A stretch of 64,000 nucleotides of DNA from Bacteriovoracia bacterium (GTDB lineage: Bacteria; Bdellovibrionota; Bacteriovoracia; Bacteriovoracales; Bacteriovoracaceae). The position numbers and the translations under genes were made by a program. The stretch is taken from contig JAUIIL010000002.1 of NCBI GenBank assembly GCA_030431635.1, forward strand, positions 372,001-436,000. The letters run 5' to 3'. The notes under the pieces are model-generated. The model did not search any database. It was given only the letters and a program-made list of their open reading frames with translations, and was not told where the DNA came from. This document shows, one piece after another, positions 1 to 64,000 of the stretch (positions within the stretch are counted from its first letter, which is position 1; every line of letters begins with the position of its first letter).

Positions 1-366
1 GCACTGTCTGATAAAGCAGTTAGTTCTGAGCAAGTAAAGAACGAAATTATCCTTTTTAGAAAAGGACTTTCATACATGAATCAAAATAATCTTGATGGGG
101 CCATGAGAATTTTTCAAACGCTTGAAAATTCTTCTATCGCTCAAGTACGAGTACGGGCCAAGTACAAGATAGGAGAAATTCTTCAGCAGCAAAAAGAATA
201 TGACTTGGCATTACAGGTTTATGAAGAGTTGATTAATCATTATGCGTTTTCAGGAATGGTTATCCCGACACTCAAGAACTTAATTCTGTGTTCTGAAAAA
301 TTAAATTTGAAAGATAAGAAAGCAAAATATCAATCCATTTTAGTGGATATTTTTGAACAAGGTTAA
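1..366 (+). CDS. TPR-containing protein, C-terminal part (truncated by window edge)
   Basis: The frame is open from base 1 to the TAA at 364-366, so this is the 3' end of a longer gene. The visible 121 residues are helical with tetratricopeptide-like spacing; one repeat carries YKIGEILQQQKEYDLALQVY. TPR solenoids are protein-protein scaffolds. The end overlaps or abuts the downstream LysM gene, which implies co-transcription and possibly a shared envelope complex. An internal ATG at base 76 exists, but the preceding codons look like the same TPR helix pattern, so I treat it as internal. Specific function is unknown. Confidence 0.7.
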   Translation, partial: ALSDKAVSSEQVKNEIILFRKGLSYMNQNNLDGAMRIFQTLENSSIAQVRVRAKYKIGEILQQQKEYDLALQVYEELINHYAFSGMVIPTLKNLILCSEKLNLKDKKAKYQSILVDIFEQG

Positions 367-373
367 TGAGAAC

Positions 374-2626
374 TTGAAATTCATTATTTTTTTTACTATT
401 TACTCTTTCTTTTTGTATGCACAGACAGACAAAGAGAGTGCATTTCTAGAATCAAGCGAGATAGATGCTCTTTTAAATGAAGTTCCTTCAGAGAATGATC
501 TATCAAATTCTGAAGTGAAAGATTTAAATAGTCTGCAGGAAGATAAAAAACTACTCAACAAACTAGATTCGTTGGAGTCTGAAACTTCTATTATTCAAGA
601 AGAAGAAGTAGCTGATAAAGATGATCTTGATTTACTCAAAGAGGATTTAGGAGATCTTAGTTTTGAAGGACCTAAAGATGACGATTTATTAATTGAAGCC
701 TTTGAAGAACAAAAAGAAAATAAAGAGACGCCTGTTATTTTTTCTGAAGAGAAAAAAGAGAAGCAGGAAGAGAAAATTAAAATTGTTAATGAAGGAACAC
801 CTGAAACAAATACAGCTCTTATTTTTGATGTTGGCCAAGAAGAGAAAAAACTACTAGAAATGGCCAAGCTAATTTCAGGGAAAACTTCTGATAATGAGTG
901 GAATGAAATTGCAAGTGCTTCGAACACGTCAAGTTATACTGTCGTAGAAGGCGATTGGTTATGGAAGATTTCTGAAAGACTTTTTGGCTCTGGGTTTTAT
1001 TATTCAAAAATATGGTCACTCAACCCTTATATTACGAATCCCCATTTGATAGAACCAGGAATGACTCTTGTTTTTACGACAGGGAATTCAGAGAATATGC
1101 CAGATGTTCAATTGGGTTCTTTTAGTAACAGAGATAAAAATCAGTTTGATAATGGTCTTCTCTCTGGAGGCGGGGCACTTAACTACTCGGAGTGGGGTGA
1201 TGGGAAAGCTCCTGACTGGTTTAAACAAAAAAATGAACTTGTCGATCAAGGTGTTTATGTTCAGTATTCGACTTCTAATACAATTGATGATGTTGAAGAC
1301 ATTAGTAAAAAAAGTCTGAACCAAGAGTATCGAAAGTATTCACCACCAGATGAGAATATCGAAATTAAAATCCCAGAGGAAGAGTATGATTCTTCAGGTT
1401 TTGATAGAAACGCCAAGATAGATTTTCCTTTTAAAGAAGGTTTTTACCTTAATACCTTTGTCAGTTCTAATATCGTTCAAGATTTTGGTAAAATTGATTC
1501 ATCTCCTAAGGAAGGTGTCCTTTTAACAGCTGGTGATAGCATCTATTTAAAGTTTGATTCTTCAATTAATGTTCTTCCAGGAGACAAGTTCTCTATCTAT
1601 CATGCGGGAGGAAAAGTTTCTCATCGAAACTCTGAAAGAGTTGGTTATAAGTATACGATTGTTGCCAATGTCCAAATTGTTGCAGAGAAAGGAAGTAAGT
1701 GGTTAGCTGAAATCATTGAATCCACAGGAGTTGCCACTAGAGGAGATAGAGTTACGGTCTATACTCCAAAAATCGAGAGGATTTCAAAGACATTTAATGA
1801 CCAAATCATTGAAGGGGCCATCATCGGTGGATACTCTGATGTTCAAACAACATTCTCTTTTGGAGATGTCCTTTATTTAGATAGAGGGAGAGCTGATGGT
1901 GTTGAGATTGGAAATATTTTTGAAGTTTATGATTTTAAAGATCGACTCACTGATAAAAATATCACTGAAAACCCAACTTATAAAACAGGGGAAGTAACAG
2001 TTATCAATGTAACAGATAATTTTGCAACAGTTCTTGTGACTCAAAGTAAAATGGATTTTTATATGGGTGATATTGCGGTTACAAAAACAAAAGAAGCTGC
2101 TCTTAGAGCTGCGAAATTGAAAAGGATGTTAAAAGATAAGAAAGAAAATAAGATTGAAATGAGTGACTTAGAAGAACTTGATATTGAACTTAATGTTGAT
2201 GAGATGACAGATGAACTTCTCAAACAAGCTGACCAAATAAAGTTCACTCAAGATGAGCTTGCAGAACTAGAGAGACAAGAAAGAGAGAAATCTATTCTTA
2301 AAGAGAGTGAGAAAGATCTGAGGGATTTAGAGCGTCTAGAAAGCGAAATTGAAGAAGCAGAATCTCTTCTTAATGAAGCAAAAGCAGATGAAGACAAGAA
2401 ACTAGAAAACCTCAACCTTGAGGGAGTAGAGCAAGAAACGAAGGCCAAAAGCGAAGAATCTCTTGAAGATATTGAAGAGAATATGGGAAGAAAATATATG
2501 GATGATAACTTAATTGAAAAAGAAAATCCTTACGGTTTAACAGAGTTTGATATCGAAGAAATTGATGAACTGATGAACGCGGAGAAGAAATATTCTCCTC
2601 AACAGGCCAATCCACAGAAACAATAA
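374..2626 (+). CDS. Secreted LysM-domain envelope protein with acidic coiled-coil tails
   Basis: A 750-residue protein if started at TTG 374, which gives a clean signal peptide (KFIIFFTIYSFFLYAQ) with AAGG about 11 nt upstream. An upstream in-frame TTG at 353 is the alternative and overlaps the previous gene. A LysM domain lies near residues 186-232 (YTVVEGDWLWKISERLFG, then NPHLIEPGMTLVF) and should bind peptidoglycan. The region before it is very acidic. After it come two beta-rich segments around residues 350-540, one with a GVEIGNIFEVYDF motif, then a long Glu/Lys-rich coiled coil to the end. It probably acts at the cell wall in the periplasm, but no enzymatic motif is visible. The DUF368 gene starts on the next base, suggesting one operon. 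Confidence 0.75.
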   Translation: MKFIIFFTIYSFFLYAQTDKESAFLESSEIDALLNEVPSENDLSNSEVKDLNSLQEDKKLLNKLDSLESETSIIQEEEVADKDDLDLLKEDLGDLSFEGPKDDDLLIEAFEEQKENKETPVIFSEEKKEKQEEKIKIVNEGTPETNTALIFDVGQEEKKLLEMAKLISGKTSDNEWNEIASASNTSSYTVVEGDWLWKISERLFGSGFYYSKIWSLNPYITNPHLIEPGMTLVFTTGNSENMPDVQLGSFSNRDKNQFDNGLLSGGGALNYSEWGDGKAPDWFKQKNELVDQGVYVQYSTSNTIDDVEDISKKSLNQEYRKYSPPDENIEIKIPEEEYDSSGFDRNAKIDFPFKEGFYLNTFVSSNIVQDFGKIDSSPKEGVLLTAGDSIYLKFDSSINVLPGDKFSIYHAGGKVSHRNSERVGYKYTIVANVQIVAEKGSKWLAEIIESTGVATRGDRVTVYTPKIERISKTFNDQIIEGAIIGGYSDVQTTFSFGDVLYLDRGRADGVEIGNIFEVYDFKDRLTDKNITENPTYKTGEVTVINVTDNFATVLVTQSKMDFYMGDIAVTKTKEAALRAAKLKRMLKDKKENKIEMSDLEELDIELNVDEMTDELLKQADQIKFTQDELAELERQEREKSILKESEKDLRDLERLESEIEEAESLLNEAKADEDKKLENLNLEGVEQETKAKSEESLEDIEENMGRKYMDDNLIEKENPYGLTEFDIEEIDELMNAEKKYSPQQANPQKQ

Positions 2627-3547
2627 GTGAGAAATTCAAAAGCCATTCTTTTTTTTAAAGGTTTCCTCATGGGAGTTTGTGACATTATCCCAGGTGTCTC
2701 AGGAGGAACCATTGCTTTTATTACAGGAATTTATTTTGATCTAATTGAAAATTTAAATCAGTTTGATAAGAATTTTTTTAAGAAGTTATTTAAACTCCGT
2801 TTTCGTGAGGCTTTTGCCCCCCTCTCTTTTTCTTTTCTTCTCTTTCTTGGCCTTGGAATAGCAACCGCTATTGTTTCGACATCACATTTTGTTCACTACT
2901 TACTTGAAAATTACTCTCTCTATACTTGGTCTCTTTTTTTCGGACTTATTCTGGCTTCTTTTTTTGAGCTGATGAAGGAAGTTGAACTAAAACAAAATAA
3001 AAATCTCTTCTTTCTTGTTGTAGGTATTTTTTTAGGCTATCTCATTGTAGGACTTGTCCCTATTAAAACTCCGGATAACTTCGTTTTTATTTTCTTTAGT
3101 GGAGCTGTGGCCATCTCTGCCATGATTTTACCCGGAATAAGCGGGAGCTTTCTTTTGCTTATTTTAGGCAAGTACAAGTTCATTATAACGGCCATTAAAA
3201 ATCCCTTTGTCATTGAACATATTTTGGTTTTGCTAAGCTTTGGCCTTGGTTGCACGCTAGGATTGCTTAGTTTTGTTAAACTTTTAAAACTTCTGATTGA
3301 TAAATACGAAAAAAGAATGTTCTGTATCTTATCTGGTTTTATATTGGGTGCGCAAAGAAAAATATGGCCATGGAAGAGAACTCTTGAGACTCAAATAATA
3401 AAAGGAAAAAGCTATATTCTTTCTCAAGAAAATATTCTTCCTTCTTTTACTGAAGAGACAGTCATTTGTCTGGGGATTATGCTCTTTTCATTTCTAGGAA
3501 TTCTTCTTCTTTTAGGCCAAAGAAGAAGAAAAGCAGATGCCATTTGA
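2627..3547 (+). CDS. DUF368 membrane protein, probable undecaprenyl-phosphate translocase
   Basis: A 306-residue polytopic protein with about eight membrane segments. It shows the family signature twice: DIIPGVSGGTIAFITGIYF near residue 19 and ILPGISGSFLLLILGKYKF near residue 168. DUF368 (PopT-type) proteins recycle the lipid carrier undecaprenyl phosphate across the inner membrane for cell-wall and surface-polymer synthesis; that is family knowledge. The GTG start directly follows the stop of the LysM gene, so translation is probably coupled. The C-terminus ends just before tRNA-Arg. Length is normal for the family. Confidence 0.85.
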   Translation: MRNSKAILFFKGFLMGVCDIIPGVSGGTIAFITGIYFDLIENLNQFDKNFFKKLFKLRFREAFAPLSFSFLLFLGLGIATAIVSTSHFVHYLLENYSLYTWSLFFGLILASFFELMKEVELKQNKNLFFLVVGIFLGYLIVGLVPIKTPDNFVFIFFSGAVAISAMILPGISGSFLLLILGKYKFIITAIKNPFVIEHILVLLSFGLGCTLGLLSFVKLLKLLIDKYEKRMFCILSGFILGAQRKIWPWKRTLETQIIKGKSYILSQENILPSFTEETVICLGIMLFSFLGILLLLGQRRRKADAI

Positions 3548-3573
3548 TAAGAAAATTGTTATATTATTTGCAC

Positions 3574-3650
3574 GCGGCGTTAGCTCAGCTGGATAGAGTA
3601 GTTGGCTTCGAACCAATTGGTCGGGAGTTCGAATCTCTCACGCCGCGCCA
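3574..3650 (+). tRNA. tRNA-Arg (anticodon TCG)
   Basis: A 77-nt cloverleaf. The acceptor stem GCGGCGT pairs with ACGCCGC and is followed by the discriminator G and an encoded CCA. The D arm is GCTC/GAGT. The anticodon stem GTTGG/CCAAT holds the loop CTTCGAA, giving anticodon TCG (reads CGA, Arg). The T arm is GGGAG-TTCGAAT-CTCTC. Its 3' end (3632-3656) is repeated imperfectly at 15362-15385, as expected for an integration target site. Confidence 0.95.
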
Positions 3651-3656
3651 CTTATT
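3632..3656 (+). repeat. Left copy of direct repeat: tRNA-Arg 3' end (putative attL core)
   Basis: Bases 3632-3647 (AATCTCTCACGCCGCG) recur exactly at 15362-15377. After a short mismatch (CC here, T there) ACTTATT also matches. Duplicated tRNA 3' ends are the usual footprint of tyrosine-recombinase islands. No integrase was found between the copies. Confidence 0.7.
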
Positions 3657-3727
3657 AATATTAATGAGGACAATTTATAGACAAGTTTAGATTTTTTTTA
3701 ATGTAGTAAACATTCTTCAATTAGTGG

Positions 3728-4180
3728 CTACTTTTTGTTCTCCATTTGTTCTAAAAGCTTTTGGTAATCACTTACGTAGGCATCACTAGGAACCTCAATA
3801 CCTGATTCCCTGTTAAATCCCTCTTTAAGTCCTCTTGATACAACATCTTCAAGTCCATCTAAGTTTGGCTTATTAAGAAAATCAAAGGCACCATATTTAA
3901 CTACTTCCATCATTAAGTCTTGGTTCCCGTGAGCTGTATAAAATATAAAAGGGACTTCATTACCTCCTGCTCTAATGTTTTTGATAACTTCGACACCATT
4001 CATTTTAGGCATATTAATATCACAAATTACACAATGGATTTGATGCTCACTAATCTTTTTGAGAGCTTCAATTCCATTGGAAGCAGTGATAACTTCATCT
4101 GCGTACTCTTCAAGGTTAAATTTAAGTCTTTTAAGGATGAGAGGTTCATCATCAACAATTAATAAATTTCCTTTTTTCAT
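3728..4180 (-). CDS. Single-domain response regulator (CheY-like)
   Basis: A 150-residue protein with one REC domain and a short unmatched tail. The acid pocket is D10-D11-E12, the phospho-acceptor is D54 (CDINMP), and the switch residues T82 and K104 are present, so it should be phosphorylatable. No output domain is seen; residues 120-150 are helical. It is the last gene of a leftward three-gene operon with a PilZ-like protein and an HD-GYP protein, about 10 nt after the previous stop. It is probably the receiver of one of the nearby kinases, but its partner is not determinable from sequence alone. Confidence 0.9.
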   Translation of the reverse strand: MKKGNLLIVDDEPLILKRLKFNLEEYADEVITASNGIEALKKISEHQIHCVICDINMPKMNGVEVIKNIRAGGNEVPFIFYTAHGNQDLMMEVVKYGAFDFLNKPNLDGLEDVVSRGLKEGFNRESGIEVPSDAYVSDYQKLLEQMENKK

Positions 4181-4189
4181 AGTAGTTCC

Positions 4190-5788
4190 TTATAGTTTTG
4201 ATTTACCTTTTATTGCAGTTCTTTTAAAAGTATCAGTTTTCACTTCTGTTTCATGGACATTATCTTTATCTTCTTCATTAAGCATACTTTCTTTCTTTAT
4301 AATTTTTTGTGCCAATATGTTCTCCACTTCTTCTTTTGAAAACTCATTTATTGGTTTATAAATAACTTGGTTGACGAACTTTCTTAGTCTCTGTTTTTCA
4401 TCTTCAGAGAGCCCATGTATAAGGCCCATATAGTGGCTACCGATAATACTGTTTTCTAGTTCATGGTATGGTGGAACTAGCGTCACAAAGCATTCAACAG
4501 GCAGAGTTAAATGCAAAACGGAAAATATAGGAAGATCAGTTTTGCTAATAAAGGTGATTTCATGTTCACTTAAGCTTGTCACAATAATGTCATGTGATAC
4601 ATCTATCGCTCTGATAGGGTTAGAAAATTTAAAAAAAAGAGTATCTAGCTTATCTGAAGATTTTCCTTTCTCTAAAAAACTTTGGGTCAGTAGCCTGAAT
4701 ATGTCAATTGTAAGTGGAGTCGGAACACATACAATATTCTCATAGCCATATACTTTTTTTAGTGCATCAGCTTTAGATGGACAGTTTAAAAGTACTAGGA
4801 TGGGTTTATATTGTTCTATTTGCTTCAATTCGTTTATTAATTCAGCAACAGAATCCATACCATTGGCTCCTTCTTCTTCTAAGTCTAAAAAGATGATTGG
4901 AGGTTTTTTTAAGGTTAGATCATGTTTCAAACTTCCAAATTGAATTTTGTCTGTTACTTCTACAAAGAGAGGCATGCTTGAAGTAGAATCGTATAAAGAT
5001 TTATAGATAGCGGAGTTATTGCTTATAATTTTTAAGAAATTATCTTTCCTAAGCAAAGCTTCATCATTCAAGTCGATCCAAGTTTCAACAGTTTCTTTTT
5101 GAATGGTTTCATCTGTAATATCATCCCAAGGGCCGACAAATGGATACTCTAAAGTATATGTATCAGTCATAGGGTATACATAAGGAGCAATTTTATGAGT
5201 TTTTACTTTAAATGAACTAGCCTGAAGTTCTTTGAAAAGATGAAGCTCAAGGTTTATCCTTTCTGTTTTAGTTTCGAGATCTGTTTCTACAACGAAGTTT
5301 TCTAAAGAAATGCTTGAAAGAGTTGAGCAGACTCCTACTTCTAGGTTTATATCCATCTTTCTTGCTTTTGCATAAGTTGGCATAGGTACTTTTTCTTCAA
5401 GACCAATGTAAAAGCTATCGGCTAAAAAACTTTCTACTTCAGTTCCCTTTACATATCCAAGTTGAAAGCCAGAAGAAAATAAGAGTTGTTGTTCTCTTTT
5501 ATTTGAAGCATCGCTAATTAGAGCTACAAATAATATCGATTTTAACTTATCAATTTTTTTTATATAAAGAACTTCATCAATTATATTATGCTTAGATTCA
5601 ATTGATGTGAAATCAAAATAAACAATGTTTGCTCTGGAGGTAATAATTGAGTCTATCAAAGAGCCGGGAGTATATTTCTTAGAGGAAATTTCATATTGAG
5701 TTCTAATATTTATGGATGCGAATAAACGAAGTTTTTCAAAAAAATCTTTATCATTTCCTAAGTAGAGCAGTTGTTTTATAGAACTCAC
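4190..5788 (-). CDS. Multidomain protein with REC-like folds and degenerate C-terminal PilZ-like domain
   Basis: A 532-residue cytoplasmic protein. Residues 1-120 and about 265-375 look like receiver-type alpha/beta folds (for example PPIIFLDLEEEGANGMDSV) but lack the full acid pocket. The segment from about residue 390 to 490 has the strand pattern of a PilZ domain (IVTSLSEHEITFISKTDLP, then LHLTLP). It lacks a clear RxxxR and has no intact D/NxSxxG, so direct c-di-GMP binding is doubtful. Its start overlaps the stop of the upstream HD-GYP gene by four bases (ATGA), indicating coupled translation. Likely an adaptor or effector in a c-di-GMP-linked pathway; this is inferred from fold resemblance and context. 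Confidence 0.6.
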   Translation of the reverse strand: MSSIKQLLYLGNDKDFFEKLRLFASINIRTQYEISSKKYTPGSLIDSIITSRANIVYFDFTSIESKHNIIDEVLYIKKIDKLKSILFVALISDASNKREQQLLFSSGFQLGYVKGTEVESFLADSFYIGLEEKVPMPTYAKARKMDINLEVGVCSTLSSISLENFVVETDLETKTERINLELHLFKELQASSFKVKTHKIAPYVYPMTDTYTLEYPFVGPWDDITDETIQKETVETWIDLNDEALLRKDNFLKIISNNSAIYKSLYDSTSSMPLFVEVTDKIQFGSLKHDLTLKKPPIIFLDLEEEGANGMDSVAELINELKQIEQYKPILVLLNCPSKADALKKVYGYENIVCVPTPLTIDIFRLLTQSFLEKGKSSDKLDTLFFKFSNPIRAIDVSHDIIVTSLSEHEITFISKTDLPIFSVLHLTLPVECFVTLVPPYHELENSIIGSHYMGLIHGLSEDEKQRLRKFVNQVIYKPINEFSKEEVENILAQKIIKKESMLNEEDKDNVHETEVKTDTFKRTAIKGKSKL

Positions 5789-7173
5789 CTTTTATCCTTA
5801 ATAAAACCTTTAACCAAGGCTTTTACAACTAATGGATCAAATTTTGCTATTCTATTTTTATCAGGTATTAGCTCTCTAAGACCGTCTAGCGGATTAATTT
5901 TTTTCTTACTTATTAAACTCGCAAACTCATCACAAAGAGCAACAACTTTGGCCAGAGGATAAATTTTAATCCCTGTTAATCCATTAGGAAACCCTTCACC
6001 ATTAACATATTCATGATGCTGGTAAACGATTTGTCTTATTGGTTCTGTAATTATCGGATATTTTTGGAGCATTTCAGCACCAATCGCAGGATGCTCTTTA
6101 AACTTTTCAAATTGAGAAGTATTTAACTCATCAACATCCATTTCTCTAATCTCTTGTGGAAGTTTTAGCATTCCAATGTCATGAAGAAGGGCTCCGAAAC
6201 TAATTATTTCAACTGTTCTTTGTGTTGCCCATTCTAGGTTTTGGCAAGTAATTGCAGATAAAAAAGAGACAAGAAAGAGATGAGCATAGGCCGGAGGATC
6301 ATAGTCTTCATACATGGCCATTAGACTAGCAAGTTCGGGATCTTTTTGAACTAAATTGTATATGTTCTGACATATCTTTTTACCTTCTTCGATAAGTTGA
6401 GGTTTAAGGCCAACCATATAAATTTCTTCAATATATTTTTCAGTTAGGTTTTTTGTGGTTCTAACCTTCTTCCCAGTTTCTTCAGTTGGAGTCGAAATCA
6501 TTTTCTCTAGCATTTCGTTAATGAAGTTAATATAAGTTGATCTCTCTTTGGTTTTAAAGTAGAGATGTGTTACTTCTTTCTCTGTAGCGTATTTTTTTAT
6601 TCTAGACTCTTCGAAGAAATCTCCCTTATGAAGAATTTTTATATATCTATTTTGGGAGAGTCTAATATAACAGTCAAAGATTGTCGTATTGCCGCTATAA
6701 AAATCTTGGATCTTAATTCTTGTGAAATCAGCATCATCGGCTTCTACAGTTTCTTCATCCCTTTGAACTCCTGAACTTTTGATTTCTTTCCAAGCTTCAA
6801 ATTGATTTGCACCTTCGATACTTTCAAGAAGCATTTCTAAAGAATACGGTTTTATCAAGATATCACTGGCCCCTAGTTTTCTTAAGTCCTCCTTACTTAG
6901 TTCGAGACCTTCAAGTCTTTTTTTATCATGAATAGTTAAAATAACTTTAACTGATGGGGCATTGAGACGGAGGTATTTGAGAACTTCAAAGCCTGAGTGA
7001 TTTTTAGTATCGATATCTAAAACAATTGCTAAGTATTTTTTTTTGTAAATTTTAAGCTGACAGTCTTTCCCATTCATTGACTTATCGGCTTCATAAGATT
7101 TCTCTTCTAGGAAACTCTTAATTTCATTAGCCCAGCGCTCTTCAGGCTCAGATATAAGTACTGATAATGCCAT
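5785..7173 (-). CDS. Response regulator with HD-GYP output domain (probable c-di-GMP phosphodiesterase)
   Basis: A 462-residue protein. The N-terminal REC domain has phospho-acceptor D53 (VLDIDT). A middle module of about 60 residues (IRLSQNRYIKILHKGDFF) is shared with the HD-GYP protein at 13570. The C-terminal HD-GYP domain carries H331-D332 (LLHDIGMLKLP), EHPAIGAEML, HHEYVNGEGFPNGL and the later Asp in VALCDEFASL. GYP is GFP here, but the metal-binding His/Asp set looks complete. The family hydrolyses cyclic di-GMP. It is first in a leftward operon, with about 160 bp separating it from the divergent rhodanese gene. Confidence 0.85.
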   Translation of the reverse strand: MALSVLISEPEERWANEIKSFLEEKSYEADKSMNGKDCQLKIYKKKYLAIVLDIDTKNHSGFEVLKYLRLNAPSVKVILTIHDKKRLEGLELSKEDLRKLGASDILIKPYSLEMLLESIEGANQFEAWKEIKSSGVQRDEETVEADDADFTRIKIQDFYSGNTTIFDCYIRLSQNRYIKILHKGDFFEESRIKKYATEKEVTHLYFKTKERSTYINFINEMLEKMISTPTEETGKKVRTTKNLTEKYIEEIYMVGLKPQLIEEGKKICQNIYNLVQKDPELASLMAMYEDYDPPAYAHLFLVSFLSAITCQNLEWATQRTVEIISFGALLHDIGMLKLPQEIREMDVDELNTSQFEKFKEHPAIGAEMLQKYPIITEPIRQIVYQHHEYVNGEGFPNGLTGIKIYPLAKVVALCDEFASLISKKKINPLDGLRELIPDKNRIAKFDPLVVKALVKGFIKDKR

Positions 7174-7335
7174 CTAAAATCCTGAATAAAGTTTATTCTC
7201 AGTGAGGTTATCGGTGATCTAAGATGAAAATCTAAAGTTAAAAAAATTTATATCTCTTTGTTTGAATATTTTTCTCCTTCTATCGAGCTAGCGATAATTT
7301 CGATATAATAAATAGATGTTTTAAGGAAAGAATTT
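7174..7335 (+). promoter_or_regulatory. Divergent intergenic region with a -10-like TATAAT at 7304-7309
   Basis: This space separates the leftward HD-GYP operon from the rightward rhodanese/cytochrome/SCO series, so promoters for both should lie here. TATAAT at 7304-7309 is well placed for the rightward gene. No convincing -35 hexamer is seen 17 nt upstream, so the promoter call is tentative. An AAGGA ribosome site precedes the ATG at 7336. Confidence 0.35.
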
Positions 7336-7749
7336 ATGCTTATTAAACATATATTATTAGCAGGGATGGTTTCTTTGATAATTTCTTGTAATAAAGATGG
7401 TCCAAAAAGAATATCTCCCATGGCTGTAGATAGTCTGGTTAACCACAACTATGTTTACTTTCTTGATTTGAAAACAAGAAGAGATCTGGATACAAAGTCT
7501 CCTTTAAAAGCAACCACCATTTTAATTGAAAATGAGAATGATTTTTTAAATAATAGTGAAATTAAAGATTTTATACAGCTTGCTTTAGCCAACAAGAAAA
7601 AGATAATTATCTGTTGTTCAGGGAAAAAAACTCTTAGTTTTTCAAAAGCTATTTCAAACAAAGGTATTAAGACTATGTATTTTGAAACAGCAGGAGAATG
7701 GGAAAAAGCAGGTCTCCCTTTAAAGGTAACAAGTGAGAGAGGAAAGTAG
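7336..7749 (+). CDS. Rhodanese-like domain lipoprotein
   Basis: A 137-residue protein with a lipoprotein signal (MVSLIISC, Cys at about residue 19) and then a small rhodanese-like fold. The active-site loop is likely CCSGKKTLSFSKA, with a Cys in the expected position; the end (YFETAGEWEKAGLP) matches the rhodanese C-terminal turn. Rhodaneses transfer sulfane sulfur or bind oxyanions. This copy would sit on a membrane facing the periplasm. An AAGGA site precedes ATG 7336. It heads a rightward series with a cytochrome b-like and a SCO-like protein, which suggests a periplasmic redox or sulfur role (inference). Confidence 0.75.
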   Translation: MLIKHILLAGMVSLIISCNKDGPKRISPMAVDSLVNHNYVYFLDLKTRRDLDTKSPLKATTILIENENDFLNNSEIKDFIQLALANKKKIIICCSGKKTLSFSKAISNKGIKTMYFETAGEWEKAGLPLKVTSERGK

Positions 7750-7756
7750 AAAAAAA

Positions 7757-8326
7757 ATGAGTATAACGAGTATAACGGGTGCTTTGTTAATACTCTTTTT
7801 AGTTCATCATGCATTGGGGGCAATGTTGATTTGGTTGGGTAAAAATACATTTAACGATTTTTCGATAGTATTATTAGGCCATCCAGCGATCTATGTAGCT
7901 AGAATTATTTTAACGGTCATTTTTATTGTTCATATTTATTTTTCTTTTACCGCTTCTAATAGAAAAAGTTTTTACTTTAAGGAGAAAGCTTACACTGGCT
8001 TGATTATTTTTTTCTTCGTTTTTTATCATGTTTTTTCAATAAACAATACTCAAGGGATGAGTTTAGATGTTAATGGAAATGCTATTAGAGATTTAGCTTC
8101 TGTTATGGAGCACCATTTTAGCAGTTTATTGACAGTATTTTTAACAGTGATTGGTACTTCAGCTTCAATTTATCATATTTCAGGGCAGATAAAACTGAAT
8201 AGAGTTTTTTTTCAAGACAAATCATCTGATAGATATATTGACAACTTGAGATATATTTCAGTTTGGGTAATAGCTTTCGGTTTAGGTCTTTCGCTTTATA
8301 AATTTTCGTTGGGAGGGCTAAGGTGA
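7757..8326 (+). CDS. Succinate dehydrogenase cytochrome b558-like membrane protein (orphan)
   Basis: A 189-residue protein with five predicted membrane helices. It resembles the cytochrome b558 subunit of succinate dehydrogenase/fumarate reductase: SITGALLILFLVHHALGAML, a second helix ending IVHIYFSF, and FYHVFS, which supply candidate haem-ligand histidines. No sdhA or sdhB gene is nearby, so it is an orphan. ATG 7757 is preferred over an in-frame GTG at 7733 because AGAGGAAAG lies just upstream of it. It overlaps the SCO gene at GTGA. The role may be electron transfer or haem-based sensing for the downstream kinase; that part is inference. Confidence 0.7.
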   Translation: MSITSITGALLILFLVHHALGAMLIWLGKNTFNDFSIVLLGHPAIYVARIILTVIFIVHIYFSFTASNRKSFYFKEKAYTGLIIFFFVFYHVFSINNTQGMSLDVNGNAIRDLASVMEHHFSSLLTVFLTVIGTSASIYHISGQIKLNRVFFQDKSSDRYIDNLRYISVWVIAFGLGLSLYKFSLGGLR

Positions 8327-8970
8327 ATTCTGCTAAGGATATTTTTAGACGTTTTTTCCCGTATTTGCTCATCTTCATGTTATGTATTTTTACCTATAAT
8401 TATTCAAAAATCTTTATTGATTTTGATTTGGATGGCTATTATGGGAAACGCATAGAGCAGAAGGCTTATGCTTTTAAATTAAAAGATGCCAATGGAAAAA
8501 GGGTTGAGTTAAGTGATTTTGAAGGAAGATTTGTTCTCTTGACGTTCGGATTTACAAAATGCAATGGAGTTTGTCCTTTAAATCTTCATCGTTTTAAAAA
8601 ATTGTCAAAGATACTTACTAAATCGCCTTCTATTGATTTGAGTTTTGTCTTTATAAGTTTTGATGAAATAAGAGATACGTCAGAGGAAATGCAGTTATTT
8701 CTTGAAAACTTCCAGCTTCCAAATGTATATGGGCTTCTCTCTGATAAGGAAGCAGGCCTTGATGTAGCAAGAGAATACAAAAATCACATTAATTTTGAAA
8801 AGGAAGAAATTAGAAAAGATCCTTCTTACCAAGTTAATCATAATGGATTCCTTTATTTGATAGACCCTTTTGGCAATTTGGCGCTTATTTATATGCAACA
8901 AGAAATAGATGAAAAATTAATAATTGATGATATTAAAAAGCTTAATAACAAGTTTCAAGGTAGAGTTTAA
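8323..8970 (+). CDS. SCO1/SenC/PrrC-family thioredoxin-fold protein
   Basis: A 215-residue protein with one N-terminal membrane anchor and a periplasmic thioredoxin fold. It has the copper/redox CxxxC motif (TKCNGVCPLN, about residues 85-93) and the downstream conserved His in VNHNGFLYLIDPFG. SCO proteins deliver copper to cytochrome oxidase or act as redox sensors, as PrrC does beside the PrrB/PrrA kinase pair. Its GTG start overlaps the stop of the cytochrome b-like gene (GTGA), with GGAGGG just upstream. The following gene is a sensor kinase, which favours a signalling role, though copper delivery remains possible. Confidence 0.88.
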   Translation: MNSAKDIFRRFFPYLLIFMLCIFTYNYSKIFIDFDLDGYYGKRIEQKAYAFKLKDANGKRVELSDFEGRFVLLTFGFTKCNGVCPLNLHRFKKLSKILTKSPSIDLSFVFISFDEIRDTSEEMQLFLENFQLPNVYGLLSDKEAGLDVAREYKNHINFEKEEIRKDPSYQVNHNGFLYLIDPFGNLALIYMQQEIDEKLIIDDIKKLNNKFQGRV

Positions 8971-8973
8971 TTT

Positions 8974-10737
8974 ATGGTTTTGGATATATTGAAAACAGAT
9001 ATGTTTATGGCCAAAGATGGTCTAGATAGCCTCATTAATAAAGCCGATAAGTTTATGCTTTATATACTGTGGGCACATATTCCTTTCGCGGGAATTTTAG
9101 CGCCATACACATATGGGACTTGGAAAGAAGGGCTTATTGCTAGTCTTTTTTTAAGCTTGGTAGGCACCATTTCATATTTAACATCAAGGGGGACCTTTGC
9201 CCATAGGCTTCTAAATGGACTTTTACTTCTTTCGTATTCTGTAATTCTTATCTCTGTTCAGTATGGAAGAATTGAAATGCATTTTCACGTTTTTGCATCT
9301 CTTCCCTTTTTAATACTTTATCGTGATTGGCGAATTATTCCTCCAGCGGCATTGTTGATAGCCATTCATCACGCTACTTTTAACTACTGTCAAACGAACA
9401 GCATCGAATTTATGGGTTTTCCTCTTATTGCTTTTAACTATGGAAATGGATGGGACATCGTAATTCTTCATGCCTTATTTGTTGTGTTCCAATCAAGTGT
9501 ACTTATTTACTACTCAGAACTTTTGAGAAAGCAATACATAGAAGTTAATGACGTTAATAAAAACTTAGAGGCCATAGTTGATGATAGAACACAAAATTTA
9601 AAGAAAGAGAAAGAAAAAATTGAAGCTTACAAGAAAACTCTAGACCAAGTTGCAATAACAGCTTTAACTGACGAGAAAGGAAGAATTATTGAAATCAACA
9701 AAAATTTTGAAAAAATATCTAGTTTTAGTAAAGAAGAATTAATAGGACAAGATCATCGAATTATTAATTCTTCATATCACCCTAGAGAGTTTTTTTCAGA
9801 AATGTGGAGTAAAATTAAATCAGGAGGTGTTTGGAGAGGAGAGGTCAGAAATAAAACGAAGTCAGGAGATTTTTATTGGGTCGAAACGGCAATAGCTCCA
9901 CTTAAGGATTCAAACGGGGAAATCAATAACTTTATGGCAATCCAGTTTGATATTACTAACAAAAAAGAAAACGAAGAAACAATTTTGAAGCAGCAGGAAC
10001 AGATTGTTTCTCAAGCAAAGCTTTCTTCATTAGGAGAAATGGCAGGAGGAATTGCTCATGAAATTAACAATCCACTTGCAGTTATATCAGCTACAATGAC
10101 GACGATTCGGAAGATGATTGCCAAAAACATGGAAAAAACAGAGCTTTTTAGCGAAGCACTTCGCGATATTGATGAAACAGTTGTTAGAATAACTAAAATT
10201 GTTTCTGGACTAAGAAATGTTTCTCGAGATGATGCATCAAATGACAATTTTGATAACTGCAGTGTTGAAGAGGTCATTAATGATGTTCTTCCGCTCTGTT
10301 CAGAGAAACTTAAAAATCATGAAATTGATTTAGAAGTAGCCGTTGAAGAGTCTCTTACTGATTTAAAGGTAGATATGATGAGGGTGCAATTGTCTCAAGT
10401 TTTGTTGAATTTAATCACAAACGCTTATGATGAAATCACTGTGAAAGATCTCGAAGACAAATGGATCAAAATTGAAGCGACTCTGTCTAATAAAAACTAC
10501 ATTATTAAAGTATCAGATAGTGGGAATGGGATACCTGATGATATACAAGAGAAAATGTTTCAGCCTTTTTTTACAACAAAAGATATTGGAAAAGGGACAG
10601 GACTTGGACTAAGTTTATCTTATTCAATTATTAAGAAGCATAAAGGGAGATTTTACGTTGATAATAGTGTTTCTAATACTTGCTTTGTGATAGAGCTTCC
10701 TGTTGAGCAAGATAAAACTTTCAAGGAGGCCATATAA
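8974..10737 (+). CDS. Membrane PAS-domain sensor histidine kinase
   Basis: A 587-residue protein. Residues about 28-185 form a polytopic sensor with conserved-looking histidines (MHFHVFASLPFLILYRDWR and, next, AIHHATFN); similar membrane modules occur in chemoreceptors. A coiled coil and a PAS domain follow (about 225-335; VETAIAPLKDSNGEINNF). The HisKA domain has H362 (GGIAHEINNP), and the HATPase has VSDSGNGIPD and GKGTGLGLSLSYSI. It lies three bases after the SCO gene, and its stop overlaps the ATG of the next response regulator, so these are almost certainly a cognate set. Confidence 0.9.
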   Translation: MVLDILKTDMFMAKDGLDSLINKADKFMLYILWAHIPFAGILAPYTYGTWKEGLIASLFLSLVGTISYLTSRGTFAHRLLNGLLLLSYSVILISVQYGRIEMHFHVFASLPFLILYRDWRIIPPAALLIAIHHATFNYCQTNSIEFMGFPLIAFNYGNGWDIVILHALFVVFQSSVLIYYSELLRKQYIEVNDVNKNLEAIVDDRTQNLKKEKEKIEAYKKTLDQVAITALTDEKGRIIEINKNFEKISSFSKEELIGQDHRIINSSYHPREFFSEMWSKIKSGGVWRGEVRNKTKSGDFYWVETAIAPLKDSNGEINNFMAIQFDITNKKENEETILKQQEQIVSQAKLSSLGEMAGGIAHEINNPLAVISATMTTIRKMIAKNMEKTELFSEALRDIDETVVRITKIVSGLRNVSRDDASNDNFDNCSVEEVINDVLPLCSEKLKNHEIDLEVAVEESLTDLKVDMMRVQLSQVLLNLITNAYDEITVKDLEDKWIKIEATLSNKNYIIKVSDSGNGIPDDIQEKMFQPFFTTKDIGKGTGLGLSLSYSIIKKHKGRFYVDNSVSNTCFVIELPVEQDKTFKEAI

Positions 10738-11105
10738 TGGAAAATAGTAGTATTAATGTTCTTGTTGTTGATGATGAGGGAACATTAAGAAAATCTATAG
10801 TGAGAAACCTTGTTTTAGAGGATTTCAATGTATTATCTGCTTCAGGAGCAAAGGAAGCCTTAGAGATATTAAAAGTTCAAAAAGTTCATTTTATCTTGAG
10901 TGATATCCGAATGCCTGAAATGGATGGGGTTAAACTTCTAGAAAAAATCCGAGAGTTAGATCCTACAATACCTGTTGTTGTTCTTATGACAGGGTTTTCT
11001 GAGCACACTAAAGAAGAAGTTTTGGCCAAAGGAGCGCAGGATATGATCTCAAAGCCTTTTGATATTGATAGAATTTCTCAACTAATAAGAGATTCAGTTA
11101 CCTAA
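10737..11105 (+). CDS. Single-domain response regulator
   Basis: A 122-residue receiver domain. The acid pocket is in VVDDEG, the phospho-acceptor Asp is in LSDIRMPEMDG, Thr is in VLMTGF and Lys is in ISKPFD. There is no output domain. The ATG overlaps the stop of the preceding histidine kinase by one base, so it is probably that kinase's partner. It may pass phosphate on or act by protein contact. Confidence 0.9.
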   Translation: MENSSINVLVVDDEGTLRKSIVRNLVLEDFNVLSASGAKEALEILKVQKVHFILSDIRMPEMDGVKLLEKIRELDPTIPVVVLMTGFSEHTKEEVLAKGAQDMISKPFDIDRISQLIRDSVT

Positions 11106-11188
11106 ACTAAGAGAAATTAATTCTGGCTATTAATTGATTCTGTAGTCTCTCCGATAAGTGACTGAATTAACTTGTTTTAGGACCCAAA

Positions 11189-13528
11189 ATGAAGAATAGA
11201 AGTATTGTCATATTAATTTTCGGACTTGTAAGTTCACTTTCACTTGCGTTCTACCTCAACAAAAGTGAAAGTGAAAAAATAAATTCTCTCTCATCTAAAA
11301 GAGCTGAGAGTTTTAAGCAAGCCATTCAGAATAAAATGGAGTTTCATTTATCGGCGATAAGAAGAATGGCACAAAGATGGAACAACAGCAAAAATCCATC
11401 TTTAGATGAGTGGAAAGAGGATGCAAAGAATTATCACAAGGATCTCAAAGGCATGGCCGGAATTGGTTTTATTAACCACAACTTCAAAATAGTCCATACC
11501 TATCCTAATAAGAGTTACAATGGTACGAATCTAAGCCTAGTAGATAAGAGAAAAGAAATCTTTTTTTTAGCAAGAGATTCTCAAAAAATGATCTTGTCGG
11601 AGCCGATAACACTTCTTAGTGGTAAACAAGGTTTTCTCATAGTTCATTCAATCAAGAGAAGAAAAGCAATTCATAATTCTTATATTGTATCAGCTTATTC
11701 ATATAAAGACTTCATTGCAGAGGCAGATCCTTCTCTCGCAAAATATTTCAAACTAGTTTTTAAAATAAATGGACAGAATATTTATGCAACAGATGGCGAT
11801 CGTAATTTAAATGGGGTCTCTATTTTGAGTGATTATAGGAAGCAAAAATGGGAGATAGATATATTTCCCAAGGAAGATTACTTAAGAGAACTTGAATCTT
11901 TCTCTACTTATCTTAGCCCCCTAGCTTTGTTCTTACTTTTTGTTCTTATCTTCGCTTTTGATAAAATAAATAAGCAAAGAAAAAAAATCAGTAAAACAGT
12001 CGAAAAATTATCGCATGAAGTCGAATTTAGAAAAAGTTTTTTATCTAATATGAGCCATGAAATTAGAACTCCTTTGAATGGAGTTGTTGGAATGGTAGAT
12101 CTTTTACATGATACAACGCCCACACCTATTCAAAAAGACTACTTGGAAACACTAAAACTATCTGGAAAACACTTATTAGAAATTGTTAATGATATTTTAG
12201 ATCTATCTAAAATTGAATCTGGAAATTTTGAGCTAAACAAAGAGAGTAGTAATATAAAGGAAGTTATTAAGATATCTTTGTCTCCCTTTACGAATATAAT
12301 TTCCCAAAAAATGATTACACTTGATATTAACTTTGACGAATCAGTTCCCAAATATATAGAACTAGATATACTAAGATTTAGACAAATTATATCGAACCTA
12401 GTGTCTAATGCTATTAAATTTACTCATGAAGGTGGAGTTACTATTGATGTTAAGTTCTCTGAGCAAAGATTATATGTAGATATTTATGATACAGGAATAG
12501 GTATTCCTAAAGATAAAATTGAACGATTATTTTCACGCTATTCTCAAGCAGAAATCGATACGAGCAAAAGATATGGAGGGAGTGGACTTGGACTAAGTAT
12601 ATCAAGAAAGTTGGTTTCCTTAATGAAAGGTGAACTCAAGGTAGAAAGTGAGTTTGGAAAAGGTTCTAAATTCTTTTTCTCGATAGAGACTAACGTATCA
12701 GAACCTCCAAAAGATTTAAATACTAAAAAAATTTTTATTGATTCCAGTTTTTCAGTGAATAATCCTTATACTATCTTAGTTGCAGATGATAATGCAATTA
12801 ATAGGAAGATAGCTAAAGCGCTATTTAAAAAGTTAGGGTATGAAATTGATCTTGCTGAAAATGGTAGAGAAGTTCTCGAAGCAGTAAAATACAAAAAATA
12901 CTCTCTTATTTTCATGGATATGCAGATGCCAATAATGGATGGAATTGAAGCAACGTTAAGGCTAAAAAAAATGTATTCATTTGATAAATCGCCTATTGTA
13001 ATTGCGTTGACGGCAAATGTTTTGAAGGAACACAAAGAAAAGTGTTTAGAAGCGGGTATGGAAGGGTTTATAACTAAACCTTTTAATATCCAGGAAGTGG
13101 CCCAGCTCATTTCGGGTCTTAAAAAGACCAATAACTTACTTCCGAGTGAAGCTACCGTGGAGGCTGATGCCACTAACATTTGTGATATTGAAAGACTGAA
13201 GTCTCTTTTTGTGGGAGATGAAGACCTTATTTACGATGTTCTTGAAACACTAGAGACACAATCTTTAAAGTATGTATCAAATATAAAAAAATCACTAGAG
13301 GATAATGACTTTGAAAATGTAAGCTCAATTTGTCATTCTTTAAGAGCTTCAATCTCCAATTTCTACGCGACAAAAATTGAATCAAATATTGATAATATTG
13401 AAGAGCAAACAAGTGACGCAGATAAAGTTAACCTTAAGAACCTCTTTCTTTTAGTGGATAAACTTGAAAATGACTTAAATGCACTAAGAGAAGAAATTCG
13501 AAATGAGTTTATCAAAAGAGCTGCTTAA
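11189..13528 (+). CDS. Hybrid histidine kinase: CHASE-like sensor, HisKA, HATPase, REC, Hpt
   Basis: A 779-residue phosphorelay protein. Membrane helices near residues 5-22 and 240-260 bracket a periplasmic region with a CHASE-like pattern (LKGMAGIGFINHNFKIVHTY, then LSGKQGFLIVHSI). HisKA has H290 (NMSHEIRTPLNG), and the HATPase has IYDTGIGIPKDKI and GGSGLGLSIS. REC has D577 (FMDMQMPIMDG). The C-terminal Hpt has H716 (SICHSLRASISNF). All phosphorelay residues are therefore present. It starts about 80 bp after the response regulator and precedes the HD-GYP gene, so it may control c-di-GMP output; the target is inferred from position only. Confidence 0.9.
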   Translation: MKNRSIVILIFGLVSSLSLAFYLNKSESEKINSLSSKRAESFKQAIQNKMEFHLSAIRRMAQRWNNSKNPSLDEWKEDAKNYHKDLKGMAGIGFINHNFKIVHTYPNKSYNGTNLSLVDKRKEIFFLARDSQKMILSEPITLLSGKQGFLIVHSIKRRKAIHNSYIVSAYSYKDFIAEADPSLAKYFKLVFKINGQNIYATDGDRNLNGVSILSDYRKQKWEIDIFPKEDYLRELESFSTYLSPLALFLLFVLIFAFDKINKQRKKISKTVEKLSHEVEFRKSFLSNMSHEIRTPLNGVVGMVDLLHDTTPTPIQKDYLETLKLSGKHLLEIVNDILDLSKIESGNFELNKESSNIKEVIKISLSPFTNIISQKMITLDINFDESVPKYIELDILRFRQIISNLVSNAIKFTHEGGVTIDVKFSEQRLYVDIYDTGIGIPKDKIERLFSRYSQAEIDTSKRYGGSGLGLSISRKLVSLMKGELKVESEFGKGSKFFFSIETNVSEPPKDLNTKKIFIDSSFSVNNPYTILVADDNAINRKIAKALFKKLGYEIDLAENGREVLEAVKYKKYSLIFMDMQMPIMDGIEATLRLKKMYSFDKSPIVIALTANVLKEHKEKCLEAGMEGFITKPFNIQEVAQLISGLKKTNNLLPSEATVEADATNICDIERLKSLFVGDEDLIYDVLETLETQSLKYVSNIKKSLEDNDFENVSSICHSLRASISNFYATKIESNIDNIEEQTSDADKVNLKNLFLLVDKLENDLNALREEIRNEFIKRAA

Positions 13529-13569
13529 AAAGAACGGTGGAGAAAAATGTACTATTTAGGAAAGGTTAA

Positions 13570-14889
13570 ATGAAAGCACTTTTCTTGGGAGAAAGAGAGA
13601 AGAGCCATGAAGATGTAGAGCTGATTCTTGAAGGTGTTTTTGGTTTAAGCTTTGATTGGGCCACTAATTTAAGTGAGTTTTTAGATAAAACAGTAAATGA
13701 CTCTTTCATTCTCCCAATTATTGTGGAATCAGAGTTTTCAAATATATCAAAAATAATAGACAGGTTGCTAAAATTAGACTTAAAAGCGACACCCATTCTC
13801 ATAACAAATAATCCTAAATACTCTGGCTTATCCGGAAATACGGATTTAAGATTTGTGATGTTAAAGACTAACTCAGATGTAGACTTAATTGAAGAGTCTA
13901 TTGAGAAGGCTACTGGACTTCTAAGACAAAACGTAAATAAGCAATATCATCCCGTCCATATCTATCGTTTTTTAAAATTTAATAATGTTGGCGCAGATGT
14001 ATATATAAAATTAAGTGATGAAAAATTTGTTAAAGTTATTAACAAAGATGAAATGTATGACTCAGGACTTATTGAAAAATATACTCAAAGAGGAGTTGAG
14101 AAATTTTACATAAGAGAAGATGACTTTAAACTATTTTTCAATCATTTTCAAACTCTTTTAAGAAATGAACTTTATAAAGAAGAGATCTCTGAGGAAAAGC
14201 TGATTGAAACTCAACTTTCATCTGTAAGCTTTGTCCATGAAGCACTCTCTTCCTTCAATTTTTCGCCAGATATAGTTGAATTAGTAGAAAATATTACTCA
14301 TTCCAATATTAGGCTGGTAAAAAAAAGTAATACAAAATTATTTGATATGCTTAAACATATTGTTCGAAGTAAAAGTTATTTGTATGAGCATTCTTTAATG
14401 ACTTCTTATATTTCGATTGAGATTGCAAAGAAAATGAATTGGTCAAATACTAATACACTTGAAAAGCTTTCTTTGGCATCTTTACTACATGATATTTACC
14501 TTGATGATAAATTAGCGAAAGTTCATGATATAGAAAAAGAAAAGCTAAAAGAATTAGACTGGAAAGAAACAAAGAGGGTTCAAGATCATTCGTTTCAAAT
14601 TGCTCAACAAATTAGAAGCAGTGAGGGTTTTCCACCAGATTTAGATAATATTCTTCTTAATCATCATGAATTGCCAGACAGTTCGGGCTATCCAAGAGGA
14701 CTATCTGCTTTAAAAATCTCTCCTATTTCTTGTATATTTATTCTTTCTGAAAAGATTGCTCATACACTATTTTTTGAAGGGGATTCTGGAGATACTGTCA
14801 ATAAACTAAATCTTGAGCTAGAAAAATATAATTTCGGAAACTTCAAAAAAGCTTTTCAGGGAGCCAGGTTGATTTGGGGCAAGAATTAG
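13570..14889 (+). CDS. HD-GYP-related protein, possibly catalytically impaired
   Basis: A 439-residue paralogue of the protein at 5785-7173. It has a receiver-like N-terminus with no clear acid pocket, the same middle module (YIKLSDEKFVKVINKDEMYD), and a C-terminal HD-GYP domain. H307-D308 (LLHDIYLDD), HHELPDSSGYPRGL and an upstream His (EHSLMTSYIS) are present. The later Asp found in the paralogue (VALCDEF) is replaced (FILSEKIAH). It may therefore be a weak enzyme or a c-di-GMP-responsive effector. It follows the hybrid kinase by about 40 bp, with AGGAAAGG before the ATG. Confidence 0.75.
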   Translation: MKALFLGEREKSHEDVELILEGVFGLSFDWATNLSEFLDKTVNDSFILPIIVESEFSNISKIIDRLLKLDLKATPILITNNPKYSGLSGNTDLRFVMLKTNSDVDLIEESIEKATGLLRQNVNKQYHPVHIYRFLKFNNVGADVYIKLSDEKFVKVINKDEMYDSGLIEKYTQRGVEKFYIREDDFKLFFNHFQTLLRNELYKEEISEEKLIETQLSSVSFVHEALSSFNFSPDIVELVENITHSNIRLVKKSNTKLFDMLKHIVRSKSYLYEHSLMTSYISIEIAKKMNWSNTNTLEKLSLASLLHDIYLDDKLAKVHDIEKEKLKELDWKETKRVQDHSFQIAQQIRSSEGFPPDLDNILLNHHELPDSSGYPRGLSALKISPISCIFILSEKIAHTLFFEGDSGDTVNKLNLELEKYNFGNFKKAFQGARLIWGKN

Positions 14890-15123
14890 GTTGTAAGCAC
14901 CCAAGAGGGCAAACCCAAGATATAAATAACTGCTCAATCCAGAAATATAACAAAATTTAAAAGTTCATAAATTATCGTAGGACATATATAAGACCTTAGC
15001 AACCAGGTGGTGGCAGTCATGTTCTCTATGACCCAAAAGTAAAAAAACTAAAAACGACTGGAGAAAAGAGAACTTATTACAACTATCATTGTTTTAAATG
15101 CTTGATTGCTTAATTAATAATAA
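14890..15123. other. Gene-free degenerate stretch
   Basis: No intact gene is seen. A short rightward open frame (15000-15116) has a GGGSH motif that faintly recalls HicA toxins, but it has no start and is on the opposite strand to the hicB remnant, so I do not call it. This may be decayed cargo at the end of an integrated element. Confidence 0.5.
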
Positions 15124-15361
15124 CTAGGCTGACTTTAACTTAGAAACAATATACTTATTCAAAGAGAGTCCTTCTTTTGAAGCTTCAAGCGTAATCTGCT
15201 TATGAAGCTCGGCTCCTAAGCGAACTCTTAGCTCTCCAGAAAACTACTGAGAGCATAGAGGTTGAGGAAAGTCTAATTTTTGCTCATCATAATGTTCTTT
15301 AAAGATGAGAATCTCTTCTATGGCCTGATCCTTAGGATGACGAGCGGGATGCAAGTCACTA
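15124..15361 (-). pseudogene. HicB-family antitoxin remnant
   Basis: The leftward frame encodes the middle and C-terminal parts of a HicB antitoxin. First comes a linker helix (DQAIEEILIFKEHYDEQK, then FPQP), then after an in-frame TAG (15246-15244) the RHH DNA-binding half with GELRVRLGAELHKQI and EGLSLNKYIVSKLKSA. The N-terminal half is missing; the frame is cut at the tRNA-end copy (15362). HicB neutralises the HicA ribonuclease toxin. No hicA is visible. Stop codon and truncation together make it a pseudogene. Confidence 0.75.
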
Positions 15362-15385
15362 AATCTCTCACGCCGCGTACTTATT
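15362..15385 (+). repeat. Right copy of tRNA-Arg 3' end (putative attR core)
   Basis: Bases 15362-15377 are identical to tRNA-Arg 3632-3647, in the same orientation, followed by T and then ACTTATT shared with 3650-3656. Here it lies inside a chimeric leftward frame, joining the hicB remnant to unrelated sequence, exactly as expected for an element boundary. Confidence 0.7.
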
Positions 15386-15681
15386 GAGAATATATCTCTA
15401 AGCATTTTAGAGTATTTTGAATCAGCTCCTAATTTAAAAACTTTCGAAATTGCCTCTTTTAACTCTAAGTTTGTAGAATTTTGGTATGTAAAATTAAGCT
15501 CTGATAGTTTTAAGAACTTTTTACTCCTTTCTAAGTTTACAAGCTGATTTTTTGCCAAAATTTTTACATCTTCTACTTTAATCTCTGACATTAAATCTTT
15601 ACTGTATAACTGAATGTTAGCTCCAGAGTAATCCTCAGTTTCTAAGAGAAGTTCAAAAAATTCTTTTATTGGAATGATGTC
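15386..15681 (-). pseudogene. Unrecognised gene remnant right of the putative attR
   Basis: A leftward frame is open from 15681 through the repeat and fuses with the hicB remnant; an ATG at 15591 exists inside it. The right-hand part has a plausible protein composition (IPIKEFFELLLETEDYSGA, SEIKVEDVKILAKNQLVNLE) but no start after the upstream TAG at 15684-15682, and its native C-terminus is gone. I do not recognise the family. It is probably the decayed host-side flank of the element. Confidence 0.45.
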
Positions 15682-15793
15682 CTATTTCTTGTAAATATCT
15701 TTGTTGTCAAAAAAGGTACACTTTTGTTGTCAAGAATTTGCTTTAGTTTGTAAACTCTGCAATTGTCTCCTGAGAAAGAAGGAGAAATACAGC

Positions 15794-16627
15794 ATGTTAT
15801 CAATTTTTCATTATGAAAGTGCCTCACAATTTTTAAGAGAGAGTTGGGAGCAAAAAAAAGAGACGAATCCCTCTTTCTCTATACGAGCTTGGGCCAAAAG
15901 TCTTGAGATGTCTTCTCATAGCGCTTTGCATAAAATCTTAAATGGAAAAAGAAGTGTTCCAAGAAAATATATTCGTTCATTTTCTAAAAGCCTCTCTCTT
16001 TCTACGAGAGAAGTTATTTATTTTGAAACTTTAGTTAACTTAGAAAAGGCCAAGACCTTAGAAGAAAAAGAATCTTGTCATGAAAGATTAAAGGTTCTTT
16101 ACCCTAAGACCCCTTTAAAGGCAGTTGAGATTGAAGCGTATAAATGTCTTAAAGATCCTCTGCATTTTATTATTTTAGAAATGACTGAAATAAAAAATTT
16201 TGAACTCAATTCTAGATGGATAAAAAAACACCTAAGGTTTAAAGCGACAATAAAGCAAATTGAAAAAGCAATCGAGCGTTTACTTCAACTTGAACTTTTA
16301 AAGGAAGAGAATGGTGTTTATAGAAAGGTTTACTCAAACTTAACGAGCACTCACGATATTGATGATCAGAGTGCTAAATACTACCACAAGCAGATTTCAG
16401 AATTGGCCGCTGAGCAAGTGTTTATACAGGCTCCTTTAGAGCGAGAATTTAATGCCTTCTGTATGAATATGAGAAAAGAGGATTTGAAGAAGGCCAAGCA
16501 GCTGATACGAGAATTTGCTGATAATTTTATTCAAGAAATAGAAGCTCCTTATCAAGAAGGGGATGATACTTACCAACTTAATTTACAATTTTTTAATTTA
16601 ACAAAAATCTCTAAGGAGGAGAAATGA
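15794..16627 (+). CDS. TIGR02147-family protein (putative transcriptional regulator)
   Basis: A 277-residue protein from ATG 15794, which has AAGGAG just upstream; the frame extends further upstream without a better start. The N-terminus (FHYESASQFLRESWEQKKET, then FSIRAWAKSLEMSSHSALHKILNGKR) is a helix-turn-helix-like domain. The C-terminus ends with the family's YQLNLQFFNLT segment. This family is expanded in Bdellovibrionota and Fibrobacteres and is thought to be regulatory; biochemical function is little known. Its stop overlaps the start of the secreted GNGG protein by four bases, so the two are translationally coupled. Confidence 0.85.
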   Translation: MLSIFHYESASQFLRESWEQKKETNPSFSIRAWAKSLEMSSHSALHKILNGKRSVPRKYIRSFSKSLSLSTREVIYFETLVNLEKAKTLEEKESCHERLKVLYPKTPLKAVEIEAYKCLKDPLHFIILEMTEIKNFELNSRWIKKHLRFKATIKQIEKAIERLLQLELLKEENGVYRKVYSNLTSTHDIDDQSAKYYHKQISELAAEQVFIQAPLEREFNAFCMNMRKEDLKKAKQLIREFADNFIQEIEAPYQEGDDTYQLNLQFFNLTKISKEEK

Positions 16628-18621
16628 GAATGATAATTTGGGGAATTTTTATGTTGAGTTTAAATCTTTACGCTTCAGGTGGAAAAGGTAACGGAGGAGA
16701 CGTTGTTGTCTGTAAGAAGGGTGGAAAAACCACTTATGAGACCCTTGATATCTACGAAGAGAGGCAGTTAACGGGCAAAGAAGTTGAACTAACAGTGAAT
16801 AAAGAATTCACGAGAAGAAACTCTGCTTACTGGAAAAGGTATACAATGAACGGTTTTAAAACAAGCTATATAGATTATGCCTTAGCAATGATTGAATCAT
16901 TAAAGTCTTTGAAAGATTGGAGATACGAGACATATAAAAGTCGGATTTATAATTTTCTTAAAAACTCTCAAGTCGAACATGGAACAGATCTACCTGATAT
17001 AAATGATTCTGAGCACCTTTATTTTCCAAAGGATTGCAGGATCAAACAAATAGCCATTCAATGGAAAACTCCTCAAAACGGAAAGCGCTATCGTTTGGAT
17101 GGAGATTTATGGGATAAGCTTGATGATAAGAACAAGGCAGCTCTAGTTATTCACGAAATAGTTTTTGAAGAAGCGATTAATATTGGTCATCGAAACGCAA
17201 TTGTGACAAGAAAAATAACGAGAGACTGGTTAACAGGTAAGCTTCAAAAAGTTTATTCAAGACTTAGTTATGAAGGTATGCTTTTTAGTCAAATTGATTT
17301 GAATTCAAAACCATCATTCGACGAATTGGAAGATGAATTGAAGAACACTAAATATATTTATAGAGCTCATGAATACTCAATCCATTTATACTACAAATAT
17401 AAATGGATTGGGTTTGTTAAAGAACTTGTCAAAAGAGAAATCAGAACCCTACCTTATGTAATTTTGGATGTCATTTTTGAGAATTTAAACTTTGCTGCTA
17501 TCGATGATGCGAAAAATGAGCTCCACTCTTTATTTCAGGGGTTTGATACCGATGGTAAAATAGTATTTATTAAAAATATTACCAAGAGAGCAGTCTCTGG
17601 AGCCTGGTATGAACCACAAGATCTTTATAAAAGAATTCCTTTTATAAATGACTACCAGTCATTCATATTTAAAATGGTTTTACAGAATAAATTGCCATAT
17701 TCTTCTTTTGCTTTAATTAATAATTTGTCAGATGAATCAAAAAGGTTAGTAGAGGAAAAAGCTTTATCTTATGAGGAGTCGATGAACTTTGTTGAAGCAT
17801 TATCAATGACAGGAAAAATTTTTAATAAAGTTAGGTTTTCTCAAAAGCTGACAAGTAAAGTACAAAAAATAGCAATGAAGAGAACTTTAGCGAAATCTAA
17901 TATCAATATTAGTTATGATAGACTTGATACAATAAACCTTCTAAAGCTTCTTTTCTCTGGTGAAAATTTTTCTCATGAAAGCCTTGTTTTCACGAAGAAA
18001 TTTTATTCCTATTTTATAAAAAAACAAGATTGGTTTTATATGTCTCTTATGACTGATGCTATAATGGAGTCAAAGAGTAGAAATGAAATGGATTTTGTTC
18101 ATTTTATAAATTCAATATCAGGTTTATTAGTACGATCTTTGGAATTAACTCCGAAGAGACCAGCAAACCCATTTTATGATCTTAAAACAAACCTTTTGTC
18201 AAAAATAGCAAAGACTTTGAAAGGTGTAGATGAGGTGAGCGAAGAGTTAGATGACTTTCTCATTTACCATATAGATAATGCAAGTGTGATTGGTTTCTTT
18301 TCTCAAAAAAGAACTATTAATAATGAAATTCAAAACTTAGTTTCTAAATATATAAGAAATTTATTTGATGGAAGACTTTATGAAATTGAGAACAGCTATT
18401 ATAAAGTTTTAACTAAATCAGTTTATCTGACTGATTTTACACAAAGTGTAGGAGCTTTTTATTTGAGAAACTCACGTATCGACTTAGATTTAATTGGTTG
18501 GTTAAAAGTATTTATAGACAGAGAGCTTAATGACGAAGCAATCCATGCTGTAAAATACATATACCAAACGACAAATAATAAGAAAATAAAAGAACTTGCT
18601 GAAAGAGTTTTAAATCAATAA
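16624..18621 (+). CDS. Large secreted protein with N-terminal GKGNGG motif, partner of TIGR02147 protein
   Basis: A 665-residue protein with a signal peptide (MLSLNLYASG), immediately followed by GKGNGGDVVVC and TLDIYEE. A further Cys (KDCRIKQIAIQW) and a segment HEIVFEEAINIGHRNA (H177, E178, H189) match positions in the smaller protein at 20347-21594. The remaining 450 residues are helical and unlike anything I recognise. ATGA overlap with the upstream regulator implies co-expression. The HE/GH residues could bind metal (inference only). Exported, probably periplasmic or surface. A strong hairpin follows the gene. Confidence 0.7.
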   Translation: MRMIIWGIFMLSLNLYASGGKGNGGDVVVCKKGGKTTYETLDIYEERQLTGKEVELTVNKEFTRRNSAYWKRYTMNGFKTSYIDYALAMIESLKSLKDWRYETYKSRIYNFLKNSQVEHGTDLPDINDSEHLYFPKDCRIKQIAIQWKTPQNGKRYRLDGDLWDKLDDKNKAALVIHEIVFEEAINIGHRNAIVTRKITRDWLTGKLQKVYSRLSYEGMLFSQIDLNSKPSFDELEDELKNTKYIYRAHEYSIHLYYKYKWIGFVKELVKREIRTLPYVILDVIFENLNFAAIDDAKNELHSLFQGFDTDGKIVFIKNITKRAVSGAWYEPQDLYKRIPFINDYQSFIFKMVLQNKLPYSSFALINNLSDESKRLVEEKALSYEESMNFVEALSMTGKIFNKVRFSQKLTSKVQKIAMKRTLAKSNINISYDRLDTINLLKLLFSGENFSHESLVFTKKFYSYFIKKQDWFYMSLMTDAIMESKSRNEMDFVHFINSISGLLVRSLELTPKRPANPFYDLKTNLLSKIAKTLKGVDEVSEELDDFLIYHIDNASVIGFFSQKRTINNEIQNLVSKYIRNLFDGRLYEIENSYYKVLTKSVYLTDFTQSVGAFYLRNSRIDLDLIGWLKVFIDRELNDEAIHAVKYIYQTTNNKKIKELAERVLNQ

Positions 18622-18633
18622 CTTGAATGATCG

Positions 18634-18664
18634 TGGATACCTTTCTAAAAAAGAAAGGTATCCA
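18634..18664 (+). terminator. Hairpin after the GNGG secreted-protein gene
   Basis: A perfect 13-bp stem, TGGATACCTTTCT (18634-18646) with AGAAAGGTATCCA (18652-18664), around an A-rich 5-nt loop, 13 nt after the stop. There is no long T tract on either side, so it may be a terminator in either direction or an mRNA-stabilising hairpin. It lies between convergent genes. Confidence 0.55.
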
Positions 18665-18698
18665 TTAATGTTGCTTTCAATATCTAAAATCTTTTTTC

Positions 18699-19343
18699 CT
18701 AATTTTTTGGTATGAGAATACCGTTATCATCATCAAGGAAAGAGTAAATAAAGAAGGGGGTATTTTTAATTCGTTTTAGTTTAACGTCATAATAACGACC
18801 CCATTTAATAAAAATATCGCCTTTTATAATCTTTACTTTTCGAATGAAGTTATTATTAGGCTCTCCCCAGTCTTTAAGACTTGCCATAATTCTCCCACCT
18901 TTCTTAAAAAAAGTAATATGACAACTAGAGCAACTTGATTTTTTTAAATCATAGACAGTGTCTAACTTAGCGGGAAAAGACTCAGGGTTAGAAACCTTTG
19001 AAATAAAAACTCCTCGGTATTGATACCCCTCGTATTCATCTTTAAAAAAATAAATGAGTCCAGCAATGTCACTGACAGCTTTTAGCTTGATAGAAAATTG
19101 ATTTTTCCATTTGATGAAAACATAGTTTCCTTCAATTCCTACTTCTTTGATATAATCTACTCCGACGTCTCCCCAGTCCATTAGTTTTGCTTTAATAGAG
19201 CCTGAGTCAGTTTGGAAAAACTCAACCGAGCAGGTTTCGCAAGAAGAATCAACTAATTTATAGTTATAATTAAGCTTGATTGGAAAATTGGCCATTGTGG
19301 CATTAGAAAATAAAAAACAGAAAATAAGATAGAATTTCTTCAT
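18699..19343 (-). CDS. Secreted protein of two tandem SCxxC repeat domains
   Basis: A 214-residue protein with a signal peptide (FYLIFCFLFSNATMA). It then has two homologous units of about 90 residues: residues 20-115 (FPIKLNYNYKLVDSSCETC, KLMDWGD, YVFIKWKNQFSIKLK) and residues 122-210 (FPAKLDTVYDLKKSSCSSC, SLKDWGE, DIFIKWGRYYDVKLK). Each has an SCxxC pair that could form a disulfide or bind metal. No known family is recognised. It lies leftward between two regulator/GNGG modules, with its own upstream region. A role in those modules is suggested by position only. Confidence 0.7.
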   Translation of the reverse strand: MKKFYLIFCFLFSNATMANFPIKLNYNYKLVDSSCETCSVEFFQTDSGSIKAKLMDWGDVGVDYIKEVGIEGNYVFIKWKNQFSIKLKAVSDIAGLIYFFKDEYEGYQYRGVFISKVSNPESFPAKLDTVYDLKKSSCSSCHITFFKKGGRIMASLKDWGEPNNNFIRKVKIIKGDIFIKWGRYYDVKLKRIKNTPFFIYSFLDDDNGILIPKN

Positions 19344-19577
19344 AACGACCTCCCATGTTGTGTAAGAAGAATACTATGTTTATCAATGAGCACTGAAATA
19401 TTGTCAACGAAAGCAAAGTTAAACTGGGGGCAGGAATAAGACATAAAAAAATAACGCAAAGTGTGTGTCTCGTTCATGGCCTCACCAATAAGAGGACCTA
19501 AGCAGAGAAAGGAGGAAATCAGGTTGATAAATAACGAATGATTATGCTAGGTTCGGTGGACAAAAATACGAGAGGAA

Positions 19578-20357
19578 ATGATGAGGCCCAACAATTTTCA
19601 ACAAATTGTTTTACAACAAGAATTATGTTCGAAAAAAACGCGTAACAACAGTTTCTCCTTAAGAGCTTTTGCTTCGTTTCTTGATGTTGATTCTTCAAGT
19701 CTATCTAAAGTATTAAGAGGTGAGAGAGTTTTTAACATGAAGAATACTAGTTCAGTAGCGAAAAAGTTAAAGCTCAAAGGTCTTAGACTTGAGAATTTTA
19801 TCAGGGCCAAAATAAATGATTTAAAAATTGAAAAAATAGGCTTTGAGAATAAACTTGTTCTTGATTGTAAAACATATAAAAAAATAATAGAGGATTGGGA
19901 ATATTACGCGTTACTTGACTTAGTTAACACGAAAAATTTTGTGATGAACTTTATTTGGATTGGCGCGCGTTTAGGAATAAGTGAAAAAAGAGCTGAGGAC
20001 GTTTTTTATAGTCTTCATCAATATGGGTTTATTGAAATCTCTGAGGACGGGAGTATTTCAACGAATAATATTCATTTTTGTACCTCTGAAGATATTAACT
20101 CATCCGTTTTACAAAAAGCCCATATAAAGGCTTCTGAGCTCGCTATCAGTAAAATAGAGTCAATCGATGTGAATCTTAGAGACTATTCTGTTATTACAAT
20201 GCCAGTTTCTAAAGATTTACTTCCTGTTGCAAAAGACCTTATTAGAGATTTTAGAGTTAGACTTTCAGAGTTATTACAAAGTGGTGATAGTGATGAAGTG
20301 TATCAAATGAATATTCAACTTTTTCCTTTAAGCAAAGAAGTTTGTCATGAAATGTAG
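19578..20357 (+). CDS. TIGR02147-family protein (putative transcriptional regulator), second copy
   Basis: A 259-residue paralogue of the 15794-16627 product. The N-terminal HTH-like part is NNSFSLRAFASFLDVDSSSL then LRGERVF; the C-terminal family segment is EVYQMNIQLFPLSKE. ATG 19578 (or 19581) follows GAGAGG. The downstream secreted protein starts inside its last codons (11-nt overlap), repeating the architecture of the first module. Confidence 0.85.
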   Translation: MMRPNNFQQIVLQQELCSKKTRNNSFSLRAFASFLDVDSSSLSKVLRGERVFNMKNTSSVAKKLKLKGLRLENFIRAKINDLKIEKIGFENKLVLDCKTYKKIIEDWEYYALLDLVNTKNFVMNFIWIGARLGISEKRAEDVFYSLHQYGFIEISEDGSISTNNIHFCTSEDINSSVLQKAHIKASELAISKIESIDVNLRDYSVITMPVSKDLLPVAKDLIRDFRVRLSELLQSGDSDEVYQMNIQLFPLSKEVCHEM

Positions 20358-21594
20358 TTTAGTCGTATTTTTAATTTTGTTCTGTATCCTAAATAGTTTC
20401 GCTGGAGAGAAAGGAAACGGTGGCCCAGGGGTATTATGCTATGACTCTTTGTACACTCTTGATTTTTATGAATATTACGGTCAGCAAAAAGCGGAAGACA
20501 AGGTTATTCACTCATCCCACTTTAATAAAGAGTTGGAGAAAAGGTTCGAGCTTCTAGATAAGAAATTAAGACAAAACATAAAAAAGGCGATGTTAGTAGT
20601 AGGTGATGAGAAAAGTTGGTCAAGAGGGCCTATGAATAGAACTTTTGATTCTCATTATCTTGCTTACGAGCTTGAAGAGGGGTGTGAGCTTATTCAGCTT
20701 GTTCAAATGAAGGATGATAAAGTAAGTTGGAATATTCAATATTACGATGAACTCAGGGCCATTCAAAAAAAGATCATGTGGTTACATGAAGTTATTTATT
20801 ACACTGGACGAACCTATTACGGGCATCAGCATTCATTCTTGGCCAGGGCACTGACCATAGAATTAATCAAGAAGATCATTTCTTCAGATGACTTAGGCCA
20901 AGTCCTTAAAATTTTTGTGAATCAAAGGAATTTCTTAAATCGTTTAAATAAAGCAACGATTGATGGGACTATATTTAAACTTCAAAACTCTAATTATGCC
21001 CATGTGAGTTGTCCTGAGAGGATAGGAATGGATCGTTTGTCCTTCTATCATTACATTTTTTATTTCCAAGGACACAGCTCTCTTGATTGGAAAGAATTTT
21101 TAAATGGAAGTAACAACGGTTATTATGTTTTTCATTCTGCATCTTTGGATGGTTACAACAATATTAATGCGAGACAAAGGCAGTACTTTCAAGAAAAGTA
21201 TATTCACAAGCTTTTAGCAAAGAGTGAGAACAAAGGAGAGATTCTTTATTTTAATGGTTATAATAACTATATTTTTCTCTCTTCCTTTGTTGAAAAAAAT
21301 CCATTAGCTCTTTACCTCAAAGAATTAGAAAAGCCTTTTCCCTATTGGGGAAAAGCGGGAGAGTACAGTCTTTATATAGAAAGAATTAGTGAGGAGCTCA
21401 AAAATAAACTTATTGAGAATAAATATGAAACTATCACGACTTATCATTTTGACTCTTCAGGTTCTTTGAGAGCTTCTAAGTTAGAAGAAGAATTAACGGA
21501 CAGCATTGTAAAAAATGGAACTAAGTGTAGTTATAAAAAAGAAGAAAACATCGCTATTCGCGATTTGGTAGAGAAAATAGAGCTTTCAAACTAA
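20347..21594 (+). CDS. Secreted protein with GEKGNGG motif, partner of second TIGR02147 protein
   Basis: A 415-residue protein with a signal peptide (SLVVFLILFCILNSFAG). The mature start has EKGNGGPGVLC and TLDFYEYYG, matching the 16624 protein. An internal LEEGCELIQL and HEVIYYTGRTYYGHQHSF match its Cys and HE/GH region. The C-terminal parts differ and this protein is about 250 residues shorter. No enzyme family is recognised. It overlaps the preceding regulator gene, so expression is coupled. Confidence 0.7.
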   Translation: MKCSLVVFLILFCILNSFAGEKGNGGPGVLCYDSLYTLDFYEYYGQQKAEDKVIHSSHFNKELEKRFELLDKKLRQNIKKAMLVVGDEKSWSRGPMNRTFDSHYLAYELEEGCELIQLVQMKDDKVSWNIQYYDELRAIQKKIMWLHEVIYYTGRTYYGHQHSFLARALTIELIKKIISSDDLGQVLKIFVNQRNFLNRLNKATIDGTIFKLQNSNYAHVSCPERIGMDRLSFYHYIFYFQGHSSLDWKEFLNGSNNGYYVFHSASLDGYNNINARQRQYFQEKYIHKLLAKSENKGEILYFNGYNNYIFLSSFVEKNPLALYLKELEKPFPYWGKAGEYSLYIERISEELKNKLIENKYETITTYHFDSSGSLRASKLEEELTDSIVKNGTKCSYKKEENIAIRDLVEKIELSN

Positions 21595-21699
21595 GATGCG
21601 CGTTGTGTTGTTTATGAATAATTTACAAACTTGAAAAGGCCTATTATCTAATTCTTTTAGTGACGTTATAAAGAAAAAAACACATTAAAGGATAGCTTG

Positions 21700-23091
21700 A
21701 TGAAACTTCTCACATTATTAGTCTTATTTTCTTCTTTTGTTTTCTCACAAACTTCATCTATTGAATCATTAGAAAAAGTTCTTTTTGAAAAAGACAATGA
21801 TGATGTTCGTACTGATGTTGTTATCGTTCAAAAAGAAGGACAAGTTATTTATGAGAGGTACGCAAGAGGATATAACGCTGATACCAAGCACCTTTCTTGG
21901 TCTATGGCCAAAACATTTGCTGGTATTTTAATTGGCCAGGCCCAAAAAGATGGTTATTTAAACCTTCAAGACAAGGTAAGCAATTACTACAAAGAATTTC
22001 AAGGTGAAGCTACAATTCTTGATCTTCTGCAAATGTCATCTGGTATTGATTTTATTGAAGAGTATTCTGGAGTTCCAGTTCATGTTGATGTTACCAAAAT
22101 GCTCTACCTTAATGGGCCAAAAGCCGGATTTGATAATTTTACTGTCACGAGAGAACTTAGAGAAGATTTAAAACCTGGGGAATACTTTTTTTACTCAAGT
22201 GGCGATAGCAATGTATTAATGGGAATTTTAAAGAAAGCGATTAATCAAAAGTCGGTTTATGATAATTATCCTTGGAAGTCATTATTTTCACCGTTAGGAG
22301 TTACGGCCACTTTTGAACAAGATAGTCATGGAACATTTGTTGGTTCTTCTTATATTTACATGTCTGGAAAAGATTATTTAAAAGTTGGAGAGCTTCTGGT
22401 AAATAAGGGGGAATTAAATGGCGAGCAAGTGATTCCTCAAGAATACTTCTCTCTTATGACCCAAGTTTCTCTTGGAGTTAATCAGTACGCAGATGCTCTG
22501 ACATCTCAAACGAGAGCTTACTCAGTTCAGGTTACAACAAATCAACCAATTGAAGGAAGAAACTTACCTCCTGAATATGAGGATCTTCCTAGTGACTCAC
22601 TCATTCTTATTGGACACCAAGGACAATTATTAATAGCAAGTCCCTCTCAGAAACTTGTTATTGTTAGACTTGCAACAGACAGTGGTTCAAGCTTTAAGAG
22701 AAGAGAATTTTTAAAGCACATCAAATCTCTTGCTGACGAAAAAGGTGTTCCTTATGAAAGTGCAAAAGAAGAGAATTCTTTATGGTACTCTCAAGAAGCA
22801 CCTGCTCCTATACTTGCTAAAGAGGAGGCTGCTCCAACTGCCGGGTTTTGGGATTATTTCAAGGTTCCAAGACTTATTGAGAGTTTGACCGCGAAAGAGA
22901 TGTGCTCGTGTGTTTTTGTCGTGGGTAGAAGCAAAAAAACATGTAAAAAGGATCTGCAAACATCGGTTCCATTAAAATTCTTTGTTGATATTAATAGAGA
23001 GAAAAAAACAGTAAGCTCTTTTATTATCCCAGGTGTTGTTGAAAAAGCTCAATACAGAGGGGAAAAGCTTGGTTGTGCTTTAGTTTTTTAA
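21700..23091 (+). CDS. Secreted serine hydrolase of the beta-lactamase/6-aminohexanoate-hydrolase type
   Basis: A 463-residue protein with a signal peptide (LLTLLVLFSSFVFSQ). The beta-lactamase-fold SxxK is S68-M-A-K71 (LSWSMAKTFAG). A Tyr motif, YSSGDSNVLMG, begins at Y165. A GHQGQ segment could serve as the third motif. The overall pattern fits the class C-related serine hydrolases that include 6-aminohexanoate-dimer hydrolases; substrate is unknown. After residue about 375 there is an added C-terminal region with cysteines (MCSCVFVVGRSKKTCKKD). ATG 21700 has AAAGGA 8 nt upstream. Confidence 0.82.
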   Translation: MKLLTLLVLFSSFVFSQTSSIESLEKVLFEKDNDDVRTDVVIVQKEGQVIYERYARGYNADTKHLSWSMAKTFAGILIGQAQKDGYLNLQDKVSNYYKEFQGEATILDLLQMSSGIDFIEEYSGVPVHVDVTKMLYLNGPKAGFDNFTVTRELREDLKPGEYFFYSSGDSNVLMGILKKAINQKSVYDNYPWKSLFSPLGVTATFEQDSHGTFVGSSYIYMSGKDYLKVGELLVNKGELNGEQVIPQEYFSLMTQVSLGVNQYADALTSQTRAYSVQVTTNQPIEGRNLPPEYEDLPSDSLILIGHQGQLLIASPSQKLVIVRLATDSGSSFKRREFLKHIKSLADEKGVPYESAKEENSLWYSQEAPAPILAKEEAAPTAGFWDYFKVPRLIESLTAKEMCSCVFVVGRSKKTCKKDLQTSVPLKFFVDINREKKTVSSFIIPGVVEKAQYRGEKLGCALVF

Positions 23092-24282
23092 TTCCTTGAG
23101 TAAAGTTTCTGCGGCCCTTTGACCAGAATACATAGCTCCTTCAATGGAGGGAGTTTGAGTATAGTCACCAGCCAGGATAACATTCTTTTTTACTATTGAA
23201 GATTTGCCCTGGTCGAAAGATACCGGGAGGGCCTTTTCAATGTGGAAGGTTTTCAAATGATTCCAGTTCATATGTGTAAAAAGATTCCAAGAGTTAAGTT
23301 CATTTAAGACTTCTTCTGGAGATGGAGATTGCTTTTTAAGGATGTTAACACTCATCAAGGCCTTTCTTGTTTGAGAATATTGAGGGTTTACTTGAGTCAA
23401 GAATGCAATGTGATTCACATATCCTTTACCACTAGCATTTAATAGTAAATAAGAACTTTTTAAAGGCTCCTCTTCGGCCCAAAAGTACTGGGTCGTTACA
23501 GAGCGAGACTTCGAAGATATATCCTCTTCAGGCATCAATTTCGCTAACTGATGTGAGGGTAAGCAAAGAATAACTTTACTAAAGGTTTTCTCTTCTCCAT
23601 TTTCAAAAGTTAAAAGAACATTGTTTGAGTTTTGAACTATTTTTTTTAATGAAGATTTAAAATGAATTCGAGAGGAAGGTATTGATTGAGATAAGACTTG
23701 AGGAAGCTGCTGAATACCTTGAGAAGGTAGACAAGCAAGTCCTTTAGAAAAAAGTTGGTAAAGAGTGAGAAAATAATTGGCCGGAGTTTCTAAGTTTTCT
23801 TCCAAAAATACTCCAGAGAAAAAAGGCTTAAAAAACTGCTTGATGATTTGTTCAGAAAAACCTTCGTGATTTAAAAAATTAAAGGTGCTGATTTTTTTAT
23901 CACTTGATTGCCCCTTGAGTTTTAAAATTTTTAGTTTATCTTCAAAAGAGCCTATAGGACTTGTTAAGGTCGAAAGAAGAGTTGATGGCCTTCTTATGGG
24001 GTCCCCAATAAGAGAGGTTTTACCAGGTTTTTGGTAAATAAGGCAGCCGGGTTCAAAAGGTTTTAATTCAAGTTCTTGAATATTCAGATGCTTTTGAAGC
24101 TGAGGATAAGAATTAAGAATAATTTGAAATCCATGATCGAGTAGAAACCCTCGATAAGTCTCGGTTTTTAGTCTTCCTCCAACACAGTTAGAACTCTCGA
24201 ACAATTGATAATCAATCCCATTTTCTTGCAAAATTTTTGCACAAACAAGCCCACTCAGTCCTGCTCCGATAACTGCTATCAT
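23080..24282 (-). CDS. FAD-dependent oxidoreductase (amine oxidase/protoporphyrinogen oxidase-like)
   Basis: A 400-residue protein starting at ATG 24282, chosen because GAGG lies 5 nt upstream and the Rossmann motif begins at once (MIAVIGAGLSGLVCAKIL). ESSNCVGGRLKT supplies the second dinucleotide-binding signature, and ILAGDYTQTPSIEGAMYSG is the usual C-terminal FAD contact. The family oxidises amines, porphyrinogens or carotenoid-like substrates; the substrate here cannot be told. It overlaps the 3' end of the convergent serine hydrolase gene by 12 bp. Confidence 0.85.
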   Translation of the reverse strand: MIAVIGAGLSGLVCAKILQENGIDYQLFESSNCVGGRLKTETYRGFLLDHGFQIILNSYPQLQKHLNIQELELKPFEPGCLIYQKPGKTSLIGDPIRRPSTLLSTLTSPIGSFEDKLKILKLKGQSSDKKISTFNFLNHEGFSEQIIKQFFKPFFSGVFLEENLETPANYFLTLYQLFSKGLACLPSQGIQQLPQVLSQSIPSSRIHFKSSLKKIVQNSNNVLLTFENGEEKTFSKVILCLPSHQLAKLMPEEDISSKSRSVTTQYFWAEEEPLKSSYLLLNASGKGYVNHIAFLTQVNPQYSQTRKALMSVNILKKQSPSPEEVLNELNSWNLFTHMNWNHLKTFHIEKALPVSFDQGKSSIVKKNVILAGDYTQTPSIEGAMYSGQRAAETLLKELKN

Positions 24283-24378
24283 ACTAACCTCAAATTTTGC
24301 TTCCGTAGAAATAGTATAGTTACCTGATTTGAATTTGGCGAGGTTTTCCTTCACATAAAGAGTGATTATGAATACATT

Positions 24379-24840
24379 ATGTTTATGAAAATCTTTGTTA
24401 ACACAGTAGTCAATAATCATTATCTTAAGGTTGCCGAAGGTTTCAATTTGGAACTATTCAAGGCCTTAAAACCTTCTTTTGTGGATTTGGAAGTGAAGCG
24501 TTTTGATGGATGTAAAAAGTCTGATAGGTTTCACCTGGTTATTGGTTTGTTTAAACTATTTCGTCAGGATTGGATAGGTGTTATAACTGAGGATGGGCAA
24601 AATGAAGAAGAGGCTTATTTTATTGATGAGGGAGTTAAGCTTCCTAAACCACTAATCAAGTGGAAGCATAAACATAGAATCATCAAGCAATCAGAGTTTA
24701 ACTCACTCATAAGAGATGAAATTGAGTATTTTACAAATAACTCTTTACTTGATTGGCTCATATGGCCTGTGATGAAAATACAGTTTTCTTTAAGAAGCCC
24801 TATTTATAAAAAAATATTTAATGCAAAAGGAGAGAAATGA
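24379..24840 (+). CDS. SRPBCC/START-like ligand-binding protein
   Basis: A 153-residue soluble protein with the helix-grip pattern of SRPBCC cyclase/ligand-binding families: LKVAEGFNLELFKAL, then DWIGVITEDGQNEEEAYFID and WKHKHRIIKQ. It has no signal peptide. Starts at 24379 and 24385 are both possible; neither has a strong ribosome site. The stop overlaps the pdxH start (ATGA), so the pair is co-translated. It is divergent from the FAD oxidoreductase, with about 95 bp between. It may handle a hydrophobic ligand; function unknown. Confidence 0.7.
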   Translation: MFMKIFVNTVVNNHYLKVAEGFNLELFKALKPSFVDLEVKRFDGCKKSDRFHLVIGLFKLFRQDWIGVITEDGQNEEEAYFIDEGVKLPKPLIKWKHKHRIIKQSEFNSLIRDEIEYFTNNSLLDWLIWPVMKIQFSLRSPIYKKIFNAKGEK

Positions 24841-25439
24841 ATCTTTCTTTATTTAATCTAACACTAGAGCCCTTTGACAACTTTCAATCCTGGTATTTAG
24901 AAGCAAAAAACAAGGAAGAAAATGCAGACGCGTTTGTTTTATCTACCGCAAATCTTGAAGGGGAGCCATCAGCCAGATACCTTCTTCACAAAGGAATTCA
25001 CGATAAAAAATTTTGTTTTTATTCAAACTACAATTCAAGAAAAGCTAAAGATATTTTTGAAAATCCCAGAGCTTGTATGAGCTTCTTTTGGCATAGGAGT
25101 GGTCGTCAAGTTCGAGTTTCAGGAAATGTTGAAAAAATGGAAGAAAAACTCTCTCGTGAATATTTTTATTCTCGTAGTTTTGAGAGCCAGTTAGCATCAG
25201 CTTTATCAAATCAATCAGCTCCGATGAGTTCAAAAGAGGAGTTTATGAAAGATTTTAACCATAAGAAAGAGCTTTTTAAAAATAAGGGAAAAATTGAATA
25301 CCCTAAAAACTGGGGTGGGTTCTATCTCGTTCCCAATAAGTTTGAGTTTTTTATTTATGGAGAGCATCGAATTAATGATAGAATTGAGTTTTTGCGAGCT
25401 GAAAATGAAAGCTGGAGAGTTCAACTTCTCTATCCTTAA
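24837..25439 (+). CDS. pdxH: Pyridoxamine 5'-phosphate oxidase
   Basis: A 200-residue FMN enzyme that oxidises pyridoxine or pyridoxamine phosphate to pyridoxal phosphate, the last step of vitamin B6 synthesis and salvage. Seen: SARYLLHKGIHDKKFCFYSN and SRKAKDIFENPRACMSFFWH in the FMN-binding half. GRQVRVSGNVEKM, then NWGGFYLVPNKFEFF and a C-terminal RVQLLYP end match the family. Length is slightly short of the usual 210-220. It overlaps the upstream SRPBCC gene at ATGA. Confidence 0.92.
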   Translation: MNLSLFNLTLEPFDNFQSWYLEAKNKEENADAFVLSTANLEGEPSARYLLHKGIHDKKFCFYSNYNSRKAKDIFENPRACMSFFWHRSGRQVRVSGNVEKMEEKLSREYFYSRSFESQLASALSNQSAPMSSKEEFMKDFNHKKELFKNKGKIEYPKNWGGFYLVPNKFEFFIYGEHRINDRIEFLRAENESWRVQLLYP

Positions 25440-25465
25440 AAAGTAGCAATTTTTGTTGCCACTTT
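25440..25465 (+). terminator. Weak hairpin after pdxH
   Basis: A 10-bp stem with one mismatch (AAAGTAGCAA / TTGCCACTTT) around a T-rich loop directly after the pdxH stop. There is no T tract after it, so this is only a candidate terminator. Confidence 0.4.
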
Positions 25466-25578
25466 CCCAATCTCATAGACATATCCCTTATTGTCATTTT
25501 AATGACTTAGGTCAAAGACAGTGTTTGCCCTCATAATAGGTTTAGGCTTTCTAAAGTTTTAAGAGGGAATAAGAGAGT

Positions 25579-27231
25579 ATGAAGAATTTAGCTTGGAGAT
25601 ACCTATTAACTTTGTGTTTTTACTCACTTTTTTCTTGTGGTGAGAATGCTGATTTGGGAAGTACTTCGATCAATCTAAGTGGAGCTCAGTATATCGCCCA
25701 AACTCAATTTTCCAAAGGTCTTATGCTCTATGTGAAGAGTGTCGATCAAGATTGGATGAGGGTGGCCATTAATCTTTCAAATTCTTCTGGTGAAATCAAT
25801 TTTCCGAATGGGAAATATAATATGGCGCTAGTAGGGATAAAAGAGAATAGTGGAAATTTTGAATCTTACTGTGGGCTAGTAAGAATTAATGGAAATGATG
25901 TCGTTGAATTGGCTGGTGGGGAAGTTGTTCTAAGTGCAACTATGTCCAAAGGACAATGTGTAACTGATAATCTTTTTGCTCATGATTCGTTTATAGACAA
26001 GGTCAATAATAAGTTAAGACCTCTAAGGTTAGAGGGTTGTCTAAACAATGCAACAACATGCTCAGACCCAGGTACTAGCAATCGAGTTTTATCGGCAAAA
26101 GTTCAACTTAATTCTTTCAAATCTGCTCCACTATTTAATACAATCGATGAAGGTCTTCCTATTGAAATGTGTATTAATTTATTGGACTCATTTCCTAACA
26201 AATCAACTTCATATTTAGAGTTACCTGTAGGAAATTTAGAAAAAAATATTTTTAATACTACTGTAAAACTTTATTCAGCAGCAAACTGCAATGATTCGTC
26301 ATTAAAAAGAATTTATGAATATCCGAGTGGATTTTTCGATTCTTGGAAGAGTAAGTCTGCTGATATGTCTTACTTATCTCAACCTTTTGGTAGTAGTGAA
26401 GTCGTTTTGAAACTAAATACAGACATATCTATCCCGGAACCTTTTTCAAAATTCTCAGAAGGTTTTTTGTGGGAAATCGGTGAATTTATAGCAGGTTCTC
26501 CAATTCTTACTAAAAAAATAACAATTGAAAATAATTATGCTCATACGATGAGTTTTAATACTGCTGGGACAAGCTTTATCACTTTGGCATCGGGTGCGAC
26601 GGGAAGTTTTGGATTAAGTGGAGGGGCATGGCCAGGAACAAACGGAGATTGTGGCACTTCTCTCTTAAGTGGCCAAAGATGCCAAATAGAAATTTTTTAT
26701 TCTAGTAGTTCAAGTGCAGGTATTGCTGCTGAAGATTCTTTTGCTTTTGGAGTTCACTACACAGTAAATTCTCAACCAGAGCTTTTAACCGGTGTTGTTA
26801 AAGTAAGACCTTTAAACATCGGCGTTTTAAGTTTTAAAGATTTTTCAGGAATAACAACTATTTCTTCCATTTGGGATTTAGGAACGATGAGTTCTCCAAC
26901 CAAACTGAGATTTGAAAATACTGGTGAAGCAACAATATATCTTAATTCATCAAACTTCTTTTTTGATAACCAAAATATGGCATTAACTGATAGTGGACAT
27001 GATATTTCTTTTTCTGGTGGGATAACAAATCCATGGCCAGGGGCCTTGAGTGGTCAGGAGTGCCCGGATGGAAATTTCCCACTCAAAGCTGGAGAGTATT
27101 GCTTGGTTGAAGTCGATAACTATGGAAATTTAGGTACCTCAACCTATCACGATGTCATGCTACTAGGAAATTATGACGACAGCTTAAATATTCAAAACGT
27201 TAACTTAAGAATTAGAGGCCAAGAGCCGTAA
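25579..27231 (+). CDS. Large surface or periplasmic lipoprotein with choice-of-anchor-D-like repeats
   Basis: A 550-residue protein with a lipobox (FYSLFSCG, Cys at about 20). It is Ser/Gly/Asn-rich and beta-strand rich. Two similar units near residues 350-385 and 480-515 share the pattern of ASH/choice-of-anchor-D domains: a short GG-x-WPG turn, a Cys, then QRCQIEIFYS or EYCLVEVDNYG. Such domains are usually adhesive or structural. It precedes the FecR-domain gene by about 18 bp, so they are probably one operon. Function unknown. Confidence 0.65.
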   Translation: MKNLAWRYLLTLCFYSLFSCGENADLGSTSINLSGAQYIAQTQFSKGLMLYVKSVDQDWMRVAINLSNSSGEINFPNGKYNMALVGIKENSGNFESYCGLVRINGNDVVELAGGEVVLSATMSKGQCVTDNLFAHDSFIDKVNNKLRPLRLEGCLNNATTCSDPGTSNRVLSAKVQLNSFKSAPLFNTIDEGLPIEMCINLLDSFPNKSTSYLELPVGNLEKNIFNTTVKLYSAANCNDSSLKRIYEYPSGFFDSWKSKSADMSYLSQPFGSSEVVLKLNTDISIPEPFSKFSEGFLWEIGEFIAGSPILTKKITIENNYAHTMSFNTAGTSFITLASGATGSFGLSGGAWPGTNGDCGTSLLSGQRCQIEIFYSSSSSAGIAAEDSFAFGVHYTVNSQPELLTGVVKVRPLNIGVLSFKDFSGITTISSIWDLGTMSSPTKLRFENTGEATIYLNSSNFFFDNQNMALTDSGHDISFSGGITNPWPGALSGQECPDGNFPLKAGEYCLVEVDNYGNLGTSTYHDVMLLGNYDDSLNIQNVNLRIRGQEP

Positions 27232-27249
27232 AGTAAAAGAGATGAGATT

Positions 27250-28641
27250 ATGAAAACTTTATTCTTTTTGACAATTATTTCTTTTTCCCTTTATGCATCT
27301 AAAATGGTGGCGACTGTTAAGATGTATCGTGGTTCTGTCTTTAAGCAGTTACCTGATGGAAAAAAAGTTCAAGTGAAGGACAAGGGTGAAAAGATAACAG
27401 AAGGAACAGTCATTATTACAGAACAGGGTAGTTTTGCCCAGCTTCGTTTTATAGATAACTCTGTTGTTAACGTTGGCCCAAAATCAGAAATGAAGATAGA
27501 GCAATTCTCTCGAAATAAACCGGGTCTTTTATCTGTTGTGAAAGGTGAAATACGCTCACAAGTTACGAAGGATTATTTGGAAATTGGAAAAGATGAAAGA
27601 GATAAACTTTATGTTAAGTCTAAATCTGCGGCCATGGGTATTAGGGGAACGGATTTTATTTATTCCTTCAATCCTGGAAACAACACAACAACAGCAGTTC
27701 TCCTAGAAGGAGAGGTGGCTTTTGCAAAAGTTGCTCCAGGCGCTTCTTATGAAGATGTTAAAAATAATGTCATTAATAACTCAGTGACGCTTTATCCTGG
27801 GGAATTTTCTGTTTCAAAGCCTGAGCTAAAAGCACCATCTGTTCCTGCAGTATTAAACGTTAAACAAAAAGAGCTCTTGGTTAAAAACCACAACAACGGT
27901 AATGAAAAGAAAAAAGCGAAAACGGAAGAGGTGGCCAAAAGAGCTCCTGCAAGTGTTGTTAAAAAATCAATAGTTCCTCCAGGGCTTACTGGAAACGTTG
28001 TTGCTAACGAGGCCAAAGGCGTGGATGAAGGTGTAAAACAAGTTGCGAAGACAGAAGTGACCAAAGCTGTTCAAAAAAGAGTTGAAGCTGGGGATGCGAA
28101 AGGTTTCGTTAAAAGTGGAGCTTTTAAGCCTGCAAACGGCTCAATTGTTCATATTGGGACAGGTATTGTTATTCCTCCAAGTGAAAATAGTGTTTTTGAT
28201 AAAAACACAAATTCCTATATATCAACGGGAGATGATGTTGTACTAGATGATAGTGGGAATTATCATCCTCCTCAAGAAGATGTTGTCATCACTGAAGACG
28301 GAAAAATTGCAACAGTATCGACTGATGGAAATCAAGTTATTCACGAACCACCTCCACCAGTTTTGGGAGGAGCAGATAATATGACATTCTTATCTGAAGC
28401 TCCGCCTCCACCTGATCAAGTTATGGATGGCAGAGAGCCGGCCAGTATTGATGGAGATGGAAAGGTTGTTGCAGCAGATGATCCAAATACAAACCAATTG
28501 CCTTCAAATGATGTTCTAGATGGTGGGTTTGTTCAAAACGGACTAAATGATATCAGTATTCAAGATAACAATACTGGTTTCGATCCGGCGGCAGCTGACC
28601 AAAATAGTACGGTGATCCGATTTAATATTCAAGTTAACTAG
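27250..28641 (+). CDS. Secreted FecR-domain protein
   Basis: A 463-residue protein with a signal peptide (TLFFLTIISFSLYAS). The FecR domain spans about residues 20-165: MYRGSVFKQLPDGKKVQV, GSFAQLRFIDNSVVNVGP, and SAAMGIRGTDFIYSF. The remainder is low-complexity and Pro/Asp/Val-rich. FecR domains outside iron signalling occur in exported, surface-related proteins. There is no sigma factor nearby, so the classic FecIR role is unlikely. The 28663 hairpin separates it from a TPR/beta-barrel gene that may be its functional partner. Confidence 0.8.
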   Translation: MKTLFFLTIISFSLYASKMVATVKMYRGSVFKQLPDGKKVQVKDKGEKITEGTVIITEQGSFAQLRFIDNSVVNVGPKSEMKIEQFSRNKPGLLSVVKGEIRSQVTKDYLEIGKDERDKLYVKSKSAAMGIRGTDFIYSFNPGNNTTTAVLLEGEVAFAKVAPGASYEDVKNNVINNSVTLYPGEFSVSKPELKAPSVPAVLNVKQKELLVKNHNNGNEKKKAKTEEVAKRAPASVVKKSIVPPGLTGNVVANEAKGVDEGVKQVAKTEVTKAVQKRVEAGDAKGFVKSGAFKPANGSIVHIGTGIVIPPSENSVFDKNTNSYISTGDDVVLDDSGNYHPPQEDVVITEDGKIATVSTDGNQVIHEPPPPVLGGADNMTFLSEAPPPPDQVMDGREPASIDGDGKVVAADDPNTNQLPSNDVLDGGFVQNGLNDISIQDNNTGFDPAAADQNSTVIRFNIQVN

Positions 28642-28662
28642 AGAACTTCTTAGATTTACTGC

Positions 28663-28699
28663 TATAATATAAGGGAAGTAAACCTTCCCTTATATTATA
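28663..28699 (+). terminator. Perfect 16-bp inverted repeat between fecR-like and TPR-barrel genes
   Basis: Stem 28663-28678 (TATAATATAAGGGAAG) pairs fully with 28684-28699, leaving a 5-nt loop. It lies 21 nt after the FecR-protein stop and ends 10 nt before the next ATG. It may act as an attenuator or processing site that lowers expression of the downstream gene. No T run follows. It could instead be an operator for a dimeric regulator. Confidence 0.6.
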
Positions 28700-28709
28700 T
28701 GTAGTTGAA

Positions 28710-30335
28710 ATGGTAAAATTTAAGATTGTTTTCTTTTGGGTCTTTTTCTTTGTTTCTTTGCTTTCTCACTCTATAGCAGTAGAGCCTGAAAAAGTTGAAC
28801 TAAGCGAAAGTGGTCAGAAGTCTTTGGCCGAAATTTATACTCGTTATAAATCTGGTAGTTATGATGGGGCCCTTAATCTTATTAAAAAATTAGAAAAAGA
28901 GTATAAAGGCAAAAATAAAGAGAAGCTTGAAGGTCTTTTGAATTATTGGAAAGGGATTATTTATAATAGACTCCAGTATTTTGAGGAATCAAAAACTTCT
29001 TTTAAAAAAGCTCTTTCTCTAGGTCATAAACCTAACGATATTTATTATGAGTTTGCTCAAAGTTTATATGCTTTGGACGAATTAAAAAAATCTCGCCATT
29101 TATTTATGAAGTCTGCCTTGAATGGTTACCGACCTGCTATTTCTCTTTATTATGTGGCTTTTATTTCCCAAACAATAGGAGACTACAGACTCGCTGTTAA
29201 GGCCTATAGAAGAATTGAAAAACTAAAAGATGAAGAAAAAGCTTCTGTTTTACAAGCTTCAAGAATGCAAGTTGCTGATATTTACTTAACAGCTGTTGAT
29301 AAACAAAAAAATCAAGTTGAATTTCTTCAAGAAAGGGTTTTATCAGAGTTTGAAAATGCTCTTTTATTTGATCCCGATTCTATTCTTGCCAAAGATATTA
29401 GAAGAAAAGTTCTTAAACTTAAAGATAAGTATGGCCTCATTTTACTCAAATTGAGAAACGGCCGTCCGACCGTGTTCCCAAGACGTTTTATTAAATTAAC
29501 TCAAGAATTTGGCCAAGATACAAATGCAATATCCACAGGAGATCCTACTTCAACAGCTTTAGGGTCTACCATGTATTCTTATACAGACTTTTATGTAAGA
29601 AGAGCTTACTATTCAGGAAATTCTGTGAGTCTTTCACCTGAATTAAAAGCTAACTTTACCTACTATACCAATAGTGCAACAGATATTAGAGAGCTTAACA
29701 ACTATACGTACACACCTGCTTTAAGAACAACACAGGAACATACATTATTTGGAAAACCAGCTTCCTTTCTTATTGATTATGAGTTTAATAGAACGGAAAC
29801 AAATATCGATAATAATGGTTATACTTTTAATAGTGATTCAAGTACTTATATGTTTGGTCATCGCTCCAACTTTATGAAGTATGGAGAAAGTATTTTTCGT
29901 TATAAGTTCAAAGATCTCACTAGTTATTTAAATAGTAGTACTAATTCAACCAGGACTTACTCCTACGAACAAGTTTGGAATTTAGGAGATGGTTATATTC
30001 TTTTAAGCTTTTTAACCTACGCAAAAACAAGATATACGACGGAAGGGAATGCTTCAGATGTTAATACTTTAACGAGTCGAATGGATTTTATTTTACCTCG
30101 AGTTTTTAATTACGCGACACCAACACTCTCATACACTTATACTTCTGCTGATTATTTTAATAATACGGATAGAGGAAATGAAACAACACACGGATTGGGA
30201 CTCAAGTTCACTAGAGTGATTAGTAAAAAAAGACGTGCTAATTTGGCCCTTGATTATTCTTCGGTTGACTCTGCAACTGCAACTTACACTTATGATAAAA
30301 CAAAGCTTAGCTTTAATATGGAGTTTTTGTTTTAA
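28710..30335 (+). CDS. TPR protein with C-terminal outer-membrane beta-barrel
   Basis: A 541-residue protein with a signal peptide (FFWVFFFVSLLSHSIA). Residues 30-240 form TPR repeats (YFEESKTSFKKALSLG, SRHLFMKSALNGYRPAISLY). From about 265 to the end are alternating, aromatic-rich strands ending in Phe (KLSFNMEFLF), typical of a BAM-inserted outer-membrane barrel of about 14 strands. The architecture resembles surface lipoprotein assembly modifier proteins, but this is fold-level similarity only. It follows the FecR-domain gene and is convergent with a histidine kinase gene (4-bp overlap). Confidence 0.72.
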   Translation: MVKFKIVFFWVFFFVSLLSHSIAVEPEKVELSESGQKSLAEIYTRYKSGSYDGALNLIKKLEKEYKGKNKEKLEGLLNYWKGIIYNRLQYFEESKTSFKKALSLGHKPNDIYYEFAQSLYALDELKKSRHLFMKSALNGYRPAISLYYVAFISQTIGDYRLAVKAYRRIEKLKDEEKASVLQASRMQVADIYLTAVDKQKNQVEFLQERVLSEFENALLFDPDSILAKDIRRKVLKLKDKYGLILLKLRNGRPTVFPRRFIKLTQEFGQDTNAISTGDPTSTALGSTMYSYTDFYVRRAYYSGNSVSLSPELKANFTYYTNSATDIRELNNYTYTPALRTTQEHTLFGKPASFLIDYEFNRTETNIDNNGYTFNSDSSTYMFGHRSNFMKYGESIFRYKFKDLTSYLNSSTNSTRTYSYEQVWNLGDGYILLSFLTYAKTRYTTEGNASDVNTLTSRMDFILPRVFNYATPTLSYTYTSADYFNNTDRGNETTHGLGLKFTRVISKKRRANLALDYSSVDSATATYTYDKTKLSFNMEFLF

Positions 30336-32173
30336 TTTGAAAGGTCGGTAGGAATTTTAATAAAAAAGATAGTTCCTTCTCCAGACTCACTAGTGGCCCA
30401 CACACTTCCTTTATGCTTATTGATAATGTGTTTTACGATAGAGAGCCCAAGCCCTGTCCCTCCGGTTTCTCTATCTCTAGAGTTTTCTACACGATAAAAG
30501 CGCTCAAAAATACGTTGTAAGTGTTCTTTAGAGATTCCAGGCCCTTCATCAGAAACACTGATGATAATGTGATCGTTTTCTACAAAACTTGTTATTTTAA
30601 TCTGTGTTTTTTCGTAAGTGTACTTACAAGCATTATCAATAAGGTTAATAAGGGCCTGTTCTATGAGTTTTTTATCAGCCGTAATTGTTGATACTTGGAG
30701 ATCTGAGGTAATTTCAATATTTTTTCCTAAATAAATAGTTGATAGACTATCCTTAATGGCTGATACCAATTTCCCTAAATCAACTTCTCTAAACTCTAGC
30801 TTATTTTGAGATTCAATAACGGAAAGACTTAAAAGGTCGTTAAATAAGCTTGTTAATCTTTCTGAATTAAAAATAATTCGTGTTATGGCCTGGTGAAGGC
30901 TTTCATCGATTTTATCTTTTTGAGCTTCAAGAATCTGAGCAAACCCTTTGATTGAAGTGAGAGGAGTTCTTATTTCATGTGAAACATTGGCCACAAAATC
31001 AACTCTCATCTGTTCAGTTAGTTTTGTATCGGTGACGTCTCTAAAGACACCGACAGCTCCGATAATATTTTTTTCACGGTCTCTCAAGGGGGTTATAGAA
31101 ATATCAAAGAAAGCATCAATATTTTCAAAACGATGTCCTTTTATCGTGGTTGTTAATCCTTCCTTTAAAGACTTATGGTAACTTTGAATGATTTGTTCGT
31201 TATCAAAGAGTCTCCAAAGCTTAATACTCTCTGTCACAATAATATTTTTTTTAAAAAATATTTTTTCAAATCTATTATTATAAAAAAGTGAGTTTTGATG
31301 AATATCTACAGCGAAGATAGCGTCGGTAATAGACTCCAAAAGTGTTGAAGTTTTCTCATTTTCATCGTTGATTTGATTCAACTGACCTTGAATATTTTTC
31401 TCAGCTTGCTTGAGTGCTTCATAAATATGAGACCATTCATCTCTTTTGTATAAAAGCTTAAGTTTAACATTAAAAGGAAGATTTCTCTCCATTTCTGATA
31501 TCTGGTTAAGAAGTCTATTAATTGGTTTAGAAATATTTATCATCGACCACAAAAGAATAAGGTAAATAACAATAAAGAGAATAGGCACAACTAAGAGGAT
31601 TGATTTATCAATAACAGAAATACTATTTTGTAGCTTCTCAACACTAACAGCTTTTCTTAGAAAGCCATTATAGGTTTTTCCCTTATTTTCCCACTGAACT
31701 CTAACCGCTCCATAAATCATTTCTTTGCGCAGAGTTTTGCTGAAGCGGTGACTAAAGCCAACTTTATCAGTGAGTGCCATTTTAACTTCAGCTCTATTAA
31801 GATGGTTATCGGAGTTTTCTTGTTCTAGAGAAGAATCGCAAATGACATAGCCTTGTTCGTTAATCAGAGTATAGCGAATACTTTTATTTGGGGGTACGTT
31901 CTTACACCAATCATGAATATTAAGTTGGGCATTCTTAAAAGACTCTTTAATAGTAACCAGAGAAGTTCCAACTTCGTCGCGTATTTGGTTAAGAAATCCT
32001 TTTTTTAGATAATAGCGATAAACAATGACAGTGGAGATAATAGAAATAGCGAGAATAAGCCCATGAAACTTGGCTGAACTATAAAAAAAATGCCATGGAA
32101 AGTTTCCTGTTTTATTCGTAGTCTTTGAAGCGATAACCAATTCCTCGTATTGTTTCAATGAGATCAGAAGCAC
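30332..32173 (-). CDS. PhoR-like sensor histidine kinase
   Basis: About 600 residues. Two membrane helices (near 35-50 and 190-215) bracket a periplasmic sensor. A HAMP-like linker, a PAS domain (ITDAIFAVDIHQNSLFYNN), HisKA with DFVANVSHEIRTPLTSIKG, and an HATPase with VSDEGPGISKEHL and GGTGLGLSIVKHI follow. The start is uncertain: GTG 32173, TTG 32158 or TTG 32140 all lie inside the upstream regulator gene, giving a 29-62 bp overlap, and no ATG is available. PhoR/PhoB-type pairs respond to phosphate or envelope signals. Confidence 0.9.
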   Translation of the reverse strand: MLLISLKQYEELVIASKTTNKTGNFPWHFFYSSAKFHGLILAISIISTVIVYRYYLKKGFLNQIRDEVGTSLVTIKESFKNAQLNIHDWCKNVPPNKSIRYTLINEQGYVICDSSLEQENSDNHLNRAEVKMALTDKVGFSHRFSKTLRKEMIYGAVRVQWENKGKTYNGFLRKAVSVEKLQNSISVIDKSILLVVPILFIVIYLILLWSMINISKPINRLLNQISEMERNLPFNVKLKLLYKRDEWSHIYEALKQAEKNIQGQLNQINDENEKTSTLLESITDAIFAVDIHQNSLFYNNRFEKIFFKKNIIVTESIKLWRLFDNEQIIQSYHKSLKEGLTTTIKGHRFENIDAFFDISITPLRDREKNIIGAVGVFRDVTDTKLTEQMRVDFVANVSHEIRTPLTSIKGFAQILEAQKDKIDESLHQAITRIIFNSERLTSLFNDLLSLSVIESQNKLEFREVDLGKLVSAIKDSLSTIYLGKNIEITSDLQVSTITADKKLIEQALINLIDNACKYTYEKTQIKITSFVENDHIIISVSDEGPGISKEHLQRIFERFYRVENSRDRETGGTGLGLSIVKHIINKHKGSVWATSESGEGTIFFIKIPTDLSN

Positions 32174-32825
32174 TCTTGATCTTCTTTCTTAAACCGGCAA
32201 CGTGGGTATCAACAGTTCTATTTGTCACAAACACATCTTGTCCTTGTATTTGAGAAATGAGCTGTTCCCTTGTAAACACATGGCCAGGCTTAGAAGCTAG
32301 AATACTTAAAATTTTGAACTCAGTCGAGGTTAAATGGATATTTTCATCTTCAACTTTAACAACACACTTATTGATATCAATAGAAAGTTCTCTATAACGG
32401 ATAGTGTTCTTTGTCTCTTCTAGTAATTTTTTTCTTCTTAAACCAGCCCTAACCCTAGCTTGAAGAACGTTAATGTCAAAAGGTTTTGTTATATAGTCAT
32501 CGGCCCCAGCATCAAGACCGGCGACAATGTTCTCTGATTGGGTAAGAGCTGTCACAATGAGAATCGCTGGTTCCTGTTCTTCGTATTTTCTTCTAATGGC
32601 CTTACATAATTCAATGCCACTTATTCCAGGAAGCATCCAATCTATCATATAAAGGTCATACATAGGGGCGCTATTAATTTCTTCTAGGGCAGCAGTACCA
32701 TCACTAAAAGCATTGACCTTGATTCCTTGAGACTGAAGCTGGATACTAATAAGCTCTCTAATATCCCTGTCGTCCTCGATGACCATTATTTTATAATCTG
32801 ATTGCTCTGGTGCAGCATCTTTCAT
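32112..32825 (-). CDS. PhoB/OmpR-family response regulator
   Basis: A 237-residue DNA-binding regulator. The start at ATG 32825 is chosen for GAGGGG 5 nt upstream; the frame runs further to 32867. REC has VIEDDRD, the Asp in YMIDWMLPGISG, and Lys in YITKPFD. The C-terminal winged helix has LTSTEFKILSILASKPG and VTNRTVDTHVAGLRKKI. It is first in a two-gene operon with the PhoR-like kinase, which starts inside it. Confidence 0.92.
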   Translation of the reverse strand: MKDAAPEQSDYKIMVIEDDRDIRELISIQLQSQGIKVNAFSDGTAALEEINSAPMYDLYMIDWMLPGISGIELCKAIRRKYEEQEPAILIVTALTQSENIVAGLDAGADDYITKPFDINVLQARVRAGLRRKKLLEETKNTIRYRELSIDINKCVVKVEDENIHLTSTEFKILSILASKPGHVFTREQLISQIQGQDVFVTNRTVDTHVAGLRKKIKSASDLIETIRGIGYRFKDYE

Positions 32826-32983
32826 ACAAATCCCCTCAGTTACTCTTTCATATACTAAATATGTCACTAAATATCTATTAAGATTGAGTTAAAGTTAAAT
32901 GAAGCATTGTGTAGAGAAAGTTTTTCGATTTGCAGCTTGGCCAAATTTTCTTAGAATGAATAACTGGCTCAAGGACTAATTTG

Positions 32984-33970
32984 ATGAATATAAAACAGCA
33001 ATGGCTTCCATTCCTACTTATGCTGAACTTTTTCAGTTGCTCTCAACTAAGAGGTCAAAAAGTCTCTCAGGGGGAAGGTGTTCCTGAATGGATTTATTCA
33101 CCGGGCGATGCTTGTCAGGAGCAGGTGGAGTTATGTGCCTCGGGTGAAGGTGAGAGTGTTTATCTGGCAGATTTAAACGCCAGAAAGGCTTTGGCCTCCA
33201 TATTTGAAACTCATATTGATTCTGAGGTGACCTCTTCTTCCCAAAGTGAAGGAACCCTAGGGATGAGTGATGTTAAATTGCAAGAAGAAATGAATATTGA
33301 GCTAAGTGAAAAAGTAGATGTCGTACTTGAAGGTGTCGAAATCAAACAAAGGCATCAAGCAGAAGAGATTTTTTTCTCACTTGCAGTGTTAGATAAAGCC
33401 ACTGCTTGGAATAAGCTCAAAAAACAAATTGAAGAAACGGATGAGAAGTTAGTTGAGCTCGCTAAAAGAAGAAAACGTAGTACCTTAAAAAAAATGTATG
33501 CTCTTTATGAATTGAGATCTCAGCTTAATGAGCGGTTTATTTTCTTGAGGGGAAAGCCTCTTAAAGATAAGGTGAGTCTGAGTGATATTAAAGAGATTCA
33601 GTATGGGCAAAGCTCAACTATTAGAAAAATTGCTTTTGAGATAGAATCTGATTTTTCTCAAAACGTAGTTGAAAGCTTAGAGACAATTTTAACAGGCTTT
33701 GGACATCAAGTTGTTAAAGAAAATGATCTATATGAAATAAAAATCGAGGGAAAGTTAACTCCTAAAAAAGAATATTTGAATGTAGAAGGGTTTCAGAAAT
33801 TTTCTTTCTCCCTCTATCTTGCAACTAAGAACCGACAGGGGACTAAAATTGGAGGACTTTCTTTTAAAGACTTTTCAGTAGGGCGTTCAGAAAAAGATGC
33901 TTATTTAAAAATTGAATCGAAAATGAAAGAGTATCTAGAAGAACATATTGATGAATTAAATATTGATTAA
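32984..33970 (+). CDS. LPP20-family lipoprotein
   Basis: A 328-residue lipoprotein (lipobox LMLNFFSCS, Cys about 20) starting at ATG 32984, with AAGGA 8 nt upstream. The early part VPEWIYSPGDACQEQVELCA then ADLNARKALASIFETHI is the LPP20-like pattern also used in the next gene. A helical, basic stretch (LVELAKRRKRSTLKKMYALY) follows. It is first of four rightward lipoprotein genes including an LpoB homologue; related clusters with LpoB and LPP20 proteins occur in many Gram-negatives. Role unknown, probably outer-membrane or cell-wall associated. Confidence 0.72.
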   Translation: MNIKQQWLPFLLMLNFFSCSQLRGQKVSQGEGVPEWIYSPGDACQEQVELCASGEGESVYLADLNARKALASIFETHIDSEVTSSSQSEGTLGMSDVKLQEEMNIELSEKVDVVLEGVEIKQRHQAEEIFFSLAVLDKATAWNKLKKQIEETDEKLVELAKRRKRSTLKKMYALYELRSQLNERFIFLRGKPLKDKVSLSDIKEIQYGQSSTIRKIAFEIESDFSQNVVESLETILTGFGHQVVKENDLYEIKIEGKLTPKKEYLNVEGFQKFSFSLYLATKNRQGTKIGGLSFKDFSVGRSEKDAYLKIESKMKEYLEEHIDELNID

Positions 33971-33986
33971 TTATTGGAGGCAAATG

Positions 33987-34670
33987 ATGAAACATTTAGT
34001 GATAACAAGTTTGTGTATTCTCTTAATTCAGGCTTGTTCTAGTAGTAAAAAAATTAAGGATGTTGATAATTCTGAAACAATTAAAAAAGATTATGAGGTA
34101 AGAGATGCTTCATCTACCATTAGACCTGGTTGGATTGAAGATGCCACAGTATGGGCTGAAGAGAATAAAAAAAATACGGATAAGTTTCGCTATTTTTCTT
34201 ATGAAACTGAGCCTAAGGTAAGCCGCAGATTTGCTTGTGATGCATCGAAAGCAAATATCAAGTCAGATATTGCAGGTGAAATCACAACTTATATTGAAAA
34301 AAGTTTAGGCTCCTCTCAAGAAGGAGATGCCAGTATTGATGAAAATAATCCAGAAGTTGTTGCTTTGAGAGAGTTTGTTGAAAATACTTTGGCCGAAAAA
34401 GTTCAAGGTCTTATTATTGGAGCTCAAATAAGAAAAAGTTATTGGGAGAAAAGAAAATATTTAAAAAGACTAGGAGCTGCTAAAGACTTTACTGGCTATA
34501 CTTGTGCAACTCTCATTAGAATGCCCAAGTCAAGAATTCAAGATGCCATGGATAGAGCTTCAAAAATTGTAGAGGACAAAGTGGATGATCCAGCAACGAA
34601 AGAGAACGTAAAAAATGCCTTAAAAAAGGCAGAAGAGAATATGTTAAAAGCGAAGAAAGGACTTCTTTAA
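33987..34670 (+). CDS. Lipoprotein, LPP20-like, in LpoB cluster
   Basis: A 227-residue protein from ATG 33987 (GGAGG 6 nt upstream; ATG 33984 and an upstream TTG are less well placed). The lipobox is ILLIQACSS. RPGWIEDATVWAEE then RFACDASKANIKSDIAGEI resembles the preceding LPP20 protein, suggesting related domains. A helical C-terminus, AKENVKNALKKAEENMLKAK-like, follows. Second gene of the lipoprotein cluster. Function unknown. Confidence 0.65.
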   Translation: MKHLVITSLCILLIQACSSSKKIKDVDNSETIKKDYEVRDASSTIRPGWIEDATVWAEENKKNTDKFRYFSYETEPKVSRRFACDASKANIKSDIAGEITTYIEKSLGSSQEGDASIDENNPEVVALREFVENTLAEKVQGLIIGAQIRKSYWEKRKYLKRLGAAKDFTGYTCATLIRMPKSRIQDAMDRASKIVEDKVDDPATKENVKNALKKAEENMLKAKKGLL

Positions 34671-34683
34671 AAAGGAATAAATA

Positions 34684-35292
34684 ATGAAAAAATTAATGTA
34701 TGTAATCCCTGTTGTTTTCCTTCTAAATGCCTGTGGTAGTTTCAAGGCCAAGAGAGTTGATGCAACTGAGTCTGACGAGAAAGCCATGGATATAACAGAT
34801 AACTGGGTTTCCAAAGACACAGAAATAGCGATTCAAAAAGTATTGAAGAGAATTTCTTCCCACCGAGGATTTAAAAATTGGCTCAAAAGACATAGAGGTA
34901 CACCTTCTCTGTTTGTTGCAGAAGTTCAAAACTTAACATCAGAAGCCTATTTTCCTATTAACGACTTAAACGACGAGTTTCTTAATGAACTTTCAGGCAC
35001 GGGAGATTTTGTTCTTGTTGATGCTGATGCCAGAGAGAATTTGTTAAAAGAAATTACTTATCAAAATGATGGGATGGTTGATCCTAAAACGGCCAAGACT
35101 GTTGGGAAACAAGTTGGAGCTGATCTGATGATTTTTGGAAATGTTTATATGAAGCCAGAAACGAGAGATGGAAAAACAATTAAGGAATACAGAGTCAATA
35201 TTAGAATGACTGATGTTGAAAAAGGTGTTGAGGTTTTCCGCTCAAGAGCTAAAGTCTATAAATACTCAGACCAAAAAGCATGGTCGCTCTGA
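34684..35292 (+). CDS. LpoB-like lipoprotein (penicillin-binding protein activator family)
   Basis: A 202-residue lipoprotein (lipobox VVFLLNACG). The core matches the LpoB fold: PSLFVAEVQNLTSEAYFPIN, LNELSGTGDFVLVDADARE, and GKQVGADLMIFGNVYM. In enterobacteria LpoB is an outer-membrane lipoprotein that activates penicillin-binding protein PBP1b. Homologues in distant phyla are named by fold, so PBP activation here is inference. It overlaps the start of the next gene by 13 bp. Confidence 0.8.
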   Translation: MKKLMYVIPVVFLLNACGSFKAKRVDATESDEKAMDITDNWVSKDTEIAIQKVLKRISSHRGFKNWLKRHRGTPSLFVAEVQNLTSEAYFPINDLNDEFLNELSGTGDFVLVDADARENLLKEITYQNDGMVDPKTAKTVGKQVGADLMIFGNVYMKPETRDGKTIKEYRVNIRMTDVEKGVEVFRSRAKVYKYSDQKAWSL

Positions 35293-36995
35293 TAATTAAT
35301 AGAAGAGTTTTACTTTATCTAAGCTTCCTTCTTCTCCTACTTGGATGTGCTTCAGGTAACAGAAAAGAAAGAGGGGAGCTTGGTAATTTATATGCGCAAG
35401 GAAAATATCAGGATGCTCTGAATTTTCTTGAACAGGGTGATATTAAAAAAAATAAATATTCCCAATTACTCTACCTTTGGGAATCGGCCAAGCTTCATCA
35501 TAACCTCGGGCACTGGGAAGTTTCGGCTAACCTTTTTGAAAAAGCTTTCGATCTCTCTCAAAAATACTACACAAAAAGCCTGACTCAAGCCTCTCAAACC
35601 TATCTGACAAACGATAATTATAGAAATTATGAAGGAGAGTTATTTGAAAGGTCGATAAGCTACTTTTATCAAGCTCTTAATTTCTACATGATGTACAAGA
35701 CAGGAAATGGAAGTCGGTTAGTTGAAAAAGAAAAAAAAGTAGAGTTGGAGAGCTATGAACTTCCGGCTTTGAGAAAAAAACAAGCTCTTTATCAAGCCCG
35801 GGCCCAAGTATTGGCCTGGGATAGTTTTTTTAAGTCAGTCCAGCGTTCAACGAGATATGATACTATTTATAAAAATGACTTACTGGTAAAAGTTTGTGGT
35901 GCGAGCATACATGAAGCGATAGGGACCAGAAACGATGCTCAGATAGCCCTCCAGCTTTATAAGGACGCTCTTAAAATTTTAAAATATTTAGGTTCAACCT
36001 ATCCGAGTTTTAATTCAAAAAACAGGGATTTTACGAAAGAGTTATTATCTCAAAAACAAAAGTTTAATTGGAATATTAAGCCTGAATTCACAAACCTTAC
36101 GGATCAAAATAAAGATTTGGAAAGTTTTCTTCAATACAAGGTTCTTAGTCTTACCCAAAAATATCAATCTAATAATTTCAGAGAAGAATTAAAAAGAATA
36201 GGAGCCGACAGCAAGCTCCAAAAGAGAGTTAAGCAAGAGAATCCTCCTAATACGACTTTGTTTTTTCATGAAAAAGTTATATCGGGAAAATCTGTCTCTC
36301 AGATTAATTTTGGACTTCATGGTGCACTAGAGAATATTAAAGATCCTAAAACCAGAGCAGTCGTTCATCAAATAGGATCAGACGTATTAACTTATTTTAT
36401 GATTCATGTTTTAGGACTCATCCCAAAAGATCGTTTTAGTCCTGGTGAATTTGTCTTTGGTCATGCAGTAGGGAGACTAACGGCTGAGTTCGCCTCAATT
36501 GATTTTGAAATTCCAGTTGTTCAAAACAAACCAGTCGCTACTAAAGCTTGGGTTACTTTGTTTAAAAATGGGAAACAGGTTGTCGAATTGATCGCACCTC
36601 TTCTTGCTCCTTTAGACGATATGGCCGCTCAATCAGTTGAAGAGAGAGTTTTTGGTACTTATACCAAAACTGGCATGCGTGTTGCTCTAAAACACTTAAG
36701 TGCTATTCTGGCGGCCTATGCGCTCTATAAAAAAATGGGAGAGAGTATTGCGGCCAAGTGGGCAGCTGTTGGAAGTTACCTTGCCGCTCAAAGAGCGATT
36801 GCTGCGACAGAAAAAGCAGACACTCGTTTTTGGTCAACCCTTCCAAAGAATATTAGGGTAGTGGATCTCTACCTTCCACCCGGCAAATACCAACTGAAAG
36901 TCCGAGTCGAAGGCACGGATAAATCAAGCTACGATTTGGGAGAAGTAGAGGTTGCAAATAAAGGGAAGAACATTTTTTCCTATTCATTACTTTAA
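35280..36995 (+). CDS. COG3014-like TPR lipoprotein in LpoB cluster
   Basis: A 571-residue lipoprotein (LLLLLGCASGN, Cys about 23) with TPR-like helices at 30-270 (NLYAQGKYQDALNFLEQGD; ALQLYKDALKILKYLG). Its C-terminal half has a Gly/Ala-rich helix region and a final beta domain (VVDLYLPPGKYQLKVRVEGT). This arrangement resembles the COG3014 proteins often found beside LpoB and LPP20 genes. It starts inside the lpoB-like gene. Likely a scaffold for the same envelope complex. Confidence 0.65.
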   Translation: MVALIINRRVLLYLSFLLLLLGCASGNRKERGELGNLYAQGKYQDALNFLEQGDIKKNKYSQLLYLWESAKLHHNLGHWEVSANLFEKAFDLSQKYYTKSLTQASQTYLTNDNYRNYEGELFERSISYFYQALNFYMMYKTGNGSRLVEKEKKVELESYELPALRKKQALYQARAQVLAWDSFFKSVQRSTRYDTIYKNDLLVKVCGASIHEAIGTRNDAQIALQLYKDALKILKYLGSTYPSFNSKNRDFTKELLSQKQKFNWNIKPEFTNLTDQNKDLESFLQYKVLSLTQKYQSNNFREELKRIGADSKLQKRVKQENPPNTTLFFHEKVISGKSVSQINFGLHGALENIKDPKTRAVVHQIGSDVLTYFMIHVLGLIPKDRFSPGEFVFGHAVGRLTAEFASIDFEIPVVQNKPVATKAWVTLFKNGKQVVELIAPLLAPLDDMAAQSVEERVFGTYTKTGMRVALKHLSAILAAYALYKKMGESIAAKWAAVGSYLAAQRAIAATEKADTRFWSTLPKNIRVVDLYLPPGKYQLKVRVEGTDKSSYDLGEVEVANKGKNIFSYSLL

Positions 36996-37020
36996 AGCCC
37001 TTTTTTTATAGCAAAAGCCT

Positions 37021-37043
37021 CATAAGTCGATATAGGACTTATG
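37021..37043 (+). promoter_or_regulatory. 8-bp hairpin covering the start codon at 37041
   Basis: CATAAGTC (37021-37028) pairs with GACTTATG (37036-37043), the second arm ending in the ATG itself. No purine-rich ribosome site is otherwise seen upstream, so the structure may limit initiation. It could be chance given the short stem. Confidence 0.3.
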
Positions 37044-37940
37044 AAGAGCTTCTTTCTTTTATTCATTTGCCTTCAAAGTGTTCACGCTATTTCAAATCAA
37101 GTGTGGACTCATGTTCATGGTGAAAATTCTCATGACACGAAAAGACTGATTGATATACTATCTCGTTCAAAAACAGGAAAAAAACTAATCCAACAGGCCA
37201 AAGAAAAAGCGGCCCAAACTGGTCGGACTCTTCTCGATGTCATTAAACCTGGTCAGGGTTCATTAACAGATACAACCTTATTAAGAAGATTCTCTTCAAG
37301 AAGTCCTAGCTCTGTTGTTTACGAGCAAAAATCGACTGTTTTTATTGATAAAGAGTCTCGTACTTACGACGCTATTTTAGACTTGGCCCATGAATTAACT
37401 CATTTTGCTTTCAGGGAAAACTTCAATCCATACCGCAAAAATTTTTCTATTCAAGAGTTCATTAGCTCTACGATTGAAGGGAAAGGCGGTGAGGTAGATG
37501 CGTATATAATGGAGTGCCAGGTTCTTCTTGAGCTTTTTTCAGCCAAAGTTGCAAAGCGTTACCAATGTAACGAAATTATTGATAAAGCCACTCATTCTAT
37601 TTCAAGAAAGCTAACTATTCAGAAATTTTATCAAGTAGGTGAGCTCTACACTAAGTTTTCTGATCTTTTAGAAAAACAGTCTCTTAGAGAAAGCTTTCCA
37701 CTCTTAGGTAAAGCTGGAGCTGTTTTTATTTCCTCTGCTTATGGTCTCCCATATCCTGTCGCGGCCTATTATGAATATAGAAGTGTTTTAGAAAAAGCTT
37801 GTGATAACGATAAAAGAAGAATGGTTTATTTTGAAAAAAACAAGCGCTCTCCGGCCAGTCTTGCAGGCTCTTATCAGACTCTTCAAGTAGATTACAATAA
37901 GCGTTGTAAAGAACTTCCCCTCTCTCTTAACTTATTCTAA
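37041..37940 (+). CDS. Secreted protein with HELTH zincin-like motif
   Basis: A 299-residue protein with a signal peptide (FFLLFICLQSVHA). The segment DAILDLAHELTHFAF (about residues 108-122) contains HExxH, the zinc-binding motif of metallopeptidases. KGGEVDAYIMECQVLLE downstream could give the third ligand (Glu). The family is not recognised and the protein could be a non-peptidase zincin. It follows the lipoprotein cluster by about 45 bp and precedes nuoB by about 150 bp. Confidence 0.65.
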   Translation: MKSFFLLFICLQSVHAISNQVWTHVHGENSHDTKRLIDILSRSKTGKKLIQQAKEKAAQTGRTLLDVIKPGQGSLTDTTLLRRFSSRSPSSVVYEQKSTVFIDKESRTYDAILDLAHELTHFAFRENFNPYRKNFSIQEFISSTIEGKGGEVDAYIMECQVLLELFSAKVAKRYQCNEIIDKATHSISRKLTIQKFYQVGELYTKFSDLLEKQSLRESFPLLGKAGAVFISSAYGLPYPVAAYYEYRSVLEKACDNDKRRMVYFEKNKRSPASLAGSYQTLQVDYNKRCKELPLSLNLF

Positions 37941-38088
37941 AGTAGCATTGAAAACTTGTTTCCAGACGCTCTGAAGTATTCTAAAATATCCCTTATAAAC
38001 TCATGAGATTACGAGGCTTTTATTGACGTTATCCAGGGTGATGGGTAAGTTAATAAAGAAAAATAACGACTAAAATAAAGAGGTAGCT

Positions 38089-38571
38089 ATGCAAGATGGT
38101 GTGGTCCTTGCAAAACTGGATGATTTCTTCAATTGGGGAAGGAAAAACTCGCTATGGCCAATGACATTTGGTCTTGCTTGCTGTGCGATTGAAATGATGG
38201 CCACTGGTGCTTCTAAATACGATCTAGAACGTTTTGGTTGTGGAGCTTTTATGGCAACTCCCAGAAGAGCCGATCTAATGATTGTTGCAGGAACTGTGAC
38301 ACTTAAAATGGCAACAAGAGTGAAAATGCTATACGAACAAATGGCTGAACCTAAATATGTTATTTCGATGGGGTCATGCTCAAATAAAGGTGGGCCTTAC
38401 TGGCAACATGGTTATCATGTTCTTAAAGGTGTTGATGAAGTTGTTCCTGTTGATGTTTACGTTCCGGGGTGTCCTCCAAGACCTGAAGCTCTGATTGAAG
38501 GAATTATGACTCTTCAAAAGAAAATCGCTAATGAAAGAATTCTAAGAGATAAGTGGGTTAAACATGCTTAG
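38089..38571 (+). CDS. nuoB: NADH-quinone oxidoreductase subunit B
   Basis: A 160-residue subunit of respiratory complex I that holds iron-sulfur cluster N2. Seen: [11 protein letters not shown] (two ligand Cys), [28 protein letters not shown], and [12 protein letters not shown], so all four N2 cysteines are present. It starts the run nuoB-C-D-I. No nuoA precedes it; an intergenic region of about 150 bp with a possible TTGACG (38023-38028) lies upstream. GAGGTAG precedes the ATG. Confidence 0.96.
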
Positions 38572-39142
38572 TATGGATTTAGAAAAGCTTAGCTCTGATA
38601 TTAATGCAAAGGTTTCAAGTGCAAACGCGAAAGTTGTGAAACCAGAAGAAGACGGAGCAGGCGATAGTTCTATTCTTATTGAAGCTTCAAGTATTAAAGA
38701 AGTAGCTCAAGCACTTCTTGATAGTGGGGTTAATGTTTTACAAGTCATTAGTGGTGTTGATTACCCTGACTACCTTGAAGTTAATTACATGTTTGCTAAG
38801 TTTGATCTTGCTAACCCTGGACAGTTCACTCTCAAATTAAGAGTCCCAGATAAAGCAAACCCTTCGGTTGAAAGTATTACTTCTTTATATCCAGCAGCTA
38901 ATTGGCAGGAAAGAGAGTGTTACGACATGATTGGGGTCACATTTAATAATCACCCTGATCATCGTAGAATTCTATGTCCTGATGATTGGGAAGGATTTCC
39001 TCTTCGCAAAGACTATAAAGTTCAGGATTACTACAGAGGAATGGTTGTCAATCCTGATGAGAAAATGAACTGGGCCGATAGAGAATTTGCCAAGAGACAA
39101 GAAGAAATATCAAAAGCTCAACAAGAAAAAAGCCAAGACTAA
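38564..39142 (+). CDS. nuoC: NADH-quinone oxidoreductase subunit C
   Basis: A 192-residue 30-kDa subunit of the complex I peripheral arm. The conserved part is [20 protein letters not shown], then [18 protein letters not shown]. The N-terminal third is more variable, as usual. It overlaps nuoB by 8 bp (ATG 38564; ATG 38573 is the alternative) and lies 9 bp before nuoD. Confidence 0.94.
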
Positions 39143-39151
39143 GGAAGAAGT

Positions 39152-40327
39152 ATGCAGACTTGGGAAAATAGCGGAGAAAAATTTAATCCAACACAAACTG
39201 CTGAGACTGAGAAGTTAAAATCAGAGCTCTTGACCCTCAATATGGGACCTCAGCATCCGGCTACCCACGGAGTTTTAAGGGTTGAAATAAAAACAGACTC
39301 TGAAGTTGTTGCTCATGCAATTCCTCATATTGGCTATCTTCATAGATGTATGGAGAAGCATTCAGAAAACCTTGATTATAGAGGAATTATCCCTTTCGTC
39401 GACAGAATGGATTACCTCGCGGCCATGAACCAAGAACATACATATGTCATGGCAGTCGAGTCAATGCTAGGAACTGAGGTTCCTAGAAGAGCTGAGTATA
39501 TAAGAGTTCTTATCCTTGAACTTCAAAGAATAGCTTCTCACTTAATGGCTTTTGGTACTTACGCTCTAGATTTGGGAGCTTTCTCTCCCTTTCTTTATGC
39601 TTTTGATGAAAGAGAAAAAATATTAAGACTTTTTGAAGAGCTATCTGGGGCAAGACTTCTTTATAATTATATTTGGATTGGTGGAGTGTGGAATGATATT
39701 ACTTCTGCTCAACTCTACAGAGTGAAAGAGTTTTGTGATCATTTTGAAGAAGAATTAAAAAAATATGACACTCTTGTCTCTCAGAATAAAATTTTTAGAG
39801 AAAGAACTCGTCACGTAGGAATTATGGATGAGCAGATGTGCTACGCTTATGGAGCAACTGGCCCAGTTCTTCGTGGTGCAGGGGTGAAGTGGGACCTAAG
39901 AAAAGTTGCTCCTTATAGTCTTTATGGTGAGCTTGATTTTGATGTTCCTGTAGGTGATGGGGACAGGGATGCTATGATTGGTGACTGTTATAGTCGATAT
40001 ATTGTGAGAATGAAGGAAATGACAGAATCTGTTAAAATTATTAGACAGATTCTTGATGGGATAGAAAGTGGGCCAGTTATTGGAAAAGTTCCTAAGGTTA
40101 TAAAACTTCCCAAAGGGGAAGTTTATATGAGAACAGAGTGTCCGAGAGGTGAGCTTGGAATTCATTTAGTCTCAGATGGTGGAAAAACTCCTTATCGCTT
40201 AAAAGTGAAATCCCCTTGTTTTACTCATACTTCTATGCTTCCAGAAATTGCACCAGGACAGCTTATTGCTGATTTTGTTGCTTCGATTGGGAGTATTGAT
40301 ATTGTTCTTGGTGAGGTCGATCGATGA
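39152..40327 (+). CDS. nuoD: NADH-quinone oxidoreductase subunit D
   Basis: A 391-residue 49-kDa subunit that forms the quinone site with NuoB. Seen: LNMGPQHPATHGVLRVEIKT, GYLHRCMEKHSENLDYRG and the C-terminal DIVLGEVDR. The PQHPATHG histidines involved in quinone chemistry are present. The start overlaps nothing and follows GGAAG. The stop overlaps nuoI at ATGA. Confidence 0.96.
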   Translation: MQTWENSGEKFNPTQTAETEKLKSELLTLNMGPQHPATHGVLRVEIKTDSEVVAHAIPHIGYLHRCMEKHSENLDYRGIIPFVDRMDYLAAMNQEHTYVMAVESMLGTEVPRRAEYIRVLILELQRIASHLMAFGTYALDLGAFSPFLYAFDEREKILRLFEELSGARLLYNYIWIGGVWNDITSAQLYRVKEFCDHFEEELKKYDTLVSQNKIFRERTRHVGIMDEQMCYAYGATGPVLRGAGVKWDLRKVAPYSLYGELDFDVPVGDGDRDAMIGDCYSRYIVRMKEMTESVKIIRQILDGIESGPVIGKVPKVIKLPKGEVYMRTECPRGELGIHLVSDGGKTPYRLKVKSPCFTHTSMLPEIAPGQLIADFVASIGSIDIVLGEVDR

Positions 40328-40848
40328 GCACAAATGTTGAAACAGTTTCAGTAAAAGAATACTTTCGCTCAATTTGGCAAGGGGTCTCCTCTACGGCCAA
40401 GGGAATGTGGATTACATTTCGTTATGTATGGGGAAATAAGCCCGTTACCATAGAGTATCCAGAAGTAAGAGAAGTCCTTCCAGAAAGAGCTCGTATGAGA
40501 CTCTTTAATGACGTAGATAATTGTATTTCTTGTAATATGTGTGCCATTACATGTCCTGTTGACTGTATCTATATTTCTTCAGAGAAAAGAGCTGCCGATC
40601 AAGAGGTTCCAAAGACTGATGATGGTACTCCAATGAGACAAGTGCTTACTCAATACACAATCGATACAGCTCTTTGTTGTTACTGTGGTCTTTGTACAAC
40701 AGTTTGTCCTACTGAATGCTTAACTCATTCTAACGATTATGAGTTTGCTCAATATACGCTAGGAGATATGAAGTATGACTATCTCTCTGATGATGTAAGG
40801 GCATGGAAGCAAAGAATTGTGGGAAAAGAGCCAGTATATAGAAGATAG
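40324..40848 (+). CDS. nuoI: NADH-quinone oxidoreductase subunit I
   Basis: A 174-residue ferredoxin-like subunit with two 4Fe-4S motifs: CISCNMCAITCPVDC and CCYCGLCTTVCPTEC. It passes electrons along the peripheral arm toward NuoB. Usually nuoH lies between D and I; here D and I overlap directly. It is the last nuo gene in the window. Confidence 0.95.
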   Translation: MSTNVETVSVKEYFRSIWQGVSSTAKGMWITFRYVWGNKPVTIEYPEVREVLPERARMRLFNDVDNCISCNMCAITCPVDCIYISSEKRAADQEVPKTDDGTPMRQVLTQYTIDTALCCYCGLCTTVCPTECLTHSNDYEFAQYTLGDMKYDYLSDDVRAWKQRIVGKEPVYRR

Positions 40849-40865
40849 ACTTCTATTTTGAAGGT

Positions 40866-41786
40866 ATGAAATTTTCTTCTCTATTATATTTCTTATTCTT
40901 TTTAAGCATCACCTATGCACAGAATCAGCATTTTAGAGTGATTCCGAGTGAAGGGATGGCACCAACAATCAATGCGGGTGATTACGTCTGGGCCGAGCCA
41001 GATCTTGATTATGCTGTTGGTGACGTTGTTCTTTTTAAGTATCCCCTTAATCCCAATATTATCTACGTCAAACGAATTGTCGCTAAAGGAATAGGGCAAT
41101 TTATTGAAGGAAAGAACTTTAAAATAGTGGTTAATGGAAAAACGATTGAGGAAGAGGAGAGACAAGACTTTGATCCTAAAAGGCTTATTTCTCAAAAACT
41201 CAGAAGAAGTGATATTAAGTTATTAAAAACAAAGACGGGTGAGAAAGAGCACTATATCCTTCATGACTTTTCAATAAATACGAATAAAAATTTTAAAAAA
41301 ACAGTTCTACCTTCAGGGACATACTTTTTAATTGGAGATAATCGAGATTTTTCTATCGATTCTAGAGTTTGGGGAGGGGTTCATCAAAAAGATATTTTGA
41401 GCAAGGTTAAGTACGTTTATTATAAAAATAGAGATAATTCAAAACTCGTCTCCTCTTGTATGGTAGATAGTGACTCTTCTGCTTGTAACTTTCTTGCTCT
41501 TATCTTGATTAAGAAAAAGCAATATGTTGATGCTCATGCTTATGCTCGTAAGTCATGTGAACTAGAAGACAACAATGGATGTCTCTCTTATGCGGCAACG
41601 CTCAGAATTCTAGGTAAGCGTTGGGAAGCTATCAATACTTTAAATATTCTTTGTCAGAGAAAAGTCATTTATGCTTGTAAAACAGCTGTAAAATTGGGCT
41701 CTTATCTTGAAGTCCATGAAATGCCTAAAGAGGCTTTTGAAGACATTATAGATAAAGAGTTTGACACTCTTTTTGAGGAAGATTAA
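40866..41786 (+). CDS. Secreted signal-peptidase-I-like protein with catalytic Ser replaced by Gly, plus Cys-rich repeats
   Basis: A 306-residue protein. It has a cleavable-looking signal peptide (LLYFLFFLSITYAQ) instead of the usual membrane anchors. The S26 fold follows: RVIPSEGMAPTINAGDYV, YVKRIVAKG (K69, the general-base position) and GDNRDFSIDSRVWGG. In S26 peptidases the residue before Met in SxMxPT is the nucleophile (PSGSMMPT in E. coli LepB); here it is G30, codon GGG at 40953-40955. Residues about 195-290 form Sel1/TPR-like helices with paired cysteines (RKSCELEDNNGCLSYA). It is probably a pseudoenzyme acting outside the cytoplasm. It follows nuoI by 17 bp. Confidence 0.8.
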   Translation: MKFSSLLYFLFFLSITYAQNQHFRVIPSEGMAPTINAGDYVWAEPDLDYAVGDVVLFKYPLNPNIIYVKRIVAKGIGQFIEGKNFKIVVNGKTIEEEERQDFDPKRLISQKLRRSDIKLLKTKTGEKEHYILHDFSINTNKNFKKTVLPSGTYFLIGDNRDFSIDSRVWGGVHQKDILSKVKYVYYKNRDNSKLVSSCMVDSDSSACNFLALILIKKKQYVDAHAYARKSCELEDNNGCLSYAATLRILGKRWEAINTLNILCQRKVIYACKTAVKLGSYLEVHEMPKEAFEDIIDKEFDTLFEED

Positions 41787-41872
41787 AACTAAAAAATCAG
41801 GCACGGGGTGCTTTTAAAAGCTGAGAATATACCCGAGAACTTGCTCTAGTTAATACTAGCGAAAGGATTGTC

Positions 41873-43261
41873 ATGGAACTAAACACATTTGATCTTAGCG
41901 TTTTTATTTTCTTAACATTTTTAACTATCGCCGCTGTTTTTTATGGAAATAAAAAAACGACACCAGATGGGCCTGAAACCTTAATTGACTATCTACTTAT
42001 GGGGAGACAACTAACTCTTCCTCTTTTTTTAATGACATTAGTTGCTACATGGTATGGGGGAATTTTAGGGGTTACTCAAATAGCCTATGAAAAAGGAATA
42101 TATAATTTTATCACTCAAGGTTTTTTTTGGTACGTCACTTATATTATCTTTGCTTTCTTCTTAGTAAATAGGATTAGGAGATATGAAGCTTTAACATTAC
42201 CAGATTTAGTGGGGAAAATGTTTGGCAAAAAAGCTAGAATCTTGGCGGCCATTTTTAATTTATTTAATGTTATTCCTATTGCTTATACGATTAGCCTTGG
42301 TATTTTGATTCAAAGTTTTTTTTCCATTTCATTTTTTTACTCAATGTTGATTGGTTTAGGAGTTGTAAGCACCTATTGTATGCTTGGTGGTTTTAGGGCC
42401 GTTGTGTTTTCTGATGTTGTTCAATTTTTTATCATGTGCCTGAGTGTCTTACTTGTTTTGATTTTTTCCTACACCCAGTATGGAGGTTTGGATTTTTTAA
42501 AAGGAGCTCTTCCTTCAACTCATTTTGAGTTAACAGGAGGAAATTCTTTAGGACAAACATTTGTTTGGGGATTTATTGCTCTTTCAACACTAGTTGATCC
42601 AAACTTTTATCAGCGCTGTTTTGCTGCTAAAAACTCTCAAGTCGCAAAAAAAGGAATTCTTCTTGCAACATTTGTGTGGTTTCTCTTTGATATTTGTACC
42701 ACTCTAGGAGGGATGTATGCTAGAGCGGTCATGCCTGAAGTCAATTCAAATCAAGCGTATATTCATTACTCATTTTCAGTATTACCAAACGGATTAAAAG
42801 GTTTTTTTCTAGCAGGTCTTGTGGCCACGATTGTTTCTACTATCGACTCTTATATTTTTGTGGCCAGTAATACGCTTAGTTTTGATTTTTTTCCTCGTAA
42901 GAGATTTTCTAAAAAATTTCATCATATTGGAGTTTTGTTTGTTGGCATCATAACACTTCTCATGGGCACTATTTTTGATGGAAATATTAAAAATGTTTGG
43001 AAAACAATAGGAAGCTATAGTGCTTCTTGTTTGCTTTTCCCTGTTATCTTAGGACATATTATTCCTGGAAAAATCTCAGACAATGAGTTTAGCCTGATGG
43101 TGCTAATTGGAGTTATAACAACGACCTGCTGGAAGTTAACTACTCCTCTACCTCTGGATGAACTTTATGTCGGAGTTTTATCAACAATGCTTTCATTAAT
43201 ATTCATTAAGGCTTACAAAAGAATATTTGGTCCAAGAGATTGTTTAAAGACAGTCAGTTAA
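41873..43261 (+). CDS. Sodium:solute symporter family protein
   Basis: A 462-residue inner-membrane protein with about 13 helices and the SSS-family pattern: DYLLMGRQLTLPLFLMTLVA, ATWYGGILGVTQIAYEKG, and LVATIVSTIDSYIFVASNT near the sodium site. The substrate (sugar, amino acid, acetate or similar) cannot be told. GAAAGGATTGTC precedes the ATG. The 3' end overlaps the leftward small regulator gene by 18 bp. Confidence 0.88.
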   Translation: MELNTFDLSVFIFLTFLTIAAVFYGNKKTTPDGPETLIDYLLMGRQLTLPLFLMTLVATWYGGILGVTQIAYEKGIYNFITQGFFWYVTYIIFAFFLVNRIRRYEALTLPDLVGKMFGKKARILAAIFNLFNVIPIAYTISLGILIQSFFSISFFYSMLIGLGVVSTYCMLGGFRAVVFSDVVQFFIMCLSVLLVLIFSYTQYGGLDFLKGALPSTHFELTGGNSLGQTFVWGFIALSTLVDPNFYQRCFAAKNSQVAKKGILLATFVWFLFDICTTLGGMYARAVMPEVNSNQAYIHYSFSVLPNGLKGFFLAGLVATIVSTIDSYIFVASNTLSFDFFPRKRFSKKFHHIGVLFVGIITLLMGTIFDGNIKNVWKTIGSYSASCLLFPVILGHIIPGKISDNEFSLMVLIGVITTTCWKLTTPLPLDELYVGVLSTMLSLIFIKAYKRIFGPRDCLKTVS

Positions 43262-43543
43262 ATCTGAATCCAATTTATGAAGTTCTTTACAGGCATTTTC
43301 TTCAGAGACAGATTTTAAAAACTTCTCTCTCAATTGAGTGTCATCAGGGTTTAATTTTAATATCATCTTGTTTGCCATTTTTAATGAAGGGATGTTTTGA
43401 CGAGAGAGTATTTTAGAAAATAAACTCGGATCGACTTCTAGCCACTGAGAAAAAGCTCTCAAAGAGAAGCGTGGGTTTTTTGCTTTCTTCTTTTCAAACT
43501 CAGTTGATAAATATGTAATATAAAAAGGTATTTTTTTTCCCAT
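43244..43543 (-). CDS. Small protein with only the TIGR02147 N-terminal HTH-like domain
   Basis: A 99-residue protein. FYITYLSTEFEKKKAKNPRF, SLRAFSQWLEVDPSLFSKIL and the following stretch match the N-terminal domain of the two TIGR02147 proteins at 15794 and 19578. The roughly 160-residue C-terminal domain is absent. It has a normal stop and no partner secreted protein. It could be a standalone DNA-binding or inhibitory form, or a shortened relic. It is convergent with the symporter gene. Confidence 0.65.
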   Translation of the reverse strand: MGKKIPFYITYLSTEFEKKKAKNPRFSLRAFSQWLEVDPSLFSKILSRQNIPSLKMANKMILKLNPDDTQLREKFLKSVSEENACKELHKLDSDLTDCL

Positions 43544-43717
43544 GATTTTTTATAACCTAAGCTTTCAAAAAATGAAATGACTCATTGAGCAGTTGCTAAA
43601 TATTTCTTTTTTTGAAGCGTTGAGCTATAAAGAATGGGTTTCTTTTTCCTGTACCTTTTGTTTCCATAATTTTAGAGATATTCTTCAGTATATTTATTTA
43701 GGACTAGGGGGATTTTA

Positions 43718-45379
43718 ATGGAAAGACCATGGGTAAAGAATTACGAGAAAGGAATTAGACCTGAAATCGATATGAGTGAATTTAAAAGTATTGCTCATAT
43801 TCTTGAAATGACTTTTGAGAAATTCACAGAAAAGCCTGCTTTCCATAATATGGGGACAACTCTCAGTTACAAAGAGCTCGATCGTCTTAGTCGCAAATTT
43901 GCTAGTTTTCTTCAAAACAATTTAGGTCTCTCTAAAGGTTCTCGTGTGGCCTTGATGATGCCAAACGTTCTTCAGTATCCCATTGCTCTTTTTGGTATTC
44001 AAAGAGCAGGGATGGTCGCTGTTAACGTAAACCCTTTATATACTGCAAGAGAGTTAGAGCATCAGTTAAATGACTCTGGAGCTGAAACGATTGTTATTTT
44101 TGCAAACTCGGCCAACTGCTTACAGTCTGTTATTAAGAAAACTTCTGTTAAAAACGTTATCGTAACTGAAGTGGGAGACATGCTAAAGTTTCCAAAAAAC
44201 TTAATAGTGAATTTTGTTTTAAAATATGTCAAAAAAATGGTTCCCGCTTACTCCTTTGATAGATTCTATTTTTTTAGAGAAACCTTAAATAGTGCTGATG
44301 AAGATAAGTTCTCTCCAGTTGAACTAAGTCATGATGATACGGCTTTTCTTCAATATACAGGTGGAACAACTGGTGTTTCAAAAGGTGCAGTTTTAACTCA
44401 TGGAAATATTGTGGCCAATGTTCTTCAGGCCAGAGAGTGGATTAAGAATTTATTAAAAGAGGGAGAAGAAGTCATTATTACACCTCTTCCGATGTATCAT
44501 ATTTTCTCTTTAACCGCTAACTGTCTTATCTTTAGTTCTGTTGGAGGGCTTAATATTCTTATTACCAATCCAAGAGACATACCTGGATTTATCAAAGAAC
44601 TTTCCAAGTGGAAGTTTACTGCTTTCACTGGAGTTAATACTTTGTTTAACGTTCTTGCTAATAGTGAAGACTTTAAAAAATTAGATTTTTCTTCATTGAA
44701 GTTAACTCTTGGTGGAGGAATGGCCGTTCAAAGAGCTGTTGCTGAAAAGTGGAAAGAAATAACAGGTGTTCCTCTGATTGAAGCCTATGGTCTGACAGAA
44801 ACTTCTCCAGCGGCATCTATTAATCCAATGAACCTTAAGGAATATAATGGCAAAATAGGACTTCCAATTTCTTCAACAGATATGGTTGTGAGAGATGATG
44901 ATGGTAATGATGTTCCTCTTGGTGAACCAGGCGAAATTTGTATTAAAGGTCCTCAAGTAATGCAAGGTTATTACAATAAACCTGAAGAAACAGCTAAAGT
45001 TATGACTGAAGATGGTTATTTTAGAACCGGAGACATTGCAGTTATGGATGGTGATGGATTCTTTAAAATTGTTGATAGAAAGAAAGATATGATCTTAGTT
45101 TCTGGTTTTAACGTTTATCCTAACGAAGTAGAAGATGTTATTGCATCGAACCCTAAAGTTCTTGAAGTAGCAGCAGTGGGTGCTCCTGATGAAAAATCGG
45201 GAGAGGTTGTTAAAGTATTTGTTGTGAAGAAAGATAATTCTCTAACGGTTGATGAGCTTAAGAGTTTCTGCAAAGAGAACTTAACAGGATACAAAATTCC
45301 TAAGCTTTATGAATTTAGAGAAGACCTACCTAAGTCAAACGTAGGAAAGATTCTTAGAAAAGAACTTAGAGGACAATAA
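43718..45379 (+). CDS. fadD: Long-chain fatty-acid CoA ligase (AMP-forming)
   Basis: A 553-residue adenylate-forming enzyme that activates fatty acids to acyl-CoA. Seen: the P-loop-like FLQYTGGTTGVSKGAVLTHG, LIEAYGLTETSPAASINP, GYFRTGDIAVMDGDGFFKIV, and the C-terminal Lys in PKSNVGKILRKELR. Length is normal. AGGGGG lies 7 nt before the ATG. It stands alone, convergent with the ABC transporter operon. Confidence 0.92.
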   Translation: MERPWVKNYEKGIRPEIDMSEFKSIAHILEMTFEKFTEKPAFHNMGTTLSYKELDRLSRKFASFLQNNLGLSKGSRVALMMPNVLQYPIALFGIQRAGMVAVNVNPLYTARELEHQLNDSGAETIVIFANSANCLQSVIKKTSVKNVIVTEVGDMLKFPKNLIVNFVLKYVKKMVPAYSFDRFYFFRETLNSADEDKFSPVELSHDDTAFLQYTGGTTGVSKGAVLTHGNIVANVLQAREWIKNLLKEGEEVIITPLPMYHIFSLTANCLIFSSVGGLNILITNPRDIPGFIKELSKWKFTAFTGVNTLFNVLANSEDFKKLDFSSLKLTLGGGMAVQRAVAEKWKEITGVPLIEAYGLTETSPAASINPMNLKEYNGKIGLPISSTDMVVRDDDGNDVPLGEPGEICIKGPQVMQGYYNKPEETAKVMTEDGYFRTGDIAVMDGDGFFKIVDRKKDMILVSGFNVYPNEVEDVIASNPKVLEVAAVGAPDEKSGEVVKVFVVKKDNSLTVDELKSFCKENLTGYKIPKLYEFREDLPKSNVGKILRKELRGQ

Positions 45380-45383
45380 AACT

Positions 45384-46169
45384 CTAAGAAGAAGCTGATG
45401 AATAGGCCCTCAGCCCTCGAGACCAGACAAAAAGATAAACTGGCCAAGAGATGAGGGTTACTAACAAAATATGCATTAAGACTTCAAAAGAGAACTCTTC
45501 AAGAATAAGTCTCGCAGGAAAAGAAACCATAATTGAAAAGGGAAGAAGAGTTGTAAAAAGCTTTCTTACCCACCCCCTATAAATTCTGTCAGGTCTTTCG
45601 ATAGAGTGAATTAAAATCCAATAGAGATTTCCAAACCCTCTAGGGGAACCGGTCCAAAAGACTGGAAAGTAAAAGATCATATTAAAAATATAATAAAGAA
45701 TCGCACCATTAATAATGAGAAGAAAGTAAACCAAAATTTGCCACCACGTAAGAGGAATGGAGTAATTGGCGATGGCCCAAATAAATACACTTAAGGCCAT
45801 GATAAAATTCACAAAACTATTGGCTGAAAAATCACGTAGTGAAATAAAAAAGAGTGTTGAGACAGGTTTGGTTAAATAATGATCGAGATCCCCCTTATTC
45901 ACAAAAAGAGGAAACCACCACATATTATTAGCAAAAACACTCATCACAATAGAATCCATAAGAAGATTTCCTGCAATAAAAATGATTGCTTGTTCATGAC
46001 TCCAACCACCGAGCATGTTGGTATGAAGATAGATAATTTCGAAAAATGCAAAACTGATGAAATAATAGTTGAGATCCATAATAATTCGAAAATAAAAATC
46101 AATTCTAAACTCCATTGCCTTAGAAAAAGAAAAACGCAAGAAATACAGATAGAGCCTAAGATATCTCAA
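45384..46169 (-). CDS. ABC-2 type exporter permease, second subunit
   Basis: A 261-residue protein with six membrane helices, of the ABC-2-like uncharacterised permease family. EQAIIFIAGNLLMDSIVMSV, then KGDLDHYLTKPVSTLFF is the typical central region. It is third in a leftward operon (ATPase, permease, permease) and overlaps the preceding permease by 4 bp. Substrate unknown. Confidence 0.85.
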   Translation of the reverse strand: MRYLRLYLYFLRFSFSKAMEFRIDFYFRIIMDLNYYFISFAFFEIIYLHTNMLGGWSHEQAIIFIAGNLLMDSIVMSVFANNMWWFPLFVNKGDLDHYLTKPVSTLFFISLRDFSANSFVNFIMALSVFIWAIANYSIPLTWWQILVYFLLIINGAILYYIFNMIFYFPVFWTGSPRGFGNLYWILIHSIERPDRIYRGWVRKLFTTLLPFSIMVSFPARLILEEFSFEVLMHILLVTLISWPVYLFVWSRGLRAYSSASS

Positions 46170-46978
46170 ATTCCGACTCCCGTATATTTGAGCTGTCCTT
46201 TACGCCAAACTAGTCGGAAAATTAAATAAAAAATAAAATACCAAACACAAATAATGGCGCAGTTTTTTAAGTAATAAATAGAATCAAAGTCATTCATGAA
46301 GACTTTAATAGGAAAAGTGACAATATACGGAAAAGGTGTGAACTTTAAAACTTCTTGGGCCCACTCTGGGTAGAAAGTAAGTGGGATAAGAGTTCCTCCT
46401 AAGAAATTAGTGGTCATTCTTAATAAAACCATAAGAGACCAAATATAATCGGCCCAAAAGGCTATGCTCTCAAGTATACACCCCATCATAAAAAAAAGGG
46501 AGGAAGACAAAAGAGAAGCGAATACCCCCAGCAAGTAAGAGCTCCATGGAATTTCAGAAAGAGGAGTTGGATGTAGATAAAAATAATTAAAAAGAAAAAT
46601 CGCAAAGAGCTGGCAATTATTAAATAAGCTATAGACCAGATAAGTAATGTGTTTATATTGAAAAATACTAACGGGGTAGACGATAAACCTATTTAAGGTT
46701 CCATCATAGATTTCTCTTGAGAGAAATCCAATATCTTCACCAAGCATGGCCTTGGCCACAAGGACAGCTGTTAGATAGTAGTGAATAAAGTTAGTAAGAT
46801 CATACCCTCCCATTTTTTCAACACCGTTGAACTCAAAAATAGCAAACCACAAAGAGTAAGAGAGGATCACTTGGAAAATAATGAGACCAACTTGGTTAAC
46901 CCAAAAATCTGAACGGTAGGCGAGGATTTTTCTCACTTCCATTGAGATAACAGTCATTGGCCAGCGAAGACTTTTCAT
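46166..46978 (-). CDS. ABC-2 type exporter permease, first subunit
   Basis: A 270-residue protein with about six membrane helices and the same family pattern: SREIYDGTLNRFIVYPVSIF, then FLGGTLIPLTFYPEWAQEVL. It overlaps the ATPase gene (4 bp) upstream and the second permease (4 bp) downstream, so the three form one complex. The two permeases probably pair as a heterodimer. Confidence 0.86.
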   Translation of the reverse strand: MKSLRWPMTVISMEVRKILAYRSDFWVNQVGLIIFQVILSYSLWFAIFEFNGVEKMGGYDLTNFIHYYLTAVLVAKAMLGEDIGFLSREIYDGTLNRFIVYPVSIFQYKHITYLVYSLFNNCQLFAIFLFNYFYLHPTPLSEIPWSSYLLGVFASLLSSSLFFMMGCILESIAFWADYIWSLMVLLRMTTNFLGGTLIPLTFYPEWAQEVLKFTPFPYIVTFPIKVFMNDFDSIYYLKNCAIICVWYFIFYLIFRLVWRKGQLKYTGVGI

Positions 46979-47964
46979 TGCTTACCTTTAAGCATGATTT
47001 TCTCCACCAGATCTCCAATATCAGCACTTTCAATATTGAGGTCTTGAACTGGTAAGTTTTCTAAGGCCAATTGGCAGCTTTTGGCCACTTCATCTCGGTT
47101 AACTTTTATTCTTAAAACTCCTTCTTCAAAGCTTGTGATCGTTCCTAATTTTTTGGCAAAAGTCGAGACATCCTCAAAACTCCACTCATCTTGTTTCAAA
47201 TTCACATTAATAATTTTTTCAGGAGCATATTGAGAGCGAACCTCAGAAAGAGATCCATTATAAACAACACTTCCTTCTCTCATGATAACGATTCGCTTAC
47301 ACAGCTTTTCAATATCATCCATATAGTGAGAGGTGAGTATCATGGCTGGCTTAAACTCTTTTTGATAGGCCAAGAGAAAATGACGGATGGCCTTTTGAGC
47401 AGTGAGGTCCAAACCAATTGTGGGCTCATCTAAATAAACCACTTTAGGGTTGTGCAGAAGTGCGGCCATGAGCTCTACCTTCATTCTTTCTCCAAGGGAG
47501 AGTTTTCGGACTTGAGTCTTTAGCTGATCTTTAACTCCGAGAGAGTCGGCCAGGAAAGCAATATTCTTTTTATAAACGGATTGTGGGATTTGATAAATCT
47601 CTTGTAACAGTAAAAAACTATCTAAAGCAGGTAAGTCCCACCATACCTGGGCTTTTTGTCCCATAATAAGGGCCATTTGCGAGCGCAGATTATTATCTCT
47701 ACTCCATGGATCGATTCCTAATACTTTGGCAGAACCTGAAGAAGCATGAATAATTCCAGAGAGAATTTTAACCAAAGTTGTTTTTCCTGCTCCGTTAGAA
47801 CCAATAAGACCTAAAATCTCTCCTTCTTTTACATGGAGATTTACTTTTTTCAGGGCATGCTTAATGATATATTCTCTTTTAAAAAGAGATTTAATTGAAC
47901 CTTTAAGTCCTGGCTCTTTGACTGATACTTTAAACTCTTTGGATATTTCTTTTACTTCTATCAT
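46975..47964 (-). CDS. ABC transporter ATP-binding protein
   Basis: A 329-residue ATPase. Walker A is LIGSNGAGKTTLVKIL, the signature is LSLGERMKVELM, Walker B is KVVYLDEPTIGLD, and the His switch is in LTSHYMDDIEKL. It has the C-terminal extension of the NatA/DrrA-type exporter ATPases. It drives the two permeases encoded immediately downstream. Confidence 0.93.
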   Translation of the reverse strand: MIEVKEISKEFKVSVKEPGLKGSIKSLFKREYIIKHALKKVNLHVKEGEILGLIGSNGAGKTTLVKILSGIIHASSGSAKVLGIDPWSRDNNLRSQMALIMGQKAQVWWDLPALDSFLLLQEIYQIPQSVYKKNIAFLADSLGVKDQLKTQVRKLSLGERMKVELMAALLHNPKVVYLDEPTIGLDLTAQKAIRHFLLAYQKEFKPAMILTSHYMDDIEKLCKRIVIMREGSVVYNGSLSEVRSQYAPEKIINVNLKQDEWSFEDVSTFAKKLGTITSFEEGVLRIKVNRDEVAKSCQLALENLPVQDLNIESADIGDLVEKIMLKGKQ

Positions 47965-47967
47965 AGC

Positions 47968-49131
47968 TTATTTCTTTCTTAGTAAGAGTCCCTTCAGATA
48001 ATTTCCCTCAATAAATGATGAAGAAGAGGGGCAATCCTCATTTAAAAAATACTTTTTCTCAATATGATAATTCTTTAAATGAACAGAGACAATTTCCTCA
48101 AACTTCTTCATTTTTATACTGTGAGTGTTTAAAAAAAGCAGAAGATAACCATTTTTATTTAAAGCTCTGTCCATCTTCCCTAGGTACTTTTTATAAAAAT
48201 CGATGCTTTTTTTTCTCTTTCCTTTTAGAGAATAAGAGCTTGGAGGATCACAAATAATAAGATCAAATTTCTCTTTTGCCTGTTCTAAATAATCCTCAGC
48301 AGTCTTTTTGATGATTTGGTGCTTTTTCATATCAAATTGATTAAGCTCAAGATTTTCTTTCAACGTATTTAGAACTTTTTGAAAGGAATCAATACTTACA
48401 ATATGACTTGCTTTTTTTTGATAAGCAAAAAGAGTGAATGCTCCGGTGTAGCAAAAGAGGTTGAGTATCTTTTTATTTTCAAAAAGATTTTGATTTAGCA
48501 AACTTCTAATTGAAGCCATATCGGTATAAACACCATAGTCATACTGTTGACCAATATGAGTTTTTATTTGGTAACCAAATTCTTCAACATTTGGACTATT
48601 TGTGGGATCTCCCCATATGAGCTCTGGTGGTTGTTGATGTGAGTAATTAATACTTCTTTCATGAAAGAAAAGGCTTTTGACCCAGTCAAAACGTTGCAGG
48701 ATAATTTCTTTGAGACTATCTAGTTTATTTTTCCAAAAATAGGCACTTGTTTGAATGATAACAGCACTGGAGAGTTTTATAATATGAAGACCTGGTAGAG
48801 AATCAAGTTCCCCAAAACATAAATAGTAATGGTTTCTTGATTGAAGACTTGGCATTTGTTCTCTTTTTTGAAAACTCTGGATAAGTCTGTATTTTAGTTC
48901 TTTATCAAAATCACTTGGGGTTGTCGTTTGGGACCAAAGACGGGCCTTTACTTTTTTATGAGTGGGGTCGTTAATAAAAAGACCTATTTCTTTTTCATCT
49001 CTATCTTTTCCAATAAAGAAAAAATCTTCTTGAGAAATTTTTTCACTGAACTCATCTGGTGTAACCCAGAAATGCCCATTTTTAATCTCTCTAATAGTGG
49101 AGGGATGAAGAAGATATCGGTTCACTTTCAT
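47968..49131 (-). CDS. RlmI-like SAM-dependent rRNA methyltransferase
   Basis: A 387-residue protein. The N-terminal PUA-like domain (STIREIKNGHFWV) and EEC-like region precede a class I methyltransferase with YTDMASIRSLLNQNLFENKK, LNLFCYTGAFTLFAYQK and the catalytic-loop motif IICDPPSSYS. This matches the RlmI/RlmK family of 23S rRNA cytosine-5 or guanine methyltransferases; the exact position cannot be told. It has its own upstream start, three bases before the ABC operon ATG on the same strand. Confidence 0.82.
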   Translation of the reverse strand: MKVNRYLLHPSTIREIKNGHFWVTPDEFSEKISQEDFFFIGKDRDEKEIGLFINDPTHKKVKARLWSQTTTPSDFDKELKYRLIQSFQKREQMPSLQSRNHYYLCFGELDSLPGLHIIKLSSAVIIQTSAYFWKNKLDSLKEIILQRFDWVKSLFFHERSINYSHQQPPELIWGDPTNSPNVEEFGYQIKTHIGQQYDYGVYTDMASIRSLLNQNLFENKKILNLFCYTGAFTLFAYQKKASHIVSIDSFQKVLNTLKENLELNQFDMKKHQIIKKTAEDYLEQAKEKFDLIICDPPSSYSLKGKRKKSIDFYKKYLGKMDRALNKNGYLLLFLNTHSIKMKKFEEIVSVHLKNYHIEKKYFLNEDCPSSSSFIEGNYLKGLLLRKK

Positions 49132-49141
49132 AAATGAAAAA

Positions 49142-49360
49142 CTACTGCAAACGTCTTTTGATTTGGCTTTGCGTTTTATCTAACAATTGCAATAAATGGT
49201 TAGTGAACTCAAAGGGATCATTTAAGAAGTCTTGTAATTGAAGCTCTTGAATAAGTTTTTCTACTTCCAGATCTTCTTTTTGGTTAAAAGGGTCATAGTT
49301 TTGGCAAATGAAGTCTAGCTTCGCTTTGTATTCTTGAAGTTTTTCTACGCTTTGTGCCAT
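49142..49360 (-). CDS. Small uncharacterised helical protein
   Basis: A 72-residue protein from ATG 49360; an in-frame GTG at 49399 would add 13 residues. It is charged and helical (SVEKLQEYKAKLDFICQNYD, NDPFEFTNHLLQLLDKTQSQ), with no signal peptide. It ends 10 bp before the methyltransferase gene on the same strand, so they may be co-transcribed. No family recognised. Confidence 0.5.
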   Translation of the reverse strand: MAQSVEKLQEYKAKLDFICQNYDPFNQKEDLEVEKLIQELQLQDFLNDPFEFTNHLLQLLDKTQSQIKRRLQ

Positions 49361-49419
49361 AAAAGATTCTCTTTGTTCTCTTTTTGTGGCCACTGTCACT
49401 TAAATAAGAGTTAAAGTCA

Positions 49420-50292
49420 ATGGGGACTATAGTGAAATTAATAACTTACATATTTCTTTTACTTATTTTTTTGCTTTTTTTTCAACACTATTTTTCATTC
49501 CCTGAATCAAAGAAAAAAAGCCCCACTAAAACTGTGAAAAACGATTTTTCAACCTTTCTGGGACATCTTCTTTTATCTGGGACTCAACATATGCGGTTTG
49601 AGAAAATCCCTTTTTATCCTTTCTTTAGTGATCTCACAGCAAATATTTTAGAAAGGGGAAGGAAATCTGGCACAAGACCTCAAGCCGCCCTAAAAAAAAT
49701 TAAAACTATTTTAATTAAAGATAAACTTTTTCAAAAAAGACTAAAAACAATAGTCATGGAGGGATATATTCAGTTTTCTCTGATCAGCGCTCTCACTTGG
49801 TCTCTGGTTGGATTTACTGCTTTTATGGGAATTACTGAAATATCCATACGTTTTAAGTTTTTTATCTTTCTCCTTCAACTTCTTGCTTTTTTGATTTACC
49901 TGCCAAGTTATTATTATTTAAAGAAGAAAAAAACTGATTTTATTCAACTTTTTCTCAAAAAACTCTACTTACTCCAAATTAATCTTGAGGCTTCTCTTTC
50001 TATCAAAAGAGCTTTTGAAGAGTCTCAGCTCAATGAAGTTTTTAAAATAAGACCAAAAAGGTTTGAAATTTTTCTTAATCGACTAGAGTTTTTATTAAAA
50101 GAATTTCAAAAATCCGGAGGCCATATCATTGAAGAGTTAGAAAATCTAAAAGAAGAACTTTGGAACGAGTATCAACTTCTCTTAGAAGAGCTTGAAAAAG
50201 AGTGTAAAGTCTTAAGGCTCGGGCTTATTTTTCTTTTCTTTATTCCCTCTTATTTTCTCTACATTTTCGCCATGTTACCCAGTCTAAATTGA
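49420..50292 (+). CDS. TadB/TadC-like (T2SS F family) inner-membrane protein
   Basis: A 290-residue protein with a first helix near residue 5, two helices near 120-170 and one at the C-terminus. The cytoplasmic part has ILERGRKSGTRPQAALKKIK and the characteristic tail LYLLQINLEASLSIKRAFEE. This layout fits the Tad-pilus platform proteins TadB/TadC. It lies across ettA from the Tad-like ATPase and secretin genes. The start may be GTG 49432 (GGGG 6 nt upstream) rather than ATG 49420. Family call is by architecture and context. Confidence 0.65.
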   Translation: MGTIVKLITYIFLLLIFLLFFQHYFSFPESKKKSPTKTVKNDFSTFLGHLLLSGTQHMRFEKIPFYPFFSDLTANILERGRKSGTRPQAALKKIKTILIKDKLFQKRLKTIVMEGYIQFSLISALTWSLVGFTAFMGITEISIRFKFFIFLLQLLAFLIYLPSYYYLKKKKTDFIQLFLKKLYLLQINLEASLSIKRAFEESQLNEVFKIRPKRFEIFLNRLEFLLKEFQKSGGHIIEELENLKEELWNEYQLLLEELEKECKVLRLGLIFLFFIPSYFLYIFAMLPSLN

Positions 50293-50362
50293 CGGTGCGT
50301 AAAGCTTTACACAGTCGCTTCCTTTCTGATTTAATAGGGCAAATTTGTGATAAGGATAAAGT

Positions 50363-52045
50363 ATGAATGATAAGCAAATCATTTTCTCTCTTTCTGGTTG
50401 TGGAAAAGTTTACCCTGGAAAAAAACAAACCCTAAAAGATATTTCTCTTTCTTTTTTTTACGGGGCTAAAATTGGAATCTTAGGGCTTAACGGATCAGGG
50501 AAAAGTACTTTATTAAGAATTATTGCTGGAGTTGATAAAGACTTCTTAGGAGAACTGCATATTTCAAAGGGCTACCGTGTTGGTTACCTTGAGCAAGAAC
50601 CGCAACTTGATCCAGATAAAACCGTGCTTGATATTGTTAAAGAGGGAGCACAGGAAACAGTTGATCTTTTAAAAGAGTTTGATGATTTAAATGCAAAGTT
50701 TGCTGAACCTATGAGTGATGATGAAATGAACGCTCTACTGGATAAACAAGGTAAGCTTCAAGACAAGTTGGATGCGGCTAATGCGTGGGATCTTGATAGC
50801 CGTTTAGAGTTAGCGATGGATTCATTGAGATGTCCTCCTTCTGAGCAAAAAATTGGAGTTCTCTCAGGTGGGGAGAAAAGAAGAGTTGCTCTTTGTCGTC
50901 TTCTACTGCAAGAACCAGAAATTCTTTTATTAGATGAACCAACGAACCACTTAGATGCTGAAACTGTTTTTTGGTTAGAAAGACATCTTCAAAATTATAA
51001 AGGAACAGTTATTGCGATTACTCACGATAGGTATTTTCTCGATAATGTCGCTGGTTGGATACTTGAATTAGACCGAGGGAAAGGTATTCCGTGGGAAGGA
51101 AACTATTCATCGTGGTTAGAGCAAAAACAAAAAAGACTTTCTCAAGAGAAGAAAGAACAAGGAAAACTTGAGAAGGCCATGGCCCGAGAACTTGAGTTTA
51201 TTAAGAGTTCTCAAAAAGCTCGCCAATCAAAAGGGAAAGCTAGGATTGCTAATTATGAGAAAATGTTAGAGCAATCAAAAACTGAAAAAAGAAATGAAAC
51301 AAATCAGTTGTGGATTCCACCAGGGCCTAGGTTAGGTAATAATGTTATCAATGTTGAGAATATCACCAAGGCATTTGGCGATAAGGTGCTTTACGAGAAC
51401 CTTACTTTCAAACTTCCTCCTGGAGGGATTGTGGGTGTTATTGGAGCCAACGGAGCCGGTAAGACAACTCTCTTTAGAATGATGGCCGGAAATGAAAAAC
51501 CTGATAGTGGAAATATCACTTTTGGAGAAACTGTTAAGATGGCCTATGTTGATCAGGGGCGTCTAATGGATTCAGATAAAACGATTCTTGAGGAGATTGC
51601 TGCTGATAGAGATCTTATTAATGTAGGTGGGCGAGAGATAAATGCGAGGGCCTATGTTTCAAAATTTAATTTCACGGGCGATGATCATCACAAAAAAGTA
51701 GGGGAACTCTCAGGTGGAGAACGCAATCGAGTTCACTTGGCCAAAATGCTCACTCAAGAGTTTAATGTTTTAATGCTGGATGAGCCAACAAACGATCTTG
51801 ATGTTAATACTCTAAGAGCTCTAGAAGAAGCTCTAGAGGACTATGCTGGTTGTGCAGTTATTATCTCCCACGATAGGTATTTCTTAGATAGATTAGCAAC
51901 TCATATCCTTGCTTTTGAAGGAAATGGAGAGGTTGTCTGGTTTGAAGGAAACTTTGATGATTATCTAGAAGATAAGAAAAGGCGTTTAGGTGAGGATGCT
52001 CTTACGCCAAAAAGACTGAGTTACAAAAAGTTGACTCGGGCTTAA
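50363..52045 (+). CDS. ettA: Energy-dependent translational throttle protein EttA (ABC-F)
   Basis: A 560-residue soluble ABC-F protein with two ATPase cassettes and no membrane segments. Walker A motifs are LGLNGSGKSTLL (about 40) and IGANGAGKTTLF (about 360). Signatures are LSGGEKRRVALC and LSGGERNRVHLA. The linker has RELEFIKSSQKARQSKGKAR, and the N-terminal part carries the EttA arm. EttA gates ribosomes entering elongation according to ATP level. Its last 44 bp overlap the convergent Tad-like ATPase gene. Confidence 0.95.
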   Translation: MNDKQIIFSLSGCGKVYPGKKQTLKDISLSFFYGAKIGILGLNGSGKSTLLRIIAGVDKDFLGELHISKGYRVGYLEQEPQLDPDKTVLDIVKEGAQETVDLLKEFDDLNAKFAEPMSDDEMNALLDKQGKLQDKLDAANAWDLDSRLELAMDSLRCPPSEQKIGVLSGGEKRRVALCRLLLQEPEILLLDEPTNHLDAETVFWLERHLQNYKGTVIAITHDRYFLDNVAGWILELDRGKGIPWEGNYSSWLEQKQKRLSQEKKEQGKLEKAMARELEFIKSSQKARQSKGKARIANYEKMLEQSKTEKRNETNQLWIPPGPRLGNNVINVENITKAFGDKVLYENLTFKLPPGGIVGVIGANGAGKTTLFRMMAGNEKPDSGNITFGETVKMAYVDQGRLMDSDKTILEEIAADRDLINVGGREINARAYVSKFNFTGDDHHKKVGELSGGERNRVHLAKMLTQEFNVLMLDEPTNDLDVNTLRALEEALEDYAGCAVIISHDRYFLDRLATHILAFEGNGEVVWFEGNFDDYLEDKKRRLGEDALTPKRLSYKKLTRA

Positions 52046-53087
52046 AGAGTTCTATTTCATCAAAATAAATGTGAGAGTCTTCAGAGTTATGAACCTTAAT
52101 AACTTGTTCAATTTTCTTGTCTTTCAAATAGACAACATAATCAACATTTCGACAAATAAGTTTTAGGGTCAATTCGTAAGAGAGGGCCTTACTTTCTGAA
52201 AAAAGGTTAAAAAGAAGAGTAAGTCTATGGAGAGTGTCTTCACAACTGTTGGCATGAATTGTTGAAAGTAGGCCTTGGTGTCCACTATTCATAGCAAGGA
52301 TGAAAGGAGTGATTTCACTAGAGCGGATTTCTCCAAGGATAAGCCTTTGGGGGCTCATTCTTAAAACATAAGCGCAATAGTCTTTTAGTGATTGTTCATC
52401 GTTTTGTAATAAGTGTGAAAAATAAGGACTATCACAGTATATCTCATGTGAATCTTCAAGAATACAGACGTGTTCCATTGGGTCGATGTGTGAAATAAGT
52501 GACCTTAAAAATGATGTTTTCCCTGAACCCGTTGAACCAGCGAAAATAATATTGCTTTTCTTTTTTAAAAGTTGAAGGAAGAAGTTTTGTTGTTCAAAGT
52601 TCAATTGAAAATCTTCAAGTTGAAAATGATTATCTCTTAAAATACGAATAAAAAGCTTAGACTTTGCTTGAGAGTTAATACTCTGATGCACTAACGTATT
52701 CCTTAAAATAAGGTTGTTCATTTTATGAGTAAAACTAATAAAAGGATTTAGTGTGTTCCATTTTTGCTCGTATTTAAGTGACATGATTTCAAGTGCAAGT
52801 TGAAAATCATCTTGGTTAAGATTATCTATGAATACTTCTTTTATTTCTTGAAAGGTATAAATAATGACTTTTTGATGTGAGTGGAAGTGAACTTCATTAA
52901 TATCTTCTTTGATAAAACTTTTTATACAGTTAATCTCAATAATATTTTGATACCAGTTATTGATGATTTCTCGATGCTCGACACTTAAGTCTTCGAACTC
53001 TTCATATAAGTCTGCAAGAGAAAGAAGATGTCCGTGGCCAAGACTTCTCGTGATGAACTGATGGCATTGCTCTTCAACTCTATTCAT
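52002..53087 (-). CDS. VirB11/TadA-family secretion ATPase
   Basis: A 361-residue ATPase from ATG 53087, inside the end of the secretin gene; TTG 53096 is possible. Walker A is FAGSTGSGKTSFLRSL, the Asp box is CILEDSHEIY, Walker B is RLILGEIRSSE, and the His box is GHQGLLSTIHANSCED. The N-terminal domain is poorly conserved. In Tad/Flp systems this hexameric ATPase powers pilus assembly. It ends convergently inside ettA. Most Tad ATPases are longer, so this is a compact form. Confidence 0.88.
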   Translation of the reverse strand: MNRVEEQCHQFITRSLGHGHLLSLADLYEEFEDLSVEHREIINNWYQNIIEINCIKSFIKEDINEVHFHSHQKVIIYTFQEIKEVFIDNLNQDDFQLALEIMSLKYEQKWNTLNPFISFTHKMNNLILRNTLVHQSINSQAKSKLFIRILRDNHFQLEDFQLNFEQQNFFLQLLKKKSNIIFAGSTGSGKTSFLRSLISHIDPMEHVCILEDSHEIYCDSPYFSHLLQNDEQSLKDYCAYVLRMSPQRLILGEIRSSEITPFILAMNSGHQGLLSTIHANSCEDTLHRLTLLFNLFSESKALSYELTLKLICRNVDYVVYLKDKKIEQVIKVHNSEDSHIYFDEIELFKPESTFCNSVFLA

Positions 53088-54348
53088 GGTTTTCAACTTT
53101 TAAGTAGCCGTAGATATGTTTATAGTTTCTTTGGTGGTTAGATGATTGGAATATTCTTCCAAGGAGAGGGATATCTCCTAAGAGTGGGATTGATTTTTTA
53201 GTTCGAGCACTACTTCTAAATGCAATTTTAAAAAGAGTTATAGGTTTATTTATTTTCACAAATAAGCTAGAGGATTCTTTACTTCCTTTTATATTTTGAG
53301 CATCAGGTGATGTGAGAGAAGTTTGATATTCCATTTCATGCCCTGACTTGTTTTTTTTGAGTGCGAGTTTTACTTGTAACCCAGAGAATTTCCACTGAGT
53401 TTGGGAAATAATGTTACTGCTACTCACCAGGCTTGAAAAAGGTATTTCAGCACCCACTTTAATAAGAGCTTTTTTATTCACTTGCATAAGGACTTCAGGC
53501 TCGGCCAATGTTGACACAGAGATATTTTGTTTGGCCAACTGAATAAGATTATTCTCAACAAGAGCTCTTGTTCCTTTTTCAAATAAACTTTGCATAGTAG
53601 TTTGAACTTGATCGAGACCTAGGGAGAACTCTTGTCCATCTAGTCGTTCAAATTGGATGAATTTTAATTTAATTTTATAGTTATGATATTCTTTTGAAAT
53701 ATTTGTTTGCACGAATTCAATGGAGTAATTGTTTTTTAAGTAATTTATTTTAGGAGTCAAAGACTTATCCTGAGAATTTAGTAAGCATTTAATTGTAAGA
53801 AGTTCTTCATTGCAGGAAATTTCATAAAAACCTTCTCCCATAATTTCTTCATAAACTTTTGAAATAAGCTCATTTCTCAATTCTTGCCCTAGGTAGGATT
53901 GCAGAAAAAGTGTTTTTTTATTATTTTGTTCTAATTTTTTTAGCATGAGGTACTGCTCTAGCCTTTGTATTTTTCCATGAGTAATAACAAGGTCTCCTTT
54001 GATGGAATGAGGAATCCTTTGAAAATTAAGAAGCTCTTTTATTTGTTGGTTTCTCAGGTGGGTTCTCTTATCAGTCACATAAATATGGTAGGTTTTCTTC
54101 TGTTTATCGGACCAAATAATGAGATCGCTAAAGCCAATTCCCTTTCCTTTAATAAGGAATTTCTCTTTATCTTTCAGGTATTTATGAGAAATAACGTCTT
54201 TATTTCCTATTGAAAACTCACCTAATTTCAACACTTTGAGTGATTTTTGTTCACCTTTGCTGAGGAAGATTGTTTCAGTGGCCTGTGTGGTTTCTGCATA
54301 GCACAAAAATGGAAATACCAGCAAGAAGACTTTGACATACGACTCCAT
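53080..54348 (-). CDS. Secretin of Tad/Flp type (CpaC/RcpA-like)
   Basis: A 422-residue protein from ATG 54348, chosen for a clean signal peptide (SYVKVFLLVFPFLCYAE). The N-terminal pilus domain is SLKVLKLGEFSIGNKDV then GKGIGFSDLIIW. The secretin domain includes AKQNISVSTLAEPEVLMQVN, IKVGAEIPFSSL and the family end IPLLGDIPLLGRIFQS. Secretins form the outer-membrane channel. The frame is open to ATG 54525, which has a strong GAGGAG and overlaps the upstream stop (ATGA); that start would add 59 Phe/Leu-rich residues antisense to the small basic gene at 54392. The choice is unresolved. Confidence 0.85.
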   Translation of the reverse strand: MESYVKVFLLVFPFLCYAETTQATETIFLSKGEQKSLKVLKLGEFSIGNKDVISHKYLKDKEKFLIKGKGIGFSDLIIWSDKQKKTYHIYVTDKRTHLRNQQIKELLNFQRIPHSIKGDLVITHGKIQRLEQYLMLKKLEQNNKKTLFLQSYLGQELRNELISKVYEEIMGEGFYEISCNEELLTIKCLLNSQDKSLTPKINYLKNNYSIEFVQTNISKEYHNYKIKLKFIQFERLDGQEFSLGLDQVQTTMQSLFEKGTRALVENNLIQLAKQNISVSTLAEPEVLMQVNKKALIKVGAEIPFSSLVSSSNIISQTQWKFSGLQVKLALKKNKSGHEMEYQTSLTSPDAQNIKGSKESSSLFVKINKPITLFKIAFRSSARTKKSIPLLGDIPLLGRIFQSSNHQRNYKHIYGYLKVENHE

Positions 54349-54358
54349 GAAAGTTACA

Positions 54359-54364
54359 TATAAT
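54359..54364 (+). promoter_or_regulatory. TATAAT -10 element upstream of the 42-residue gene
   Basis: A consensus TATAAT lies 28 nt before ATG 54392. TTGACA at 54332-54337 is 21 nt away, too far for a standard -35, so only the -10 is supported. A short leader and AAAGAGG ribosome site follow. Confidence 0.4.
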
Positions 54365-54391
54365 GGTCTATTTCTACTTAAAGAGGTTGTC

Positions 54392-54520
54392 ATGGGTTCA
54401 AGAACGAAAAAAACACGTATTATTCGTAAGAATAAAGTAAAAAGTGCCGGTAAGAAAAGAAAGGCCGAAAATAAAAACAAGGGAACAACTCCTAAGTTTG
54501 CTATCCACGAAGATAAATAA
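54392..54520 (+). CDS. 42-residue strongly basic small protein
   Basis: A short gene encoding MGSRTKKTRIIRKNKVKSAG at the start and ending GTTPKFAIHEDK. It is about 40 percent Lys/Arg, like small ribosome-associated or nucleic-acid-binding proteins. AAAGAGG lies about 7 nt before the ATG and a TATAAT further upstream. The GTTPKF tail looks like a conserved small family of delta-type proteobacteria (from memory, not checked). It lies antisense to the possible N-terminal extension of the secretin and converges with the 54522-54833 gene, one base apart. Confidence 0.65.
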   Translation: MGSRTKKTRIIRKNKVKSAGKKRKAENKNKGTTPKFAIHEDK

Positions 54521-54521
54521 T

Positions 54522-54833
54522 TCATCTTTCTCCTCTTGTTTTTTGCGAGAAGATCATAAATGATCTTCTCATTATTTTTTCTGCCGCTTTCATTATCCTA
54601 AGTTCTCCTTTTCCATTAAGGCAAAGGTGAAGAACTTGTTGCTGAGCTCTCGCAACACATTTTTCCACATGATGGTAACTGATAAGCTTTGGGGATATTT
54701 TATACTTCTCTAGTAGGACAATATTAAGCTCTTTCAAGTTCTCGGCATTGGTATAATCAACTGTGATGATGCCGGCTTCTAGTCTAGGCAAAAAGAAAAA
54801 TAAAAACAAAATACTTTTAATCAAAAGAGACAT
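54522..54833 (-). CDS. Small secreted protein in Tad-like locus
   Basis: A 103-residue protein from ATG 54833 (AAGGAG 6 nt upstream), with a signal peptide (LLIKSILFLFFFLPRLEAG). The remainder (ITVDYTNAENLKELNIVLLE; HVEKCVARAQQQVLHLC) is unrecognised. The start overlaps the preceding gene by 17 bp, so it is part of the same transcript. Possibly a periplasmic pilus accessory protein such as a RcpB-like factor; inference from position. Confidence 0.55.
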   Translation of the reverse strand: MSLLIKSILFLFFFLPRLEAGIITVDYTNAENLKELNIVLLEKYKISPKLISYHHVEKCVARAQQQVLHLCLNGKGELRIMKAAEKIMRRSFMIFSQKTRGER

Positions 54834-55224
54834 CTTTTGCTCCTTGTTGGTGTAGATAATCTTTTGGAAGAACTTCAAAAAAGTTTTCCTTATTGATGAA
54901 AAACTTAATACTTTCATTAGGGACATCTAAAGTTACGTTTTGGTTTTTATCCTCTTCGCTCAGAAACCCTTCTTCCGTTTCTTGTTTTTCAAGGAGAAAG
55001 ACTTCTGCTATATAAACGCCTTCACTTTTATTTCTAATAATCACTTCTTTTTGCTCTATAAAAGGTGTTAAAAGAGTTGCAGGGATCACTACTTGAGAGT
55101 AGTTGATTCTTTGAACTTTTCCTTGAGATTCGTTTGATGGGAAAAAGAAAAAATAAAAAACTAAGTTTGATGAAAGAATTAAACATAGAAGTCTTACTAT
55201 TTGTTTGAAGTTAATTGATTTCAT
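54817..55224 (-). CDS. Single-pass envelope protein in Tad-like locus (possible CpaB/RcpC-type role)
   Basis: A 135-residue protein from ATG 55224 (AAGGAG 5-6 nt upstream). One N-terminal helix (IVRLLCLILSSNLVFYFFFF) precedes a beta-rich periplasmic part (SQVVIPATLLTPFIEQKEVI, GVYIAEVFLLEKQE). The position between pilin-like and secretin genes and the shape recall CpaB/RcpC periplasmic proteins, but it is much shorter and the SAF domain is not certain. Confidence 0.55.
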   Translation of the reverse strand: MKSINFKQIVRLLCLILSSNLVFYFFFFPSNESQGKVQRINYSQVVIPATLLTPFIEQKEVIIRNKSEGVYIAEVFLLEKQETEEGFLSEEDKNQNVTLDVPNESIKFFINKENFFEVLPKDYLHQQGAKDVSFD

Positions 55225-55462
55225 TCCAACTCCTTTGAAATTTCCTTGAGTTTGTTTTAAATTCATTTTGGAAATGTTTTTGAGCGAATAAGAGAATATT
55301 AAATATGAGAGAGAAAATAAAAAGCCATAAAAAAGTTTCTAAAATAAAAAACCCTTTTCTTGATAAAAACTTCTGACCTTGTCTTCTTCTAAAGAATATC
55401 TTGCTTGGTATCTTTTTTTTTGTTTTGAGAGCTTTGAATACTTGTAGTACTTGCATTGCCAT
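55211..55462 (-). CDS. Pseudopilin-like protein with prepilin-type cleavage motif
   Basis: An 83-residue frame with RKGFFILETFLWLFIFSLIF, a G|FxxxE prepilin cleavage site followed by a hydrophobic helix, typical of type II/IV pseudopilins. The only ATG codons (55462, 55456) lie about 120 nt inside the preceding gene in another frame, giving an unusually long leader of about 36 residues. No in-frame standard start lies nearer. Either a long overlap is real or an alternative start is used. Its end overlaps the next gene by 14 bp. Confidence 0.5.
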   Translation of the reverse strand: MAMQVLQVFKALKTKKKIPSKIFFRRRQGQKFLSRKGFFILETFLWLFIFSLIFNILLFAQKHFQNEFKTNSRKFQRSWNEIN

Positions 55463-55935
55463 GTATCTCTTTTCCTTATGACTGTTTTATCTTTATTCCT
55501 TCTTAAGGTGAGAAGGTTATACTCGTAAGGTATTGGTAGTAATTTCCCATCACAATAAGGAATAGGACATTTCTTTGTTTTAAGTTGATGAATGTTTTTC
55601 TGATATGAAATAAAAAGCTCTGTTTGTTTGAGGATAAGAGCTCTTTTAGCAAGAGTTAAGGCTGCTTTTGCTGTTTTAGCTTGAGGAAGAGGAATCCAGG
55701 TAACGTACTCTAAAAAAGAACCATATTTCAGGATTTGATTGGTCTTTTCAATTTTCTCGACAAAGCTTTTAGTTTTTCTATCAATATACTTTAAGCAAAG
55801 GTACTCATGATAATTAGTACTAATTTCAACGAGAGCATTTTTTTGATTATAGATATAGATTAAGATTGAGAAACTAATAAGCATAGTCAATAAAATAGCA
55901 GGAAAAAAAAGAGAGCCTTGTTCATTTAGTCTCAT
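55339..55935 (-). CDS. Tad-locus pilin-like/TadG-type protein
   Basis: A 198-residue protein with an N-terminal helix preceded by NEQGSLFFPAILLTMLISFS, like TadE/TadG pseudopilins (EQGS then hydrophobic). Two CxxxC-type pairs lie near KKCPIPYCDGK. The C-terminal third is Lys/Tyr/Arg-rich. ATG 55935 overlaps the preceding gene by 14 bp, and its last 124 bp overlap the next frame. Part of the pilus operon. Confidence 0.55.
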   Translation of the reverse strand: MRLNEQGSLFFPAILLTMLISFSILIYIYNQKNALVEISTNYHEYLCLKYIDRKTKSFVEKIEKTNQILKYGSFLEYVTWIPLPQAKTAKAALTLAKRALILKQTELFISYQKNIHQLKTKKCPIPYCDGKLLPIPYEYNLLTLRRNKDKTVIRKRDTWQCKYYKYSKLSKQKKRYQARYSLEEDKVRSFYQEKGFLF

Positions 55936-56203
55936 CGATACGATCTCTTAACTTTAAGAAAACTTTCTGAGAAAAATTATTTTTTGCTTGAATCCTGTGG
56001 AAATTTCTTGAATATGATTTTATTTTTGAACAATGAAGTTTTGTTTGAAAACTCTTTTGTCTAACGATTAATTTCTCTTTTAAGTTGTGAGAGATCTGAA
56101 GATAAGATTGAGTGAGGCAATCTGAGGACTTAAACTCTTTAATGAAAGTGATGGCTGTAGAGAGTAATAGAGATAGGCCTAGAAAAAAAGATAGGATTTG
56201 CAT
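55922..56203 (-). CDS. Small membrane protein following flp pilin gene
   Basis: A 93-residue protein whose N-terminus (MQILSFFLGLSLLLSTAITF) is a single helix or signal peptide. The remainder is basic with two cysteines. Its ATG (56203-56201) overlaps the TAA of the Flp pilin gene by one base (TAATG), indicating translational coupling. No family recognised; likely a minor pilin or assembly factor. Confidence 0.55.
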   Translation of the reverse strand: MQILSFFLGLSLLLSTAITFIKEFKSSDCLTQSYLQISHNLKEKLIVRQKSFQTKLHCSKIKSYSRNFHRIQAKNNFSQKVFLKLRDRIDETK

Positions 56204-56379
56204 TAATTATCAATTTTGATGTGTTTAACGATACTTTTTTTCATAAATTCGACTCTATTTTTAAGCGTTTTTCCAAACTCACCAACTGTGGCCAGGCAGA
56301 AAATTCCAACCAGGGTTCCTAGAATGATATACTCCATAATTCCTTGACCTTTTTGATTTTTTAATAATTTTTTTTCCAT
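56203..56379 (-). CDS. flp: Flp-type pilin
   Basis: A 58-residue protein: a short basic leader, then the Flp motif KGQGIMEYIILGTLVGIFCL (a G cleavage site, EY, and a hydrophobic helix) and a short basic tail. This matches Flp/Fap pilins, the major subunits of Tad pili. AGGAG lies about 7 nt before ATG 56379. It heads the leftward pilus operon. The gene is short enough to be missed by length cut-offs. Confidence 0.85.
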   Translation of the reverse strand: MEKKLLKNQKGQGIMEYIILGTLVGIFCLATVGEFGKTLKNRVEFMKKSIVKHIKIDN

Positions 56380-56549
56380 ATAAATCTCCTATAAAGCGGC
56401 TAGTAAAGCTTTTCTTCTTTATAGACTATCCCGAGTAAAAAAGAACAGAATTGAGGGGAGCAGAGGAGACGACTTTTTCATTTGTGAAATGAGTTTTTTT
56501 TGAGCATATAAAAATCAAACGCTTGCAGCAAACTCAGCTCCGGAATACA

Positions 56550-57215
56550 ATGAATTATATGGAAGAAAAAAGTAAGTTGTTTGTTTTTGACAGAATCGAA
56601 GTTATTATCATCTTTCTTTTTATGATAGTTTTGGCAGTGACTTGTTTTACCCTAGGGGTGAGTGTTGGAAAGCGTTATGCCATTAGAGCGGCAGGAATTA
56701 CTGAAGTTGATGAGCAGAACGTTGTTCTAAAATCAAAACAAGAAGAATATGTTGATCAAGTCATTGAACAAAATAAAAATGAAGTGATTGAAGAAACTGT
56801 TAAAGATTCAACTTTAACAAAAGATACAATCGATAGGCTAAGTGAAGAATTTGAATCTTTAGAAAATCCAGAGAAAGCTCCTCAAGAAAACTCAGCGAAA
56901 AACGAAGTCCAAGAACAAGTCCCTTCTTCGGCTTCAGCTCAAGAAGAAGTAAAAGAGAACGATTCATCTCTCGTTGGTAAATACACCATTCAGCTGGGCT
57001 CTTATCAAACAATAGAAGATGCGAAGGCCTTCGCTGATGGCTTTACTATTAGAGGGTATAACCCCATCATTAATGAAGTTGAAATTCCTGGTAAGGGAAT
57101 TTGGTACAGGGTAAGTCTTGGTATTTTTGAAACGGTTGCCGCTGCGAAGGAATACATCACAAAAGAGAGTTCTCTCTTTCAAGGGCAAAACTACATAATT
57201 GCTGAAATTAAGTAG
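56550..57215 (+). CDS. Single-pass SPOR-domain protein
   Basis: A 221-residue protein from ATG 56550; an upstream in-frame TTG and a downstream ATG 56559 are possible. One N-terminal membrane helix (IIIFLFMIVLAVTCFTLG) precedes an acidic linker (about 60-135) and a C-terminal SPOR domain (YTIQLGSYQTIEDAKAFADG, IWYRVSLGIF). SPOR domains bind denuded peptidoglycan glycans at division sites. It probably acts in cell division or wall remodelling. Divergent from the pilus operon, with about 170 bp between. Confidence 0.88.
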   Translation: MNYMEEKSKLFVFDRIEVIIIFLFMIVLAVTCFTLGVSVGKRYAIRAAGITEVDEQNVVLKSKQEEYVDQVIEQNKNEVIEETVKDSTLTKDTIDRLSEEFESLENPEKAPQENSAKNEVQEQVPSSASAQEEVKENDSSLVGKYTIQLGSYQTIEDAKAFADGFTIRGYNPIINEVEIPGKGIWYRVSLGIFETVAAAKEYITKESSLFQGQNYIIAEIK

Positions 57216-57218
57216 TTA

Positions 57219-57884
57219 TTATTTTTTTATCAACGAAACACCGCTGACTCTTTCGATTTTAATGTAGTAGGCCATATATGTATCAACACTGACTTTCTCT
57301 GTATACTCTTTGTATTCTTTTTGGGTAACAATTTTCTTTTTACTATTTACGAGAGAGTTAGTTTTAGGATCGAACTCTTTTTCAATAATAGTTCCTTCGT
57401 TAAACTCCTTGTTATAATCTGTGAGAACATTAATTCTATGAACGTCATTCATCACAAGCATATCTGAAACAACACTTTGGTTGGGTTCAATGGCAATCGT
57501 TGCAATTTCAGATGTGTCATTATCCCATTTTCCCCATGTCCAAGGGAGAAGCCAAAAGTAATCATTATCAACGACTTTTATAGTTAGGTTGAGATAATTG
57601 TCTCTATCTCGACAAAAAATTTCAGAAACATTGAAGGGAGGGTTTAATTTATCGGAACTTCTTTTTACAACTCTTTGGTCATCTTGATCAAAAACTTGAA
57701 GACTCCATTCTTCTCCATCATTGGCACTACTATCTGCTGCTCCATCAACATCAGCGCTTTGAGCAATACCAGCCTTTATGAGATCTGATACTTTTGTTCT
57801 AACTGTTACTTTATAACAAAATTGTTCAGCATGGACCAAAAAAGAAGAAAGGGCTGCGATAAGGAAAACAAATGATTTTAACAT
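57219..57884 (-). CDS. Secreted protein of unknown function
   Basis: A 221-residue protein with a signal peptide (FVFLIAALSSFLVHAE). The mature part has two cysteines (EQFCYKVTVRTKV, EIFCRDRDNYL) and beta-rich segments resembling a C2-like or PLAT-like sandwich (WSLQVFDQDDQRVVKR), followed by a Trp-rich loop (YFWLLPWTWGKWDND). No family recognised with confidence. It is convergent with the SPOR gene, 3 bp apart. Confidence 0.65.
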   Translation of the reverse strand: MLKSFVFLIAALSSFLVHAEQFCYKVTVRTKVSDLIKAGIAQSADVDGAADSSANDGEEWSLQVFDQDDQRVVKRSSDKLNPPFNVSEIFCRDRDNYLNLTIKVVDNDYFWLLPWTWGKWDNDTSEIATIAIEPNQSVVSDMLVMNDVHRINVLTDYNKEFNEGTIIEKEFDPKTNSLVNSKKKIVTQKEYKEYTEKVSVDTYMAYYIKIERVSGVSLIKK

Positions 57885-57985
57885 AACAAAGTACTCCTGT
57901 TAGGCACTTTCGTAGCAAAATTTCCCTTGAACGCATATCTCAAGCCAAAAATCAGTGTAATTATTACAGTTTAAAACGTCTTTAG

Positions 57986-59293
57986 TTATTCGTATTGTCG
58001 ATAAGTTCTTTGAAAAACTCCCTCAATTTGTTTGAGATAAATTCTTTTAATCTCTTCAAAATCAAGAGTTGGTAGAGTTGTGACTTTGATTCCTTTTTCT
58101 TGAGAGAACTTAATAACATTCTGACCAAATTCGTTTGAATTGGTGGAGTTGAAGGCAGCACTTTGAACGATTTCGTAAAAAAGCTCACGTGTTCCCTTAT
58201 AGTTTTGAATTAAGTGATGAAGGAAGTAACTAGAAAGATAGGTGAAGTTTTCTCTCACTTTATTTTCAATAACTTCTTCATGAACAACGAGATCGTCAAT
58301 GGTTTTTGAAAGTCTTTTTAAAGTGTAAAAGAAAAGTCCTAGATGATCTGGTAAATACATTCTCTCAGTTGATGAATGAGAAATGTCTCTTTCATGCCAG
58401 AGAGGAATATTTTCATGGGCAACGATTAAGTGAGAGCGAAGTATTCGGGCCATACCTGTTAGGTTTTCACCAGAAATGGGATTCTTTTTATGAGGCATGG
58501 TGGAAGAGCCTTTTTGCCCTTTAGAAAAGCCTTCATGAACCTCTTGCAAGTCAGAGTGATGAAGATGTCTGATTTCAGTGCAGAGTCTTTCTATCGCACT
58601 GGCCGCTAAAGAAATAATAGAGACCATTTTTGCGATATAGTCTCTCGAAATAACTTGTGTACTCACGGCTTCTACTTTTAGATCTAACTTTTTTAATGCT
58701 TGCTCTTCAATTTCAGTTGTTAAGATGCAGTAGTTACCAACGGCCCCTGAGAGTTGCCCCGTGATATCGTGTTGATAAAAATTTTGAAGTTCTTGGTAGC
58801 GTCTTGAGAGTTCAGCGTAAGAGCCTAAGAATTTTTGTCCAAAACTCATGGGTTCAGCAAACATCCCATGGCTTCTCCCCATGCAAATAAGGTTTTTATA
58901 CTGGTTTGCTTTCTTTTTTAAACTCATTAAAAGAGTTTTAAATTCAGGAAGTATGAGAGAGAGAGAATCTTTAATTTGTAGATTGACGGCCGTATCAATG
59001 ATATCTGAAGAAGTGACTCCAAAATGAAAGTATTTACCAATATCTTCTGAGACGTTTTCTGTTATGGAAGTACAAAAAGCGATAATATCGTGATGGGTGG
59101 TTTTTTCGATTTCATTGGCCCGTTCGACGTTAACTTGCGCCTTATCTTTTATTGTTTGATAGACCCCTTTAGGGATGAGCTGGTTTTCTTCAAGAGTTTC
59201 CAAGAGAGCAAGCTCGACTTTTAAAAAATTCTCGAGTCTACTTTCCTGAGTCCATATTGATGAGATTTCTTTGCACTCGTAACGAGGGATCAT
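57986..59293 (-). CDS. purB: Adenylosuccinate lyase
   Basis: A 435-residue enzyme of purine synthesis that releases fumarate from SAICAR and adenylosuccinate. Seen: the family signature KGSSTMPHKKNPISGENL, HFGVTSSDIIDTAVNLQ and MGRSHGMFAEPMSFG. Length is normal. It stands about 100 bp after the next secreted-protein gene on the same strand; the upstream gene 59331 is also leftward. Confidence 0.95.
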   Translation of the reverse strand: MIPRYECKEISSIWTQESRLENFLKVELALLETLEENQLIPKGVYQTIKDKAQVNVERANEIEKTTHHDIIAFCTSITENVSEDIGKYFHFGVTSSDIIDTAVNLQIKDSLSLILPEFKTLLMSLKKKANQYKNLICMGRSHGMFAEPMSFGQKFLGSYAELSRRYQELQNFYQHDITGQLSGAVGNYCILTTEIEEQALKKLDLKVEAVSTQVISRDYIAKMVSIISLAASAIERLCTEIRHLHHSDLQEVHEGFSKGQKGSSTMPHKKNPISGENLTGMARILRSHLIVAHENIPLWHERDISHSSTERMYLPDHLGLFFYTLKRLSKTIDDLVVHEEVIENKVRENFTYLSSYFLHHLIQNYKGTRELFYEIVQSAAFNSTNSNEFGQNVIKFSQEKGIKVTTLPTLDFEEIKRIYLKQIEGVFQRTYRQYE

Positions 59294-59330
59294 AGCGAAG
59301 CTCCTTATTTTGAGAGCATGCTAGCACTAT

Positions 59331-59654
59331 TTAGAGCTTTATACCAGGACATCCACTTCTCACGATATGCTCTTCCATTTGTGCAATCCTCTTCACTGCC
59401 TCTTTATGATTGGCCTTGAGTTTTGATTGAGTCGAAGCGAGTTTTCCGATGGCCGTTGGTCTTTCATCTTGGCTTTTTTTCAGGAGAATGGTTGTTTTTT
59501 CAATGAGCGATTTGAGTTTTTGTTTAACTTCAACCTTCTTCTCTCTTTCTCTAATCAGTTCTTTGCATCTAAGACTAACCATAGGATCTTCAAGTATGAC
59601 CTGATTGGCCAGGGTAAGGGAAGTGCAAAAAAGAGAGAATAAAATAGCCTTCAT
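59331..59654 (-). CDS. Small secreted helical protein
   Basis: A 107-residue protein with a signal peptide (AILFSLFCTSLTLANQ). The mature part is a charged coiled-coil-like helix (CKELIREREKKVEVKQKLKS) with cysteines near both ends (C29; RSGCPGIKL at the end), possibly a disulfide hairpin. It precedes purB by about 37 bp on the same strand. No family recognised. Confidence 0.6.
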   Translation of the reverse strand: MKAILFSLFCTSLTLANQVILEDPMVSLRCKELIREREKKVEVKQKLKSLIEKTTILLKKSQDERPTAIGKLASTQSKLKANHKEAVKRIAQMEEHIVRSGCPGIKL

Positions 59655-59734
59655 GGTAATAGTTTAACATATTTTTTTGACTGTTTCGCTGCGTTAAGTA
59701 GTGACAATATCATTTGATAAGGAAAAGATTGGCC

Positions 59735-60436
59735 ATGAAAAAAATTATTCTTATTCCCGCCCGTTATCAATCGACTCGTTACCCAGGAAAGCCTCTGGCC
59801 TTAATCGCTGGGAAAACAATGATTCAAAGAGTTTATGAGAACTCTCAACAAACTGGTTTTGAATGTGCGGTAGTGACTGATGACGATCGGATTGAAAACC
59901 ATCTTAAGCAAATAGGGGCCAATGTTATCCGAGTGGATGATGATGTACCAACGGGAACGCAGCGAATTGCGCTGGCCTATCAAAGAGGATTTGAGGGGTT
60001 TGATTTTATTATTAACGTGCAAGGAGATGAGCCTTTATTACCAGCGAAAGATATTGTGAATCTTGCTCATTTTCATGAGAACTCTCATTTTGATGTCGCG
60101 ACACTTGTGAGAGAGAGAGAAGACAGTGAAAAAGAAAACCCTAACGTTGTGAAGGTTGACTTTGAGCAACAAAAAAAACAATGTTTAAATTTTTCCAGAC
60201 AAGCATTTTCAAAAGAGCAAAAGTGGTACCAACATATTGGAATTTATTGTTACCGGTCTGAAGTGCTCAACTTTTATCTTACAGCTCCTCAATCGCAGAG
60301 AGAAACAAAGGAGCGTTTGGAGCAACTAAGAGCACTTGATAGTGGTTACACTTATGGAGCAATAAGCTCTGAGTACCAATCAATCGGAGTTGATACTCCA
60401 GAGGATTTGGAAAAAATTCAGAAACTATTTACTTAA
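59735..60436 (+). CDS. kdsB: 3-deoxy-manno-octulosonate cytidylyltransferase
   Basis: A 233-residue enzyme that makes CMP-Kdo for lipopolysaccharide inner core. Seen: IPARYQSTRYPGKPLALIAG, VVTDDDRI, INVQGDEPLL, HIGIYCYRSEVL, and GVDTPEDLEKI. ATG 59735 fits the conserved N-terminus; an upstream TTG adds seven residues. It opens a Kdo/CTP cluster with pyrG (CTP supplier), kdsA and kdsC. Confidence 0.94.
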   Translation: MKKIILIPARYQSTRYPGKPLALIAGKTMIQRVYENSQQTGFECAVVTDDDRIENHLKQIGANVIRVDDDVPTGTQRIALAYQRGFEGFDFIINVQGDEPLLPAKDIVNLAHFHENSHFDVATLVREREDSEKENPNVVKVDFEQQKKQCLNFSRQAFSKEQKWYQHIGIYCYRSEVLNFYLTAPQSQRETKERLEQLRALDSGYTYGAISSEYQSIGVDTPEDLEKIQKLFT

Positions 60437-60512
60437 TTTGGGCCCTTCTATTCTTCTCTTTCAGAGGGTATAGTCAGAGAAAACACACATTTTTTTTGAA
60501 GTAGAGGTAAGG

Positions 60513-62126
60513 ATGAATCGTTCTAAAGGAACTAAGAAGTACATTTTTATTACCGGTGGTGTGGCAAGTTCTCTTGGCAAGGGACTCGCTGCTGCTTCAT
60601 TGGCAGCTTTACTTGAGCGTCGTGGAATTAAAATTAATATGCTCAAAATGGATCCTTATATTAATGTTGATCCAGGCACAATGAGCCCGACTCAACATGG
60701 AGAAGTTTTTGTTACTGATGATGGAGCTGAGACCGATCTTGATCTTGGCCATTACGAGAGATTTACTTCTCTCACTCTTTCAAAGAAAAACAATTTCACA
60801 ACCGGGCAGGTTTACCAACAAGTTATTGATAATGAAAGAGAAGGAAAATATTTAGGTAAAACGGTTCAGGTTGTTCCACATATTACTAATGAAATTAAAA
60901 GAAGAATTCATTTGGCCGCAGAGGATAGTGACCTTCTTATTGCTGAGATTGGTGGAACTGTAGGGGATATTGAATCTTTACCTTTCATGGAATCAATCAG
61001 GCAATTCGCTCATGATGTAGGAAGTGAAAACGTTTGTTTTATTCATCTTGTTTTAATTCCTTATCTTCAAGCTGCGGGAGAACTTAAAACTAAACCAGCA
61101 CAACATTCAGTGAAAGATCTCACTTCTCTTGGTCTTTTTCCTCAAGTGATTCTTTGCCGGGCCGATAGAGAAATTGAGCCTAGTGCCATTGAGAAAATTT
61201 CTCTTTTTTGTAACGTCCCTAAAGCTAACGTTTTTCAATCTATTGATTTAGATTCCATTTATAAAGTTCCACTTGAGTTTCACAAGCAAGGGCTAGATGA
61301 AAAGGTCACAGAAATTCTAGGAATTTGGTGCGCGAGACCTGATATTAAAGCACTCGAGAAAGTTGTCTACAATCAAGAAAATCCATTAAAGACTGTTAAT
61401 ATTGGAGTTGTTGGTAAGTATACTGAATTGATAGAGTCCTATAAGTCTCTTGATGAAGCTCTAAGACATGGAGCTATCGCGAATCAAGTCCAGTTAAAAT
61501 TAACCTATATCGATTCAGAAGAAATAGAAAAAGGTAACACTAAAGATTTAGACAAGGTAAACGGCATTCTTATTCCGGGTGGATTTGGGCAAAGAGGAAC
61601 GGAAGGAAAAATTAATGCCATTAAATATGCCAGAGAAAATAAAGTTCCTTTTTTCGGAATATGCCTTGGACTTCAAATGGCCGTTGTTGAATACGCTCGA
61701 AACGTTGCGGGAATTAAAACTGCAACTTCTCAAGAGTTTTCTGATTCAGGAGAGATGATTATTCACTACATGCAAGGCCAATCAAAAGAGGGGGCGAAGG
61801 GAGGAAGTATGAGACTTGGTGCTTATGATTGCTCTTTAGAGAAAAACTCTCTTGCTCACCGAATTTATGGAGATTTAGAAATATCAGAAAGACATAGACA
61901 CCGTCTGGAAGTTAATAATGATTATATAAGTGCTCTGGAAGCAAAAGGGTTGAAGTTTCCAGGGATTAACAAAAAACTGAACTTAGTGGAAGTGATTGAG
62001 CTTGAAAACCATCCATATTTTATTGCTTGCCAATACCACCCAGAGTTTAAATCGAGACCATTTAACCCTCATCCTCTGTTTAAGTCTTTCGTAGAGGCCT
62101 CGTCTGAACTAGTAAAGGAAGCGTAA
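60513..62126 (+). CDS. pyrG: CTP synthase
   Basis: A 537-residue two-domain enzyme that aminates UTP to CTP. The synthase domain has ITGGVASSLGKGLAAASLAA and DPYINVDPGTMSPTQHGEVF. The C-terminal glutaminase has FFGICLGLQMAVVEYARN (nucleophile Cys) and CQYHPEFKSRP. Length is normal. The stop overlaps the kdsA start (TAATG). Confidence 0.97.
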   Translation: MNRSKGTKKYIFITGGVASSLGKGLAAASLAALLERRGIKINMLKMDPYINVDPGTMSPTQHGEVFVTDDGAETDLDLGHYERFTSLTLSKKNNFTTGQVYQQVIDNEREGKYLGKTVQVVPHITNEIKRRIHLAAEDSDLLIAEIGGTVGDIESLPFMESIRQFAHDVGSENVCFIHLVLIPYLQAAGELKTKPAQHSVKDLTSLGLFPQVILCRADREIEPSAIEKISLFCNVPKANVFQSIDLDSIYKVPLEFHKQGLDEKVTEILGIWCARPDIKALEKVVYNQENPLKTVNIGVVGKYTELIESYKSLDEALRHGAIANQVQLKLTYIDSEEIEKGNTKDLDKVNGILIPGGFGQRGTEGKINAIKYARENKVPFFGICLGLQMAVVEYARNVAGIKTATSQEFSDSGEMIIHYMQGQSKEGAKGGSMRLGAYDCSLEKNSLAHRIYGDLEISERHRHRLEVNNDYISALEAKGLKFPGINKKLNLVEVIELENHPYFIACQYHPEFKSRPFNPHPLFKSFVEASSELVKEA

Positions 62127-62923
62127 TGATGGATTTTTTTATTGGCCCGTGTGTTTTAGAAAGTGAAGAGCTTGCGATGAGAGTCGCGGAAACAATCAAA
62201 GAGGACTTGAAAGAGTTTGAAAAAGAAATCACTCTCTCTTTTAAAGGAAGTTTTGATAAGGCCAATAGAAGTTCTATTGATTCTTATAGGGGACCAGGTT
62301 TAGAGGAGGGGTTACGTATTCTAGAGAAAGTGAATAAAGAGTTTTCCTTACCAACGATTACAGATTTTCACCATCCTGAGCAAGCTGAAAGTGTGGCCCA
62401 GGTTGTTCATACCCTTCAGGTCCCAGCTTTTCTTTGCCGTCAAACAGATATGATTCTTGATGGAGCCATGGCCTGTAAAAAATATGGAAGGCAACTAAAA
62501 GTAAAGAAAGGGCAATTCCTCTCTCCTGAAGAGACAAAAAACATTGTTGATAAAGCCAGAAATTATCTTCCTCTTGATAAGATTCTTTTAACAGAAAGAG
62601 GAACAAGTTTTGGGTATAATAATTTGGTTGTAGATATGGCCAGCTTTGAAATTATGAAGAGCTTTGGAGTGAGAACAATTCACGATGCGACTCACTGTAC
62701 TCAGCGTCCTGGTGGTTTAGGAAAGGCCACGGGAGGAAAAAGAGAGCAGATTTTTACATTGGCCAAAGCAGCAGTTGCTGCTGGTGCAGATGGTATTTTT
62801 ATGGAAGCCCACCCCAATCCAGAGAAGGCTCTCTCGGATGCATCGACTCAAATACCCTTAACCGAAGTAAAAAAAATAGTGTCTAAACTGGTAGAAATTA
62901 AGAGGATTGTAAGTGAGAAATAG
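62126..62923 (+). CDS. kdsA: 3-deoxy-8-phosphooctulonate synthase
   Basis: A 265-residue enzyme joining phosphoenolpyruvate and arabinose-5-phosphate to Kdo-8-phosphate. Seen: IGPCVLESEELAMRVAETI, FKGSFDKANRSSIDSYRGPG, PAFLCRQTDMI, and ATHCTQRPGGLGKATGGKRE. The Cys in IGPC is typical of the metal-using class, but the metal cannot be proven here. ATG 62126 overlaps the pyrG stop; ATG 62129 is the alternative. Confidence 0.95.
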   Translation: MMDFFIGPCVLESEELAMRVAETIKEDLKEFEKEITLSFKGSFDKANRSSIDSYRGPGLEEGLRILEKVNKEFSLPTITDFHHPEQAESVAQVVHTLQVPAFLCRQTDMILDGAMACKKYGRQLKVKKGQFLSPEETKNIVDKARNYLPLDKILLTERGTSFGYNNLVVDMASFEIMKSFGVRTIHDATHCTQRPGGLGKATGGKREQIFTLAKAAVAAGADGIFMEAHPNPEKALSDASTQIPLTEVKKIVSKLVEIKRIVSEK

Positions 62924-63464
62924 TGAAATGGATTTAAGACAAATTGCCCCTCAATTTAAAGAGAAACTTTCTCAAATTAAGGTGGCCCTCTTTGATGTTG
63001 ATGGAGTACTTACTAATGGTCAAATTTTTTATGCCGGAAAAGAGGTTGGGTTTAATCGTTCTTTTCATGCTTCTGATGGTTTTGGATTAAAACTTCTTAA
63101 GAGCGCTGGACTGACAGTTGGTATCATTACTGGAGGTAATAGTTTAGGAGTTTTGGAGCGCTTTTCTTTACTTGGACTCGACTACATGGAGATGGGTAAT
63201 GAGGATAAGAGAGAGTCTTATCTAAAAGTTAGAGAAGAGACAGGGGTGAGTGACCAAGAAATTCTTTATATGGGAGACGAGCTCTTTGATTTGCCTTTAT
63301 TAAAAAAAGCTGGCTTTAGTGCGACTGTGCCCCACGCTCCGATTGAAGTGAGAGAAGCTGTTCATTATGTCACAAACCGAGAGGGAGGAATGGCTGCTGC
63401 CAGAGAAGTGATTGATCTTCTTCTTTACGCAAGAGACTTTACTGCTCAGATTGCTGATTTTTAA
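62913..63464 (+). CDS. kdsC: 3-deoxy-manno-octulosonate-8-phosphatase (HAD family)
   Basis: About 180 residues. HAD motif I is VALFDVDGVLTNGQI, motif II is GIITGGNS, and motif IV is ILYMGDELFDLPLL. It removes phosphate from Kdo-8-phosphate, completing Kdo synthesis before KdsB. GTG 62913 overlaps kdsA by 11 bp; ATG 62928 is equally plausible. Its stop overlaps the end of the convergent secreted-protein gene by 4 bp. Confidence 0.93.
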   Translation: MRNSEMDLRQIAPQFKEKLSQIKVALFDVDGVLTNGQIFYAGKEVGFNRSFHASDGFGLKLLKSAGLTVGIITGGNSLGVLERFSLLGLDYMEMGNEDKRESYLKVREETGVSDQEILYMGDELFDLPLLKKAGFSATVPHAPIEVREAVHYVTNREGGMAAAREVIDLLLYARDFTAQIADF

Positions 63465-63973
63465 TTTTCTTCACGGACAACGAAAAAATACTGAATAACG
63501 GTGTTTTTTTCAGTGAGCTTTCTATCTCTTTTATAATTTCCTGTCTTAGTAAAGTTCTTGATAATAACTTTTTTCTCAAAAAAACAATGATTCTCTTCAA
63601 GTGTAATCTTAGAAAAAAGAAGGGCCGTTCTCTCTTTTTTACCACAAATTACTTTTTTAGATTCTTTTTGAAAGTAAACTTCTTTGCTTTTCTTATTATA
63701 ACTTAAAAATGGGATTGTATTTCTGCAGGCCTCAGGGATTGTTCTAACCCCCATATCTTTTTCTAGCCCAACTCCTCCTGCAGCAACAGGGACATCTCTA
63801 TCAAGAATAAGACATGTTCTTAATTTTTTTCCAAACTTTCTTATTTTAGGCTGAATACTCTCGTAGAGTCTATATTGACTAAGGCCAATTTCAGCAACGG
63901 GATGTCTAAGAAGCTCCTCTGACCAAGAGGTTTTAATTGTAAGTATGGCCAATAAAGAGAATAAAAACTTCAT
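63461..63973 (-). CDS. Secreted protein of unknown function
   Basis: A 170-residue protein with a signal peptide (FLFSLLAILTIKTSWSE). Four cysteines (RTCLILDRD, EACRNTI, KVICGKK, ENHCFFE) could form two disulfides. No family recognised. It is leftward, convergent with kdsC. Confidence 0.6.
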   Translation of the reverse strand: MKFLFSLLAILTIKTSWSEELLRHPVAEIGLSQYRLYESIQPKIRKFGKKLRTCLILDRDVPVAAGGVGLEKDMGVRTIPEACRNTIPFLSYNKKSKEVYFQKESKKVICGKKERTALLFSKITLEENHCFFEKKVIIKNFTKTGNYKRDRKLTEKNTVIQYFFVVREEN

Positions 63974-64000
63974 ATCTTGTAGTTATACTCTTATTTAGTG

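Follow-up and report, generated by a model that had tools for sequence, protein, structure and literature searches.

RRNPP and Rgg-peptide pairs place an xre-type helix-turn-helix (HTH) regulator beside an exported gene product and occur as several paralogous pairs, with tetratricopeptide repeats (TPR) forming the C-terminus of the RRNPP regulator. In FlgM/sigma-28 and ExsE-type systems, an exported protein reports its export status to a cytoplasmic regulator. Here we describe a two-gene module, found twice in the window (the whole 64,000-nt stretch of DNA that was analysed), in which the gene of a TIGR02147-type regulator is followed by that of a predicted exported protein with a short Gly-Asn-containing tag behind its signal peptide. 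Like the RRNPP and Rgg pairs, it has an xre-type HTH regulator beside an exported product in multiple paralogous pairs. However, RRNPP products are short secreted pre-peptides, whereas the module partners are proteins of 90–1587 aa, and the C-terminal half of the module regulator models as a winged helix where the RRNPP regulator has a TPR domain. Reading of the tag ahead of export would give the module the logic of FlgM/sigma-28 and ExsE, but those systems use type III secretion, whereas the module has predicted signal-peptide or lipoprotein export, has one paralogous regulator per protein and carries a short tag on unrelated protein bodies. HigA/GraA and the C-protein/SinR xre regulators have the HTH fold that is predicted for the N-terminal 65–90 residues of the module regulator, which, unlike them, is longer, has a second, winged-helix domain and is paired with an exported protein instead of a toxin or a modification enzyme. 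We know of no precedent for an architecture with a short tag on unrelated exported bodies and one paralogous regulator for each.

DUF4423 (Pfam PF14394) is a domain of unknown function; TIGR02147 is listed in NCBIfam as a paralog-type family. A DUF4423 protein of B. bacteriovorus, Bd3700, is listed as up-regulated in the exit phase (PMC12546842). In the open-access literature that we searched (subscription journals and preprints lay outside this scope), TIGR02147 was not mentioned, the tag sequence GTETGNP was not printed, and we found no description of a TIGR02147-linked tagged exported protein. A preliminary description of this DNA, which pointed out both pairs, knew of no described function for them.

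Two regulator-partner pairs in the window

The first pair consists of regulator 1 (15794..16627, + strand), a TIGR02147/DUF4423 protein of 277 aa, and partner 1 (16624..18621, + strand), a predicted exported protein of 665 aa whose gene overlaps that of the regulator by 4 bp. In the second pair, regulator 2 (19578..20357, + strand; TIGR02147/DUF4423 protein, 259 aa) is followed, with an 11-bp overlap, by partner 2 (20347..21594, + strand), a predicted exported protein of 415 aa. The coordinates, sizes and overlaps given in the preliminary description were exact on recheck, and its assignment of both first genes to the TIGR02147 type was borne out by profile scores of 147.9 bits (regulator 1) and 83.3 bits (regulator 2) for TIGR02147 (cut-off 50), and 114 and 136 bits, respectively, for DUF4423 (cut-off 30). 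The two regulators are 28% identical. The start codon of partner 1 lies within the ATGA overlap and its ribosome-binding site, AAGGAGGAG, lies inside the 3′ end of regulator 1; because of this position of the site (AAGGAGGAGAAATGAGAATG), translation of both genes is probably coupled. Upstream of both regulators, an operator search returned only short, weak, imperfect inverted-repeat arms of 9 nt and no clear palindrome, and a promoter search gave matches below those of shuffled sequences.

In partner 1, the signal peptide is followed by the tag G-K-G-N-G-G-D (aa 20–26), C30, LDIYE, C138 and HE (177–178), and in partner 2 by the tag G-E-K-G-N-G-G-P and a domain with HEVIY. This conserved, exported and weakly zincin-like domain, here called class A, spans aa 19–223 of partner 1 (16678..17292, + strand), where the motif reads HExxF. 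A common N-terminal core had been proposed for the two secreted proteins, and it holds: their N-termini align at 40% over 43 aa (E=5e-4), and both sit in a single cluster of about 29 homologous sequences. For this class, neither Pfam nor NCBIfam gave a match above cut-off, and neither gave a toxin match for the two window partners.

Predicted folds of the regulator and the class A domain

The AlphaFold2 model of regulator 1 (pLDDT 93.0) has an xre-type HTH at about residues 8–85 and a winged helix at about residues 110–180, and its C-terminal segment holds the conserved R217, F241 and Y-x-L-N-x-Q-F-F. The structural matches of the HTH were HigA, GraA, C.AhdI, SinR and P22 c2 (Z up to 9.4), with a Foldseek probability of 0.99 for SinR and C.AhdI. 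Those of the C-terminal half were winged-helix proteins of the ArsR/HxlR type, and Rgg2/ComR appeared among the Foldseek rows only as weak matches. The regulator is predicted from this model to combine an xre-type HTH with a winged helix. Since its N-terminal domain resembles the HigA/GraA antitoxins, and some partner domains could be effectors, the pairs could be read as toxin-immunity or toxin-antitoxin-like, in which a HigA-like protein in the cytoplasm guards or neutralises exported effectors. We consider this highly improbable. HigBA has a HigB-type toxin beside HigA, whereas the neighbour of each window regulator is a large exported protein. Lectin, Ig-like and lipoprotein modules, which have no toxin character, make up many of the partner bodies; partners reach 1587 aa, a winged helix is predicted for the regulator's C-terminus, and orphan regulators occur commonly.

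Residues 1–205 or so of the class A model are reliable (core pLDDT about 90), and the best structural matches of the model were nearly all zincins, at the weak scores of Z 4.1 for selecase, 3.6 for abylysin, 3.3 for an SPRTN-like protein and 3.0 for BlaR1 (best matches, Z at most 4.1; Foldseek E at least 0.64). In a 50-row alignment with the residue numbering of partner 1, Cys138 and Glu178 occur in every row, and Gly24, Cys30, Asp42, Asp128, His177 and Arg196 in nearly every row; the two near-invariant cysteines may form a disulfide. The preliminary description had also pointed to a shared HE...GH segment as a possible metal site. Its HE is kept throughout the alignment, but the H of GH is present in 9 of 50 rows only. 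The modelled fold does look zincin-like, but the second zinc-binding His is missing in all 50 rows, where its place is taken by Y (33), L (7), W (4), R (4) or F (2), and the HExxH zinc motif is absent from all aligned members. An active metallopeptidase was rejected on both grounds. Class A is like the minigluzincins (selecase, abylysin) and other zincins in its weak fold resemblance and in a conserved His-Glu at the helix position, and differs from them in lacking the second zinc histidine. The class A exported domain is undescribed, and its model and motif suggest that it is probably an inactive zincin-like domain.

Pairing in the host genome and across three phyla

In the host genome (3.3 Mb in 19 contigs), 13 TIGR02147 loci score above cut-off, and one of the regulators (L010) has an internal stop. 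For 13 of 13 full-length above-cut-off genes, the next gene on the same strand encodes an exported protein with a Gly-Asn-rich stretch after the signal peptide (GNGGD, GNGADAIVC, GGGGD and similar), with a 4-bp overlap in most pairs, while one weak TIGR02147 match (L019, 25.9 bits) had no such partner. Conversely, the class A proteins found by profile search in this genome all lay directly behind a TIGR02147 gene (10/10).

TIGR02147 matches were found in 34 of 39 relatives (33 of them above cut-off), with up to 38 matches per genome, and in 59 named loci of a separate collection. Fibrobacterota had 24–56 matches per genome, and numbers of 10–56 per genome were reached among predatory Bacteriovoracia relatives, Fibrobacterota and some Myxococcota. 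Four sets of loci from Bdellovibrionota, Fibrobacterota and Myxococcota were sampled, giving 188 TIGR02147 genes that include related paralogues. With signal peptides called by a simple hydrophobicity rule, the next gene was exported in 146 of 188 loci (own genome, 13/15; relatives, 60/82; named loci, 43/55; a set of mostly Fibrobacterota and Myxococcota, 30/36). Among these 146 genes, 114 carried GN[GPASH] near the start and 9 more a GG..[ST]E variant. The commonest gene offset was −4 (ATGA), seen in 85 of 161 cases. The other 42 TIGR02147 genes lacked an exported next gene under these criteria, and one of the 42 has a divergent partner; this fraction, about one fifth, indicates that the regulator can act without an adjacent partner.

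The reverse search, started from class A partners in 30 genomes, found TIGR02147 adjacent or within about 0.7 kb at 28 of 30 loci. It was upstream in the same direction in 19, of which 2 had another gene in between, probably the first partner in a tandem. It was divergent in 8 (L208, L209, L210, L212, L213, L216, L218 and L220) and behind the partner in 1 (L215); of the other two loci, L211 lies at a contig edge and L214 has no TIGR02147 within reach. Recurrence of the association in other genomes, a check named beforehand, was thus found widely in three phyla, and the genome-wide and cross-phylum counts agree, in both search directions, with the proposal of a modular system of regulator and exported protein. 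Judged by sequence, the window holds two copies of a widespread two-gene module, part of a large system that spans these phyla and reaches dozens of copies per genome.

When partner class was placed on the regulator tree, it changed 24 times, against a mean of 80 in shuffles, and 11 times within the own family, against 20 in shuffles. Partner class therefore tracks the regulator tree, which indicates that the pairs are inherited together, with bodies replaced along the way. This tracking would also be expected of an ordinary autoregulated operon in which the tag, in the 5′ part of the second gene, is left over from common ancestry and the bodies were swapped downstream by recombination; overlapping genes with a strong ribosome-binding site form a unit that could be copied with its 5′ end. 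We find this explanation unlikely, because a functionless remnant should erode, whereas deeply diverged members in three phyla still have the tag, with codons that vary freely and at a variable distance from the signal, and because simple hitchhiking of a 5′ end leaves the divergent and reversed gene orders unexplained. Such freedom of orientation speaks for a pair held together by function and against a frozen operon. Two apparent frames were set aside. In the 946-aa open frame of L252, apparently a natural regulator-partner fusion, the join is a run of A and the ribosome-binding site is intact, so a one-base assembly indel explains the fused frame; the apparent 677-aa frame of L251 is a run of masked N.

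The tag and its possible roles

Aligned on GN, the tag has the consensus G-x-[ED]-[VIT]-G-N-[GPA]. Examples are GKEIGNGGD and GGVDVGNG in Bacteriovoracia and GFEIGNGK in other Bdellovibrionota. Myxococcota and Fibrobacterota have GTETGNP or GTEVGNP just behind the lipobox (C..GTETGNP), and in Fibrobacterota the tag often fades to GG..[ST]E. It lies a median of about 14 and up to more than 40 residues beyond the hydrophobic core, and in one partner class 30–60 aa or more downstream of the signal; about one quarter of partners have no recognisable GN tag. The tag uses either Asn codon and any of the four Gly codons, so it is the protein and not the DNA that is conserved. An operator at DNA or RNA level within the tag was rejected, since synonymous codons vary freely and the tag lies at no fixed distance from the start.

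When 90 diverse partners were aligned, essentially only the signal peptide and G...GNG were retained. The bodies fell into 42 unrelated sequence clusters, and Pfam-matched ones included carboxypeptidase-regulatory-like, laminin-G-like, serpin, VWA, ankyrin, beta-propeller, fn3 and FGE-sulfatase domains. At least half of the members carried the tag in 31 of 42 partner bodies, compared with 33 of 288 unrelated exported bodies at the same loci (p=6e-17), several of the latter being second partners in tandem. This body-level count is the fairest, since the sampled loci include related paralogues; counted by protein, the tag was present in 108 of 143 partners and 40 of 362 other exported genes of the same loci. 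Taken at sequence level, the module is supported by constant adjacency, overlapping translation, a tag on unrelated bodies, a partner type that tracks the regulator tree and freedom of orientation.

The tag might instead be a sorting or processing signal, by which shared machinery delivers proteins to the surface or cleaves them, with the regulator only setting expression of the cargo. It lies close behind the lipobox cysteine in Fibrobacterota and Myxococcota, where such a signal would sit, and the bodies are of kinds typical of surface proteins (carboxypeptidase-regulatory-like, laminin-G-like lectin, serpin, VWA, fn3). This reading, comparable in logic to PEP-CTERM and the Bacteroidota lipoprotein export signal, seems less likely to us: it does not explain why each cargo should have a paralogous regulator of its own, and it expects tags away from TIGR02147. 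In the host genome, a DNA pattern of GNG, then G or A, then a further G had 20 matches. Eight lay shortly after a signal peptide, all beside TIGR02147 (8/8), whereas a PEP-CTERM-like tag would be expected on many exported proteins whatever the neighbours. The other 12 were in unrelated contexts, none of them post-signal (0/12) and none beside TIGR02147. Outside the host genome, the tag census covered the neighbourhoods of TIGR02147 genes.

We prefer to read the pairs as a module of one regulator and one exported protein, the regulator probably controlling the partner that is encoded with it; on sequence evidence we give this a probability of about 0.6. Control of the partner is, we infer, the likeliest function of the regulator. 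The cytoplasmic regulator would bind DNA near the module and switch its own partner on or off, and a cell with 10–50 copies would deploy different surface or secreted proteins separately. More speculatively, since the tag is kept despite replacement of the body, and in the host genome its post-signal GNG[GA] form was found next to these regulators alone, an unexported precursor, or a fragment of it, probably reports to the regulator via the tag, which would couple expression to export; the regulator could possibly sense its partner in this way. A specific form of this, which we put forward tentatively, makes the tag a ligand: the tag of a precursor awaiting export would bind the DUF4423 region and switch transcription of the pair, giving dozens of insulated export-monitoring loops whose bodies can be exchanged while the tag is kept.

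A comparison of 23 orphan with 151 paired regulators, made to look for a tag-binding site, singled out none. The orphans keep most conserved residues, which therefore cannot be read as such a site, and from T185 and G167, the only residues that differ notably, we draw no claim because the orphans are few and related. This retention in orphans is the strongest point against reading of the tag by the regulator.

The module gives the TIGR02147 proteins, for which we found no described function, a concrete and testable job. One tag and one neighbouring gene suffice to name an entire class of proteins that predators and fibre degraders are predicted to export. As a sorting signal, the tag would point to a delivery route so far unknown. 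If the regulator reads the tag, the module would be a portable one-to-one tie of surface-protein expression to its own export.

Genes around the window modules

Upstream of module 1, a plus-strand gene (13570-14889) encodes a protein of 439 aa whose C-terminal half contains an HD domain. Between the two modules, the minus strand encodes a signal-peptide protein of 214 aa (18699-19343), and this gene points away from the regulator of module 2 in a divergent arrangement. Its product has two halves resembling one another, with one Cys-x-x-Cys apiece (SSCETC and SSCSSC), and showed none but weak matches in Pfam. A serine hydrolase of the beta-lactamase-like family, carrying a signal peptide (Pfam PF00144, 81 bits), is encoded immediately 3' of module 2 (21697-23091, plus strand).

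Variant regulator-partner arrangements

At four TIGR02147 loci (L058, L098, L107 and L168), one regulator is followed by a first partner and then directly by a second tagged exported protein. In the source genome, the regulator of L010 (G000:C1:334556-335365) contains an internal TAA and is possibly decaying; the tagged class A partner downstream is intact. At L252 (G035:C31:17500-23500), a single open frame of 946 aa spans regulator and GN partner. The two meet at an A-run where the ribosome-binding site is still intact, and the single frame is more probably due to an indel in the assembly than to a genuine fusion.

Tandem and candidate orphan regulators

Two TIGR02147 genes, L064 and L065 (G014:C2), stand in tandem with no partner in between. 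In Bdellovibrio-type genomes, high-scoring TIGR02147 genes with no exported neighbour (L140, L143, L146, L162 and L165) represent a candidate orphan subfamily.
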